Source: Calditrichia bacterium (GTDB lineage Bacteria > Calditrichota > Calditrichia > RBG-13-44-9 > J075). Taken from it: a DNA stretch of 40,358 nt. Below, piece by piece: positions 1 to 40,358 of this stretch. How positions within the stretch are numbered: position 1 is the first letter of the stretch; the number at the start of each line of letters is the position of its first letter. Both the position numbers and the translations under genes were made by a program. Location of the stretch: the NCBI GenBank assembly GCA_028284905.1, contig JANQQU010000046.1, positions 1 through 40,358 on the forward strand. The letters are read 5' to 3'. Below the pieces are notes generated by a model, which did no database searches, was not told where the DNA came from, and worked only from the letters and a program-made list of their open reading frames with translations.

Positions 1-94
1 TGCTACTGCTACTGCTACTGCTACTGCTACTGCTACTGCTACTGCTACTGCTACTGCTACTGCTACTGCTACTGCTACTGCTACTGCTACTGCT
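1..94. repeat. Hexanucleotide microsatellite (TGCTAC)n
   Basis: The unit TGCTAC is repeated perfectly about 15.7 times and the array runs off the left edge, so its true length is unknown. Six is a multiple of three, so unit gain or loss would not shift a reading frame. It encodes Ala-Thr, Leu-Leu or Cys-Tyr depending on frame. No interruption is seen, which suggests recent slippage. It is not a CRISPR array: there are no spacers. Confidence 0.97.
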
Positions 95-178
95 GAATCA
101 TCAAATGAGTTGATTTATCTATGCCCGATCAATAAATTTCCCGAATATTATGGAATGATGCAAGCTTCTTTTATCTGA
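2..178 (+). CDS. Possible C-terminal end of an ORF with an (Ala-Thr)n tail, cut by the window edge
   Basis: In frame 2 the hexamer array reads as alternating Ala-Thr. It continues without a stop into about 28 ordinary codons (starting Glu-Ser-Ser-Asn-Glu) and ends at TGA 176-178. The frame is open to the left edge. Frame 1 stops at 94-96 and frame 3 also stops soon. If real, it is the end of a gene upstream of polX with a low-complexity repeat before its C-terminus. The start and domains are outside the window, so it may equally be non-coding repeat DNA. Confidence 0.25.
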   Translation, partial: ATATATATATATATATATATATATATATATAESSNELIYLCPINKFPEYYGMMQASFI

Positions 179-224
179 CCAGCGAAAATTCGTTATTAAC
201 CGAAAACCGACAAGGCGACAATTT

Positions 225-1952
225 ATGGACAAAAAAGCAATCGCAAAGATTATTAAAGAGATGGCCGTTTTGATGGAAATTAAGGGAGATAATCCTTTTA
301 AAATCCGCGCTCATCACAACGCTGTTCGTATTTTGGAAGGATTGACGGAAAGTTTGCCGGAGTTGGTCGCCAGCGGAGAGATTACCAATATTAAGGGGAT
401 TGGCAAAGGAATGGCGGATAAGATCATGACTTTGTTGAATGGTGAAGAGTTAAGCGAGTATCAGCAATTGAAAGATGCGATTCCGCCTGGATTGCTGGAA
501 ATTGCAAAAATTCCCGGATTGGGCCCGAAAAAGGTAAAGATGCTCTGGAAAGATTTGAACATCACCACACCGGAGGCGCTGGAAGCTGCGTGTGAGGCAG
601 ATCAGTTATCCGGTGTAAAAGGATTTGGCGCCAAGACCCAGGAAAAAATTCTGGAGAGCATCGCCATGCTAAAAAAATTCCAGGGAAGGCATTCGCTACC
701 GGTTGCCCGCAATGCGGCAGATACTATTCTCGATGCGCTGAGTGGTTTTCCCGGGGTAATCCGGGTAGAAGTTGCCGGCAGTTTGCGACGCTGGAAGGAA
801 ACCGTTAAAGATATTGATTTTGTGCTTAGCGCTGCAGATGAAGACCGGGAAAAGATAATGGCGCATTTTACCGGACTGGCGGCTGTGGAAAAAGTCGTTG
901 CCAGTGGCGAAACAAAATCTACGGTAATTCTCGATAGCGGCATCAGTGTGGATTTACGAATTGTTGAAGATGGCCAATTCCCTTATTTACTGCACCATTC
1001 GACCGGTTCGAAGGAGCATAATGTTGCCATGCGTCAGCTTGCCAAAGATCAGGGAAAAAAGATCAGCGAGTATGGATTATTTCAGGGAGAAGCGCTGATT
1101 CCCTGCGAAACTGAAGCGGATATTTTCCGTGAATTAGGGCTGGATTACATCCCGCCGGAGCTCCGGGAAAATTATGGTGAAATTGAAGCTGCTGCTGCGG
1201 GAGAGTTGCCGGAGTTAGTGGAAATGGCAGATATGAAGGGGATGATCCATACCCATTCGGTGTGGAGTGATGGCGCCAATACTGTGGAAGAAATGGCGCT
1301 GGCAGCGAAAGAGCTTGGCTACGAATACCTGGTTATTTCCGACCATTCGAAAGCCGCTGCATACGCCAACGGATTGAATGAAACCCGGGTGAAGGCACAA
1401 CATGAAGAAATTGACGCCTTAAATGAAAAGATTGATAACTTTAGAATTTTCAAAAGCATAGAGTGTGATATTCTTGCCGATGGCAGCCTTGATTTTTCGG
1501 ATGAGATTTTGGTGACCTTCGACATGGTGATAGCAAGCATCCATAGTAAGTTTGGAATGTCCGAACCGGAAGCCACGGATCGGCTTATCCGGGCCATTCA
1601 AAATCCTCATGTGACTATTCTCGGACATCCTACTGGACGACTACTTTTAGCCAGGGACGGTTATCCCATCAATCATCATGCAGTTATAGACGCCGCCGCG
1701 GAATTGGGCGTGTCTATCGAGATTAATGCAAATCCCCGCCGATTGGATTTGGATTGGCGGTTCTGCAAGTATGCCCGGGATAAGGGTTTAATGATTTCTA
1801 TAAATCCTGATGCCCATCGTATTGCCGGATATGCTGATGTCGAATATGGCGTTGGTATTGCCCGGAAAGGCTGGTTAAGAAAGCGTGACATTCTCAATAC
1901 CTATTCGGCTGAAGAGGTATTGGCTTTTGCCAACAAGCGGCGAGAGCGGTAA
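225..1952 (+). CDS. polX: Family X DNA polymerase with PHP exonuclease domain (PolX)
   Basis: A 575-aa protein of the usual bacterial PolX length. The N-terminal 8-kDa-like and helix-hairpin-helix region (about 1-150) contains two GxG-type HhH turns (IKGIGKGMADKI, IPGLGPKKVKML). The nucleotidyltransferase palm follows with AGSLRR near residue 184 and the metal-binding DID about ten residues on. The C-terminal PHP domain begins at about residue 338 with HTHSVWSDG and later has SDHS and ECDI. Family knowledge: these enzymes fill short gaps in base-excision repair, and the Mn-dependent PHP domain supplies 3'-5' exonuclease and AP-endonuclease activity. The ATG is preceded by a weak AAGGCGA. The gene stands alone between repeat-rich spacers. 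Confidence 0.95.
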   Translation: MDKKAIAKIIKEMAVLMEIKGDNPFKIRAHHNAVRILEGLTESLPELVASGEITNIKGIGKGMADKIMTLLNGEELSEYQQLKDAIPPGLLEIAKIPGLGPKKVKMLWKDLNITTPEALEAACEADQLSGVKGFGAKTQEKILESIAMLKKFQGRHSLPVARNAADTILDALSGFPGVIRVEVAGSLRRWKETVKDIDFVLSAADEDREKIMAHFTGLAAVEKVVASGETKSTVILDSGISVDLRIVEDGQFPYLLHHSTGSKEHNVAMRQLAKDQGKKISEYGLFQGEALIPCETEADIFRELGLDYIPPELRENYGEIEAAAAGELPELVEMADMKGMIHTHSVWSDGANTVEEMALAAKELGYEYLVISDHSKAAAYANGLNETRVKAQHEEIDALNEKIDNFRIFKSIECDILADGSLDFSDEILVTFDMVIASIHSKFGMSEPEATDRLIRAIQNPHVTILGHPTGRLLLARDGYPINHHAVIDAAAELGVSIEINANPRRLDLDWRFCKYARDKGLMISINPDAHRIAGYADVEYGVGIARKGWLRKRDILNTYSAEEVLAFANKRRER

Positions 1953-1957
1953 ATAAG

Positions 1958-2036
1958 GATTTAGGCTATTAGGGATTAGGCATTTAGCAATAGCAAATCT
2001 GCTAACTGCCTGAAGACTAAATACACTTTAGTGAAA
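1958..2036. repeat. TTAGGC-word repeat directly after the polX stop
   Basis: The spacer contains repeated words such as GATTTAGGCTATTAGGGATTAGGC followed by CATTTAGC. The same vocabulary recurs at 8209-8290 after another stop codon. No gene or clear hairpin is seen. It looks like a short dispersed, partly self-similar repeat of unknown role. Confidence 0.5.
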
Positions 2037-2055
2037 TCACAGTGAGGTGACAAAG

Positions 2056-2223
2056 ATGCAAACTGCGTTTACCATCAACGAGAATCTCCTAGCATTCCTG
2101 GAAAGTTTTGAAAAATTAGGATTTACCGATCAAAGTGAAGTCGTTTGCGTGGCATTAGAACGCCTGAAGGATGAAATCGATTTCTCTGAGGCTGAGGAAG
2201 AGACTTCCGAAGCGTCGTCCTGA
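2056..2223 (+). CDS. Small ribbon-helix-helix (ParD/CopG-like) antitoxin-type protein
   Basis: A 55-aa ORF starting at ATG after GAGGTGACAAAG, a good ribosome site. It begins MQTAFTINENLLAFLESF and continues LGFTDQSEVVCVALERLKDE. This is the pattern of ParD-type RHH proteins: a short beta strand, then helix, a turn with S/T-S-E-V-V, and a second helix ending in A-L-x-x-L. The tail is acidic (SEAEEETSEASS). In the family such proteins are DNA-binding antitoxins partnered with a RelE/ParE toxin. No toxin ORF follows in 2224-2469, so it is an orphan or the toxin is lost. The assignment rests on pattern only. Confidence 0.6.
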   Translation: MQTAFTINENLLAFLESFEKLGFTDQSEVVCVALERLKDEIDFSEAEEETSEASS

Positions 2224-2269
2224 ATCGTTTCGACAGCAATCGTCATATTTGAAAAATACCCGGTTCTCC

Positions 2270-2400
2270 GGGATTCACGCCCGCGAAACACACGAAATGC
2301 GCGAAGGGTTTAGTTCATATTCTTCTTCGCGTAATTTGCGTGTTTCGCTCCGCAAGGAGCCCCTTTGGGGCGGGCAGTATAAATTTCTTTAAGAAGGGTG
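2270..2400. repeat. Mosaic hairpin repeat in the spacer after the RHH gene
   Basis: The spacer holds an imperfect inverted pair (CGCGAAACACACGAAATGCGCG against a GTAATTTGCGTGTTTCGC arm). Two back-to-back mini-hairpins follow, GCTCC-GCAA-GGAGC (2347-2360) and GCCCC-TTTG-GGGC (2359-2371), then GTATAAATTT. The second part matches the style of the larger cluster at 11059-11220. An ORF can be read through 2171-2392 but its composition is that of the repeat, so it is not called. Confidence 0.55.
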
Positions 2401-2412
2401 GTTCGTAGTACA

Positions 2413-2452
2413 ATAAAAAAGCAGTTCCCCAAACAGGGAAACTGCTTTTTTA
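2413..2452. terminator. Bidirectional intrinsic terminator
   Basis: An A-run is followed by the arm GCAGTTCCCC, loop AAAC and arm AGGGAAACTGC, then a T-run (TTTTTTAT). The stem is flanked by A on the left and T on the right, so it can work on both strands. It would end the minus-strand HAD operon whose last stop is at 2470, and would insulate the RHH gene side. Confidence 0.85.
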
Positions 2453-2469
2453 TTAATGTGGTAATTTAT

Positions 2470-2679
2470 TTACGAAAGTTGAAAACGAACGCGGCGCATT
2501 ACGGATTCAAAATCCACGCCATCTTCCTTGGCGATTTGCAATGCTTCCCGTAAGTAATAATCATCTAATGTTTGATAATAATCCTTTAAATAAAGCACAA
2601 CCAGATCTTCAGAGTCTTTTTTGCTCCACTCAGACCAGGGGGAATCGGATCCCATTTTCGAATTATTAATATTCTGCAC
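2470..2679 (-). CDS. Small conserved-looking hypothetical protein, 69 aa
   Basis: It starts at GTG with AAAGGAATTACT just upstream. It ends 17 nt before the bidirectional terminator and begins 12 nt after the HAD gene stop, so the two form an operon. The protein is helical and acidic-aromatic (YLKDYYQTLDDYYLREALQI) with a short basic end (RRVRFQ). I do not recognise a family. Position suggests a partner or regulator of the phosphatase, but nothing in the sequence proves it. Confidence 0.6.
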   Translation of the reverse strand: MQNINNSKMGSDSPWSEWSKKDSEDLVVLYLKDYYQTLDDYYLREALQIAKEDGVDFESVMRRVRFQLS

Positions 2680-2691
2680 AGTAATTCCTTT

Positions 2692-3330
2692 CTAATACAT
2701 TTTTTTGAGCGCTTCCAGAACTTCCTGAAAATTACCGGCAACAACATCTGCTTGTTTAAGATGCATGGCCGTCAGGGTCGTTGTTAACGCTATGCACTTC
2801 ATTCCCGCCAGTTTCGCGCTAATTACGCCGAATGGCGAATTCTCAATCGCAATACAATCGTCTGCTGCAACCTCCAGATAGTGCGCTGCCTTTAAAAAAG
2901 GCTCCGGAGATGGTTTCGGTTCAAAAACGTCATCCGCAGTGATGATGACAGGAAAGTAGTCAATTAATCCGAAATCCGCCAGGGCAGATATCACTCTTTC
3001 CCGGTTTCCTCCGGTAACCAGACCAATTTTAAGCTCTTTTTCCTGGATCCAATGTAATACATCCAGCAAAAAGGGATAAAGTTCGTTTTTTTTGATCTGA
3101 TCATAATACAGTCTTTTTTTGCGAATGATATTTGATGTCTCATCGTATGGCAAATTAAACTTGCGGATAAACTGGGTTGCCAGCTCCTTCATTCCGGCGC
3201 CTTCAACGATGTAGAGCTCTTCAGGGCTCATCTCGATGCCATATTCCGCCAGTGTTTTTCGCCATCCTTCGTAGTGGTCTTCCATGCTCCGGACTATCAC
3301 GCCATCAAAATCAAAAAGAACCGCCTGCAT
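2692..3330 (-). CDS. HAD-superfamily hydrolase, beta-phosphoglucomutase/phosphatase-like
   Basis: The start is taken at ATG 3330 (MQAVLFDFDGV) because GGAGG lies five bases upstream; an in-frame ATG at 3345 lies before this site. The protein has 212 aa. HAD motif I is the DFDG with nucleophile Asp7 and Asp9. Motif II is the Thr in GLVTGGN, motif III the Lys in EPKPSPEPF, and motif IV lies around CIAIENSPFG. An alpha-helical cap lies between about residues 15 and 85, as in subfamily IA phosphatases and beta-phosphoglucomutases. The substrate (a phosphosugar or other small phosphate ester) cannot be told from sequence. It is first in a two-gene operon. Confidence 0.88.
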   Translation of the reverse strand: MQAVLFDFDGVIVRSMEDHYEGWRKTLAEYGIEMSPEELYIVEGAGMKELATQFIRKFNLPYDETSNIIRKKRLYYDQIKKNELYPFLLDVLHWIQEKELKIGLVTGGNRERVISALADFGLIDYFPVIITADDVFEPKPSPEPFLKAAHYLEVAADDCIAIENSPFGVISAKLAGMKCIALTTTLTAMHLKQADVVAGNFQEVLEALKKMY

Positions 3331-3532
3331 ATTTCCTCCGTTCATTTACGTATGGCTGAGCCAAACTTCCCTGTATATTCCTAAGTTAAAATTTTCCTGT
3401 GTTTTTTTTGTGACATTTCTATCATTTAGCACTTCTGATACCACAAAATATATAAAAAAAAATCGAATATCCGAAATTTTTGACTCACTTTTAATACGCA
3501 GAAAAAGAATCCGGGTTTCCTGATCGCATCTT

Positions 3533-4438
3533 CTATAAAATTTCGGTTGCTTGCGTGACATATTGATGATACAGATTTTCCAAAACCCCCTGGGAGCGCA
3601 GCTTATGAATCGGGATATCTGCAGCGCTTAATTGCCCGATCAGCTGCTGCACATTCGCTGCGCTGGCGGTAAACCTGATCCGGTATAAATTATCATTTTC
3701 AGCCAGGACAGTTGGTGAAATGGGCTGAAATTTTTCAACGACTGCACGGGCCGCCGGAATGGTTTCTATCAGAAATATCTCCTGTTGTATTTCCTGCAAA
3801 CTTAGTTTCTCAATAATGCTGCCTTCGTGGATGATAACTACAGCATCACAGAAGTCCTGGATCTCGTTAAGATTATGCGAGGCATAGATGATGGTCATAT
3901 CTTCCAATTGCCCGATAAAGCTGCGCACGCTTTTTTGCCCTTCCGGATCCAGGCCGGACATCGGCTCGTCCAAAAGCAGAATTTGCGGTTGATGCGCGAG
4001 CGCTGCGCAGATCATCACCCGTTGCCACATCCCCTTGGAAAAATCGGTGAGAAGGTCGTCTGCAACCTCACTCAAATTGGCAAACGACAGTAAGGTCTCG
4101 ATCCGCGTTTTTATATTCGGCATATTGCCATTCATTTTTATAGCAAAAGATAATAATTCCCGCGGGGTAAAATTCTCCAGACCTTCCTGCCGCTCCGGTA
4201 GATACCCGATGTATTTCCGGGCCTTTTCCAGATCGTTTTCCCCGAAAACTGTAATGGTGCCGCTATCCGGTCGTACAAAATTGAGAAGTAAGCGCAATAA
4301 GGTTGTTTTACCAGAGCCGTTTGCACCAATCAAGCCAATCTTTTCACCTTTGTTGATCGCCAGTGAAATATTTTCCACAGCGGTTGGACCGGTTTTCGCA
4401 TAGCGCTTGGTAACGTCTCGAAATTCAATTAAAGGCAT
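3533..4438 (-). CDS. ABC transporter ATP-binding protein
   Basis: A 301-aa ABC ATPase. Walker A is GANGSGKTT (38-46), a signature-like FSKGMWQR (133-140, with SKGMW in place of SGGQ), Walker B LLLDEP (154-159) followed by SGLDPEG, and an H-loop ASHN. This form of signature and the extra roughly 80-residue C-terminal domain fit DrrA/CcmA-like or gliding-type exporters (subfamily A). These work with a separate membrane permease. No permease gene adjoins it here, so its partner is encoded elsewhere. The ATG at 4438 has no clear Shine-Dalgarno. The AT-rich 200 nt downstream hold no convincing gene. Confidence 0.92.
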   Translation of the reverse strand: MPLIEFRDVTKRYAKTGPTAVENISLAINKGEKIGLIGANGSGKTTLLRLLLNFVRPDSGTITVFGENDLEKARKYIGYLPERQEGLENFTPRELLSFAIKMNGNMPNIKTRIETLLSFANLSEVADDLLTDFSKGMWQRVMICAALAHQPQILLLDEPMSGLDPEGQKSVRSFIGQLEDMTIIYASHNLNEIQDFCDAVVIIHEGSIIEKLSLQEIQQEIFLIETIPAARAVVEKFQPISPTVLAENDNLYRIRFTASAANVQQLIGQLSAADIPIHKLRSQGVLENLYHQYVTQATEIL

Positions 4439-4718
4439 AGTTTTATATGAACTGCGTGTTAAAAATTTTATGTAAGTAAAGTCACAGATAGTTATACCTA
4501 ATTAGCGCTCATTGGGAAAGCCCGGCAAAAATTAGCTTGACTTTTTAGGGGATATGCGGCAATTTCCCACTTCCATACGCTTGATCTATATATAGGACAA
4601 TTTAGGCCGATATCCAAGACAGATCAGTAATAAAACTCACGGAAATAAACCGCCTGCAAACAGGTAAATAGCGACGCCGAAATCATTCGGTTTCCAAACC
4701 GCAACCAGCAAAAAAACT
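4439..4718. other. Divergent intergenic region between ABC ATPase and glycosyltransferase operon
   Basis: About 280 nt without a gene. It must carry promoters for both directions. TTGACT near 4538 and an AT-rich TATATATAGGA near 4590 are possible elements, but spacing to a partner hexamer is poor, so no promoter is called. Confidence 0.4.
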
Positions 4719-5906
4719 ATGAATCCCGGTTCGCCCGAAAATTCCCCAAAACATGCTAATATGCTAAACGGTAGCACTGCTCCGGCGTATGCCGGTATCG
4801 ATTGTCTGGCATTGCCGAAAAATTTTTCCGGGGCCGCCTATTATATCTATTACCTGGCACGAAACCTGTTGGAGCTGCCACGCGAAGTGCCATTGGCAGT
4901 TTTTTGTAAACCGGTTCATGAGCGCCTGTTTCGAGCGCTGCTGAAGCCGGGTGATAAAATTGTTACCGCCCCTTTCCGGGGAAGAGCAGGACAGTTGTTC
5001 TTTTACGAATATCGTCTGCGCAAATTACTGATCCGGGAGAATGTAAAAGTATTTCTCGCTTCCCATTATATTTGCCCGCCCCGCGATGAACGGTATTCTC
5101 TGATTACAACGTTTCATGATATGGGATTCTTGCTGCATCCCAAGTACTATCAAATGATTAAGCGCGCATACTTTGGACGTCGAATAAAAACTTTTCTTGC
5201 GCGGGCAGACCGGGTGGTCTCCGTCTCGCACACCACCGCGAAAAGTATTGCCCGGATTTATCCGCAATATCAACCGAAAATGACGGTGATTCATCCCGGT
5301 ATCAATCACCTGCCCCTAAAGCCGATTACACCGAAACAACCGCCGGTGATAGAGAAGCCATATATCCTCTGCGTAAACACATTTGAGATTCGAAAAAATA
5401 TCCCTTTTATCATCCGGGTATTTGATTATTTGAAGCAAAAGCATAAAATTGAGCAACGCTTGTTAATTGTCGGGCAACCGGCCAATGGCTATAAGGCACT
5501 TAAGCAGGCGATAAAAGCGTCTCCTTTTCAGAAGGATATCGTAATTGCCCGTTCGGTGCCTTCCGATGCGTTGGTGCATTATTATCAAAATTGCGATTTT
5601 TTTATTAATGCTTCTGCCTATGAAGGATTTGGGTTTACCCCATTCGAGGCAATGTATCAGAATGTGCCGGTATTTCTCTATCAGAATAATGCGATTGAAG
5701 AAATATTGGGCAGTCACCGGTTTGTTTTTGACCACCTGGAGCCGGAGAAATGGGCCGATGCGATCTGGGAAAACTATCAGAATGGATTTCGCTATAAACC
5801 ATCTGCGAAGATGATTGAACATCTGAATTGGCGGAATACAGCTCTGGCAACACTCAATTTATTTGAAGCATCTGTTTTCAGTGGAGAAGCAAGTATTGTA
5901 TCATAA
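4719..5906 (+). CDS. GT4-type glycosyltransferase (GT-B fold)
   Basis: A 395-aa protein. The N-terminal Rossmann half contains YYIYYLARNLLE and an aspartate/histidine motif (TTFHDMGF). The C-terminal nucleotide-sugar half starts at YILCVNTFEIRKN and has the GT4 EX7E-like site EGFGFTPFEA at about residue 298. The family transfers a sugar from an NDP-sugar to a polysaccharide, lipid or small molecule at the cytoplasmic face. It is the first gene of an operon with a nucleotidyltransferase-fold protein, two radical SAM proteins and a methyltransferase, suggesting glycan or natural-product tailoring. Its 3' end overlaps the next gene by 44 nt. The exact start is unsure: the ATG lacks a ribosome site, and in-frame ATGs lie 14 codons later. 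Confidence 0.88.
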   Translation: MNPGSPENSPKHANMLNGSTAPAYAGIDCLALPKNFSGAAYYIYYLARNLLELPREVPLAVFCKPVHERLFRALLKPGDKIVTAPFRGRAGQLFFYEYRLRKLLIRENVKVFLASHYICPPRDERYSLITTFHDMGFLLHPKYYQMIKRAYFGRRIKTFLARADRVVSVSHTTAKSIARIYPQYQPKMTVIHPGINHLPLKPITPKQPPVIEKPYILCVNTFEIRKNIPFIIRVFDYLKQKHKIEQRLLIVGQPANGYKALKQAIKASPFQKDIVIARSVPSDALVHYYQNCDFFINASAYEGFGFTPFEAMYQNVPVFLYQNNAIEEILGSHRFVFDHLEPEKWADAIWENYQNGFRYKPSAKMIEHLNWRNTALATLNLFEASVFSGEASIVS

Positions 5907-6765
5907 AGAGATTTTGGCAACTATTCAGCTTGCCCATCATTTTGAGAGTGCATTTAGCCGGGAGCAGGTTTATCGTTACCTGCGCGTGCCGGCATCTCCC
6001 CGGGTATTTCAGCAGACGTTAAGCGATTTAATCGCGGACGGCATGGTCAGTGAAAAAGATGGCGTATTGTTTGCACGGGCGCTGGAAAAAAAATATTGCC
6101 GGAAACAGCAATGGAGTCGGGATTTGTTTAAGCATCACCAAAAACATCTCTCCGTCATTGCCCGCCTGCCCTGGGTGAAATATGCCACATTGACCGGTGC
6201 GAATGCCTTCGAATCCTGCGCTTGTAAAGACGATATCGATCTCTTTCTGATCACTAAGAAAAACCGCCTTTGGTTATCCTACCTCACCCTGGTGCTACTC
6301 AGTAAGGTCTGGCGAAAGCGCGGACTGCTTTGCATCAACTACCTGGTTGATGAAGTAAATTTGCATACCGAGCAACAGGACTATTATACTGCAGTGCAAA
6401 TTGTCCAGATGATTCCGTTGATCCGGAGCGACTTTAGCGAAAAAATTATCGCGGAAAATAGCTGGATCTTCGAATACCTTCCCAATGCCCGCCCGGAAAT
6501 CCTTGATAATGACTTCTATTTGCTCGCGCATAAAAATGGCATCGCTGCGAATAATAACGCGGATAATGGTTTACTGAGCAGACTGAATCGCTTTGTCTAC
6601 AAGCAGTATGTCCGTCGCCTCTCGGAAAAATATCCGGAATCTTTTGGTAAAGGCATTGTTCTCGGGGAAGGTATTGCCAAGCTGAACCGGATGGATCACC
6701 AGGATATCTATAATTCAATTTACCGGAAAATTGACCAGGAAATTGAGACGACGCTATCTCTATGA
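5863..6765 (+). CDS. Nucleotidyltransferase-fold protein with N-terminal winged-helix-like region
   Basis: About 300 aa from a TTG at 5863; a GTG at 5881 is an alternative. The first 90 residues look like a winged helix (FSREQVYRYLRV ... LSDLIADGMVSEKDGVLFA). Residues around 115-130 read LTGANAFESCACKDDIDLFL, the G-[GSA]...DxD pattern of pol-beta-type minimal nucleotidyltransferases, here with Ala in place of the usual Ser. The rest is helical and lacks recognised domains. It overlaps the glycosyltransferase by 44 nt and shares ATGA with the next gene, so it is translationally coupled at both ends. Substrate unknown; the tight coupling suggests it modifies a product made by its neighbours. 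Confidence 0.72.
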   Translation: MKHLFSVEKQVLYHKEILATIQLAHHFESAFSREQVYRYLRVPASPRVFQQTLSDLIADGMVSEKDGVLFARALEKKYCRKQQWSRDLFKHHQKHLSVIARLPWVKYATLTGANAFESCACKDDIDLFLITKKNRLWLSYLTLVLLSKVWRKRGLLCINYLVDEVNLHTEQQDYYTAVQIVQMIPLIRSDFSEKIIAENSWIFEYLPNARPEILDNDFYLLAHKNGIAANNNADNGLLSRLNRFVYKQYVRRLSEKYPESFGKGIVLGEGIAKLNRMDHQDIYNSIYRKIDQEIETTLSL

Positions 6766-8204
6766 AAGTGCTGATTAGCCACTCCTACTTTTTATACCTG
6801 GACCGGAAAGAGGCTGCCCTGCAAAAGCCTTATCCGCCACTGGCCTCTATTACTCTCGCTGCCTGGTTGAAACAGGAATTGGATATGGAAGCCACGTTTT
6901 ACGACGTGATGTTTGATGAAGACGGCAGCGGCCTCGCGGCGGCAATAGAACGGGAAGCACCGGATGTTTTTATCCTCTACGACGACGACTTCAATTTCCT
7001 CACGAAAATGTGCCTGAAAAATATGCGCGATGCTATTTTTCAAATGATGGATAAAACCGAAAAGGCCGGCCTGTTCATCGCCCATGGGTCTGATGCTTCC
7101 GACCAGGCGGAAGATTACCTGAACGCTGGTTTCGATCTGGTTGTGCATCGGAATGCGGAAAAGACGATTGTTGATCTGATGAAAATACTGCTGGACGATC
7201 CACAGCGTCGCAGGTTTGATACGTTGGACGGTATCTCCTATCTGGATGAAGAAACTTACGTAGAGAAGCCGCAGATTAAAACCAATCTCCCCACGGAGAA
7301 AATGCCTTTCCCCGCCTGGGATAAAATTGATCTGACGCCCTATCGGGAAATGTGGCTGCGCAGCCAGGGATATTTCTCCCTGAATATTTCCACTGCACAC
7401 GGTTGTCCGTTTCGCTGTAACTGGTGCGCGAAGCCGCTGTACGGACGCACCTACAAAGCGATTTCCCCGGAGCGTGCTGCTGCAGAGTTCGCCATGATGG
7501 CCAACGAATTGAAAGCTGATCACATTTGGGTAACCGATGACATTTTTGGCCTGAAACCGGATTGGCTGGATGCCTTCGGGAAGGAGTTGAAGCGCCTGAA
7601 TGTGCGTATTCCCTACAAATGTCAGAATCGGGCAGATTTGATTAGCGAGGAAAGCGCGGCAGCACTGGCCCGCTCCGGCTGCGATGAGGTTTGGCTGGGT
7701 GTAGAATCCGGCTCGCAAAAAATTCTCGACGCCATGCAGAAAGACGAAACGATTGATACCATCAAGCAGGCCAATCAGCTATTGCAAAAGAACGGTGTAA
7801 AGGTCGGCTTCTTTCTGCAATACGGCTACCTGGGGGAGGATTATGAGGATATCCTGCAAACCCTCGCATTGGTAAAAAACTGCAAGCCGGATCATATCGG
7901 GATATCCGTTTCCTATCCCTTGAAAAACACGCCGTTTTATGAGAAGGTTGTAGACTTGATGGACGACAAAAAAAATTGGAGTGACAGCGGCGATTTGGCC
8001 ATAATGTTTACCGGCAAATATCACCCGGATTTTTACCGGGCGCTGCATCAATATACCCATCACTATTTTGGATTTGTATCGCTCTTTCGCCGCCGGCAGT
8101 CTTTTGCCAGACGCCTCCGTCGTCTGGCAGCGCAATACCGGCATATCCCCGGCATGTGGCGCTATAAACGGGAGATGCGCAAATACTTGGCAGTAGATGG
8201 GTGA
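6762..8204 (+). CDS. B12-binding-type radical SAM protein (first of two)
   Basis: A 480-aa protein. An N-terminal Rossmann-like cobalamin-type domain (about 1-170) starts MKVLISHSYFLYLDRKEA. The radical SAM core has CPFRCNWC near residues 214-222 for the 4Fe-4S cluster, followed by DDIFGLKPDW and a GVESGSQ strand. The C-terminal 100 residues are basic and helical. The cobalamin-ligand DxHxxG is not visible in the Rossmann domain, so corrinoid may be bound base-off or not at all. Family members do methyl transfers, ring closures or C-C bond changes. The start overlaps the previous stop by 4 nt (ATGA). It is paralogous to 8306-9697. Confidence 0.88.
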   Translation: MKVLISHSYFLYLDRKEAALQKPYPPLASITLAAWLKQELDMEATFYDVMFDEDGSGLAAAIEREAPDVFILYDDDFNFLTKMCLKNMRDAIFQMMDKTEKAGLFIAHGSDASDQAEDYLNAGFDLVVHRNAEKTIVDLMKILLDDPQRRRFDTLDGISYLDEETYVEKPQIKTNLPTEKMPFPAWDKIDLTPYREMWLRSQGYFSLNISTAHGCPFRCNWCAKPLYGRTYKAISPERAAAEFAMMANELKADHIWVTDDIFGLKPDWLDAFGKELKRLNVRIPYKCQNRADLISEESAAALARSGCDEVWLGVESGSQKILDAMQKDETIDTIKQANQLLQKNGVKVGFFLQYGYLGEDYEDILQTLALVKNCKPDHIGISVSYPLKNTPFYEKVVDLMDDKKNWSDSGDLAIMFTGKYHPDFYRALHQYTHHYFGFVSLFRRRQSFARRLRRLAAQYRHIPGMWRYKREMRKYLAVDG

Positions 8205-8208
8205 AAAT

Positions 8209-8290
8209 GAAGGCTTTAGGTTATTTAGGCCTAAGGCCTTAGGTCTAATTGCCTAAAAACTAAGGCCTTAGGCCTAAAAACCTGTATTGG
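8209..8290. repeat. TAGGCCTAAGGCCTTA repeat with internal palindromes
   Basis: Directly after the radical SAM stop lies a patchwork of TTTAGGCCTAAGGCCTTAGG, GCCTAAAAACTAAGG and CCTTAGGCCTAAAAACC. The words are palindromic and repeat in both orientations, so the RNA could fold. It separates two otherwise close operon genes. Related words occur at 1958-2036. Confidence 0.65.
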
Positions 8291-8305
8291 CTAAAAAATA
8301 AGATT

Positions 8306-9697
8306 ATGCAAAAAATTATTCTTACTCATACATATTTTATTGCGGAAGATCCCCACGAGCAGGAGGTGATGAAGCCTTATCCGCCGCTGGGGTTGCTATA
8401 TTTATCCGCCTATCTGAAGCGCGAGAAAATACCGGTGTCGGTGTATGATACTACTTTTTCTACTTACCCGGAATTAATTGCTCACCTCGGTGCAGAAAAA
8501 CCTGATGTGCTTGGTATCCACTGCAATTTATTGACGAAGTATAACGTCATGAAATTGATTCGCTACTGTAACGAAAACGGCATTATTTCCTTGCTGGGCG
8601 GGCCGGATGCCTCTACCCAGGTGGAAGAGTTCTTAAATTATGGGGCAGATATAATTATTTCCGGGCAGGGGGAAGAAGCACTGGTGGGGGTCCTGCAGGC
8701 GTTGGATGATCGGGGGAAGCATCAGCTGCATGGTATCGACAATGTCAGTTTTAAGGATGCGCGTGGCACTATTGTCGAAAATCCCCGGGCAGCCAGCAAG
8801 CGCCAGCTGGATGAGTATCCCTTTCCCGACCGGGAAGCGATCGATCTCCATAAATATCTTGATACCTGGGAAAAATATCACGGGCAACGCTCGGTTTCGC
8901 TGATTACTGCGCGTGGATGCGCTTTTACCTGTAAATGGTGCAGTCATTCAGTATATGGCTGGACGCATCGCCGCCGCAAGCCGGAGCAGGTTTTGGCGGA
9001 AATTCAGGAGATTATTGCCAGGTATCAACCAACCCACCTCTGGTTTGCCGATGATGTGTTTACGGTAAACAAACGCTGGTTAATCAAATTTCACGGTTTG
9101 ATGCGCGATGCCGGTATTCGCTTACCTTTTGAATGCATTTCCCGTGCGGATAAAATCGATGAGGAGATGGTCGAGATTCTCAAAGACCTCGGCTGTTACC
9201 GGGTTTGGTTTGGGGCGGAGTCCGGCAGTCAGCGCGTGCTGGATGCCATGTCCCGCGGCGTAACCAAGGCACAAATCCGCGATGCGACGCTCTGGTGCAA
9301 AAAACACGGATTGCAAGCCGGCTACTTTGTTATGTTCGGCTATCCCGGGGAAGCGCTGGATGATATTTACGAAACCATCGACTTTGTGGAAGCAGAACAG
9401 CCGGATGCCTATCTGACGACAGTTGCCTACCCGCTGCGCGGTACTTCGATGTACGAAGAAGTGCAGGAGCGTATTATCCGTAATGGCGACTGGGAAAAAC
9501 ACTTGCAGCGCGAGTTGGGATTGAGCGAGCGATTCAGCGATCAACTTTATCAATTTGCCATTAAAAAACTCGCCAGCGATTATCGCCGCCGCCAGTTGAG
9601 CGAAAAGCGGGAGCAGTTGCTCAAGCGCGCCTATCATCGGATGCGCTCGGTCTACTGCGATTATAAGATTCGCCAGCTTTCTCACATCCGTACTTAA
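8306..9697 (+). CDS. B12-binding-type radical SAM protein (second of two)
   Basis: A 463-aa paralogue of the previous gene. Both start with a histidine-tyrosine-phenylalanine motif (HTYFIAEDP) and KPYPPLGLLYLSAYLK. The Rossmann domain shows LLGGPDAS and GQGEEAL, typical of cobalamin-radical SAM proteins, again without DxHxxG. The cluster motif is CAFTCKWC at about 205-212, followed by WFADDVFTV and WFGAESGSQRVLDAM. The C-terminal 70 residues are basic. Two consecutive enzymes of one class suggest successive steps on one substrate. The reaction cannot be inferred. It ends 13 nt before the methyltransferase. Confidence 0.9.
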   Translation: MQKIILTHTYFIAEDPHEQEVMKPYPPLGLLYLSAYLKREKIPVSVYDTTFSTYPELIAHLGAEKPDVLGIHCNLLTKYNVMKLIRYCNENGIISLLGGPDASTQVEEFLNYGADIIISGQGEEALVGVLQALDDRGKHQLHGIDNVSFKDARGTIVENPRAASKRQLDEYPFPDREAIDLHKYLDTWEKYHGQRSVSLITARGCAFTCKWCSHSVYGWTHRRRKPEQVLAEIQEIIARYQPTHLWFADDVFTVNKRWLIKFHGLMRDAGIRLPFECISRADKIDEEMVEILKDLGCYRVWFGAESGSQRVLDAMSRGVTKAQIRDATLWCKKHGLQAGYFVMFGYPGEALDDIYETIDFVEAEQPDAYLTTVAYPLRGTSMYEEVQERIIRNGDWEKHLQRELGLSERFSDQLYQFAIKKLASDYRRRQLSEKREQLLKRAYHRMRSVYCDYKIRQLSHIRT

Positions 9698-9710
9698 GAA
9701 CGGATACCCT

Positions 9711-10466
9711 ATGTCTGCACGCCCTACATTTGATGCATATGCCGCGGATTACCAGCACAAATTCAATGACAACTTCCTGGGAAAGTACCAACGAGCCCGT
9801 CTGCACGAAGAGATTACCCCTTTCCTGGCTCCCGGGCTGAAAATACTGGATGTTGGTTGCGGACCCGGTTCCGATTTTCAATTTTATCATTCGCAGGGCG
9901 TTGCGGTGGAGGCACTGGATATCTCTCCGGCAATGGTCGATCTCGCCACTGAAAAAGCAGCGGCGCTCGGTCTGGATGCTACGGTGCATTGCCAGGACTT
10001 TCAAACATTTACTTCATCTGAAAGCTATTCATTTATCATACTGAATTTTGGGGTGATTAACGCCATTGCCGATTTGCAAACGGCGTTGAAGCAGCTTAAT
10101 AAAATGCTGGCGGAAAATGGCACTTTGCTGATCGTTTCCATGCCACCATTTCATCTTTTCTCGCTGCTCGGTTTTTTTTGGCGGGGGAAGTTCCGGGAGG
10201 CATTACAGCGGGTGAATGGTCGATACGCAGTACTGCCGAACGGTTTTCGTTTTCAGTACTATCGTCAGAAAGATTTCCGGAGTTTTTTTCGCCTGAAGAA
10301 AAGAATTCATCTTTGCCCACTACTTCCTAATCCCGATCAATATCATCCGGATCGATTTAGCGGAAAGCTAACCAGCCACCTGATAAAGCTGGATCGATCC
10401 CTGGCTACCCGATTACCGGATTGGTGCGGCGGGGATCATATCGGTTATTTTTTCGGGAAAAAATGA
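9711..10466 (+). CDS. Class I SAM-dependent methyltransferase
   Basis: A 251-aa protein with a clear SAM-binding motif I (ILDVGCGPGSDFQFY, near 45-58), acidic motif II (VEALDISPAMVDLA), a CQDF segment for adenine contact and LNFGVINAI as motif IV. The C-terminal part (RFQYYRQKDF) resembles small-molecule O/N/C-methyltransferases of the UbiE/Methyltransf_11/25 groups. It is the last gene of the operon begun by the glycosyltransferase. Its TGA lies inside the left arm of a strong hairpin. Confidence 0.9.
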   Translation: MSARPTFDAYAADYQHKFNDNFLGKYQRARLHEEITPFLAPGLKILDVGCGPGSDFQFYHSQGVAVEALDISPAMVDLATEKAAALGLDATVHCQDFQTFTSSESYSFIILNFGVINAIADLQTALKQLNKMLAENGTLLIVSMPPFHLFSLLGFFWRGKFREALQRVNGRYAVLPNGFRFQYYRQKDFRSFFRLKKRIHLCPLLPNPDQYHPDRFSGKLTSHLIKLDRSLATRLPDWCGGDHIGYFFGKK

Positions 10467-10514
10467 TCATTAACGTAAAGAAAATTCATGAATTTTTTTT
10501 ACGTTAATGATCAT
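10463..10514. terminator. Convergent terminator whose arms contain both stop codons
   Basis: A perfect 17-bp inverted repeat (ATGATCATTAACGTAAA and its complement) encloses an 18-nt AT-rich loop. The plus-strand methyltransferase stop TGA (10464-10466) and the minus-strand DUF4440 gene stop (10504-10506) both fall inside the arms. A poly-T stretch lies in the loop rather than after the stem, so it may be a bidirectional barrier or RNA-stabilising stem more than a classic rho-independent terminator. Confidence 0.75.
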
Positions 10515-10977
10515 AACTCACCACGCGGGTAACCCGCCATTTTCCGTCAATCTTTTGCCAAATGTGCAGAAAACGGAATGTACCGCAATCGTCCTTGCCA
10601 TTTTCCTGATGGCAAAAGGTATGCTTACCGAGTTGAATTGCACCGTAATCCTTGATCGGGAAAACCTCCATACTGCCCGCAACCAATTTCCGGTTTAAAC
10701 CATCATTGCGTTGAAAGAGCGACTGCAGGCCGTTAATTGTTTGATCGTAATTGGTCAGCCCGGCAGTATCATGAAAAAATTCCAGATCTTTGGCGAAGAT
10801 TTTTTTGGCGGTTTCAATATCGCCATTATTAAAGGCGGTAAAGAGGATGCTGTCCATATGGGCAATTTCCTGGTAAAGAGTTTTTGCCTCATTCTCAGTC
10901 TGGGCGAATATGGCGTTAAAAATAGATACGAAAAAAATGGCGAAGGCAATTGGGAATATCCGGGATTGTTTCTGCAT
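10504..10977 (-). CDS. Secreted SnoaL/DUF4440-like (NTF2 fold) protein
   Basis: A 157-aa protein with an N-terminal signal peptide (basic MQKQSR, hydrophobic FAIFFVSIFNAIFA, cleavage before QTEN). The rest matches the NTF2-like DUF4440 pattern: a helix with MDSILFTAFNNGDIE, then FAKDLEFFHDTAG, and beta strands ending GTFRFLHIWQKIDGKWRVTRVVSYDH. Known members bind small ligands or are periplasmic proteins of unclear role. AAAAAGGATATTAAC lies before the ATG. It stands alone and faces the methyltransferase. Confidence 0.85.
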   Translation of the reverse strand: MQKQSRIFPIAFAIFFVSIFNAIFAQTENEAKTLYQEIAHMDSILFTAFNNGDIETAKKIFAKDLEFFHDTAGLTNYDQTINGLQSLFQRNDGLNRKLVAGSMEVFPIKDYGAIQLGKHTFCHQENGKDDCGTFRFLHIWQKIDGKWRVTRVVSYDH

Positions 10978-11054
10978 GTTAATATCCTTTTTTTACTAGC
11001 AGACACCCCGGAAAAGAGATGGTTGCATTAATTCCGTAAATTAATTCAACAATA

Positions 11055-11222
11055 CACGTCGCTTCGCTGGAGCGAATATTTTCATGGTAATATTTTCTAT
11101 AAACATATCGCTCCTAACGGAGCAAACGATTGTTGAAAACCAGCGAAGCATGAAAAGCCCCAGCGGGGCGAAATATTTATAGCATTGTTATCCCGGAATG
11201 ATCATCGCCTCAGCGAGGCGAC
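11055..11222. repeat. Cluster of mini-hairpin dispersed repeats
   Basis: Four or more short hairpins lie in a row: TCGCT...AGCGA (about 11059-11075), GCTCC-TAAC-GGAGC (11110-11123), GCCCC-AGC-GGGGC (11157-11169) and CGCCTC-AGC-GAGGCG (11206-11220). They are separated by AT-rich words such as GAAATATTTATAG. This is a composite extragenic repeat, also seen in short form at 2346-2371. No coding potential. Confidence 0.75.
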
Positions 11223-11259
11223 ATGTGGCATCATGGGAATGTTCTGATTGTCAAAAAAT

Positions 11260-11925
11260 TTAGCGGGGAATTTCGGCGGTTTGCTTCTTTAACTCCGCCA
11301 ATCCTTCGAGGACTTCGTTCCTGGGGAGATTCCCGGCGGCGAGTACATCATCACCTTTTTCCAGCAAGCGCTGAAAAAAGGCAATGCCTTGCTGTTGAAT
11401 CTCCGGGTAGGAGACGGAGATCAAATCAAATAATAGGTTTTCCGCTTTGTCATATTGCCCGATCAGTTCGTAGTAGTTGAAGAGCTTATATTCAATATGC
11501 TGGGGGAGAAAATAGTCGGCTAATTTCTCCTGTATTAACGCAATCTTTTCCTGGTATTGTGCTTCGAGAAGATCGCCTTCCTGGATAAAAGCGCTCAGGA
11601 AAAGACTGAGAGATTTCAGATACCCGAAATTAAAATCATCTTCGCTGTCCATTTTTTCCATAATTTCGCTGTCGTGGAAAAGCAACTCGGCGACAACCAG
11701 GCATTTACCGGCATCAATCTCATCGTCACTGCGAAAAAAATCAATAATCTGTTCATCGGAAATCAGGCGAAGCAAACTCATATCCAGTCCAAGAATACCA
11801 TTACTGGCAGTATTAATCGATTCCTGCGCCTCATGATATTGATGAACGGCCTTCTGGCGCATAATATGGATCAAGGCCTGCGTCAACTGCTCGACCATGC
11901 GCATGATGTAATCTCGTTGAAACAT
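11260..11925 (-). CDS. DUF6483-like helical repeat protein
   Basis: A 221-aa, all-helical, acidic protein starting MFQRDYIMRMVEQLTQAL after AAAGGGAATTA. The opening (F-x-R/K-D-Y-I-M/L-R-M-I/V-E) and the following MSLLRLISDEQIIDFF are those I associate with the DUF6483 family. The C-terminal half (YYELIGQYDKAENLLFDLI) looks like a TPR-type hairpin. No catalytic residues are evident. It is a cytoplasmic protein of unknown function and appears monocistronic. Confidence 0.7.
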   Translation of the reverse strand: MFQRDYIMRMVEQLTQALIHIMRQKAVHQYHEAQESINTASNGILGLDMSLLRLISDEQIIDFFRSDDEIDAGKCLVVAELLFHDSEIMEKMDSEDDFNFGYLKSLSLFLSAFIQEGDLLEAQYQEKIALIQEKLADYFLPQHIEYKLFNYYELIGQYDKAENLLFDLISVSYPEIQQQGIAFFQRLLEKGDDVLAAGNLPRNEVLEGLAELKKQTAEIPR

Positions 11926-12060
11926 TAATTCCCTTTATAGCTGCAATTAAAGTATATGATTACCCGAAAGTCATTTCTTTCTACTATCATAATATAGCAA
12001 TAAATTTCAAGAATAAGTTTATATCGGAAGAAAAATAAAACTGTTTCAACGGGAAGGATA

Positions 12061-12108
12061 CAAATGGGCAAATATGCAAATGGGCATGTCTGCATATTTG
12101 CCCATTTG
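12061..12108. repeat. 18-bp perfect inverted repeat of the CAAATGGGCAAAT family
   Basis: CAAATGGGCAAATATGCA (12061-12078) is repeated inverted at 12091-12108, with a 12-nt loop AATGGGCATGTC. It lies 13 nt beyond the stop of the minus-strand radical SAM gene, where it could act as a terminator-like stem. The same words occur at 15270-15335, 19288-19323 and 22815-22848. Confidence 0.8.
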
Positions 12109-12120
12109 CATATTTGTAAA

Positions 12121-13200
12121 TTAAAAGAGACAAAGCTGGCGCTCGGAAGGGCGACAAAAATTTGCAGCAGAAAGTTTGCGGCGATAGCCATTGATGCCGG
12201 CTTTCCGGCAAGCGGCCTGATGCATCGCTTTGATGTGCTCGGCAAAAATGCCGTTTCCGCGCATTCTTTCCTTAAACTCATTTTGGTTGAGTTTTCCGCC
12301 ACGAATATCGCGCAGGCGATTAAGGACCTTTTCTTTGCGATCGGGAAAATGTTCTTCCAGCCAGTTACTGAAAATATCTTTTAAGCCATAGGGGAGGCGG
12401 AGCATTACGAATGCGGAATACTGGGCGCCGGCTGCTGCAGCTGCTTCAATCATTGCCGGAATTTCGTAGTCATTCAGGCCGGGAACGATCGGGGCGGTCA
12501 TCACGCCAACTGGAATACCGGCATCTGCTAGCTGACGAATGGCATCCAGGCGGAGATGCGGACGGGAAGTGCGCGGTTCCATTACCGAGATAAGATGGGG
12601 ATCGAGGCTGGTAAGCGAAATCATTACTGCGGCGGCATTGTATTGCGCCAGCTCCTTCAATAAATCGATATCCCGGGTAACCAGGTGGTTCTTGGTAACA
12701 ATCCCCACCGGATTGCGGAACTCTGCCAGCACTTCCAGGCAGCTGCGGGTAATGCCGAGCCGTCGTTCAATCGGCTGATAAGGATCGGTAACGCCGCTCA
12801 TGGCGATCGGTTGTGGTTGCCACTTTTTTGCGGAGAGTTCCTTGCGGAGAATCTTTGCCGCGTCTTCCTTAACGAATATTTTTGTTTCGAAATCGAGACC
12901 GGCGGAAAGCCCCAGGTATTCATGATTGGGCCGGGCGAAACAATAGACGCAGCCATGCTCGCATCCCCGATAGGGATTTATGCCGGCGTCGAAGGGAATA
13001 TCCGGACTGCTGTTATAGGAGATCAGCGATTTGGTATGATCCCGAAAATATTCCGTCGCGGCATTTACCGGCGGCATTTCCGATTCGATAAGATCTTCTT
13101 CGTAGGGAATATAATCAATGTGATCGAAGCGGTTTTGCGGATTGGTGACGGCGCCCCGTCCGTTAATTGCTTGCAGGGAATTTATATTGAGTTTCGACAA
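12121..13200 (-). CDS. PA0069-family radical SAM protein (SplB-like)
   Basis: A 359-aa protein. The cluster motif is CEHGCVYC (Cys80, Cys84, Cys87) preceded by GINPYRG and followed by FARPNHEY, the hallmark of PA0069/spore-photolyase-like proteins. Other family marks are SGVTDPYQPIERRLGITR, VGIVTKNHLVTRDIDLL, TSLDPHL, EPRTSRPHLRLDAI and the end RQLCLF. Its reaction is not established in the family. The start is TTG 13200, with TGAGGAAAAACAG upstream; no closer ATG exists. It is divergent from the sulfatase gene across 87 nt that must hold both promoters. Confidence 0.92.
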   Translation of the reverse strand: MSKLNINSLQAINGRGAVTNPQNRFDHIDYIPYEEDLIESEMPPVNAATEYFRDHTKSLISYNSSPDIPFDAGINPYRGCEHGCVYCFARPNHEYLGLSAGLDFETKIFVKEDAAKILRKELSAKKWQPQPIAMSGVTDPYQPIERRLGITRSCLEVLAEFRNPVGIVTKNHLVTRDIDLLKELAQYNAAAVMISLTSLDPHLISVMEPRTSRPHLRLDAIRQLADAGIPVGVMTAPIVPGLNDYEIPAMIEAAAAAGAQYSAFVMLRLPYGLKDIFSNWLEEHFPDRKEKVLNRLRDIRGGKLNQNEFKERMRGNGIFAEHIKAMHQAACRKAGINGYRRKLSAANFCRPSERQLCLF

Positions 13201-13287
13201 AACTGTTTTTCCTCATATATTTAGCGGCGATGATAAAATGCTAACGAAATAATATATACAAAAGTTCACTAAAAACGCAACCGTTTT

Positions 13288-15291
13288 ATGCTCAAACAGC
13301 TCATTCAAAAACTACCGCCACATATTCGCTTTCTATCTTCGGTATATTTCTGCGGCATTGTTTTATTTACAATTCCCCGTTTAATCCTGCTGTCTCAGCA
13401 TGGCGATAAGCTGGTGGATGTGCCGGGACATATTGTCTGGCAAGCGTTGTGGATGGGATTTCGTTTTGATACAGTTGTGAGTGGCTATTTTCTGCTACTG
13501 CCGTTTTTACTGCTGACGATCTTCGCATTTTGGGGGAAGACTCCGGTATGGATGCAGCGTTGCGTGCAGTTGTTGCTGGTAGGTTTATATAGCGTGGGAC
13601 TTTTCATCGCTGCAGCCGATATCCCCTATTTTAACTACTTTAATGCGCGAATGACCATTTCCGCATTAAAATGGGCGGATAGCCCGGAATTAGTCAGCAA
13701 AATGATTTTTCAGGATGTTCATTATTACCCTTACTTTTTGCTCTTTTTCTTCCTGACCGGCATATTTGCTTTTATCGTTTCCCGCCTGATGCGAAAATAT
13801 CTGGCCGCATATTCTGATCGTCCTCGCCCGGCAAGTGGCGCATATTACGGCAAACTGCTGATGCTCAGTTTACTAACGGCAATATTGTTATTTATCGGTA
13901 TTCGGGGAAGAGTTGCAGCGAAATCTCCGATCCGCTGGGGAACGGCATTTTTCAGCACTTACGCCTTTCCCAATCAGCTTGGCCTCAACCCGGTGTTCAC
14001 CTTTTTGCGCAGTTGGGTCGATGCCCGGAAACCGGGGAATCAGCAGTTGAAGTTGATGGACGATCAAATTGCCCTGGCAAATGTGCAGCGTTTTTTGAAC
14101 ATTGTGCCGGATAGTGGTTTTGCCTCTCCAATAGCGAGAACTGTAGAAGCGGATACAGCAATTCCCCCACAAAATGTTGTGCTGATCCTGATGGAAAATA
14201 TGGCCGCAAAAAAGATGGGTATTTTCGGGAATCCCGGAAACCTGACCCCACATCTCGATAGCTTGGCAGTGACGCAATCATACTTCTTCCGCAATTTTTA
14301 CGGCGCCGGTATTCATACCTATAACGGCATCTATGCCAGCCTGTTTGGCTTACCGACGATTTTGAACAAGCATCCCATGAAAACAACCGAAAGCATGCAG
14401 GCATTTGGCGGATTGGCCCGGGCGCTGCGCCAGCATGCCTATCAAACCATTTTCTTTAGCACTCATGACGAGCAATTCGATAATATGGGCGGCTTCCTTA
14501 GCACCAATGGTTTTCAGGAAATTATCAGTGAAAAGGATTATCCCTCGGATGAAGTATTGACAGCCCTGGGCGTGCCGGATCATTACATGCTGAATTTTGC
14601 CCTCCCCCATCTGCAGCGCTTGCACAAGAATGACGCACCGTTTCTGGCGACACTTCTGACAGCGAGCGATCACGGTCCGTATGTGATTCCTGAGGACATC
14701 GACTTTCGAGCGGATAGCGAGGATATTCGCCAGCAAATAGTTGAATATGCGGATTGGGCGTTAGGGCAGTTCATGGCAGCGGCACGGGACAGCGACTGGT
14801 ATAAGAATACGATTTTTATATTTGTAGCAGATCACGGCAGTAACATCGATCCGGTCTACGATCTCTCCCTGCCTTATCATCATATTCCCCTGATTGTCCA
14901 CATGCCCGGCAAGTTGCAGAAAAGTGTTACGATGGATGGATTGGGAGGACAAATTGACCTCTACCCGACCATTCTCGGTCTATTGCAATTGTCATTTGTC
15001 AACAACACATTAGGCATCGACCTTTTTCGCGAATCTCGCGAAGAAATCTTTTTCAGTGCCGATGATAAACTTGGTTGTATTAACGATTCCCTTTTCTGGG
15101 TGGGCAGACCGAATGGCGGTGAGTCGTTGTATCGTTACAAGGAAAAAGACCGAACGGATTGGCTAAAGAAATACCCCGCAGAAACAAAGCAACTGAAAAC
15201 CTATGCGGAATCCATGTTGCAGGCTACCCAGTGGCTAATTGATCAAAAATTGGTCGGACCGCAGGGAGCAAATGAGCAAATGAGCAAATGA
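13288..15291 (+). CDS. LTA synthase family (sulfatase-fold) inner-membrane phosphotransferase
   Basis: A 667-aa protein with about five N-terminal transmembrane helices (within 1-210) and a periplasmic alkaline-phosphatase/sulfatase-fold domain (about 290-610). Metal and catalytic features are NVVLILMENM (metal Glu), the nucleophile Thr in GIHTYNGIYAS (near 344), FATLLTASDHGPY and FVADHGSN (near 514). In Gram-negative bacteria relatives transfer phosphoglycerol or phosphoethanolamine to glycans or lipids. The last codons (GANEQMSK) come from a GAGCAAAT repeat that has grown into the gene end, so the C-terminus is probably extended beyond the family norm. Confidence 0.9.
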   Translation: MLKQLIQKLPPHIRFLSSVYFCGIVLFTIPRLILLSQHGDKLVDVPGHIVWQALWMGFRFDTVVSGYFLLLPFLLLTIFAFWGKTPVWMQRCVQLLLVGLYSVGLFIAAADIPYFNYFNARMTISALKWADSPELVSKMIFQDVHYYPYFLLFFFLTGIFAFIVSRLMRKYLAAYSDRPRPASGAYYGKLLMLSLLTAILLFIGIRGRVAAKSPIRWGTAFFSTYAFPNQLGLNPVFTFLRSWVDARKPGNQQLKLMDDQIALANVQRFLNIVPDSGFASPIARTVEADTAIPPQNVVLILMENMAAKKMGIFGNPGNLTPHLDSLAVTQSYFFRNFYGAGIHTYNGIYASLFGLPTILNKHPMKTTESMQAFGGLARALRQHAYQTIFFSTHDEQFDNMGGFLSTNGFQEIISEKDYPSDEVLTALGVPDHYMLNFALPHLQRLHKNDAPFLATLLTASDHGPYVIPEDIDFRADSEDIRQQIVEYADWALGQFMAAARDSDWYKNTIFIFVADHGSNIDPVYDLSLPYHHIPLIVHMPGKLQKSVTMDGLGGQIDLYPTILGLLQLSFVNNTLGIDLFRESREEIFFSADDKLGCINDSLFWVGRPNGGESLYRYKEKDRTDWLKKYPAETKQLKTYAESMLQATQWLIDQKLVGPQGANEQMSK

Positions 15292-15335
15292 GCAGACATG
15301 CATTTTTGCCCATTTGCCCATTTGAAATTTATCAT
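15270..15335. repeat. GAGCAAAT tandem plus inverted CCCATTTG repeat at a gene end
   Basis: Three copies of GAGCAAAT (reading into the sulfatase stop) are followed by GCATTTTTGCCCATTTGCCCATTTG, which pairs with the CAAAT words. It lies between convergent genes and may form a stem. It belongs to the same family as 12061-12108. Confidence 0.7.
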
Positions 15336-16300
15336 TACTCATCACTAACATTCAACCAAATCGACCGTGCCTCCTTATCGCCGGTATGGCCGGTAACCGT
15401 CATGGTAATACGATGTTTGCCGGGAGATAAAACGGGTACAATGCAGCTTTCTCCACGACCGACTTCCCCGTCATTGCTGGAGGTCCAGATAATGTCATCC
15501 AGCGCTAAAGCCTGACCGCCATCATTGCTGGCGGAACCGACAAAAGTAATCGATGAATCTGGGTGGAGAATAAATCCATTCTGCGGGGAGAGGATGTCGG
15601 CAGTAACCATCGCCAGCGGATCGGCAACGATATTTATCGTGATGGCTGCAGTACTAAGCTGCGTGGGTACTGCACTGCTGCGATCAGCAGCGATTAATTG
15701 AAGGGTATGTTGCCCCGCGGAAAGCCCACCCGGGGAAATCTGGGAGCCGCTGCCGAGCACGCCATCAATATCGGATAGCCATTCGAGATCTCGTGCATCA
15801 CTAATAACACTGCCATCTGCCGCCAGGCCACTGCCGCTCATTGGGATCAGGGCTGTGGAGGAGAATTGTTGCCCGGCTGCAGGCTGCTGAATAAACGCTG
15901 AGACGTTGTTTGCATTATTGCCGATGGTTATCAGAATTGTATCTTTTGCAGTGTTGCTGCCGCTGCTGGCAGTGAGAATAATGGTATGTTCAGTAATGCT
16001 TAATCCGCTTCGGCTAAAGGTGTTGCCAATCCCAATGGTGCCGTCTTTATCTGAGGTCCAGATGAGATCTTCGGCGGCGATATTACCACTACTTCCTTCC
16101 CTACCGTTTCCATTGAAATTAATTACTGCATTGTGTAGAAAATTATTGTTACTGAGCGGTGCGGTAATTGCCACGGTAATAGTATTGCCTGGGTCAGAAG
16201 GATCATCTCCCGGAGAAATGCTGTTACGGCTGCAACTATTGAGAAACATCAATAAGGCAATTATTAATAGCAAATAAATTCGGTAATAAAAGCGCTTCAT
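15335..16300 (-). CDS. Lipoprotein with three Ig/PKD-like repeats
   Basis: A 321-aa protein. The N-terminus is a lipoprotein signal with lipobox LNSC, followed by a Ser/Pro/Asp linker. Three repeats of about 95 residues share a core: L-x-W-x-S-D/N-x-D-G near the middle (LIWTSDKDGTIG, LEWLSDIDGVLG, IIWTSSNDGEVG) and LS-x-G/E-H/K-x-I/L-x-L/M-x-A/V-T at the end. This resembles the bacterial Ig-like repeats of exported adhesins and cell-surface proteins. There is no enzymatic motif. The ribosome site GAGGGAATT precedes the ATG. Likely a periplasmic or outer-membrane scaffold lipoprotein. Confidence 0.82.
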   Translation of the reverse strand: MKRFYYRIYLLLIIALLMFLNSCSRNSISPGDDPSDPGNTITVAITAPLSNNNFLHNAVINFNGNGREGSSGNIAAEDLIWTSDKDGTIGIGNTFSRSGLSITEHTIILTASSGSNTAKDTILITIGNNANNVSAFIQQPAAGQQFSSTALIPMSGSGLAADGSVISDARDLEWLSDIDGVLGSGSQISPGGLSAGQHTLQLIAADRSSAVPTQLSTAAITINIVADPLAMVTADILSPQNGFILHPDSSITFVGSASNDGGQALALDDIIWTSSNDGEVGRGESCIVPVLSPGKHRITMTVTGHTGDKEARSIWLNVSDE

Positions 16301-16676
16301 AATTCCCTCTTTTAGTTAGCAGGCATTTAAAGATAACCGCAGAAATTCTTATTCGGAATGTAGACTGGCCGAGAATGGCGAACAATCACATTTTTCTCAC
16401 AAATCGATGACAATTTTATAGCACCAGGAAGAGTTCTGAATGGTAATGTTTATAATATTCAAATACTTGAGTGCTGTTCAATTACCGGGAGGCGAATCGA
16501 ATTCTTGACGTTGTTCGCCAGGCCTTTTGGCATTTGGGGTCAGTTTCAATGCGGAAAATTTACAATCATTCAGCTAAGAGCCTTGATAAATAACGATTCC
16601 AGAAAATTTATATGTAACAATATTGTATCAACCTCGTTATATCGTGAGCAATAGAAATAAACTCGGAGAAGATGTA
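16301..16676. other. 376-nt divergent intergenic region
   Basis: No gene is seen. It lies between the divergent lipoprotein and the secreted repeat protein and should hold both promoters. A TTGACG at 16505-16510 lacks a good -10 at proper spacing; TTGATA near 16583 is followed by TTTATATG about 20 nt later. Neither is convincing enough to call. Confidence 0.4.
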
Positions 16677-18413
16677 ATGAACACTAAATTTACTATCAGA
16701 TTGATGTTACTTATTTTTGTGGGTGGCATGATTACCACCCCACAATTAAAAGCGCAGGATGTACTGGTTACGATCGATGATATTATTCCGGAAGAAGTTC
16801 ACCTGGCCGGATTTAGCCTGAGCAGCGACCAGGAAATTGAAATTGAAGCGCTTGGCACTCACCAGAGAAGCCGTCGCTGGTCCACTTCCAGTGCCTGGAT
16901 TCTTGATGCAGATACCCGCGAAATCGTATGGGAACTGACCGATGCAAATTCCAGTTGGGTCGATCGTGGCCTGCGGGAATACAAGGACAGAGTATCCCTG
17001 AATCGCGGACGATACGAAGTTTACTTTTCTTATTTCCCCGAAAATTACAACATTGATGGCTGGAGCATTACCCGCTTCTTCTTCCGCCGTCATGATGACG
17101 ATGACGATGATCGTCGCCGCCGTTATCGTGATGATTATGAAGAATTCCAAATCACTGTTAAAGGCGATGGCCGTGGGTATGATGAATCGGAAACGATTGC
17201 ATATCGTGAAGGCATCCAGGAAAAAGCAATGGTCTCTCTGCTGGCCAGCCGCGATGATCGCTATGAGAATCAAGGTTTTAAATTGAAGAAAGATATGGAC
17301 GTTGTTGTTTACGCCCTTGGTGAAGCACGCGATGATGGTACCTATGATTATGGCTGGATTATGAACGCCGATACCCGTGAGAAAGTATGGCAGTTCAAGT
17401 ATCGTTACAGCGATCATGCCGGTGGCAGCGAAAAGAACCGGATGATCCGTGAAACTGTTTCTCTGCCGGCAGGTAACTACAGCGCCTTTTACGTGACAGA
17501 CGATTCGCATTCCCCGCGGGAATGGAATACTGCGCCGCCGTATGACCCGGAATTCTGGGGACTGTCCATTTACGCTCAAAACGACAATGATCGGGGCGCC
17601 ATCTCTCTTTACGATTACGAAGACATGCCGGAAAAAAATGTGATTGTTAATTTCACCGGATTGCGGGACGATGAATATGTCTCCAAAGGCTTTACCCTGA
17701 AAAAAGATATGGACGTACGCATCTACGCCCTTGGAGAAGGTTCCCGGGGAGAGATGTATGACTATGGTTGGATTGTTGATGCGAAGACCCACAAGCGCGT
17801 TTGGGAAATGAATTACCGTAATACCGATCATGCCGGTGGTAATAGCAAGAACCGTCTGGCCGATGAAGTGATCGAACTTGAAAAAGGCAATTATGTCGCT
17901 CATTTCGTCACCGACGATTCTCACTCCTATCGCCGCTGGAATACTTCCCCGCCGTTCGATCAGGAAAAATGGGGAATAACCATTCTAGGTGTGGGTGATA
18001 ACTTTCGGGCCAGTGATGTGACCGAATATAATGAAGACAGTGATAACAGCGACGTAATGGCGAGAATTACCCGCGTTCGCGACTGGGAAACCCGGAAAGA
18101 GCGTTTCGAAATGAAAAAAGACGGCAACGTGCGTGTTTACGCCCTGGGCGAAGGCAGCGACGGTCGGATGTATGATTACGCCTGGATCGAAAATGCCAGC
18201 ACTGGTAAAGTTGTTTGGGAAATGACCTATCGCAGAACCGACCACGCCGGTGGCGCACGTAAGAACCGTGAATTCAATGACACTATCTACTTGAAGTCCG
18301 GTGAATATCTGCTGATTTACGAATCTGATGACTCCCATTCCTTCAAGGATTGGAACTCCGCGCCACCGCGGGATCCGGCCAACTGGGGTGTCACTATTTA
18401 TAAAGCAAATTAA
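16677..18413 (+). CDS. Secreted four-repeat protein of unrecognised family
   Basis: 578 aa from ATG 16677 (GGAGAAGATGTA upstream); the frame opens earlier but lacks a ribosome site there. A signal peptide ends near LKAQ-DVL. One divergent N-terminal repeat is followed by a charged linker (RRHDDDDDDRRRRYRDDYEE, near 138-158) and three close repeats of about 137 residues. Each repeat has F-x-[LM]KKD-x-[DN]V-x-[VI]YALGE, YDY-[GA]-WI, a T-x-x-x-VW strand, a TDHAGG- or SDHAGG-x-x-KNR block, DDSHS, and WN-[TS]-[AS]-PP...WG. It is beta-rich and likely periplasmic or surface. I know no family name. A terminator follows the stop. Confidence 0.8.
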   Translation: MNTKFTIRLMLLIFVGGMITTPQLKAQDVLVTIDDIIPEEVHLAGFSLSSDQEIEIEALGTHQRSRRWSTSSAWILDADTREIVWELTDANSSWVDRGLREYKDRVSLNRGRYEVYFSYFPENYNIDGWSITRFFFRRHDDDDDDRRRRYRDDYEEFQITVKGDGRGYDESETIAYREGIQEKAMVSLLASRDDRYENQGFKLKKDMDVVVYALGEARDDGTYDYGWIMNADTREKVWQFKYRYSDHAGGSEKNRMIRETVSLPAGNYSAFYVTDDSHSPREWNTAPPYDPEFWGLSIYAQNDNDRGAISLYDYEDMPEKNVIVNFTGLRDDEYVSKGFTLKKDMDVRIYALGEGSRGEMYDYGWIVDAKTHKRVWEMNYRNTDHAGGNSKNRLADEVIELEKGNYVAHFVTDDSHSYRRWNTSPPFDQEKWGITILGVGDNFRASDVTEYNEDSDNSDVMARITRVRDWETRKERFEMKKDGNVRVYALGEGSDGRMYDYAWIENASTGKVVWEMTYRRTDHAGGARKNREFNDTIYLKSGEYLLIYESDDSHSFKDWNSAPPRDPANWGVTIYKAN

Positions 18414-18453
18414 TTTTTAGCAACATCTCCTCCTGCACTGCATAGCATAGCCT

Positions 18454-18494
18454 AAGAATGCCGTCGACATGAAGTTGACGGCATTCTTTTTTTT
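18454..18494 (+). terminator. Intrinsic terminator of the secreted repeat protein
   Basis: AAGAATGCCGTC and GACGGCATTCTT form a 12-bp perfect stem around GACATGAAGTT, followed by an eight-T run. It starts 40 nt after the stop. Confidence 0.92.
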
Positions 18495-18565
18495 ATAAAT
18501 TGTGATAAATAACTCTTGCTTTTATATACAGCCCATATTATATTTTTCGCCTCTTAACGAGTGCT

Positions 18566-18641
<76 letters not shown>

Positions 18642-18642
18642 T

Positions 18643-18679
18643 AAAAAGGGTTACAAGAAATTTCTTGTAACCCTTTTTC
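18643..18679 (+). terminator. Terminator after tRNA-Phe
   Basis: AAAAAGGGTTACAAGAAA is followed immediately by its inverse TTTCTTGTAACCCTTTTT. The result is a near-perfect palindrome with U-rich end, 2 nt after the tRNA CCA. It can work on both strands. Confidence 0.88.
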
Positions 18680-18687
18680 TTTGAAGT

Positions 18688-18912
18688 CAGCAATAAGTCA
18701 GCAAGTCTAGTAAGGACGTCTACCTGACATCGCTTTTGTATGCGCTGGCGCTAAGTGTGCTAGCGCATTGTTGTTTTAATGTCGGAATGGCCTACCAATT
18801 CTTTTACTGTAATTAACGGTACCCCCTGCATTACCAAATGAGAAATATAAGTATGGCGAAACGTATGGCAAGTAGCCCAGGGAAAACCAATGCTAGTTAG
18901 CTTTAAAGATAT
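18688..18912 (-). pseudogene. Tyrosine recombinase (integrase) C-terminal remnant, frameshifted
   Basis: On the minus strand the C-terminal catalytic part is readable: CHTFRHTYISHL (the box II H-x-x-R), then VKELVGHSDIKTTMR (box with LGH-like His). The frame then hits TAG where RYAHLAP should begin. In the next frame the text continues LAHLAPAHTKAMSGRRPY to a stop. A single-base loss in the catalytic Tyr codon explains this. The N-terminal core-binding domain is absent. A remnant integrase next to a tRNA is a classic island scar. Confidence 0.85.
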
Positions 18913-19137
18913 CTTTCTACTAACCCACCAACACCGCCAACAAAACCACCACCAACGCCATCGCCGGTAACCGCCGATAAACCACGCCGCAACCATAACG
19001 ATGACGCCGATAACCCCATAAAAACACCAACCATCATAACGTCCCAACGCCGCCAAACCGTCGGTCACGCCAACCACGATAAAAATGGGAAACCACTGAA
19101 TGGCAAACGGGATCAACCGGTAAATTGAAACAACCAT
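18905..19137 (-). other. Hydrophobic ORF fragment joined in frame to the integrase remnant
   Basis: The frame upstream of the integrase homology reads MVVSIYRLIPFAIQWFPIF and then a second hydrophobic stretch (GVIGVIVMVAAWFIGG) and a Trp/Arg-rich end. It does not look like an integrase N-terminus. It may be the start of a small two-TM protein fused to the integrase scar by a deletion, or chance coding in GC-biased DNA. I do not recognise it. Confidence 0.25.
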
Positions 19138-19166
19138 TGCGATACCGGCGCGGCGATCCTCACCCG

Positions 19167-19195
19167 TTGCTTATTTCCCGCCAATCCCGTATAAT
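19167..19195 (+). promoter_or_regulatory. Promoter P1 of the CHAT-STAND-lectin gene
   Basis: TTGCTT, a 17-nt spacer containing CCCGCCAATCCCG, then TATAAT. The same arrangement with a similar spacer occurs at 22691-22719 and 26634-26662. The leader to the ATG at 19408 is about 210 nt, and a similar leader exists for the truncated copy at 22720-22930. Confidence 0.7.
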
Positions 19196-19407
19196 AGATC
19201 ATTCCCAATAAATACGATTTTTGCATGATAAAAATTCCGGAAGCATTAAAACGACAATACTATGATAAACGAATGGGGCGAAGGCACTATCTGCCCATTT
19301 GCAAATCTGCCAATAAACAAATGATGCAGAGAAATCCAGGCGACCCAGATATTGCCTAACCACGCTTGCCCCATCTTTAAACTCGAACCCGGAGCACTCA
19401 ATTGCAG

Positions 19408-22400
19408 ATGGAAAGAAACAACATCCCGGTCATCTTCCTCGCCTTTGCGAATGACCGTGACAGCAGCGGCGGCTATCTGCGCAACCTGCCGCGCGAATTG
19501 GAGGGCATCCGCAACGCCCTTGCGCTGGCCCGCCGGGAAGGCTTATGCAAGGTGGTGGAACGGGCCAACGCCACCCTGGAGAATATCTTCGACGTTTTCC
19601 AGGAATACCGGGAACGCATCGCCATCTTCCATTACGGTGGCCATGCCGATAGCTTCCGTCTCCTCCTGGAACAACGGGATGGGCGGGCGGAAGCCGCGCA
19701 CAGCGCCGGGCTATCCCCTTTCTTGGCTGGTCAGCAGGGACTGCAGCTGATTTTCCTCAACGGCTGTTGTTCCCAGCAGCAGGCGCGGGAATTAACCGCG
19801 GCCGGTCTGCCGGTGGTGATCGGCACCTCCGGAAAAATTGCCGATGCAGTCGCTGCCGATCTTGCCATTCGTTTCTACCACGGCCTTGGGGAAGGACTCG
19901 CCCTGGAACGCTGCTGGGCGAATGCCGAGCAGCAGGTGCTTAGCCGCAACGGCGACGGAGCGGCCCGCGATCTGCAGCTGACCCGGGAAGAAGCGCTGCC
20001 CGATCGCTTTCCCTGGGAAATCTATTACCGCCCCGGCGCGGAAATAGTGAAAAGCTGGAACTTGCCTGGCGCTGCCAAAAATCCGCTGGCCGGACTGAAA
20101 ATTCCCGAAACATACTACCGCCAACTGCCCGCGCAGCCGTTTATCGGGCTGAACTATTTTCGCCGGGAAGATGCGGGCATTTTCTTTGGGCGCGGGCAGG
20201 CGATTTATCAACTCTATCAGCTCCTCCACGGGGTGCATCCGATTATTCTCTTTCACGGAAAGTCCGGGGTGGGTAAATCGTCCCTGCTTGCTGCCGGACT
20301 GCTGCCGCGCATCGGAGAAAGCCAGGCGATCTGTTATTTCCGCCGCGATCCGGAGAAAGGGTTGAGCGCCACGCTGCGCGAAGCGCTGCAAGCCGAGGCT
20401 GCCGTAGTTAACGAGTTCGACCTTTCCGCCGCCTGGCAGGCCCGGGAAGCCACGGAAGGGCGTCCGCTGATTGTCATCCTCGATCAAGCCGAAGAGGTCT
20501 TTACCCGTCCGCTGCCCCATGAGTGGGAAAAACCGGGTGAATGGGAAATCTTTCTCGCCGACCTCATCACTTTGTTTGGTCCGGGCGCCCGCTCCCCGCG
20601 TGGAAAGCTACTTCTTAGCTACCGGAAGGAATATCACCCGGAGATCAATAAGGGATTTGCAGAAGCGCGTTTATCCTGTGCACCGTTTTTCCTGCCGCAG
20701 CTGGACCGCGCCGGGATTGTTGAAGCTATCGAAGGGATTACCCGCGATGAGCGATTGCGCCAGCGCTATCCCCTCACGATCGAGGAGAACAGCGAAGGCT
20801 ACCTGCCCGGCATTATCGCCGATGATCTCCTCGAAGACCGCGATTCCCCGATTGCCCCAATGCTGCAAATCCTCCTCAGCAACCTCTGGCAGCAGGCGAC
20901 GCTGGCCGGTAGCAGCAGCACTCATTTTAAAATCGAAAACTATTACCAACTGCGCAAGCAGGGCCTGGCAATGGAGGATTTCCTCCGCCAGCAGTTCGAA
21001 AAACTGCGCGACTGGCGGGCGGAGGTGGTCGACTCTGGACTGCTGCTCGACTTGCTCCATTACCACACCACCAATATGGAAACCGCCGGCAGCCGTTCCC
21101 GGAGGGCGGTTGAGCAAGCCTATGCCGAAAAAACCGATATCAAAACATTAATAGAGCAATGCCAGGGGCGCTACCTACTTACGGAACGGGAGGATGGCGA
21201 GCAGATCAGCCTCGCCCACGATACCCTTGCCCCGGTAATCCGCCAGCGGTATGAGCTTTCCAACCAGCCGGGACAGCGAGCCGCTCGTCTGCTCAAAGCG
21301 CGGTTGCGCGATTCGAAAGCGGATAAGAAGCAGGAGGCTTCGCTTAACCGCCGGGAAATCCGCATCGTCGAAAAAGGTCGCGCTGGTATGCGAGCTTTCA
21401 GTGATGAAGAAAAGACGCTCTTGAAAAAGAGCCGACGCCGCCAGCAGCGCTTGCAATTGGCGGTTTTCGGCATCGCAACTGTTTTTGTTCTGCTTTTATG
21501 GTTGGGGATTGACACAATTCAGCAACAAAGGGATGATCTAGCATATAAAGATGCGCTTGCAGCATTAATCGATATTCTAGAAAAGGAATTCTATTACGAA
21601 TCCGAAAAAAATCCCAATGGGAGTCGCTTAGGTTGGTTTTTAACCCAAGCGGACAGTTTTGCGGTTATTAGCACCGAATGGCGAAAAATTCTTCCTAGGA
21701 ACGACCAGCTAATTGCCAGTCTCACTGACAGTGTTTACTGGCAACGGGGCGGCTCTTTAACGGCAATAACCTACGCTGAAGCCCTCGAATTTATTGATCA
21801 ACTTAACCGTGAAAATTTTGCTGGATATAGTGACTGGAGGCTTCCCAATTGGAAAGAGGCGATTTTATTGATTCGGAGGGATTCAACTTTTAATGGTCTT
21901 TACAAAAACCCTCTTTTTGATGTGCGGCAAGAACGGATTTGGACCATTGATCAGGCAACAAAGCGTCGACAATGGTGTTTGGATTTTCTTCGGGGGCAAA
22001 TCCGTGGTGTAGTAACTGATGATACTTTGTTTTTCGCTCGGGCAGTACGAACAGAATCTAAGATTGATGGATACTCTTTTCGTTTAGATCAGTTAGTTTC
22101 TGAAATGATCATGGAAAAAGGGTTTTATAACAGTGATAGAAATCGAGGTGGGAAAGGGATCAATCGGGAGGAATTTCCTTTGCAATTGCAGAGAGGTGAT
22201 TCGATTGTTTATGACCAGGCCACGAATCTGTTCTGGCAACGTAACGGGTCGGATATTTCCCTGCCGTTTGATGCTGCAAGAGCTTATGTTCAGAATCTGA
22301 ACGATACTGTCTATGGAGGATTTCAGGATTGGCGTTTGCCGACACTGGAGGAAGCGTTGAGTTTGATTACTACTCAAGATACTAGTACATATAGACATAC

Positions 22401-22563
22401 AAGTCGTCTATTTGATCGGCTAGGTTGGATTTGGACATCTAGTCAATCTGGGCGTGGCTCTCGCGTGTGGCATGTAAGTTTCTACGATGGTAAGTGTGGC
22501 AGCAGTAATCTTAGTAGCAATATTTATGTGCGCGCAGTTCGTTTTGGACAATCATCTCCATAA
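19408..22563 (+). CDS. CHAT protease-STAND ATPase-TM-tandem C-type-lectin-like (DUF1566) protein
   Basis: 1051 aa from ATG; a TTG two codons earlier sits closer to GGAG and could be the true start. Domains: CHAT caspase-like protease (about 1-200; His79 in HYGGHAD, Cys120 in FLNGCC); STAND P-loop ATPase (about 250-610; Walker A GKSGVGKSS near 284, Walker B VILDQAEE near 356); basic stretch then one TM helix (about 682-702), giving N-in/C-out by the positive-inside rule; two DUF1566/Lcl_C modules (about 728-903 and 913-1051). The second ends WIWTSS...VWHVSFYDG...YVRAVR, the C-type-lectin fold seen in DGR targets. Inferred role: lectin modules sense a periplasmic ligand, STAND switches, CHAT cleaves a partner. 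Base composition drops sharply near 21500. Confidence 0.88.
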   Translation: MERNNIPVIFLAFANDRDSSGGYLRNLPRELEGIRNALALARREGLCKVVERANATLENIFDVFQEYRERIAIFHYGGHADSFRLLLEQRDGRAEAAHSAGLSPFLAGQQGLQLIFLNGCCSQQQARELTAAGLPVVIGTSGKIADAVAADLAIRFYHGLGEGLALERCWANAEQQVLSRNGDGAARDLQLTREEALPDRFPWEIYYRPGAEIVKSWNLPGAAKNPLAGLKIPETYYRQLPAQPFIGLNYFRREDAGIFFGRGQAIYQLYQLLHGVHPIILFHGKSGVGKSSLLAAGLLPRIGESQAICYFRRDPEKGLSATLREALQAEAAVVNEFDLSAAWQAREATEGRPLIVILDQAEEVFTRPLPHEWEKPGEWEIFLADLITLFGPGARSPRGKLLLSYRKEYHPEINKGFAEARLSCAPFFLPQLDRAGIVEAIEGITRDERLRQRYPLTIEENSEGYLPGIIADDLLEDRDSPIAPMLQILLSNLWQQATLAGSSSTHFKIENYYQLRKQGLAMEDFLRQQFEKLRDWRAEVVDSGLLLDLLHYHTTNMETAGSRSRRAVEQAYAEKTDIKTLIEQCQGRYLLTEREDGEQISLAHDTLAPVIRQRYELSNQPGQRAARLLKARLRDSKADKKQEASLNRREIRIVEKGRAGMRAFSDEEKTLLKKSRRRQQRLQLAVFGIATVFVLLLWLGIDTIQQQRDDLAYKDALAALIDILEKEFYYESEKNPNGSRLGWFLTQADSFAVISTEWRKILPRNDQLIASLTDSVYWQRGGSLTAITYAEALEFIDQLNRENFAGYSDWRLPNWKEAILLIRRDSTFNGLYKNPLFDVRQERIWTIDQATKRRQWCLDFLRGQIRGVVTDDTLFFARAVRTESKIDGYSFRLDQLVSEMIMEKGFYNSDRNRGGKGINREEFPLQLQRGDSIVYDQATNLFWQRNGSDISLPFDAARAYVQNLNDTVYGGFQDWRLPTLEEALSLITTQDTSTYRHTSRLFDRLGWIWTSSQSGRGSRVWHVSFYDGKCGSSNLSSNIYVRAVRFGQSSP
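22426..22563 (+). other. Candidate variable region A of the C-terminal lectin domain
   Basis: From the codon at 22447 to that at 22519 (25 codons) 20 end in C or T. At the same aligned positions residues differ freely from the second gene while the frame residues (VW, V-x-F, G, C, N, YVRAVR) are kept. The segment ends in the invariant block starting at 22525. The pattern fits former A-to-N mutagenesis of AAY codons. It is weaker than in the second gene. Confidence 0.5.
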
Positions 22564-22601
22564 TTTGGCAATTTGGTCATTTGAATCTTTTTTGATAATT
22601 T

Positions 22602-22652
22602 AAAATCCGGGAAGGATTTTATACCGCGTTTCCCCGGGAAGGGGAAGTTTTT
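22602..22652 (+). terminator. Tandem hairpins with identical GGGAA loops after the CHAT-STAND-lectin gene
   Basis: Hairpin 1 is AAAATCC-GGGAA-GGATTTT (22602-22620). Hairpin 2 is TTCCCC-GGGAA-GGGGAA (22630-22646) followed by GTTTTT. The pair recurs at 40255-40305. The second is a plausible intrinsic terminator. Its place behind a putative variable region also resembles the DNA cruciforms that help DGR target recognition. Confidence 0.7.
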
Positions 22653-22672
22653 CGGCGGGATCGTTCAGGAAG

Positions 22673-22688
22673 GGGCGGATATCCGCCC
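22673..22688. promoter_or_regulatory. Perfect 16-bp palindrome upstream of promoter P2
   Basis: GGGCGGATATCCGCCC is a perfect palindrome whose end is 2 nt before the -35 hexamer of P2. It could be an operator. There is no equivalent before P1 or P3. Confidence 0.4.
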
Positions 22689-22690
22689 TC

Positions 22691-22719
22691 TTGTTTCTTC
22701 ACCGCCAATCCCGTATAAT
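22691..22719 (+). promoter_or_regulatory. Promoter P2 of the truncated CHAT-STAND copy
   Basis: TTGTTT, 17 nt (containing CCGCCAATCCCG), TATAAT. The downstream leader to 22931 can be aligned with the P1 leader nearly throughout (GGAAGCA-AAACGACAATAC, CTATTTGCAAATCT, CCAATAAACAAATG, GCAGATGGAAAGAAACAAC). So this is a duplicated promoter plus leader. Confidence 0.7.
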
Positions 22720-22930
22720 GGATTAATCCCAATGAATATAATGTCACATGTAAAACTCCGGAAGCAGAAAAACGACAATACGTATGACAAAAAAGTAGGG
22801 CTGAGAAACTATTTGCCTATTTGCAAATCTACCAATAAACAAATGGTGCGGTAAAAGCTAGGCGAACCGGATATTACCTGACTATACTTACCCTCTTCTT
22901 TAAACTTGAATACGGAGCATCCGATTGCAG

Positions 22931-23032
22931 ATGGAAAGAAACAACATTTCGGTCACCTTCCTCAACTTTGCGAACGATCGCGATAGCAGCGGCGGTTACC
23001 TGCGCAATCTGCCGCGGGAACTGGAGGGCATT
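22931..23032 (+). pseudogene. Truncated 5' end of a second CHAT-STAND gene
   Basis: 34 codons (starting MERNNISVTFLNFANDRDSS) match the start of the gene at 19408, to the residues GGYLRNLPRELEGI. Homology stops abruptly at 23032. Eleven unrelated triplets follow, the last of them TAA (23063-23065). The stop codon of the convergent hydrolase gene (23031-23033) lies exactly at the break. The copy therefore lost its CHAT body, STAND and lectin parts when the hydrolase-EAD block was placed here. Confidence 0.85.
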
Positions 23033-24122
23033 ACTTTAATTGTTGTTCAGCCCAATTACCAATAATCTTAAGCACGGAATCATCGAATGATATTTCACTA
23101 TCTTCGTAATTCGATATTGAGCCGGGTTGAACCGGTTGAAAGAGATGATTAAGGCCTTCTGCAATAACAACCCTTGAACCTTCATTCTCTGTGATATCCT
23201 TTATTTTAGCTGCATTTTCTACAGGGGTAATTTTAGTATCTTCGCTTGCATAAACAGCTAGTATCGGGCCTTGAAATTCTTTTAGTATCAAAGATGGGTC
23301 ATACTTAGCTACCCAATAAAGCAATGGCGAAGTGAATATTTTGGCCCAATCATTGGCAACTTGCTCTGGCTCTCCCAGAGAGATCAGGTTTTTTTTCGCA
23401 GCATGGAAGGCTTGTTCACTTGATTCTGACGCCTGAATCGTTTCAAATAAAACTTTAAAACGCCTGAGGTTCGATACAGTCTCTGCTTCTTTCGCGGGTT
23501 CTAGTTTAGCACGTAATTTTTCGCGCAGCGATAAAATTTCATTAAGTGGTAGTACTGGTGAGGCAAGAAGAATAAGGAATTCGGCATCTGTTATCTGTGT
23601 TGCCAGTGGTCCAACGATGCCCCCTTCGGAATGTCCCAAATAACCAACCTTGGATTTATCAATAAAATTTTGTTTTTTTAACCACTTCATCGCATTCGCT
23701 GCATCAAGTGCAAAGTCGGGAATGATTGCTGATTCAAATTCTCCGGTACTTTTTCCGACCCCACGATCATCATATCGAAGTACTGCAATTCCCTTTTTTA
23801 CCAGATAATCTGAAAGAATCAAAAAGGGGCGATGACCGGCGATGGATTCATCACGGTCTTGTGGCCCAGAACCGGTAATCATAACTATACCGGGGAAAGG
23901 GCCATCTCCAAATGGTCTTGTAAGTTCGCCTGCTAATTGAATAGACCCACTATCGCTTAAAAAACTAACTTCTTGAATTAAGTAGTTTCGTGCTAATTGT
24001 GCTTCCCGGACCTGTAATGGAGATTGTATATAATTTGTTGGATCGCCCTTAGATATTGTGGTTTGTTGTGAGCAACCAAGATTGAGTAACAATAAGCATA
24101 TTATCATTCTTCGGAAATACAT
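23031..24122 (-). CDS. Lipoprotein alpha/beta hydrolase (dienelactone-hydrolase/S9-like)
   Basis: 363 aa from ATG 24122, chosen because GGAG lies 8 nt upstream; a GTG three codons earlier overlaps that site. The lipobox LGC is in MIICLLLLNLGCSQ. The alpha/beta-hydrolase core has the oxyanion GSGPQDRDE, the Ser nucleophile elbow GHSEGG, Asp in VYASEDTKIT and His in EGLNHLFQ. The family includes periplasmic esterases and peptidases; substrate unknown. Composition is AT-rich compared with the CHAT gene. It sits convergent to the gene remnant and may be cargo rather than part of the signalling system. Confidence 0.85.
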   Translation of the reverse strand: MYFRRMIICLLLLNLGCSQQTTISKGDPTNYIQSPLQVREAQLARNYLIQEVSFLSDSGSIQLAGELTRPFGDGPFPGIVMITGSGPQDRDESIAGHRPFLILSDYLVKKGIAVLRYDDRGVGKSTGEFESAIIPDFALDAANAMKWLKKQNFIDKSKVGYLGHSEGGIVGPLATQITDAEFLILLASPVLPLNEILSLREKLRAKLEPAKEAETVSNLRRFKVLFETIQASESSEQAFHAAKKNLISLGEPEQVANDWAKIFTSPLLYWVAKYDPSLILKEFQGPILAVYASEDTKITPVENAAKIKDITENEGSRVVIAEGLNHLFQPVQPGSISNYEDSEISFDDSVLKIIGNWAEQQLK

Positions 24123-24243
24123 GTCTTGCACTCCGTCTTTATTATAGTCAAAAAGATTTATTCAAACCGAATAAATTATCAAAATTACCATCGGAATAAA
24201 AAACGAAATTTACGAGAGTCTTGAATTATAAGTGTTTATAATA

Positions 24244-24276
24244 AAAGATGGGTTTCGGGAGGTGAAACCCATCTTT
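24244..24276 (-). terminator. Terminator of the EAD gene pair
   Basis: AAAGATGGGTTTC and GAAACCCATCTTT form a 13-bp perfect stem with loop GGGAGGT. Reading on the minus strand it is followed by TATTATAAAC, so the U-run is modest. It lies about 60 nt beyond the stop at 24338. Confidence 0.75.
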
Positions 24277-24337
24277 CCACTAATTAATCGTTTTTAAACT
24301 TTTAACTTTTGAATAGTAGTGACTACTAATCTTTATT

Positions 24338-25543
24338 TTACTTATTAAAAAGTTGTTGGACTTGGTCAATTTCATTTGCGCGATTGGGTCTTATAGACTT
24401 TAAATACTCGAAAAATTCTTTAGTCGCATATTTTCTTTTATCAATCGCCTCGGCAAGAGTGTAAGCAAGTGTATTTTGATTAACGGTATCGCCAGGCATT
24501 GCATTTCTTAATTCCTCTCGCCCGTCAAAATTTAAGCTACTGCTGTTCTCGGGAAGCGGCATCAAAAGTGGTAGCCGGCGAAGTTCTTCTTCATTATAGA
24601 TATCAATTAATAGGCGGGCTAAATGTACGAAGCCGGGTTGCTCGAATCCCTTCCCTTTCTTGAGCTTCTTTACTGGAGATCTTGGGGCTGTTTCATAATT
24701 GGCGATTGATTCGTCGAGATAATTAGCAATAGACCGATTGGTGATGAGAAAGAGAACAGTTAAGAAAAATACGATTTTTAATAACATTACAAGTATATAA
24801 GTTGAATAGTCTAGATCTTGTAGCGCATCATGAAATCCATAAAATACTTGCACTAATCCATAAAAATATAAAGCCGCAACCCAACCACGACCAAGTCGAA
24901 TAATGTGACTGTCGAGTCTGCCTGCCAAAAAGATTATCCCCAATCCTGCATATATTCCATTGAGAATAATCCCAACTTTGTTAAAACCTACAGAAGCATC
25001 GACCAAGGTTTTTCTATCAAAATAGCTAAGCCACAATATTATTAAACTACAAATAGTTACTGCAAAAACTCCATACCAAAACGGATAGGAACGTTTTGGT
25101 GATGCTTTGGTTTTGACACTAGGTTTATCTAATACTAGATAGCAAATAAGTAATGCTGCTGTTGAAAGTACATTCAAGACGTCTGTTCCAAATTTTGCCT
25201 CCCAATTATCACCAATTTCTTTGAATTCTATAACCGTATTCCATATATACAAAAACAGCCACAAGATCCACACTATTATCCAGCTATTTGAAAATTGTTG
25301 AAATGATATTTGAGCAATTTCAGATTTCGGTAAAATGGATTCATTTCCCCGAAATGCACCCATAACCCATTGAAATAGAATGAATATGAACAATGAGATT
25401 ATTACTGCTTGAAGTAAATGCATGTATTTCAATGTTCCCGGTGGAGGCTTTTCTATACTAAAGGACGTACAATTAGTTAAGCTCATTAAGCCAATGCCTA
25501 CTAAAATATATATAAAATATTGCCCAACTGATTTTCTTTCCAT
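24338..25543 (-). CDS. Multi-pass membrane protein with C-terminal effector-associated domain (EAD1-like)
   Basis: A 401-aa protein. A first hydrophobic segment ends in a lipobox-like LTNC. About seven further TM helices follow (for instance LQAVIISLFIFILFQW, FWYGVFAVTICSLIILW, YILVMLLKIVFFLTVLFL) up to about residue 275. A basic linker (PVKKLKKGKGF) leads to a globular C-terminus of about 95 residues: LARLLIDIYNEEELRRLPLL ... LAYTLAEAIDKRKYATKEFF, then EYLKSIRPNRANEIDQVQ. This matches the EAD1-like death-domain-style adaptors of STAND conflict systems. The same RPNRxNEID motif is in the next protein. Inferred role: a membrane effector or anchor recruited by homotypic contact. GGAGG precedes the ATG. 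It is 17 nt after the upstream gene. Confidence 0.68.
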   Translation of the reverse strand: MERKSVGQYFIYILVGIGLMSLTNCTSFSIEKPPPGTLKYMHLLQAVIISLFIFILFQWVMGAFRGNESILPKSEIAQISFQQFSNSWIIVWILWLFLYIWNTVIEFKEIGDNWEAKFGTDVLNVLSTAALLICYLVLDKPSVKTKASPKRSYPFWYGVFAVTICSLIILWLSYFDRKTLVDASVGFNKVGIILNGIYAGLGIIFLAGRLDSHIIRLGRGWVAALYFYGLVQVFYGFHDALQDLDYSTYILVMLLKIVFFLTVLFLITNRSIANYLDESIANYETAPRSPVKKLKKGKGFEQPGFVHLARLLIDIYNEEELRRLPLLMPLPENSSSLNFDGREELRNAMPGDTVNQNTLAYTLAEAIDKRKYATKEFFEYLKSIRPNRANEIDQVQQLFNK

Positions 25544-25560
25544 TGTGAGATAACCTCCAT

Positions 25561-26193
25561 TTATATATGTGTCGTCGATGATTCAATATCATCGATCTCA
25601 TTGATTCGATTAGGTCTTGTTGTGCGTAATAGTTTTATTAACACCTTGTGTAATCTATGCCTCTCGATCAGATCGACAAACTCATGGACAACTGTACTTA
25701 GACTGGCAGATGAACCGGGTAAAGAATCTGGGATATTTATGCTGGCTGGTAGAGAATGTGCTAAATCTAAAATTTCATAATAATTATAAGATTTAAGAAG
25801 AAATTTTTTGAGCTTTGTATAAACTGCCGCTGAATTTTTAAAATTGCTAATCTCTGAAAGAGGGGTAGGCGCATTTGTCTGCTCTGGGGTTATATTCCTG
25901 ACTAAGCTCTCTTTGATCTTTTGCCAGACCAGATCGACTTGCTTCATCGATTTAGAATTACCTTCATACTCACGAACTATTTCAAGAAGTGATTCTATCC
26001 CACCTTCATAATTATTGCAAACACTTAAAAGGTTTATTATAGCTGCTTTCGTGGTAGTGTAGCCGTGAATATTATCCCGAATATTTTTGGGTAATCCATC
26101 TTTGATATCATTCCAAATATGCTGATTACGCATATTTGGACATTCTGCAAGAGAATTTGCTAAGATATAAATAGAATCTCTATCTAAATACAT
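25561..26193 (-). CDS. Two-domain adaptor: EAD2-like plus EAD1-like
   Basis: A 210-aa cytoplasmic protein. Residues 8-95 read LANSLAECPNMRNQHIWNDI ... GGIESLLEIVREYEGNSKSM. This is the EAD2 pattern (L-A-x-x-L-x-x-x-x-x-M; a P-x-x-I segment; a GG-x-x-x-L-x-x-x-V-x-x-x-E-G-x-S end). Residues about 125-205 contain LKKFLLKSYNYYEILDLAHS, then VVHEFVDLIERHRLHKVLIK and TRPNRINEID, resembling EAD1 and its membrane neighbour. No enzyme motif. It probably bridges a STAND or protease protein to the membrane protein. First gene of a two-gene minus-strand operon. The ATG has no obvious ribosome site. Domain names are from memory of family patterns. Confidence 0.65.
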   Translation of the reverse strand: MYLDRDSIYILANSLAECPNMRNQHIWNDIKDGLPKNIRDNIHGYTTTKAAIINLLSVCNNYEGGIESLLEIVREYEGNSKSMKQVDLVWQKIKESLVRNITPEQTNAPTPLSEISNFKNSAAVYTKLKKFLLKSYNYYEILDLAHSLPASINIPDSLPGSSASLSTVVHEFVDLIERHRLHKVLIKLLRTTRPNRINEIDDIESSTTHI

Positions 26194-26633
26194 TTTGTGT
26201 TATGGGCATTAATTATACTTGAGGTAAAGCTTTCTGAATTTCTTAATCTTCTGAAAGGGATATCAATGCTTCCAGCATTGAATCTTAGCACCCAAGTGCA
26301 GAAATAGTATAATACTTTAGTTCAATAATAAATATTGAATCAGTAACAGATTCTTTTTTTACTCAATCAAAGTTTAATCCTTAACAGTTCCGTACTTGAT
26401 AAACTTCTAGGACCTTCGCTTCAAATTCTAAAGATACGAATAATGCTTGAGTGCTTATTATTTCGGTTAATTGTGTTTGGAAGTTCTTAAGAGTATAACA
26501 GAAAAAAATTATAATTCCAAAATGTTCGTCTCAATAAATTATCTTTTTACAGCTTAGTCAACAAATCAGGTTTTTTAATTACCAAGAATCGTTAAATAAA
26601 CGTAAATATTTTTCATTTCCCTTCTCACCCGCC
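26194..26633. other. AT-rich divergent intergenic region
   Basis: About 440 nt without a credible gene, strongly AT-rich, before promoter P3 and between divergent operons. No hairpin, repeat or RNA gene is evident. The promoter for the EAD operon must lie here but is not clear. Confidence 0.5.
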
Positions 26634-26662
26634 TTGTTTATTTTCCGGCAACCGCGTATATT
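26634..26662 (+). promoter_or_regulatory. Promoter P3 of the sigma-factor operon
   Basis: TTGTTT, 17 nt (containing CCGGCAACCGCG), TATATT. It is 55 nt before the sigma factor start. The spacer shares C-C-G-C/G-C-A-A-x-C-C/G-C-G with P1 and P2, which is more than a shared sigma-factor site needs and suggests a common regulator or one recent origin. Confidence 0.65.
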
Positions 26663-26716
26663 GTCGCCATACTTACAATTGCAGAATATTGATCGAACAA
26701 GCTGTATGATAAATGA

Positions 26717-27358
26717 GTGGGAATGCCAATGCGCCGGTTCTCTTTCGAGGAGCTAATCAAACATTGTGTGGACCGCCAATCGCCGCAGCATAATGCTGCC
26801 TGGCGGCAGTTTTATGATGATTATAAAGGTCATATTTACAAATGTGTCGGCGAAAGAGTGCGGGATTATAATAATTCTTTAGCCAATCGGGATCCGGGAA
26901 AGCTGACCGACGATAACGTTTTAATTGTTTTGGAGACCTTGAGGAAAAAGTTAGGTAATTTTCGAGTTAAAGAAGGTGAGAAAAAATTTCTTCGTTATCT
27001 CGCAACGACTAGCTGTAATGCTGTCAATCAATATATGCGTCCTAAATACATCTCCGGGATGGTTGATCCTCCGAAGGCGGATCAACCATTCTCCAGAAAG
27101 AAAATAGGCAAAAACACTGCATTCGAAGTGTATGATTTCCTGATAAGAACATTGCGAAGAAGTAATTCCGGCAAAGGCAATATTGAGCGGGATATCCATA
27201 TATTCTATTTATATAAAATGAATGGTCTTTCCCAGACGGCTGTTGCTGGGCATCCATGTATGGAGAAAGTCAATCCCCGCATAGTAGAAGTGGCTACCGC
27301 ACGGATTCGGAAAAGCTTAAAAAATAATCCGGAATTTATAGATAGACTAAAATCTTGA
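26717..27358 (+). CDS. ECF-like sigma-70 family RNA polymerase sigma factor
   Basis: 213 aa from GTG 26717; ATGs at 26723 and 26729 are alternatives and no start has a strong ribosome site. Region 2-like part: WRQFYDDYKGHIYKCV then DDNVLIVLETLRKKLGNF and FLRYLATTSCNAVNQYMRP. Region 4-like part: ERDIHIFYLYKMNGLSQTAVA ... ATARIRKSLKNN, an HTH. The layout (sigma followed by anti-sigma-like protein with a CxxC/His motif and by TM proteins) supports an ECF-type switch for the downstream TPR-CHAT/caspase operon. Divergence from classical ECFs is large. It could also be a sigma-like regulator dedicated to the island. Confidence 0.75.
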   Translation: MGMPMRRFSFEELIKHCVDRQSPQHNAAWRQFYDDYKGHIYKCVGERVRDYNNSLANRDPGKLTDDNVLIVLETLRKKLGNFRVKEGEKKFLRYLATTSCNAVNQYMRPKYISGMVDPPKADQPFSRKKIGKNTAFEVYDFLIRTLRRSNSGKGNIERDIHIFYLYKMNGLSQTAVAGHPCMEKVNPRIVEVATARIRKSLKNNPEFIDRLKS

Positions 27359-27371
27359 GAGAAATTAAACC

Positions 27372-27521
27372 ATGACGCCCTATAAGAATAAAGACGTTGA
27401 TACTGTTTTCACAAACAGTGTTGCAGGGTGCGGCACTGTATCGGCGTTACGTTCATCAGGGTATCTTGAAAACGATTCGCTTAGCCGCGTTTCAGCTTCG
27501 CAATGTGTGAAGCTGGCGTAA
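27372..27521 (+). CDS. Possible 49-aa small protein between sigma and anti-sigma genes
   Basis: ATG 27372 (MTPYKNKDVDTVFTNSVAGC) to TAA 27521. It lies 14 nt after the sigma factor stop, with GAGAGAAATTAAACC upstream. It has two Cys but no known motif. A further 80 nt separates it from the zinc-finger gene. It may be a decayed segment. Confidence 0.35.
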   Translation: MTPYKNKDVDTVFTNSVAGCGTVSALRSSGYLENDSLSRVSASQCVKLA

Positions 27522-27602
27522 GCAGCGATCGAAAAAGAAAGCGGCAAAGCAGGATTGCCAAACTGCTGTGTTGCGAATATTCAGGGAGCATCAATAGCGC
27601 TG

Positions 27603-27989
27603 ATGAATAAAGAAAACTGGCATTTGGAATTGGGACAGGCCCTGGCAGTGCTGAAAGCAAAGCGGGGCGTTGAAGCAGCACGGGAGGTTTTATCTTTGTC
27701 ACCTTCCCAGGAAAATTATATTAATGAGTTGTCGCAGGCATTCAAACGTTTGCATACAAAAGCGACGATCAGTGCTTTATTTGCGGATATACCGCTGCAT
27801 ATGTGCCGGGTAAATCAATCGTTAATCAGGGACAATGTAGAACTGGTGCTGGCGATATTTCTTTGTGAAATACCCGGGAAAGACTGTCCGCGCCTGTTAA
27901 AGCACCTGAACAGTTGTTTTCATTGTGAAGAAGAATTTGCGGAGGTGTTACGTGAATATCATAAACAGCTACAATTATTATCCGATTAA
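27603..27989 (+). CDS. Zinc-finger anti-sigma-like protein
   Basis: 128 aa from ATG 27603; the frame opens earlier at TTG 27555 but without support. The C-terminus reads KDCPRLLKHLNSCFHCEEEF, with the H-x3-C-x2-C (HLNSCFHC) plus upstream Cys of zinc-binding anti-sigma (ZAS/zf-HC2) modules. The N-terminal helical part (about 1-90) is unrecognised. Anti-sigma ZAS proteins sequester ECF sigma factors and release them on a signal. Position directly after the sigma gene fits. It has no TM helix, so it would need a partner, possibly the next protein. Confidence 0.6.
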   Translation: MNKENWHLELGQALAVLKAKRGVEAAREVLSLSPSQENYINELSQAFKRLHTKATISALFADIPLHMCRVNQSLIRDNVELVLAIFLCEIPGKDCPRLLKHLNSCFHCEEEFAEVLREYHKQLQLLSD

Positions 27990-28022
27990 GTTTTTTCCGG
28001 CGAAGAAGGAGCGCGAAAAAAA

Positions 28023-29270
28023 ATGAAACCGTCGCCTGAAATTTCTCATGAACTGATCTGCGGGTATCTTGCCGGCAATCTCACCGCGCCGGAGAACGAA
28101 CAAATTGCCCGGAGTAGAAAAGACGATCCCACCACAGAATTATTGTTCGACTTGCTGGATCAACTGAAAGCCAGCTTCGATGCCGCCGCAGAAGCTCCAG
28201 ACGCGCCGGATATTTCCCTCGACGAGCTGGGGGAACAAATCGATACAATTTTATACGGCCGTCCGGAGAAAACCGAAACAGCACTATTCGCCCAACGAAT
28301 ATTCCATTTTCCCTACTTTTACGATTTAGTGATGATCAAGCTGTCCCAGGTCGGGGAGCTGCTCACCCCATCCAGCGATCCGCTGCCGGAAATTCCCATG
28401 AAAACTGCGGATGAGGTGTTGGATTTTTTAGGGATAAAGGAGGGAGAGAGCAGGCAAAAAAAAATGCCCGGGGTAAATGGAACTAAAGGGAAGAAAGTAA
28501 AAAAAATACCACTTATTCTCGACTTTGATTTTTCAAAATATATAGTTGCAGCGACTGTCTCTCTGGTCGCTTTCATCTTTGTTTTTCAGGGGAGTAGTAA
28601 AACGCTGGAATCTATAGGCTATAGTGCTGCTTTTAAAAGTGAGCCATATGAATATGACCCAAAAGTTCTGCGCTCAAGTATTACAAACGATAGTAATACG
28701 GATTTCTTTAATCGTTTCCAAAATGCGATGGCACAATACGAGGATTTAAATTACTCAAGAACTTCAGAATTATTCTTGGCAATGGAGGATTCGGCTAAAA
28801 CTCTGATTGCGGAAACTGAAGATGAAATGAATAATACCTTGCTGCGGGAATATTATTTCTACCGGGGTCATAATAATCTGAAATTATATAGGAGTCCCGA
28901 AGTAGATGAAACCGCGAAAGCCCTGTTCTTGGATGCGGCGATTGAGAATTTGACGCAGGCTGTGTTATTAGCGCAAAAATTAGAAGCAAAGATAGCTGAT
29001 AAAGATAAAGATATTTATTTCCTTGGGTTCGCATATTTTTTAAACGGGGAAAAAGAAAAGGCTAATGAACAATTTAATAAGATAATACCCGGATCAAAAT
29101 TTTATCCGGATTCACAAATATTAAGGAGTGACAAAATGTTTTCCGATATCATTTTATGGATACTAGGTTTCGCTGTTTTAATTTTTCTGGTGTTTGGTCT
29201 GATTGCCTACCTCAGAAAAGGTAAAGAGATAAAAGGTGAACCTCAGGATAGTGATCAAAAAGAAGATTAA
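28023..29270 (+). CDS. Two-TM regulator with anti-sigma-like N-terminus and periplasmic TPR-like domain
   Basis: A 415-aa protein after AAGGAGCGCGAAAAAA. The N-terminus (HELICGYLAGNLTAPENEQI ... LFDLLDQLKASF) looks like the cytoplasmic domain of membrane anti-sigma factors: a short helix L-x-x-Y-L-x-G-x-L followed by an acidic helix, without Zn ligands. A TM helix lies near 170-188 (YIVAATVSLVAFIFVF). The middle part (about 195-370) is helical with a tyrosine-rich pair of helices, ending YFLGFAYFLNGEKEKANEQF, a TPR hairpin. A second TM helix (about 374-396) is followed by a short charged tail. Inferred role: a membrane sensor or scaffold linking the sigma pathway to the TPR-CHAT protein that follows. 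Confidence 0.65.
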   Translation: MKPSPEISHELICGYLAGNLTAPENEQIARSRKDDPTTELLFDLLDQLKASFDAAAEAPDAPDISLDELGEQIDTILYGRPEKTETALFAQRIFHFPYFYDLVMIKLSQVGELLTPSSDPLPEIPMKTADEVLDFLGIKEGESRQKKMPGVNGTKGKKVKKIPLILDFDFSKYIVAATVSLVAFIFVFQGSSKTLESIGYSAAFKSEPYEYDPKVLRSSITNDSNTDFFNRFQNAMAQYEDLNYSRTSELFLAMEDSAKTLIAETEDEMNNTLLREYYFYRGHNNLKLYRSPEVDETAKALFLDAAIENLTQAVLLAQKLEAKIADKDKDIYFLGFAYFLNGEKEKANEQFNKIIPGSKFYPDSQILRSDKMFSDIILWILGFAVLIFLVFGLIAYLRKGKEIKGEPQDSDQKED

Positions 29271-29297
29271 TCTTAATTAAATAAAAAGTGGGAATTT

Positions 29298-32200
29298 ATG
29301 CAGAACACAATACACATATTGACTTTTGTATTTGTATTATTTTGTGAAATTCTCCTTAACTGGCATGGGAACCTGTATGCACAAAACGACGGTGTACAAG
29401 CCAAATACATCGCCAAGTTGGATTCGCTAAGTCACTCCGATATCGATCTCGATAATCGAATTCATTCTATTATTGCATTTTTGGAGCGTTCTCCCTCAAG
29501 TGAACAAGGATATTTAGCGTTACTGGATTGGTTTATCCAGAATGGGCAAATAGATTCAGCCGAAGTTTTTTTTAGAAAAAATTCAGCGAACCCGATTAGC
29601 GCACAGTATTGTTTTTGGATGCTTGGAAAAATATGGATTATGAAAGGGGATTTTGAAAAAGCCTGCCGGGAATTTGCCAAAGCATTAAACGCTACCTCGA
29701 ATCCTTCTCTTTTCTTATTAAAAGAGTTTGTGGAAAACGACCATAAGAAATTTCAAAGGTATGGTGAGGAAACATTTCTAAAGACGTTCCAGGTGTCAGA
29801 GCAATTAAAAAATGTCATAGCGGCTTTTTATGCTTATTATAAAAAAGAATATACCCGCGCACTTAAAATCTTTGATAAAGAGATTTCCGCAGATTTTAAA
29901 AATAATTTGGTGATTCTGGAAAGATGGGGATTTTGTTATAGGCAAAATAAAGATACGCTTAAAGCTGATAAGACATGGGAGAAGGGACTTTCCCTCGCTG
30001 AGAAATCTCAAGATCCTTATTATAAAGCTCGATTTTTAACTTACTTAGCACAACTTAAGTCCAATAATCCTCAGTTACGTGACAGAACCTTACAGCTATA
30101 TAAGTCTGCTTATGATGTTGCAAAACACATTCGTTATCATCGTCGAATACAATTGCTTTGTAGTTATCTGGGATTTCTCTATTTCAAGATGGACAATTAT
30201 TCCGAGTCTGCAAAATATTTTCTGGAAGGGATTGATATTGCTGAAAGATATATGGATAGTTCTGCCCTGATAAATATGTCCAGAGGTCTTGCCAATACAT
30301 ACTATTTTGATGGGTGGTACCATAGATCTTTGAAAGTAACCGAGAAAAGTGAAATTATTGCTCGAGAAAAGAAGAGAACTAAACCGCTTCTAAATGTTCT
30401 TCTGGATAAATCAAATGTTTATGTAAGCTTAAAGCAGTTAAGGCTTGCCAGAAATACTTTGCAGGAAGTCATTGTTACTGCTCAAAGAAATGATTTGCCA
30501 TATTATGAAGAAACTGCTAATGCTAAAATTGGGCACATTTTACTGCTAAACGGGAAAATGGAATTAGCCAGAGCAGCGTTCAAAAAATATATAATTTTCC
30601 TTGAGAAAAATAAACCGGAGAAAGATCCTTCATGGTGGATTGAAAGAATTGGTAAAACCTATGAAAAATCAGGGGATTTTGAGAAGGCGAAACAAAAGTA
30701 TCAGGAGGCTTATGAAGGTGCGGCTAAGAAAAAGGCGACCATTCAACAGGCCTGGTATCTACTTGATATTGCAAATATACTGGTAAAACAGGATAGCATG
30801 GAAAAAGCAGCAAACTTTTTTGAGCTTGCCAGAAAAAATGCTTCGGATAAAACTGAATTACTCTGGGAAATTTATTTTGGTATTGGAAATAGTTATAAAG
30901 CTGCCGGTGATATTGATAGTGCGATAAAGAATTATAAAAAAGCAGCTAATTATTTTGAATTGACTCGCCAGACGCTGCGCTCTGATCAAATGAAAATCGG
31001 ATACTTTATTGAGGCACATCCATTATACCAAAGCTTGATAAACTGCTACTTTCAGCGTTATATGGAAAGCAGGCAAGATGAGGAATTGGTTGAGTTGGTT
31101 AATTATTACCAATTAAGTCGGGCTCGGGCCTTACGAGAATTAAAACCTCTTTCCGATAATAGTAAATTAAGCCAGAATTATTTGGTCAAAAAAGATAAGT
31201 TGCAATCTCTTCAGCGACAGTTACGTTTGAAAATCCAGAACTATGATGCTATTGATAAAATTCAGGATTTGTATTCACAAATCGAAATTGAACGATTCTC
31301 AATTATAGATGCACAATTGCAATTACTCGAGAATTCTCCGGGAAAAGATATACGACAGCCGGAATTTTCTGAACTAACGGATACCATTAAAAAGTTAGAA
31401 AAACGAAATTTGGGATTATTGTTATTCCATATTTCCGATGAAGTTTCTTTTGCTGTTGTTATTACCTCGGATGATACCCAGGTTGTAGAACTCAATGTAA
31501 CGCCTGAGTTTTTGAAAGATTCCGTGACTCAATTAATGGAACCGTTTTACAATGTAGATGATAAGTCTATAGATTCAGTTAAATTCGCAGCAAAAACAGC
31601 CTATGATCTCTACTGCCAATTGATAAAGCCTATAGAGGAAAAAATTTCTGATTTGCCGGAACGCCTTTTAATTGTCCCGGATAATGCACTTTTAAACTTG
31701 CCTTTTGAACTCCTCCTCACAAAAAAAACGCCTTCAGAGTATTATCTCCCCGGTGATAAACCGGTTTATGCTAACGATTTTCTCGTACATCGGTATATGT
31801 TTACTTATAGTCCTACCGCCGCCGTTTTGAATAATGATCATGCTACTTTAGCTAAGAATCCTAAGATGCTTATTTTATCTAATCCATTTGATCTGAACTC
31901 CGGGAGTCAGCCCCAAAAATCTGAAGAACAAAAAGAATATGAAAAAAATACACTTCTAAGAACCGGTTTAAGCTTTGCATCTTTACCGGGTGCTGTACGA
32001 GAGGCGCGCAGAATAAAATCTATATACCCTGATGCCAGGGTTATCAAATATCATAAAGCAACTACAGACACCCTGCTTAAGGAAGCCCCCGATCAGCATA
32101 TTATACATATTGCCACTCATGGTATTGTTGACTCAACCTTTGATTCTTTTTCTGGTATTGTACTGGCAATGGGAAGTGATTCAAGCGATGATGGATTACT

Positions 32201-32681
32201 ACAGGGTTACGAAGTTGGGGACCTAAAACTTAATTGTGAATTAATTACACTGAGTGCGTGTGAAACAGGACGTGGCCAAATAGTTGCGGGTGAAGGTATT
32301 TTAGGATTGCCGCGGCTATTTTTAGGGGCCGGTGCAAGATCTGTTTTAATGACGCGCTGGAAAGTCGATGACAGTTTTTCAGCAAAGTTAATGCCGGAAT
32401 TTTACAATCAACTATTAAATTTTCAGTTACCTGCATCGGTCGCGTTAGCAGAATCGAAACGGATATTGTTGAAGAAAGCGATCGAACAAAATAGTCCGAA
32501 TATGTATAATGCACATCCGTTTTATTGGGGGGCATTTGGGCTCTATGGCGATCCGGGGGTGGACAGGACTTTAATTCCCGCAAATTGGTCGGCATTGCTA
32601 ATGATATTGGCCGTATTGTTAAGTGCAATATTGTTAATATTCGGATTGAGATTTTTACTTAAAAACAAATCATTTCAGTAA
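29298..32681 (+). CDS. TPR-CHAT protein, secreted or membrane-tethered
   Basis: 1127 aa. A signal peptide ends near LYA-QN. About ten TPR-like hairpins fill 60-600 (for example YLGFLYFKMDNYSESAKYFL, YEKSGDFEKAKQKYQEAY, FGIGNSYKAAGDIDSAIKNY). The CHAT domain occupies about 750-1095: LLIVPDNALLNLPFELLL, THLHG-like His941 in IHIATHG, and Cys988 in LSACETGRG, followed by GEGILGLPRLFLGAGARSV. A C-terminal TM helix (SALLMILAVLLSAILLIF) anchors it. If the signal peptide is cleaved, the CHAT protease lies in the periplasm. CHAT proteases cut specific partners, as in the Craspase and gasdermin systems. AT-rich compared with the CHAT-STAND genes. Its position in the island operon suggests it acts as effector or sensor. 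Confidence 0.88.
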   Translation: MQNTIHILTFVFVLFCEILLNWHGNLYAQNDGVQAKYIAKLDSLSHSDIDLDNRIHSIIAFLERSPSSEQGYLALLDWFIQNGQIDSAEVFFRKNSANPISAQYCFWMLGKIWIMKGDFEKACREFAKALNATSNPSLFLLKEFVENDHKKFQRYGEETFLKTFQVSEQLKNVIAAFYAYYKKEYTRALKIFDKEISADFKNNLVILERWGFCYRQNKDTLKADKTWEKGLSLAEKSQDPYYKARFLTYLAQLKSNNPQLRDRTLQLYKSAYDVAKHIRYHRRIQLLCSYLGFLYFKMDNYSESAKYFLEGIDIAERYMDSSALINMSRGLANTYYFDGWYHRSLKVTEKSEIIAREKKRTKPLLNVLLDKSNVYVSLKQLRLARNTLQEVIVTAQRNDLPYYEETANAKIGHILLLNGKMELARAAFKKYIIFLEKNKPEKDPSWWIERIGKTYEKSGDFEKAKQKYQEAYEGAAKKKATIQQAWYLLDIANILVKQDSMEKAANFFELARKNASDKTELLWEIYFGIGNSYKAAGDIDSAIKNYKKAANYFELTRQTLRSDQMKIGYFIEAHPLYQSLINCYFQRYMESRQDEELVELVNYYQLSRARALRELKPLSDNSKLSQNYLVKKDKLQSLQRQLRLKIQNYDAIDKIQDLYSQIEIERFSIIDAQLQLLENSPGKDIRQPEFSELTDTIKKLEKRNLGLLLFHISDEVSFAVVITSDDTQVVELNVTPEFLKDSVTQLMEPFYNVDDKSIDSVKFAAKTAYDLYCQLIKPIEEKISDLPERLLIVPDNALLNLPFELLLTKKTPSEYYLPGDKPVYANDFLVHRYMFTYSPTAAVLNNDHATLAKNPKMLILSNPFDLNSGSQPQKSEEQKEYEKNTLLRTGLSFASLPGAVREARRIKSIYPDARVIKYHKATTDTLLKEAPDQHIIHIATHGIVDSTFDSFSGIVLAMGSDSSDDGLLQGYEVGDLKLNCELITLSACETGRGQIVAGEGILGLPRLFLGAGARSVLMTRWKVDDSFSAKLMPEFYNQLLNFQLPASVALAESKRILLKKAIEQNSPNMYNAHPFYWGAFGLYGDPGVDRTLIPANWSALLMILAVLLSAILLIFGLRFLLKNKSFQ

Positions 32682-32903
32682 AATTAACATCGTTGAGATT
32701 TCCGCAACACTGATAGCCTAATGTATTCGTAGGCGGTGTTAAACTAATTGTGCTTTAAGCGGATTTACTACCTCCGCTCCAAAAGAGCGAGAAGTGTCGT
32801 AAGAGTGCGATTTTTCCTGCTGGAATTACGTTTTGAGATTATTTCGCAAATAAAGCCTTTCATTTAAATGGGAAAACATTAAGCAAAATATGGAGGGGGT
32901 ACA
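32682..32903. other. Intergenic region before the first caspase gene
   Basis: 222 nt with no gene and no convincing promoter. GGAGGGGGTACA just before 32904 is the ribosome site of the caspase gene. Transcription may read through from the TPR-CHAT gene. Confidence 0.4.
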
Positions 32904-34958
32904 ATGACAGCCATTACCGATGCATCATCAAAAAGAGCTTTACTGATTGGCATCAATAAATATCCGAACTTCGGGAATCGGGCGCAGCTTAAAGCCTGCA
33001 TAAACGATGTAAATTTGATGAAAGGTGTATTAACAGGCCGGTTCGATTTTGCACTGGAGAATATAACTATTCTGACCGATGAACAAGCAACAAAGGAAGC
33101 TATTTTACAAGCTATTGATGAATTGATTGATGCCACCCGGCAAGACGATATTATTGTAATTTATTATAGTGGGCATGGCTCTCAAATGCGGGACAGAGAG
33201 GGGGATGAACCGGATGGCTATGATGAAACGATTGTACCTTATGATAGCGGACGGGCGCCCCACCCTAATCGCGATATATCAGATGATGAAATCTATTTTC
33301 GCTTACTGCGCTTAAGCCAAAAAACCCCGAATATTACCCTGATTTTTGATTGCTGCCATTCCGGGACAATTTCTCGCGATGCTTTTGGGGTAAATTCTCA
33401 TAGCGTGGAGTTAGATGACAGGCCGGTTGCCGAACTCCCTCCTTCCTTAATCGACCCGACTTTAAAAAAGCAAAGACAGCAAAAGGCATCTGATAACCGC
33501 TGGCTGCCTATTGGAAAACGGCATACTTTGATCGCAGCCTGTAAAGCCGGTGAGCTATCTTATGAATTGCCGGTTAGTATGCAAGGTAAAAAAATACCTT
33601 ATGGCACCTTGACATTTTTTCTTTGCAGGGAACTAATGATCGCTAATGCCGGCACGACTTACCGGGATATTTTTAGTAGCGTGAGTTCCCTGGTTACTTC
33701 ATACAACTATGATCAACATCCGCAATTGGAAGGGGCACTGGATCGGGAAATCTTTGGTGTGAGAGATCTTGATACAATGCGTTTTATAACTATCTCCCAG
33801 CGTCGTAAGAAAGATGTAATTTTGAAAGCCGGCGCTGCGCAAGGATTAATAGTTGGATCGCAATGGTCTGTTTATTCGCGTGATACGAAGCGTGTGAATG
33901 ATGATACTTCCAGCCTGGGTTCGATCGAAGTAACTGAAGTAGATGTGCTAGAGTCGAAAGCTACTGTGATTACAGAAGCATCGGATGGAGCGATTACTGC
34001 CGGCAGTCGTGCCGTGGCAGAAAAACTAATTAACGTTGACATGGAGGTAACAGTCCAGGTTGATATACCGGCGAAGTTCAATGCAGAAAGAAGAGAGATG
34101 ATTGCGGAACTTGAGGATTCCGCCCGCTTAAAAATCAGTGAGAATAAGGAAGATGCCGATTTTTGTATTTATCTTATTCCCCCAAGAAATGAAGCCGCTG
34201 AACCTGTCCCGCAATTGGGCAGTTTAAGCGAAGCAAAATGGGTCGTGATCGGTTTACATGGTCAGCCCGTAATGCCAATCTATAAGGTTACCGATACCGA
34301 TACCGATGCTACTGAAAAAATTCGGGAAAATTTAGAAAAATGGGTATCCTACCGCCATACATTAGCTTTAAAAAATACTATGGCTCATAATGAGCTTCAG
34401 GGCAAAGTGGCATTTGAGTTGATGCGTCAAACGTCCGATAAGAAATGGGTAAAAGCGGTAGCGGCGAAAAATAAACAATACCCAGTATTCAGAGAAGGGA
34501 AAAACATTGGCTTTCGCGTTATTAATAATGGGAAGTTACCGGTTTACATCACTATACTCGATTTTGGGTTAACTGGCGCGATTACATTGCTGGAACCGAT
34601 GGAAGGCTCAGTAAAGGCTTTAGAACCCGGCAAATCCATAAAAATTGGTATGAGAGAAGGTGATGATATAATATTAGGCAAACCGGATAATTTCCCGTTT
34701 ATACCTTATCCGAAAGGTTCCCCGCCATCCGGTGGAATTGAAACTGTCAAGATGTTTGCTACAACCAGGCCTACCGATTTCAACATTTTTTTTCAGGAAG
34801 GGGTTAGAAGCATCGACCTACCTGAAAAAATTGGGTTTGAAGCGGAATTATTTAAATTGTTTAGCTTAACCCAACTGGGCATAAAAAGCCAATTTACAAA
34901 ATTGTTTGGTAAAAAAGATTACTGGACAACAGTAGAACGTGTATTCTTTTTGGAATAA
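32904..34958 (+). CDS. Caspase-like (peptidase C14) protein with C-terminal DUF4384-like domain, paralogue 1
   Basis: A 684-aa protein. The caspase/metacaspase domain (about 10-290) starts KRALLIGINKYPN and has the catalytic His91 in YYSGHGSQM and Cys151 in FDCCHSGT. DETIVPYDSGR and SDDEIYFRLLRL are typical of type I metacaspase-like proteins. A linker (about 295-380) precedes a beta-rich C-terminus. In it, VFREGKNIGFRVINNGKLPV, then ITLLEPMEGSVKALEPGKSI and ETVKMFATTRP resemble DUF4384 modules often fused to bacterial caspases. No TM helix or signal. Probably cytosolic; caspase activation would follow proteolytic or oligomeric triggering. Close paralogue of 35420-37495. Confidence 0.9.
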   Translation: MTAITDASSKRALLIGINKYPNFGNRAQLKACINDVNLMKGVLTGRFDFALENITILTDEQATKEAILQAIDELIDATRQDDIIVIYYSGHGSQMRDREGDEPDGYDETIVPYDSGRAPHPNRDISDDEIYFRLLRLSQKTPNITLIFDCCHSGTISRDAFGVNSHSVELDDRPVAELPPSLIDPTLKKQRQQKASDNRWLPIGKRHTLIAACKAGELSYELPVSMQGKKIPYGTLTFFLCRELMIANAGTTYRDIFSSVSSLVTSYNYDQHPQLEGALDREIFGVRDLDTMRFITISQRRKKDVILKAGAAQGLIVGSQWSVYSRDTKRVNDDTSSLGSIEVTEVDVLESKATVITEASDGAITAGSRAVAEKLINVDMEVTVQVDIPAKFNAERREMIAELEDSARLKISENKEDADFCIYLIPPRNEAAEPVPQLGSLSEAKWVVIGLHGQPVMPIYKVTDTDTDATEKIRENLEKWVSYRHTLALKNTMAHNELQGKVAFELMRQTSDKKWVKAVAAKNKQYPVFREGKNIGFRVINNGKLPVYITILDFGLTGAITLLEPMEGSVKALEPGKSIKIGMREGDDIILGKPDNFPFIPYPKGSPPSGGIETVKMFATTRPTDFNIFFQEGVRSIDLPEKIGFEAELFKLFSLTQLGIKSQFTKLFGKKDYWTTVERVFFLE

Positions 34959-34980
34959 AATAATATTAAAGGAGAAGATT

Positions 34981-35328
34981 ATGGGCTTTGATTTAGGTGC
35001 GTTTGGGTTAGGATTATTAGGCGGTGGATTGGCAGAATTTATGAAGTGGTATCAATTAAGGGAGGAATCGCCAAATTGGCCGGTATATGCAAAAACTAAA
35101 GGTTATTGGGTTCTTACAGGCTTGATGATTTTAATAGGCGGTTTTTTTACAACTTTTTATGGCTTGGATACTTCACAACCGCTACTTCCATTAAATGTCG
35201 GACTCTCCGCTCCGCTTATACTTAAAGGGTTGGCTGCTAACGCTCCGGCTTTGGTTAGCTCTAGGAATTTGCCGGATGATGAAGGGCGATCCAAACCATC
35301 GCTAATGAATTTTCTGGCTGGGAAATAA
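34981..35328 (+). CDS. Small two-TM protein between the caspase genes
   Basis: 115 aa from ATG 34981 (AAAGGAGAAGATT upstream). Two hydrophobic segments, one Gly/Leu rich at the start (LGAFGLGLLGGGLAEF) and one at GLMILIGGFFTTFYGL. The C-terminal tail is likely soluble (SSRNLPDDEGRSKPSLMN). No family recognised. A small membrane protein placed between two proteases may be an anchor, a substrate or a pore-type effector. It starts 23 nt after the first caspase stop. Confidence 0.7.
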   Translation: MGFDLGAFGLGLLGGGLAEFMKWYQLREESPNWPVYAKTKGYWVLTGLMILIGGFFTTFYGLDTSQPLLPLNVGLSAPLILKGLAANAPALVSSRNLPDDEGRSKPSLMNFLAGK

Positions 35329-35419
35329 CGTCGTCGGGTAAAGGAGATTTTAACTATGAGTTAAGTCCTGGCTATGTTGTTAACTCTATCGGTAAAGAAA
35401 ACAGTGCAAGGGAGGAATC

Positions 35420-37495
35420 ATGACAAGAACCAACGACGGGCAAAATAAACACGCTCTGTTAATTGGTATCAACGATTATCCAAATTTTGATAACTGGGCT
35501 CAACTATATGGTTGTATAAATGATGTGACCCTGATGGAGAAAATACTGAAAGAGAATTTTCAGTTTCCCCCGGAAAATATTTCGTTATTAAAAAACGAAG
35601 GCGCTACCCGCGATAAGATTTTATTCGCCATGGACGAATTAATTGAAAGGGTAGGAGTTGATGATATCGTTGTTATTCATTATAGCGGTCATGGATCGCA
35701 GATGACAGATAGAGAGGGGGATGAGCCGGATGGGATGGATGAAACAATTGTGCCCTATGACAGCGGGCGTTCTCCTAATGAAAACCGGGACATAACGGAT
35801 GATGAGATTTACGTCAAATTATTGCGTTTAAATGAGAAAACGCCGTATGTGACGTTCATTTTTGATAGTTGCCATTCCGGCACTATTACCCGGGATACCT
35901 TTGGAGCAAAAGCACGACGGGTTGAGCCGGATGACCGGCCGATCGATGAATTACCAGTTTCTTCTGTCAGCAGGGAAGTTGCCCTGGCGGGCGAAATTAA
36001 TCCTGGCCCCAGTGGTTGGTTACCATTAAGCAAGCGCTATGTGCTGATTGCCGGATGCCATGATGAAGAATCTTCTTATGAATACCATACTGGCTCCGGT
36101 GAGAATAAACTTGTCCATGGCGCTTTGACATATTTCCTGAGTCGGGAATTAACCCAGGCTGTTTCAGGGACAACTTACCGGGATGTTTTTGAACAGGTAA
36201 GTCCCCATATTACTTCTAAATTTGCTCGGCAACACCCACAAATGGAGGGGGCCAGGGATCGAGAGTTGTTTGGTATTAAGGAGATAGAACCAATGCGTTT
36301 CGTGCCTGTTACATCTCGGAGAGCATCCAAAGTGACCCTGGGGGCTGGAGCGGCACATGGAATGACTATTGGTTCACAATGGGAGATATACCCACAAAAC
36401 GTCAAAAAAGTAAATAATGAAACGCCAGTTAATGGCCTGGTAGAGATTGAAAAAATATTAGCTACTTCAGCTGAAGCTAAAATTATTACGGAAGAAAATG
36501 AGGGTAGCATCCTGGCTGGAAATCGCGCAGTGGAGACGCTGCATAATTTTGGTGAGATGAGATTTGCGATTGAAATTTCACCATCGGAAAATTTTTCCGA
36601 AGAAATTAATATGTTGAGCGAAGCGGTTCAAAACTCTCCTTTACTAAGATTAGTTTCTCCAGGAGAAGAAGCAAAAGCAAAGGTTTATATTATTCCGGAG
36701 AGGAAAAAAAGCGAAGATAGCGAGCCATACGGCCCCGTTCCCCAATTGAATGATGTTCCTAAGCCGATCTGGGCTGTGATAGGAGAAGATGGTCAACTTT
36801 TGATGCCAAACCATTCGGTTACAGAACATAATGTGGTTAGCACGCTGTGTAAAAATTTTGAAAAAATTACCCGTTTTCGTCAATTGTTAAGGTTACTAAA
36901 TCCAGATAAACAAGATCCGCTTATCGGCAAAGTCGATTTTGTTCTCAAACGACGCTCAAATAATGGGGAATGGATTAATGCAGAACCTGCGAATGAAAAT
37001 GGTATGGTTCTTTACAATGAAGGGGAACAATTCGGGGCTGAGATTACAAACAGATACTCTAAGGGTATTTATGTGAATGTTCTCGATTTTGGATTAACCG
37101 GAAGAGTTTCTTTAATACATCCGGTTGAAGGTTCGAATGAAAAATTGGATCCAGGTAAAACTATTAAAATAGGGATGCGTCAAGGTGATGAATTAACTTT
37201 GTATAAGCCAGATAATTTTCCTTTCTTGCCTGAGGATAAGGAAATAAATATAGAAGGCGGAATCGAAACGCTTAAATTGTTTGCGACTTTAAGTCCCACG
37301 GATTTTAGCTGGCTTCAGCAGGAGGGCATGCGCTCTATCCCAGTAACTCGGAGCTCGGAAGCTCCTTTAAATTGGCTTTTCAGAACAGCTTATCAGGGGG
37401 CAATGACTCGCGATACAAGGCGACGCGTTAAAGTTCTTGATAAAGATGAATCCTGGATAGTTTTGGAGAGATCATTTTATTTAATGTGTCAATAA
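35420..37495 (+). CDS. Caspase-like (peptidase C14) protein with C-terminal DUF4384-like domain, paralogue 2
   Basis: 691 aa, colinear with paralogue 1. His91 (HYSGHGSQM) and Cys151 (FDSCHSGT) are kept, with the pre-Cys residue Ser instead of Cys. Shared blocks include REGDEPDG-x-DETIVPYDSGR, TTYRDVF, YVNVLDFGLTGRVSLIHPVE and GKTIKIGMRQGDELTLYKPD. GGGAGGAATC gives a strong ribosome site. The caspase part is more alike than the linker (about 380-450), the usual pattern when a duplicated protease keeps its mechanism but changes its regulation. It ends 42 nt before the CHAT-STAND gene. Confidence 0.9.
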   Translation: MTRTNDGQNKHALLIGINDYPNFDNWAQLYGCINDVTLMEKILKENFQFPPENISLLKNEGATRDKILFAMDELIERVGVDDIVVIHYSGHGSQMTDREGDEPDGMDETIVPYDSGRSPNENRDITDDEIYVKLLRLNEKTPYVTFIFDSCHSGTITRDTFGAKARRVEPDDRPIDELPVSSVSREVALAGEINPGPSGWLPLSKRYVLIAGCHDEESSYEYHTGSGENKLVHGALTYFLSRELTQAVSGTTYRDVFEQVSPHITSKFARQHPQMEGARDRELFGIKEIEPMRFVPVTSRRASKVTLGAGAAHGMTIGSQWEIYPQNVKKVNNETPVNGLVEIEKILATSAEAKIITEENEGSILAGNRAVETLHNFGEMRFAIEISPSENFSEEINMLSEAVQNSPLLRLVSPGEEAKAKVYIIPERKKSEDSEPYGPVPQLNDVPKPIWAVIGEDGQLLMPNHSVTEHNVVSTLCKNFEKITRFRQLLRLLNPDKQDPLIGKVDFVLKRRSNNGEWINAEPANENGMVLYNEGEQFGAEITNRYSKGIYVNVLDFGLTGRVSLIHPVEGSNEKLDPGKTIKIGMRQGDELTLYKPDNFPFLPEDKEINIEGGIETLKLFATLSPTDFSWLQQEGMRSIPVTRSSEAPLNWLFRTAYQGAMTRDTRRRVKVLDKDESWIVLERSFYLMCQ

Positions 37496-37537
37496 TGTAG
37501 AATTCTTATCCTCAATAAGGAATATTACAACGCAACT

Positions 37538-40216
37538 ATGCCTGACAAGACCAACATCCCGGTAATCTTCCTGGCCATCGCCGACGGCCAGCGCGACCTG
37601 CGCTATTTACCAAAGGAACTGAAGGCATTGAAGCGTATTCTGGAGAAGGCCGAGGAGCATAGGCATTGCGAAGTCGTGCCTTGCACCAATGCGAATTTGA
37701 CAGATATTTTCGACATTTTCGAAAAACAAAAATACCGCAATCGCATCGCCATCTTCCATTTTGCCGGCCATGCCAACGGTTTTGAATTGCTCCTGGAGGA
37801 TCGCAATGGAAAAACAAAAGCGGCCCATAGCGCCGGACTGATCCCGTTCTTAGCCAGCCAGCACGGATTGAAGCTGGTCTTCCTGAACGGCTGTGCCACC
37901 GAGCAACAGGCGCGGAATCTCAGCAATGCCGGGGTGCCGGCGGTGATCGGCACTTCCCAAAATATACAGGACGATCTCGCCTACGACCTTGCCCGGCGGT
38001 TTTACAGTGGCCTTGCCGAGGGGCATCCTTTGGAGGAATGCTGGAAGGCGGCGGAAAAGGAAGTGATTACTAAGGTTGGAGTGGGGAATTTCCGCGATAT
38101 GTATCGCCAGAAAAATACGGGGCAGGACCGCTTTCCCTGGCATCTCATTCCCTGCCCCGGCGCAGAATCGGTTTTAAAGTGGAACCTGCCCGCCGCAGTG
38201 GACGATCCCCTCTTCGGTCTGCCGGAAATCCCACGCACCCACAACTTGCCGGTAGCGCCCTTCCGCTTTTTGACCCGTTACCAGCGGAAAGATGCCGAGA
38301 TTTTTTTCGGGCGCGGTGCCGATATCCGCGAACTCTACCAGATGGTCAGCGAGCCGCATGGCGAGCCTTTGATCCTCTTTCACGGCCAGAGTGGCGTGGG
38401 GAAATCTTCCCTCCTGGAGGCGGGATTACTGCCCCGTCTGGAAAACTCTCACCAGGTGCACTACCTGCGCCGTGATCCGCAAAAAGGATTGCTGGAAACC
38501 CTGCTCGGCGTTTTTCCGCAGGGGAAAGCAAGTAAAGGGGATTTGGCAATCCACTGGCGGGCGTTCGAAGCAGAAAACGACCAGCCCCTGCTGATTATTC
38601 TCGACCAGGTGGAAGAGGCAATCACCCGCCATCTGCACAAACTGCCAAGCGAACTGGACGATTTTTTTGCCGCACTGGCCCCCCTGTTTCATTCCCCGCA
38701 AAGCTATCCGCGCGGCAAACTGATTTTAGGCTATCGGAAGGAATATCATCCCGATATTCAGAAATATTGCGCAGAATATAACTTACCCTGTAACGATTTA
38801 TTTTTAGCGCATCTCGACCGCCGGGCGGTTATGGAAGTGGTGACTGGTTTAAACAGCCATCCGGCTTTAAGCAAGAAGTATAAGTTAGATGTGGAAGAAC
38901 CCCTGCCGGCGATGATTGCCGACGATCTTCTCGCCGACCCGCACTCCCCGGTCGCCCCGGTGCTGCAAATCCTTCTGGCAAAGCTCTGGGAACAGGTGAA
39001 AGGAAATCACTCACGGCAAAAAAGCTTTACCGTCGCGCAATACCAGGCGCTGCGCCGCGAGGGGCTGGCCATGGAAACTTTTTTTCAGGAGCAGATGGCA
39101 GCGCTGGAGAAGGAAGACCCCGACCGGGTAAGGAGCGGCCTGGCGCTCGATGTTTTAAAATTTCACACCACCCCCCTGGGCACCGCGGCAAGCAGAAGTG
39201 TGGCGGAGGTAAAAAAACGCTATGCCCATCTTCCGGATATTGAAACATTGCTCAGTCGCCTGAAAAAGATTTACCTGCTCAGTGAAGGGCGGGAGAGTAA
39301 CGCTGAAAACAGCCTGGCCCATGATACCCTCGCCCCAATCGTCATTAACGAATATACTGACTCCGACTGGCCCGGCCAGCGCATCTCCCGTATTTTCGAC
39401 TTAAAACTGCGCGAGGTTGGCTTTCGCTTGAGTGAAGATTCCCCGGCCCAGTTGAAGCCATTGCTAGCAGCAGATACCTGGCAGCGGTTAAAAGATCTAA
39501 AAGTACTGACCTTCCGGGGAAAACGGCGCCTCTCCCTCGCCTTGCAAGAAATTGTCGGGGAGCAGCCCCGCCTGCTTAACCTGCTTTTGAGCGAGGTGAA
39601 AAGGGACTTTGGAGAAGATGAAAACGCCATATATTTGACCCTGGAAGACCTGAAGCTTGCAGAGAAAATAGGAGAGCAGGGTATGCGCGCCTGGAATGCG
39701 GATGAAAAGGCTTTAGTGAACCATAGCTGGCAGAAACTCAGGAATTCCGATGAATGGATGACGCGGATGATTCAAGATAAGGGATATTATGATCAGTACA
39801 GAAATCCGGACGGAAAAGGGATTGTTCATCAATACGAATTACAGGCAAAGGGACAAGTAGTGTTCGATGCAGCCAGTGGGCTAGTATGGCAGCAGTTCGG
39901 TAGTGATCAAACTCTGAGCTATGATTTAGCCAAAACCTACATCGCTCAGTTAAATAAGGATAAGTATGCCAATTACAATGATTGGCGACTACCCACTCTG
40001 CAAGAAGCGATGAGCTTGATGGAAGCGGAAAAGATGGGAAATAATCTTTATATTAATCCTGTATTTGATGCGAAACAGTTTTGGATATGGACCTCCGATC
40101 AACCCGGCGCCCACCTCGTGTGGGATGTCGATTTTTCCTTCGGTGGCTGCGACTTCAGCTCCATCCGTGGCAACTGGTATGTGCGCGCAGTTCGTTTTGG
40201 ACAATCATCTCCATAA
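37538..40216 (+). CDS. CHAT protease-STAND ATPase-C-type-lectin-like (DUF1566) protein, second copy
   Basis: 892 aa. CHAT (about 1-200): His78 in HFAGHAN and Cys119 in FLNGCAT. STAND ATPase (about 240-640): Walker A GQSGVGKSS (283-291), Walker B LLIILDQVEE (351-360), then a helical/winged region. A single DUF1566/Lcl_C module (about 755-892) has GYYDQYRNPDGKGIV, FDAASGLVWQQFGSDQTL, YNDWRLPTLQEAM and ends WYVRAVRFGQSSP. It lacks the TM helix and the first lectin copy of the gene at 19408, so all domains should be cytosolic. The variable segment lies in 40103-40177. It shares its 3' tail with the other gene. Inferred role: cytosolic sensor-switch-protease of the operon. Confidence 0.9.
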   Translation: MPDKTNIPVIFLAIADGQRDLRYLPKELKALKRILEKAEEHRHCEVVPCTNANLTDIFDIFEKQKYRNRIAIFHFAGHANGFELLLEDRNGKTKAAHSAGLIPFLASQHGLKLVFLNGCATEQQARNLSNAGVPAVIGTSQNIQDDLAYDLARRFYSGLAEGHPLEECWKAAEKEVITKVGVGNFRDMYRQKNTGQDRFPWHLIPCPGAESVLKWNLPAAVDDPLFGLPEIPRTHNLPVAPFRFLTRYQRKDAEIFFGRGADIRELYQMVSEPHGEPLILFHGQSGVGKSSLLEAGLLPRLENSHQVHYLRRDPQKGLLETLLGVFPQGKASKGDLAIHWRAFEAENDQPLLIILDQVEEAITRHLHKLPSELDDFFAALAPLFHSPQSYPRGKLILGYRKEYHPDIQKYCAEYNLPCNDLFLAHLDRRAVMEVVTGLNSHPALSKKYKLDVEEPLPAMIADDLLADPHSPVAPVLQILLAKLWEQVKGNHSRQKSFTVAQYQALRREGLAMETFFQEQMAALEKEDPDRVRSGLALDVLKFHTTPLGTAASRSVAEVKKRYAHLPDIETLLSRLKKIYLLSEGRESNAENSLAHDTLAPIVINEYTDSDWPGQRISRIFDLKLREVGFRLSEDSPAQLKPLLAADTWQRLKDLKVLTFRGKRRLSLALQEIVGEQPRLLNLLLSEVKRDFGEDENAIYLTLEDLKLAEKIGEQGMRAWNADEKALVNHSWQKLRNSDEWMTRMIQDKGYYDQYRNPDGKGIVHQYELQAKGQVVFDAASGLVWQQFGSDQTLSYDLAKTYIAQLNKDKYANYNDWRLPTLQEAMSLMEAEKMGNNLYINPVFDAKQFWIWTSDQPGAHLVWDVDFSFGGCDFSSIRGNWYVRAVRFGQSSP
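40103..40177 (+). other. Candidate DGR variable region B in the C-terminal lectin domain
   Basis: Of the 24 codons from 40103 to 40174, 22 end in C or T, the exceptions being one GTG and one TGG at conserved positions. Nearly every divergent residue (Pro, Ala, His, Leu, Ser, Phe, Asp, Ile, Arg) is encoded by NNY. This is what adenine mutagenesis of AAY codons in a template repeat produces. The region ends at TAT 40178, where identity with the other gene starts. The template and RT are not in the window. Confidence 0.6.
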
Positions 40217-40254
40217 TTTGGCCATTTGGTCATTTGAATCTTTTTTGATAATTT

Positions 40255-40305
40255 AAAACCCTGGGAAGGATTTTATCCCGCGTTTCCCCGGGAAGGGGAA
40301 GTTTT
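40255..40305 (+). terminator. Tandem hairpins after the second CHAT-STAND-lectin gene
   Basis: Hairpin 1 (40255-40274) is a slightly imperfect version of the first-gene hairpin. Hairpin 2 (TTCCCC-GGGAA-GGGGAA, 40284-40300) is identical and followed by GTTTT. Same role options as at 22602. Confidence 0.7.
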
Positions 40306-40317
40306 CATTTTTTTTAA

Positions 40318-40352
40318 GTCATTGCGAGGCAGTATTTTGCCGAAGCAATCTC
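40318..40352. repeat. GTCATTGCGAGG...GAAGCAATCTC palindromic extragenic repeat
   Basis: GTCATTGCGAGGCAG, a short loop, then TGCCGAAGCAATCTC form an imperfect hairpin. Similar GTCATTGCGAG...GCAATCTC elements are widely seen between genes in several phyla. It runs close to the right edge. Confidence 0.75.
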
Positions 40353-40358
40353 AAAGGT

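Follow-up and report, generated by a model that had tools for sequence, protein, structure and literature searches.

CUB domains are generally regarded as typical of animals, and PPC/collagen-binding domains (PF04151) usually end peptidases and carry an L-x-x-G-x-Y strand motif. In C1s CUB1, a lysine of the ligand is contacted by E45, D98 and S100, the calcium site includes D53, and C1q binding involves E45, Y52 and D98 as important residues (PMC4222235). A survey of the PSP systems puts toastracks forward as assemblers of sub-membrane signalling complexes (PMC11237479). The repeated domain analysed here is predicted to be a beta-sandwich similar in size to CUB domains such as C1s CUB1; its predicted fold resembles PPC domains about as closely as CUB domains, and it has the L-x-x-G-x-Y strand motif in common with PPC. 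Its single-copy form is hosted by Reg_prop/Y_Y_Y hybrid two-component sensors, and its four-domain form has, as in PSP/Lia systems, a toastrack (DUF4097/LiaF) gene as a recurrent neighbour, at 23 of 80 loci and not beside the window gene.

The window (the whole stretch of 40,358 nucleotides that was analysed) holds the gene on its forward strand. The ATG at 16677 lies just 3' of a GGAGA-type ribosome-binding site recognised by eye, the stop codon ends at 18413, and the predicted protein contains no cysteine (Table 1). An antisense ORF (16746-17924) is presumed to be incidental to the coding strand. The first-pass annotation had described three repeats of about 137 residues with strict motifs, and this description was confirmed. 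The strict repeats recur every 138 residues, the YDY motif starting at residues 223, 361 and 499, and YALGE, YDY[GA]WI, DHAGG-x-x-KNR, DDSHS, WN-x-x-PP and WG are each present in all three; their pairwise identities are 52, 47 and 50%. The divergent first repeat and the acidic-then-basic run reported alongside them were also recovered, the charged run RRHDDDDDDRRRRYRDDYEE occupying residues 137-156 after repeat 1; with the divergent repeat, there are four repeats in all. On sequence comparison, the repeat series is beyond chance, because the strict repeats share 47-52% identity and copies occur in other genomes (profile E down to 7.5e-51). This value belongs to the best copy outside the genome of origin (genome G002) and was obtained with a profile that includes the window repeats, whose own E-values (2.5e-50 to 5.8e-53) are self-matches to a profile containing them.

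Table 1 Features of the four-domain gene and its product (positions in the window).
Feature	Residues	Positions	Strand	Site residues	Basis
Whole gene, apparently exported four-domain protein	578 in all	16677..18413	+		ORF and translation
Signal peptide, cut before Gln27	1-26	16677..16754	+		by eye
Repeat 1, divergent	27-135	16755..17081	+	lost	profile match, 79 bits
Linker, acidic then basic run, partly low model confidence		17082..17222	+		sequence, structure prediction
Repeat 2	183-303	17223..17585	+	E216 D224 K253 N254 D275 H278 N284	profile
Repeat 3	320-441	17634..17999	+	E354 D362 K391 N392 D413 H416 N422	profile
Repeat 4	458-578	18048..18410	+	E492 D500 K529 N530 D551 H554 N560	profile; predicted alone, pLDDT 96.7

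The protein had also been called an unrecognised secreted family, and the searches agree with that label. Nothing in Pfam came over its cut-off for the window protein; the matches below it were DUF5736 (16.1 bits, cut-off 27.4), PFU (16.2, cut-off 26.2) and three weaker ones. NCBIfam likewise gave nothing over cut-off (NF045619, 10.4 against 180), and PDB sequences gave no match at E = 1 with the whole protein or at E = 10 with two domain profiles. The signal peptide was assigned by eye. Its cut (16677-16760) would expose a glutamine, as in the Q-rule of Bacteroidetes; this rule does not hold across the whole FCB group, according to PMC5837995. Literature searches found no description of the domain family, the motif-string search being uninformative because 'hagg' occurs in ordinary words, and no paper naming two of DUF4097, DUF5686, Omp85 and bactofilin. 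As a check for a link to mobile elements, repeat 4 was compared by tblastn (E <= 1e-5) with 72,556 plasmid and 50,697 phage records, and no match was found.

The domain family is real and widespread, and has no model in the libraries searched. By profile search, the domain is present in 39 of the 40 Calditrichota genomes (all those in the collection searched, the genome of origin included), and in 38 of the 40 with a sensor-type profile. At E <= 1e-20, it was found in 52/80 genomes of the phylum of a Zixibacteria-titled genome and in 33/198 genomes of the phylum of a Cyclobacteriaceae-titled one. It is nearly ubiquitous in one phylum and common in others; with one model for it, both the four-domain protein and the insert found in a set of sensors could be annotated together. 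The genome of origin (8.55 Mb) holds 15 domain-profile matches, distributed over the window gene, a six-domain paralogue of 865 residues and ORFs roughly 1300 residues long that carry one copy each.

A scan of named contigs in a second collection confirmed 135 relatives, and the best 80 of these, ranked by likeness to the strict repeats, were taken as loci; some come from genomes also covered by the Calditrichota search. Titles among these best 80 of 135 include KSB1, Calditrichota, Ignavibacteria, Zixibacteria, Gemmatimonadota, Latescibacterota, Marinimicrobia, Bacteroidota and others. With the iterated profile, a four-hit ORF was found in 76 of the best 80 loci; L052, L060, L064 and L113 gave fewer than four hits, several being cut short, and L041, whose sequence holds X, is counted in the 76 and was left out of one alignment. 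The ORF measures 540-670 residues in 78 of the 83 distinct four-hit ORFs, the longest having 977 (L085). When the whole genomes of twelve titled relatives were searched, ten contained four matches and two contained eight. The record titles of L039 (Deltaproteobacteria), L105 (Actinomycetota) and L115 (Caldisericaceae) look doubtful; L105 has neighbour genes resembling the ones at L084, whose title is Calditrichota.

In a tree of 118 domains, repeats grouped by position across phyla. All of the 25 first repeats, together with the first repeat of the six-domain paralogue from the genome of origin, fell together (99/99), and all six labels together required 15 changes on the tree, against a mean of 72.3 when shuffled. 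The second, third and fourth repeats did not each form one clade (6, 9 and 5 changes, respectively), and many forks are open. The four-domain layout is likely to be old; we do not call this proven because the later repeats are not single clades and so many forks stay open. The closest relatives of the window-gene repeats in the tree are those of L039, a locus with a downstream neighbour that is neither barrel nor toastrack and an upstream side that is cut off.

Structure prediction gave a mainly beta model of the mature protein (pLDDT 90.2, pTM 0.83), with a low-confidence stretch (pLDDT below 50) at model residues 98-116, corresponding to protein residues 124-142. Repeat 4 modelled alone has eight strands (pTM 0.90), and repeat 1 is predicted to fold despite the loss of its site and most of its b7-b8 loop. 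The domain is described here as a predicted CUB/PPC-like eight-stranded beta-sandwich. Fold comparison returned CUB structures (5fwt, Z 8.3, rmsd 2.6, 92 aligned; C1s CUB1 1nzi, Z 7.1, rmsd 2.9, 91 aligned) and PPC/collagen-binding structures (5sv5, Z 8.2, rmsd 3.1, 92 aligned; 5iku, Z 8.2, rmsd 3.2, 93 aligned), and CUB, PPC/collagen-binding and GOLD folds were tied at Z 7-8, values near 8 being within the background described for the tool. Neither the whole protein nor one domain gave a fold match clear of the rest, and no Foldseek match to the single domain reached E 0.001.

The CBM6/CBM35 structures 2cdp, 1uxz and 2wz8 came level with PPC in Foldseek (E 1.5e-3 to 2.6e-3). They bring in the possibility that the repeats are carbohydrate-binding modules, in which conserved Trp, Asp, His and Asn residues would hold a glycan, either from the envelope or from the surroundings, whether or not a structural calcium is present. 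Glycan binders often show conserved tryptophans and a tandem arrangement, and the domain has both (tryptophans W46, W102 and W113). We nevertheless consider a glycan-binding role doubtful: Pfam gave no CBM family match for the window protein, the usual ORF length leaves no room for an enzyme, and the genes that recur beside it, at 27 of 80 loci, encode a barrel and/or a toastrack.

The likeness to CUB was pursued at the level of motifs, with residues numbered as in repeat 4 alone (E35, Y42, D43, K72 etc.). The C1s CUB1 spacings E-x6-Y-D and D-x-S are equalled by E35/Y42/D43 and D94/S96, a match in sequence spacing rather than superposition, and the CUB-like halves are 51 residues apart compared with 45 in C1s. 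Unlike CUB, the window domain has an HAGG-x-x-KN loop and a near-invariant histidine, and position 42 is a tyrosine in only half of the strict repeats (125/249); S96 is found in 23/38 held-out ones. The CUB profile PF00431, which works as a control in that it finds cubilin and neuropilin, gave no match in the genome of origin (E <= 0.1) or in the window protein (E <= 1), and profile-profile comparison with CUB gave P 0.04 over 21 columns, against 0.051 for an unrelated control. CUB membership, raised by the motif spacing, is thus given no support by profile or profile-profile searches, and the likeness may be convergent or accidental. PPC membership was not supported by profile either: PF04151 had no match in the window protein (E <= 1), and the only PPC match in the genome of origin at E <= 1e-4 lies on another contig. 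In contrast to the usual setting of PPC domains, Pfam showed no peptidase domain in the window protein. A separate observation concerns L169 (genome G003, contig C49), a relative that carries CUB repeats: a 1153-residue ORF there has six PF00431 matches, five of them above cut-off.

Seven positions (E35, D43, K72, N73, D94, H97 and N103) were identical in 127/127 aligned strict repeats. They include a strict-repeat core, E-x7-D ... N ... D-x-x-H, which is lost in repeat 1. Among 83 distinct four-hit proteins, whose rows include sequences that built the profile, every second and every third repeat had all seven positions (83/83 each), as did 82/83 fourth repeats, the sole exception being a truncated sequence. 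Of the first repeats of the same proteins, 41 kept none of the seven, 33 kept one, 7 kept two and 2 kept three. With the final profile, L049 (3 hits) and L050 (5 hits) fall outside the 83; this profile omits the truncated repeat 4 of L046 and uses third and second repeats in part only.

Strict conservation was also examined in a held-out set of 13 proteins (12 four-hit, one three-hit) with 38 strict repeats not used for the profile. They come from 20 regions of the 33 matching genomes in the phylum of the Cyclobacteriaceae-titled genome, chosen as lower-scoring four-domain proteins and sensors, and were found and aligned by the same profile. D43 (38/38), N73 (38/38) and H97 (37/38) were kept almost without exception; E35 was present in 32/38, with Asp in another 3, and D94 in 32/38, with Asn in another 5. 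Because K72 and N103 vary in these repeats, only five of the seven positions (E35, D43, N73, D94 and H97) make up the true core.

In the predicted fold, 8 of the 12 polar positions above 3 bits fall within a connection (b1-b2, b3-b4, b5-b6 or b7-b8), the remaining four are in strands near these connections, and none is in the three opposite turns. Mean conservation was 2.58 bits for the connections (43 positions), 2.42 for the strands (64) and 1.61 for the opposite turns (10). The assignment to ends presumes that consecutive strands are antiparallel, and is one of topology, not coordinates. The most conserved polar residues are accordingly placed by the model in or beside the loops of one sandwich end. 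The earlier proposal had read these residues as a ligand or metal site rather than as structure alone. That they form a site is supported indirectly: the strict repeats retain them, repeat 1 has lost them as a set, and they are located in or next to loops at one end of the predicted sandwich; the step from a site to metal or ligand binding is one that we infer.

A purely structural scaffold, with conserved residues that only stabilise loops, could be argued from repeat 1, which is predicted to fold without the site and most of the b7-b8 loop, so that such domains can serve as scaffold. First repeats in general lack most of this loop, which therefore seems dispensable for the fold. Repeat 1 also suggests that the site residues themselves are dispensable for folding, and their conservation in strict repeats exceeds that of much of the core; we consider a scaffold unlikely. 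Alternatively, the E/D/N/D/H set could be catalytic in a repeated enzyme domain, its core being kept about as strictly as an active site. A binding role better suits three complete tandem sites and the use of the domain as an insert in sensors, and the CUB, PPC and GOLD folds are mostly binding folds; an enzyme is very improbable.

We tentatively favour, at somewhat short of an even chance, a reading in which the window protein works in the cell envelope and binds a ligand at several sites in a metal-dependent way, both the metal and the ligand being putative. This preference is based on the conserved site, the multivalency, the envelope neighbours and the reuse of the domain in sensors. In each sandwich, the core residues would meet in a single pocket at one end and hold a divalent metal, most likely calcium by analogy with calcium-binding CUB domains. 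All these pockets may grip the same ligand, a molecule of the envelope or from outside the cell that possibly has basic groups, and three equal sites would provide avidity. Repeat 1 could act as a structural or docking domain towards envelope partners, and the one-copy sensors would detect this ligand or a related one and signal through histidine-kinase or SpoIIE-type outputs.

The make-up of the site brings in a different role for the metal, namely buffering or a metallochaperone function in the envelope, with three His/Asp/Glu sites holding a transition metal and the sensors reporting metal levels. A near-invariant histidine with a glutamate and two aspartates is unusual for a pure calcium site, and three equal sites per protein and the use of the same domain in sensors would suit such a function. 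The protein has no cysteine, each site has one core histidine, and the recurrent partners are not metal transporters; we regard metal buffering as quite unlikely.

Multivalent ligand binding in the envelope also draws on the single-copy form. Reg_prop and Y_Y_Y domains were present in 11/11 sensors scanned, of 20 found. Their outputs were SpoIIE in five, HisKA with HATPase in three, HisKA_3 in one, a LytS-type His_kinase in one, and a hybrid with receiver and AraC-type HTH in one. Compared with usual Reg_prop/Y_Y_Y sensors, they have an extra beta-sandwich among the propeller blades, for which no Pfam model was reported. All seven site residues were kept in 10 of the 14 distinct sensor copies of the Calditrichota set, the other four keeping 6, 4, 4 and 3, and in all eight held-out sensor copies. 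Twelve sensor copies formed one clade (100/99) among the strict repeats in the tree of 118 domains. Because the sensor clade falls among the strict repeats, the tree suggests that the sensor insert was derived from the exported protein, in a placement that is weakly supported (98/76).

The genes surrounding the four-domain ORF were compared across the best 80 of 135 loci. On the same strand and within 400 nt, a toastrack was found at 23/80 loci and a barrel at 18/80; either partner was present at 27/80, barrel and DUF4097-type toastrack at 14/80 and neither at 53/80, with 18/80 loci holding under 700 nt on at least one side. Three gene orders recur. One runs barrel, four-domain protein, toastrack, with gaps or overlaps mostly of a few to about 100 bases. 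A second order is barrel, toastrack, four-domain protein (L058, L076, L082, L090 and L112), with the barrel 0.9-2.4 kb upstream, and a third has the four-domain protein followed by the barrel (L080, L083 and L086). For the barrel, the match to Omp85 was over cut-off, whereas those to DUF5686 and bactofilin stayed under theirs. The toastrack is a DUF4097 match or, where upstream, LiaF-C (above cut-off in L112, below it in L082), and the L058 neighbour gave a PspC-type toastrack match below cut-off (10 neighbours scanned).

The window gene itself has neither barrel nor toastrack within 400 nt. On another contig of the same genome, a barrel-toastrack operon surrounds the six-domain paralogue. Since the genome holds only 3 DUF4097 matches in all, in 8.55 Mb, chance adjacency of these operon genes is unlikely. 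Repeats 1 and 2 of the paralogue group with those of the operon-type loci L066, L107 and L116 (97/92 and 99/92); repeat 1 is closest to L087, which is not operon-type. The genome of origin seems to hold both kinds, stand-alone and operon-type.

The relation to PSP/Lia systems consists of shared toastrack neighbours only. The PSP survey infers intracellular toastracks, whereas several of those found here start with an apparent signal peptide, recognised by eye; the partners here are an outer-membrane barrel and the four-domain protein, which section 27 of the survey does not mention (PMC11237479). A more ambitious version of envelope ligand binding would make the neighbourhood an uncatalogued envelope-surveillance module of the FCB superphylum. 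Three calcium-dependent CUB-like sites, an outer-membrane barrel and an exported toastrack would together monitor or organise the envelope, and the domain would later have been built into propeller kinases and phosphatases sensing the same ligand. We rate this version as possible and on balance rather unlikely. The conserved site and the barrel-toastrack neighbourhood offer concrete tests of what these envelope systems detect.

Several other genes lie near the four-domain gene in the window. Upstream, 15335-16300 (minus strand) encodes a lipoprotein-like product with a cysteine in a lipobox-like start, recognised by eye, and Ig/PKD-like matches below cut-off. Downstream, a tRNA-Phe gene (18566-18641, plus strand) is followed by a short ORF (18760-19137, minus strand) whose end, judged by eye, resembles the C-terminal portion of tyrosine recombinases (RHTYISHLVMQG...GHSDIKTT); this ORF is perhaps the remnant of an element inserted at tRNA-Phe. 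Further along, 19402-22563 (plus strand) encodes a 1053-residue fusion of CHAT, nSTAND1 and Lcl_C domains according to Pfam, a type of architecture linked to bacterial conflict systems. The product of 25561-26193 (minus strand) has an EAD2 match (E 1.5e-8) and a weak EAD7 match, and is possibly a partner to other STAND-type genes nearby.

Follow-up and report, generated by a model that had tools for sequence, protein, structure and literature searches.

The C-terminal end of a CHAT-STAND protein, encoded near the end of a 40,358-nt stretch of DNA from a Calditrichia bacterium, raises the question of whether its sensor was written by a diversity-generating retroelement (DGR) and, if so, where the responsible machinery resides. 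The stretch analysed here (the window) makes up all of contig C92 of the draft genome. Precedents for such a protein exist. Of the domains annotated in DGR targets, DUF1566 is one of the most frequent (PMC4159848, PMC6642488). STAND and CHAT proteins bearing CLec sensors diversified by DGRs have already been reported (PMC10907252), and cyanobacteria have remote DGR proteins that resemble caspases or CHAT (PMC7517822).

Results

A CHAT-nSTAND1 protein ending in a lectin-fold sensor

The gene in question and its domains are as follows.

37538..40216, + strand, CHAT-nSTAND1-Lcl_C gene encoding a DGR-target-type protein of 892 aa (Pfam and ORF)
37592..38071, + strand, CHAT caspase-like protease domain (PF12770, E 7.6e-10)
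38258..39331, + strand, nSTAND1 NTPase domain (PF20703, E 7.7e-34)
39857..40195, + strand, Lcl_C (DUF1566) C-type-lectin-fold sensor domain (PF07603, E 1.1e-19; fold match 8q4e)

Motif location in the translation reveals both members of the CHAT dyad, His78 (FAGHA) and Cys119 (NGCAT), and the Walker A motif of the nSTAND1 domain is likewise intact (GQSGVGKS at 38384-38407). This order of effector, STAND NTPase and C-terminal sensor, with its motifs intact, is that of a STAND/NLR-like receptor. The solved structure that best matches an AlphaFold2 model of the Lcl_C domain (mean pLDDT 73) is the C-terminal domain of Legionella Lcl (8q4e), and the matches ranked after it are other C-type-lectin folds. 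A DGR target is expected to carry its variable region (VR) within a C-type-lectin (or Ig) fold, and the PF07603 and structural matches place the candidate region described below inside such a fold.

Elsewhere in the same genome, the CHAT-nSTAND1 chassis bears HEAT, WD40, CHASE2 or HATPase C-termini, which suggests that the C-terminus is a swappable input. We therefore favour a reading in which the Lcl_C end is an exchangeable sensor and CHAT is the effector. Judging from this architecture and from published STAND conflict analogues, ligand-triggered activation of the protease may serve cell death or defence. PADLOC gave no match for the target proteins. The genes upstream also encode CHAT or caspase proteins.

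29298..32681, + strand, TPR-CHAT protein of 1127 aa, neighbour upstream of the target gene (domain search)
32904..34958, + strand, caspase (Peptidase_C14) protein with SGHG and DCCHS motifs (domain search and motifs)
35420..37495, + strand, caspase (Peptidase_C14) protein bearing SGHG and DSCHS motifs, immediately preceding the target gene

Third codon positions are conserved where the sensor varies

The original prediction of a variable region at 40103-40177 drew on a run of 22 in 24 codons ending in C or T (NNY), which we reproduced from nt 40103 onwards (codon 855 in the 37538-40216 ORF), and on the lectin frame residues VW, V-x-F, G, C and YVRAVR, which are present as described. After WTSD, 23 of 27 codons are NNY, versus 41 of 81 in the remainder of the Lcl_C domain (binomial P = 2e-4). 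Among the 8,761 stretches of 24 codons in the window's main ORFs, 23 contain at least 22 NNY codons, and the highest (24/24) fall in an unrelated ORF at 16623-18413. The run by itself is therefore weak and not diagnostic, and we rejected it as stand-alone evidence of a DGR. ORF 16623-18413 has no clear Pfam domain, and its codon pattern is unexplained.

Homology with the templates of relatives, described below, shifts the variable part slightly, such that the predicted coordinates proved nearly right.

40109..40180, + strand, DGR-type VR (third-position conservation versus paralogs; A-directed differences from the template of relatives)
40199..40209, + strand, IMH-like motif GGACAATCATC, 11 bp, exact, 3 nt past the last VRAVR codon

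Stronger evidence comes from paralogs. The genome (8.55 Mb in 93 contigs) encodes 14 Lcl_C domains, and our codon alignments took in the eight main VR-type domains. Among these, positions 1 and 2 differ more within the VR than upstream of it, and third positions differ less. For the window gene (C92B) and C21b, which are CHAT-STAND paralogs on separate contigs, third positions differ in 15% of VR codons versus 58% upstream (P = 1.4e-4). Within the VR, differences at positions 1 and 2 amount to 46-50%. The C21b-C50a pair behaves in the same manner, with third positions differing at 23% in the VR versus 63% upstream (P = 3e-4). Third-position conservation is not significant in many other pairs, including C92B-C92A2 and several C50 pairs, suggesting that some VRs are old or derive from different templates.

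Codons W+1 and W+3, which flank a near-fixed V, are NNT in all eight main VRs (8/8 each) even though the encoded residues vary. The fact that NNT is fixed while residues vary points to a template with mutated adenines and untouched third-position pyrimidines, because selection at the protein level would not produce this pattern.

The VR is followed by conserved sequence and then by the 11-bp motif. Within the Lcl_C family, 33 of the 69 VRs examined carry GGACAATCATC with at least 9/11 identity, always at the same +3 nt offset, against a random rate of 0.4%. The motif is translated in some genomes and lies past the stop codon in others. Its retention in both coding and non-coding settings indicates conservation at the DNA level, as expected of an initiation-of-mutagenic-homing site. 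Templates of relatives mostly carry GGAAAATCATC or GGAGAATCATC, which have A or G where GGACAATCATC has C. An IMH-type sequence common to the template and the 3′ end of the VR is typical of DGR targets, and the motif is accordingly annotated as a putative retrohoming site.

A second VR-like domain in the window, absent from the original prediction, lies at the end of another CHAT-STAND gene.

19402..22563, + strand, second CHAT-nSTAND1-(Lcl_C)x2 gene
22453..22527, + strand, a further DGR-type VR, located in the final Lcl_C domain of the 19402 gene (NNY 22/28 versus 44/80; exact GGACAATCATC at 22546-22556)

The first Lcl_C domain of this gene (21727-22050) is not VR-like, with 14 of 28 codons being NNY, and the diversified appearance of the tandem is limited to its last domain. 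A hairpin-like element occurs downstream of both VRs.

40278..40298, + strand, hairpin-like element CCGCGTTTCCCCGGGAAGGGG
22624..22644, + strand, second copy of CCGCGTTTCCCCGGGAAGGGG

The element has four copies genome-wide, each of them in an array of Lcl_C genes on C92 or C50. We rejected it as a conserved DGR structure because its folding z-scores are inconsistent (+0.6, -2.4, +0.8), and regard it as an associated repeat only.

Relatives carry complete cassettes with adenine-only differences

In a search for relatives, the genome fell into the family that also contains Calditrichaceae MAG_33 and PRO9. From the VRs of the genome itself we deduced a template pattern, W-N-V-N-F-N-N-G-N-C, and ran it, along with a reversed control pattern, on 36 genomes. 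Matches were obtained in six genomes (Calditrichota/KSB1 and kin, one of the same family), and the reversed control gave none. In five of the six, the template adjoins a reverse transcriptase (RT), usually with a bAvd gene. KSB1 bacterium OFTM72 (L076) presents the order Lcl_C target, bAvd (771-1172), template (about 1300-1390), RT (RVT_1, E 2.4e-16), Lcl_C target and two TIR-Lcl_C targets, and the same-family PRO9 (L075) carries Avd, template, RT and one target.

Mismatches between templates and VRs were counted from gapped alignments. Across ten same-genome pairs in relatives, 146 of 259 template adenines are changed in the VR, compared with 0 of 543 other bases. Remote VRs of relatives, on contigs away from the cassette, also match the template perfectly at non-adenines (L110). 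When the VR of the window is aligned with the PRO9 template, differences fall at 18 of 24 adenines and 14 of 58 other positions (P = 3.6e-5). Template-adenine differences that spare third positions, as expected of a DGR target, are thus seen by way of the paralogs and the same-family template, there being no template from the genome itself. Together, the paralog and template comparisons strongly support the predicted DGR variable region in a CHAT-STAND sensor, and 40109-40180 is very probably a true one.

Several other observations concern these cassettes. The DGR RTs of the Lcl_C family (L075:870-2327, L076:1423-2910 and relatives) carry a C-terminal module resembling MutS domain I, and PF01624 is matched by four of five members (best E 1.3e-6). 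MutS reads mismatches through an FYE motif, and the module has a YFEAF stretch at the corresponding place. Among the papers searched, none combined the DGR name with 'MutS domain'. Two same-family loci (L158, L159) encode a second RT of 354 aa with its own bAvd, beside respiratory-complex-like genes and with no recognised template. This RT and bAvd, from same-family genomes G005 and G006, were rejected as the partner, given that the Lcl_C template of G006 adjoins the other, RT-MutS type. In KSB1 OFTM356 (L198, G041:C61, 957-1650), Avd and template are followed by a REP-associated-transposase-like protein, and no RT lies beside the template. Viral contigs (L303-L370) contain 68 stretches with the same AAY-rich template pattern, indicating that phages, too, commonly carry templates of this type, and the RT type is also present on viral contigs.

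The cassette is absent from the draft genome

The check proposed with the original prediction was a search of the genome, mainly downstream of the window, for an RT, Avd and template. None of the three was found in the 8.55-Mb, 93-contig draft, including the approximately 20 kb that we reconstructed downstream, where the following overlap extends the locus.

40266..40358, end of C92, sharing 93 identical nt with the beginning of contig C50 in reversed orientation

Past this point, the locus continues into three caspase-Lcl_C genes of C50 (L062, 501-6346), which lie in tandem and encode caspase (Peptidase_C14) proteins that run directly into one or two Lcl_C domains having VR-type ends. An AATGAC repeat closes C50; its sole other genomic occurrence is the end of C90, and neither of these reconstructed downstream contigs contains an RT, Avd or template. 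Assembly breaks fall at repeats beside VR genes and their arrays.

Three candidates from the genome were rejected. Its only RT, on C62, is of the group II intron type. A weak BLAST match at C66:128771 has no AAY-rich sequence at that place to serve as a template. Finally, a match to the RT profile is an 886-aa, MutS-sized frame that aligns with only the MutS-like end of the profile and is not an RT. The cassette, missing from the draft and its reconstructed downstream sequence, is either unassembled or lost. Rapid evolution of the sensor at the present time is therefore not shown.

Discussion

The explanation that we consider quite probable as a whole is that a DGR wrote the VR at 40109-40180, that sensors were rewritten in trans, and that ligand signals through STAND to CHAT. 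An RT using a template that codes for a SASxxWNVNFNNGNCNNNNINNNNYVRAVR-type sequence would have rewritten several sensors of the genome in trans, namely two CHAT-STAND genes in the window, one on C21 and three caspase-Lcl_C genes on C50. The VR would thereby have been placed at the ligand-binding end of an Lcl_C sensor carried on a CHAT protease and a STAND switch. Bound ligand would oligomerise the STAND module and turn on the CHAT protease, perhaps acting together with the adjacent caspases, and the outcome would be cell suicide or defence. The RT itself would lie in an unassembled gap or have been lost.

These two fates of the RT correspond to different histories. Machinery that was left unassembled, or that resides on an unbinned plasmid or phage, could still be rewriting remote VRs in trans, a reading whose chances we place somewhat short of even. 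The perfect non-adenine matches of remote VRs in relatives (L110), the templates and RTs of this type on viral contigs, and the coincidence of assembly gaps with VR gene arrays all favour it, but the assembly itself holds no direct evidence for it, and the non-adenine divergence of the genome's own VRs exceeds that of active systems. The same divergence, which has no counterpart in active relatives, suggests that no rewriting has occurred recently. It is consistent with the tentative but plausible alternative that a DGR was once present and has lost its RT, Avd and template, leaving fixed, formerly hypermutated sensors under ordinary mutation; the lack of all three from an assembly scored 100% complete points in this direction. 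Against such a fossil repertoire stand the fragmented state of the assembly (93 contigs), which breaks at repeats adjoining VR genes, and the intact appearance of all target gene parts. Moreover, C92B, C21b and C50a still have most third positions in common, so the last rewriting was not ancient. More doubtful, though possible, is the specific form in which a formerly somatic-like repertoire became frozen upon DGR loss, turning at least five CHAT-STAND/caspase-lectin genes on two joined contigs into a fixed, innate-type set.

It is less likely, though possible, that the protein is a regulatory or kin-recognition receptor instead of a suicide or defence sensor: both roles have been discussed for published DGR targets (PMC10907252, PMC7517822), but the architecture and the caspase neighbours fit death-type conflict systems. 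Least credible by far is an origin without any DGR, through ordinary positive selection or through gene conversion between paralogous sensors, codon bias accounting for the NNY richness, because, even though an unrelated window gene also has NNY runs and the nearly identical 3′ flanks of two window genes show that paralogs do recombine, frozen third positions amid turnover of positions 1 and 2 go beyond selection alone, complete cassettes of relatives show A-only differences, and the DNA motif is kept even outside coding sequence.

How, then, does the probable DGR-written sensor system compare with known ones? The DGRs of Thiohalocapsa PB-PSB1 and clade 5 (PMC10907252) likewise combine an nSTAND1 or NACHT switch and CHAT/TIR effector parts with a C-terminal, adenine-directed CLec VR. 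They differ in that their RT and template share one locus with the target and that some use an FGE-type CLec. Here the sensors are of the Lcl_C/DUF1566 kind and belong to a Calditrichota-type lineage, neither RT nor template is in the assembly, and direct caspase-(Lcl_C)1-2 fusions lie alongside. DUF1566 targets from human microbiomes and other genomes (PMC4159848, PMC6642488) share the Pfam domain and likewise have the VR at the gene's C-terminal end, but most are putative surface proteins, lipoproteins or unannotated, whereas in the present genome the domain has CHAT-STAND or caspase as its fusion partner. The remote variable proteins of cyanobacteria (PMC7517822), which are orthocaspase- or CHAT-like, resemble the present set in occurring several per genome, far from the RT, with caspase/CHAT-like N-termini; they belong to another lineage, and here no DGR RT was found in the draft genome itself. 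The Lcl_C DGRs of OFTM72 and PRO9 share the VR frame, the type of 11-bp motif and the template coding, but hold Avd, template and an RT with the C-terminal MutS-I domain, and their targets are TIR or other fusions. DGR-diversified STAND/CHAT and DUF1566 targets are thus already published, and the present case stands out for its lineage, for caspases fused directly to lectin domains and for the absence of an RT from the draft.

The finding adds a caspase/CHAT-STAND system of the Calditrichota/KSB1 lineage to the receptors diversified by retroelements. In addition, GGACAATCATC and the template pattern provide a means to recognise remote DGR targets without an RT, and the question of whether a receptor repertoire is still mutating or has been frozen after loss of its mutator becomes testable.
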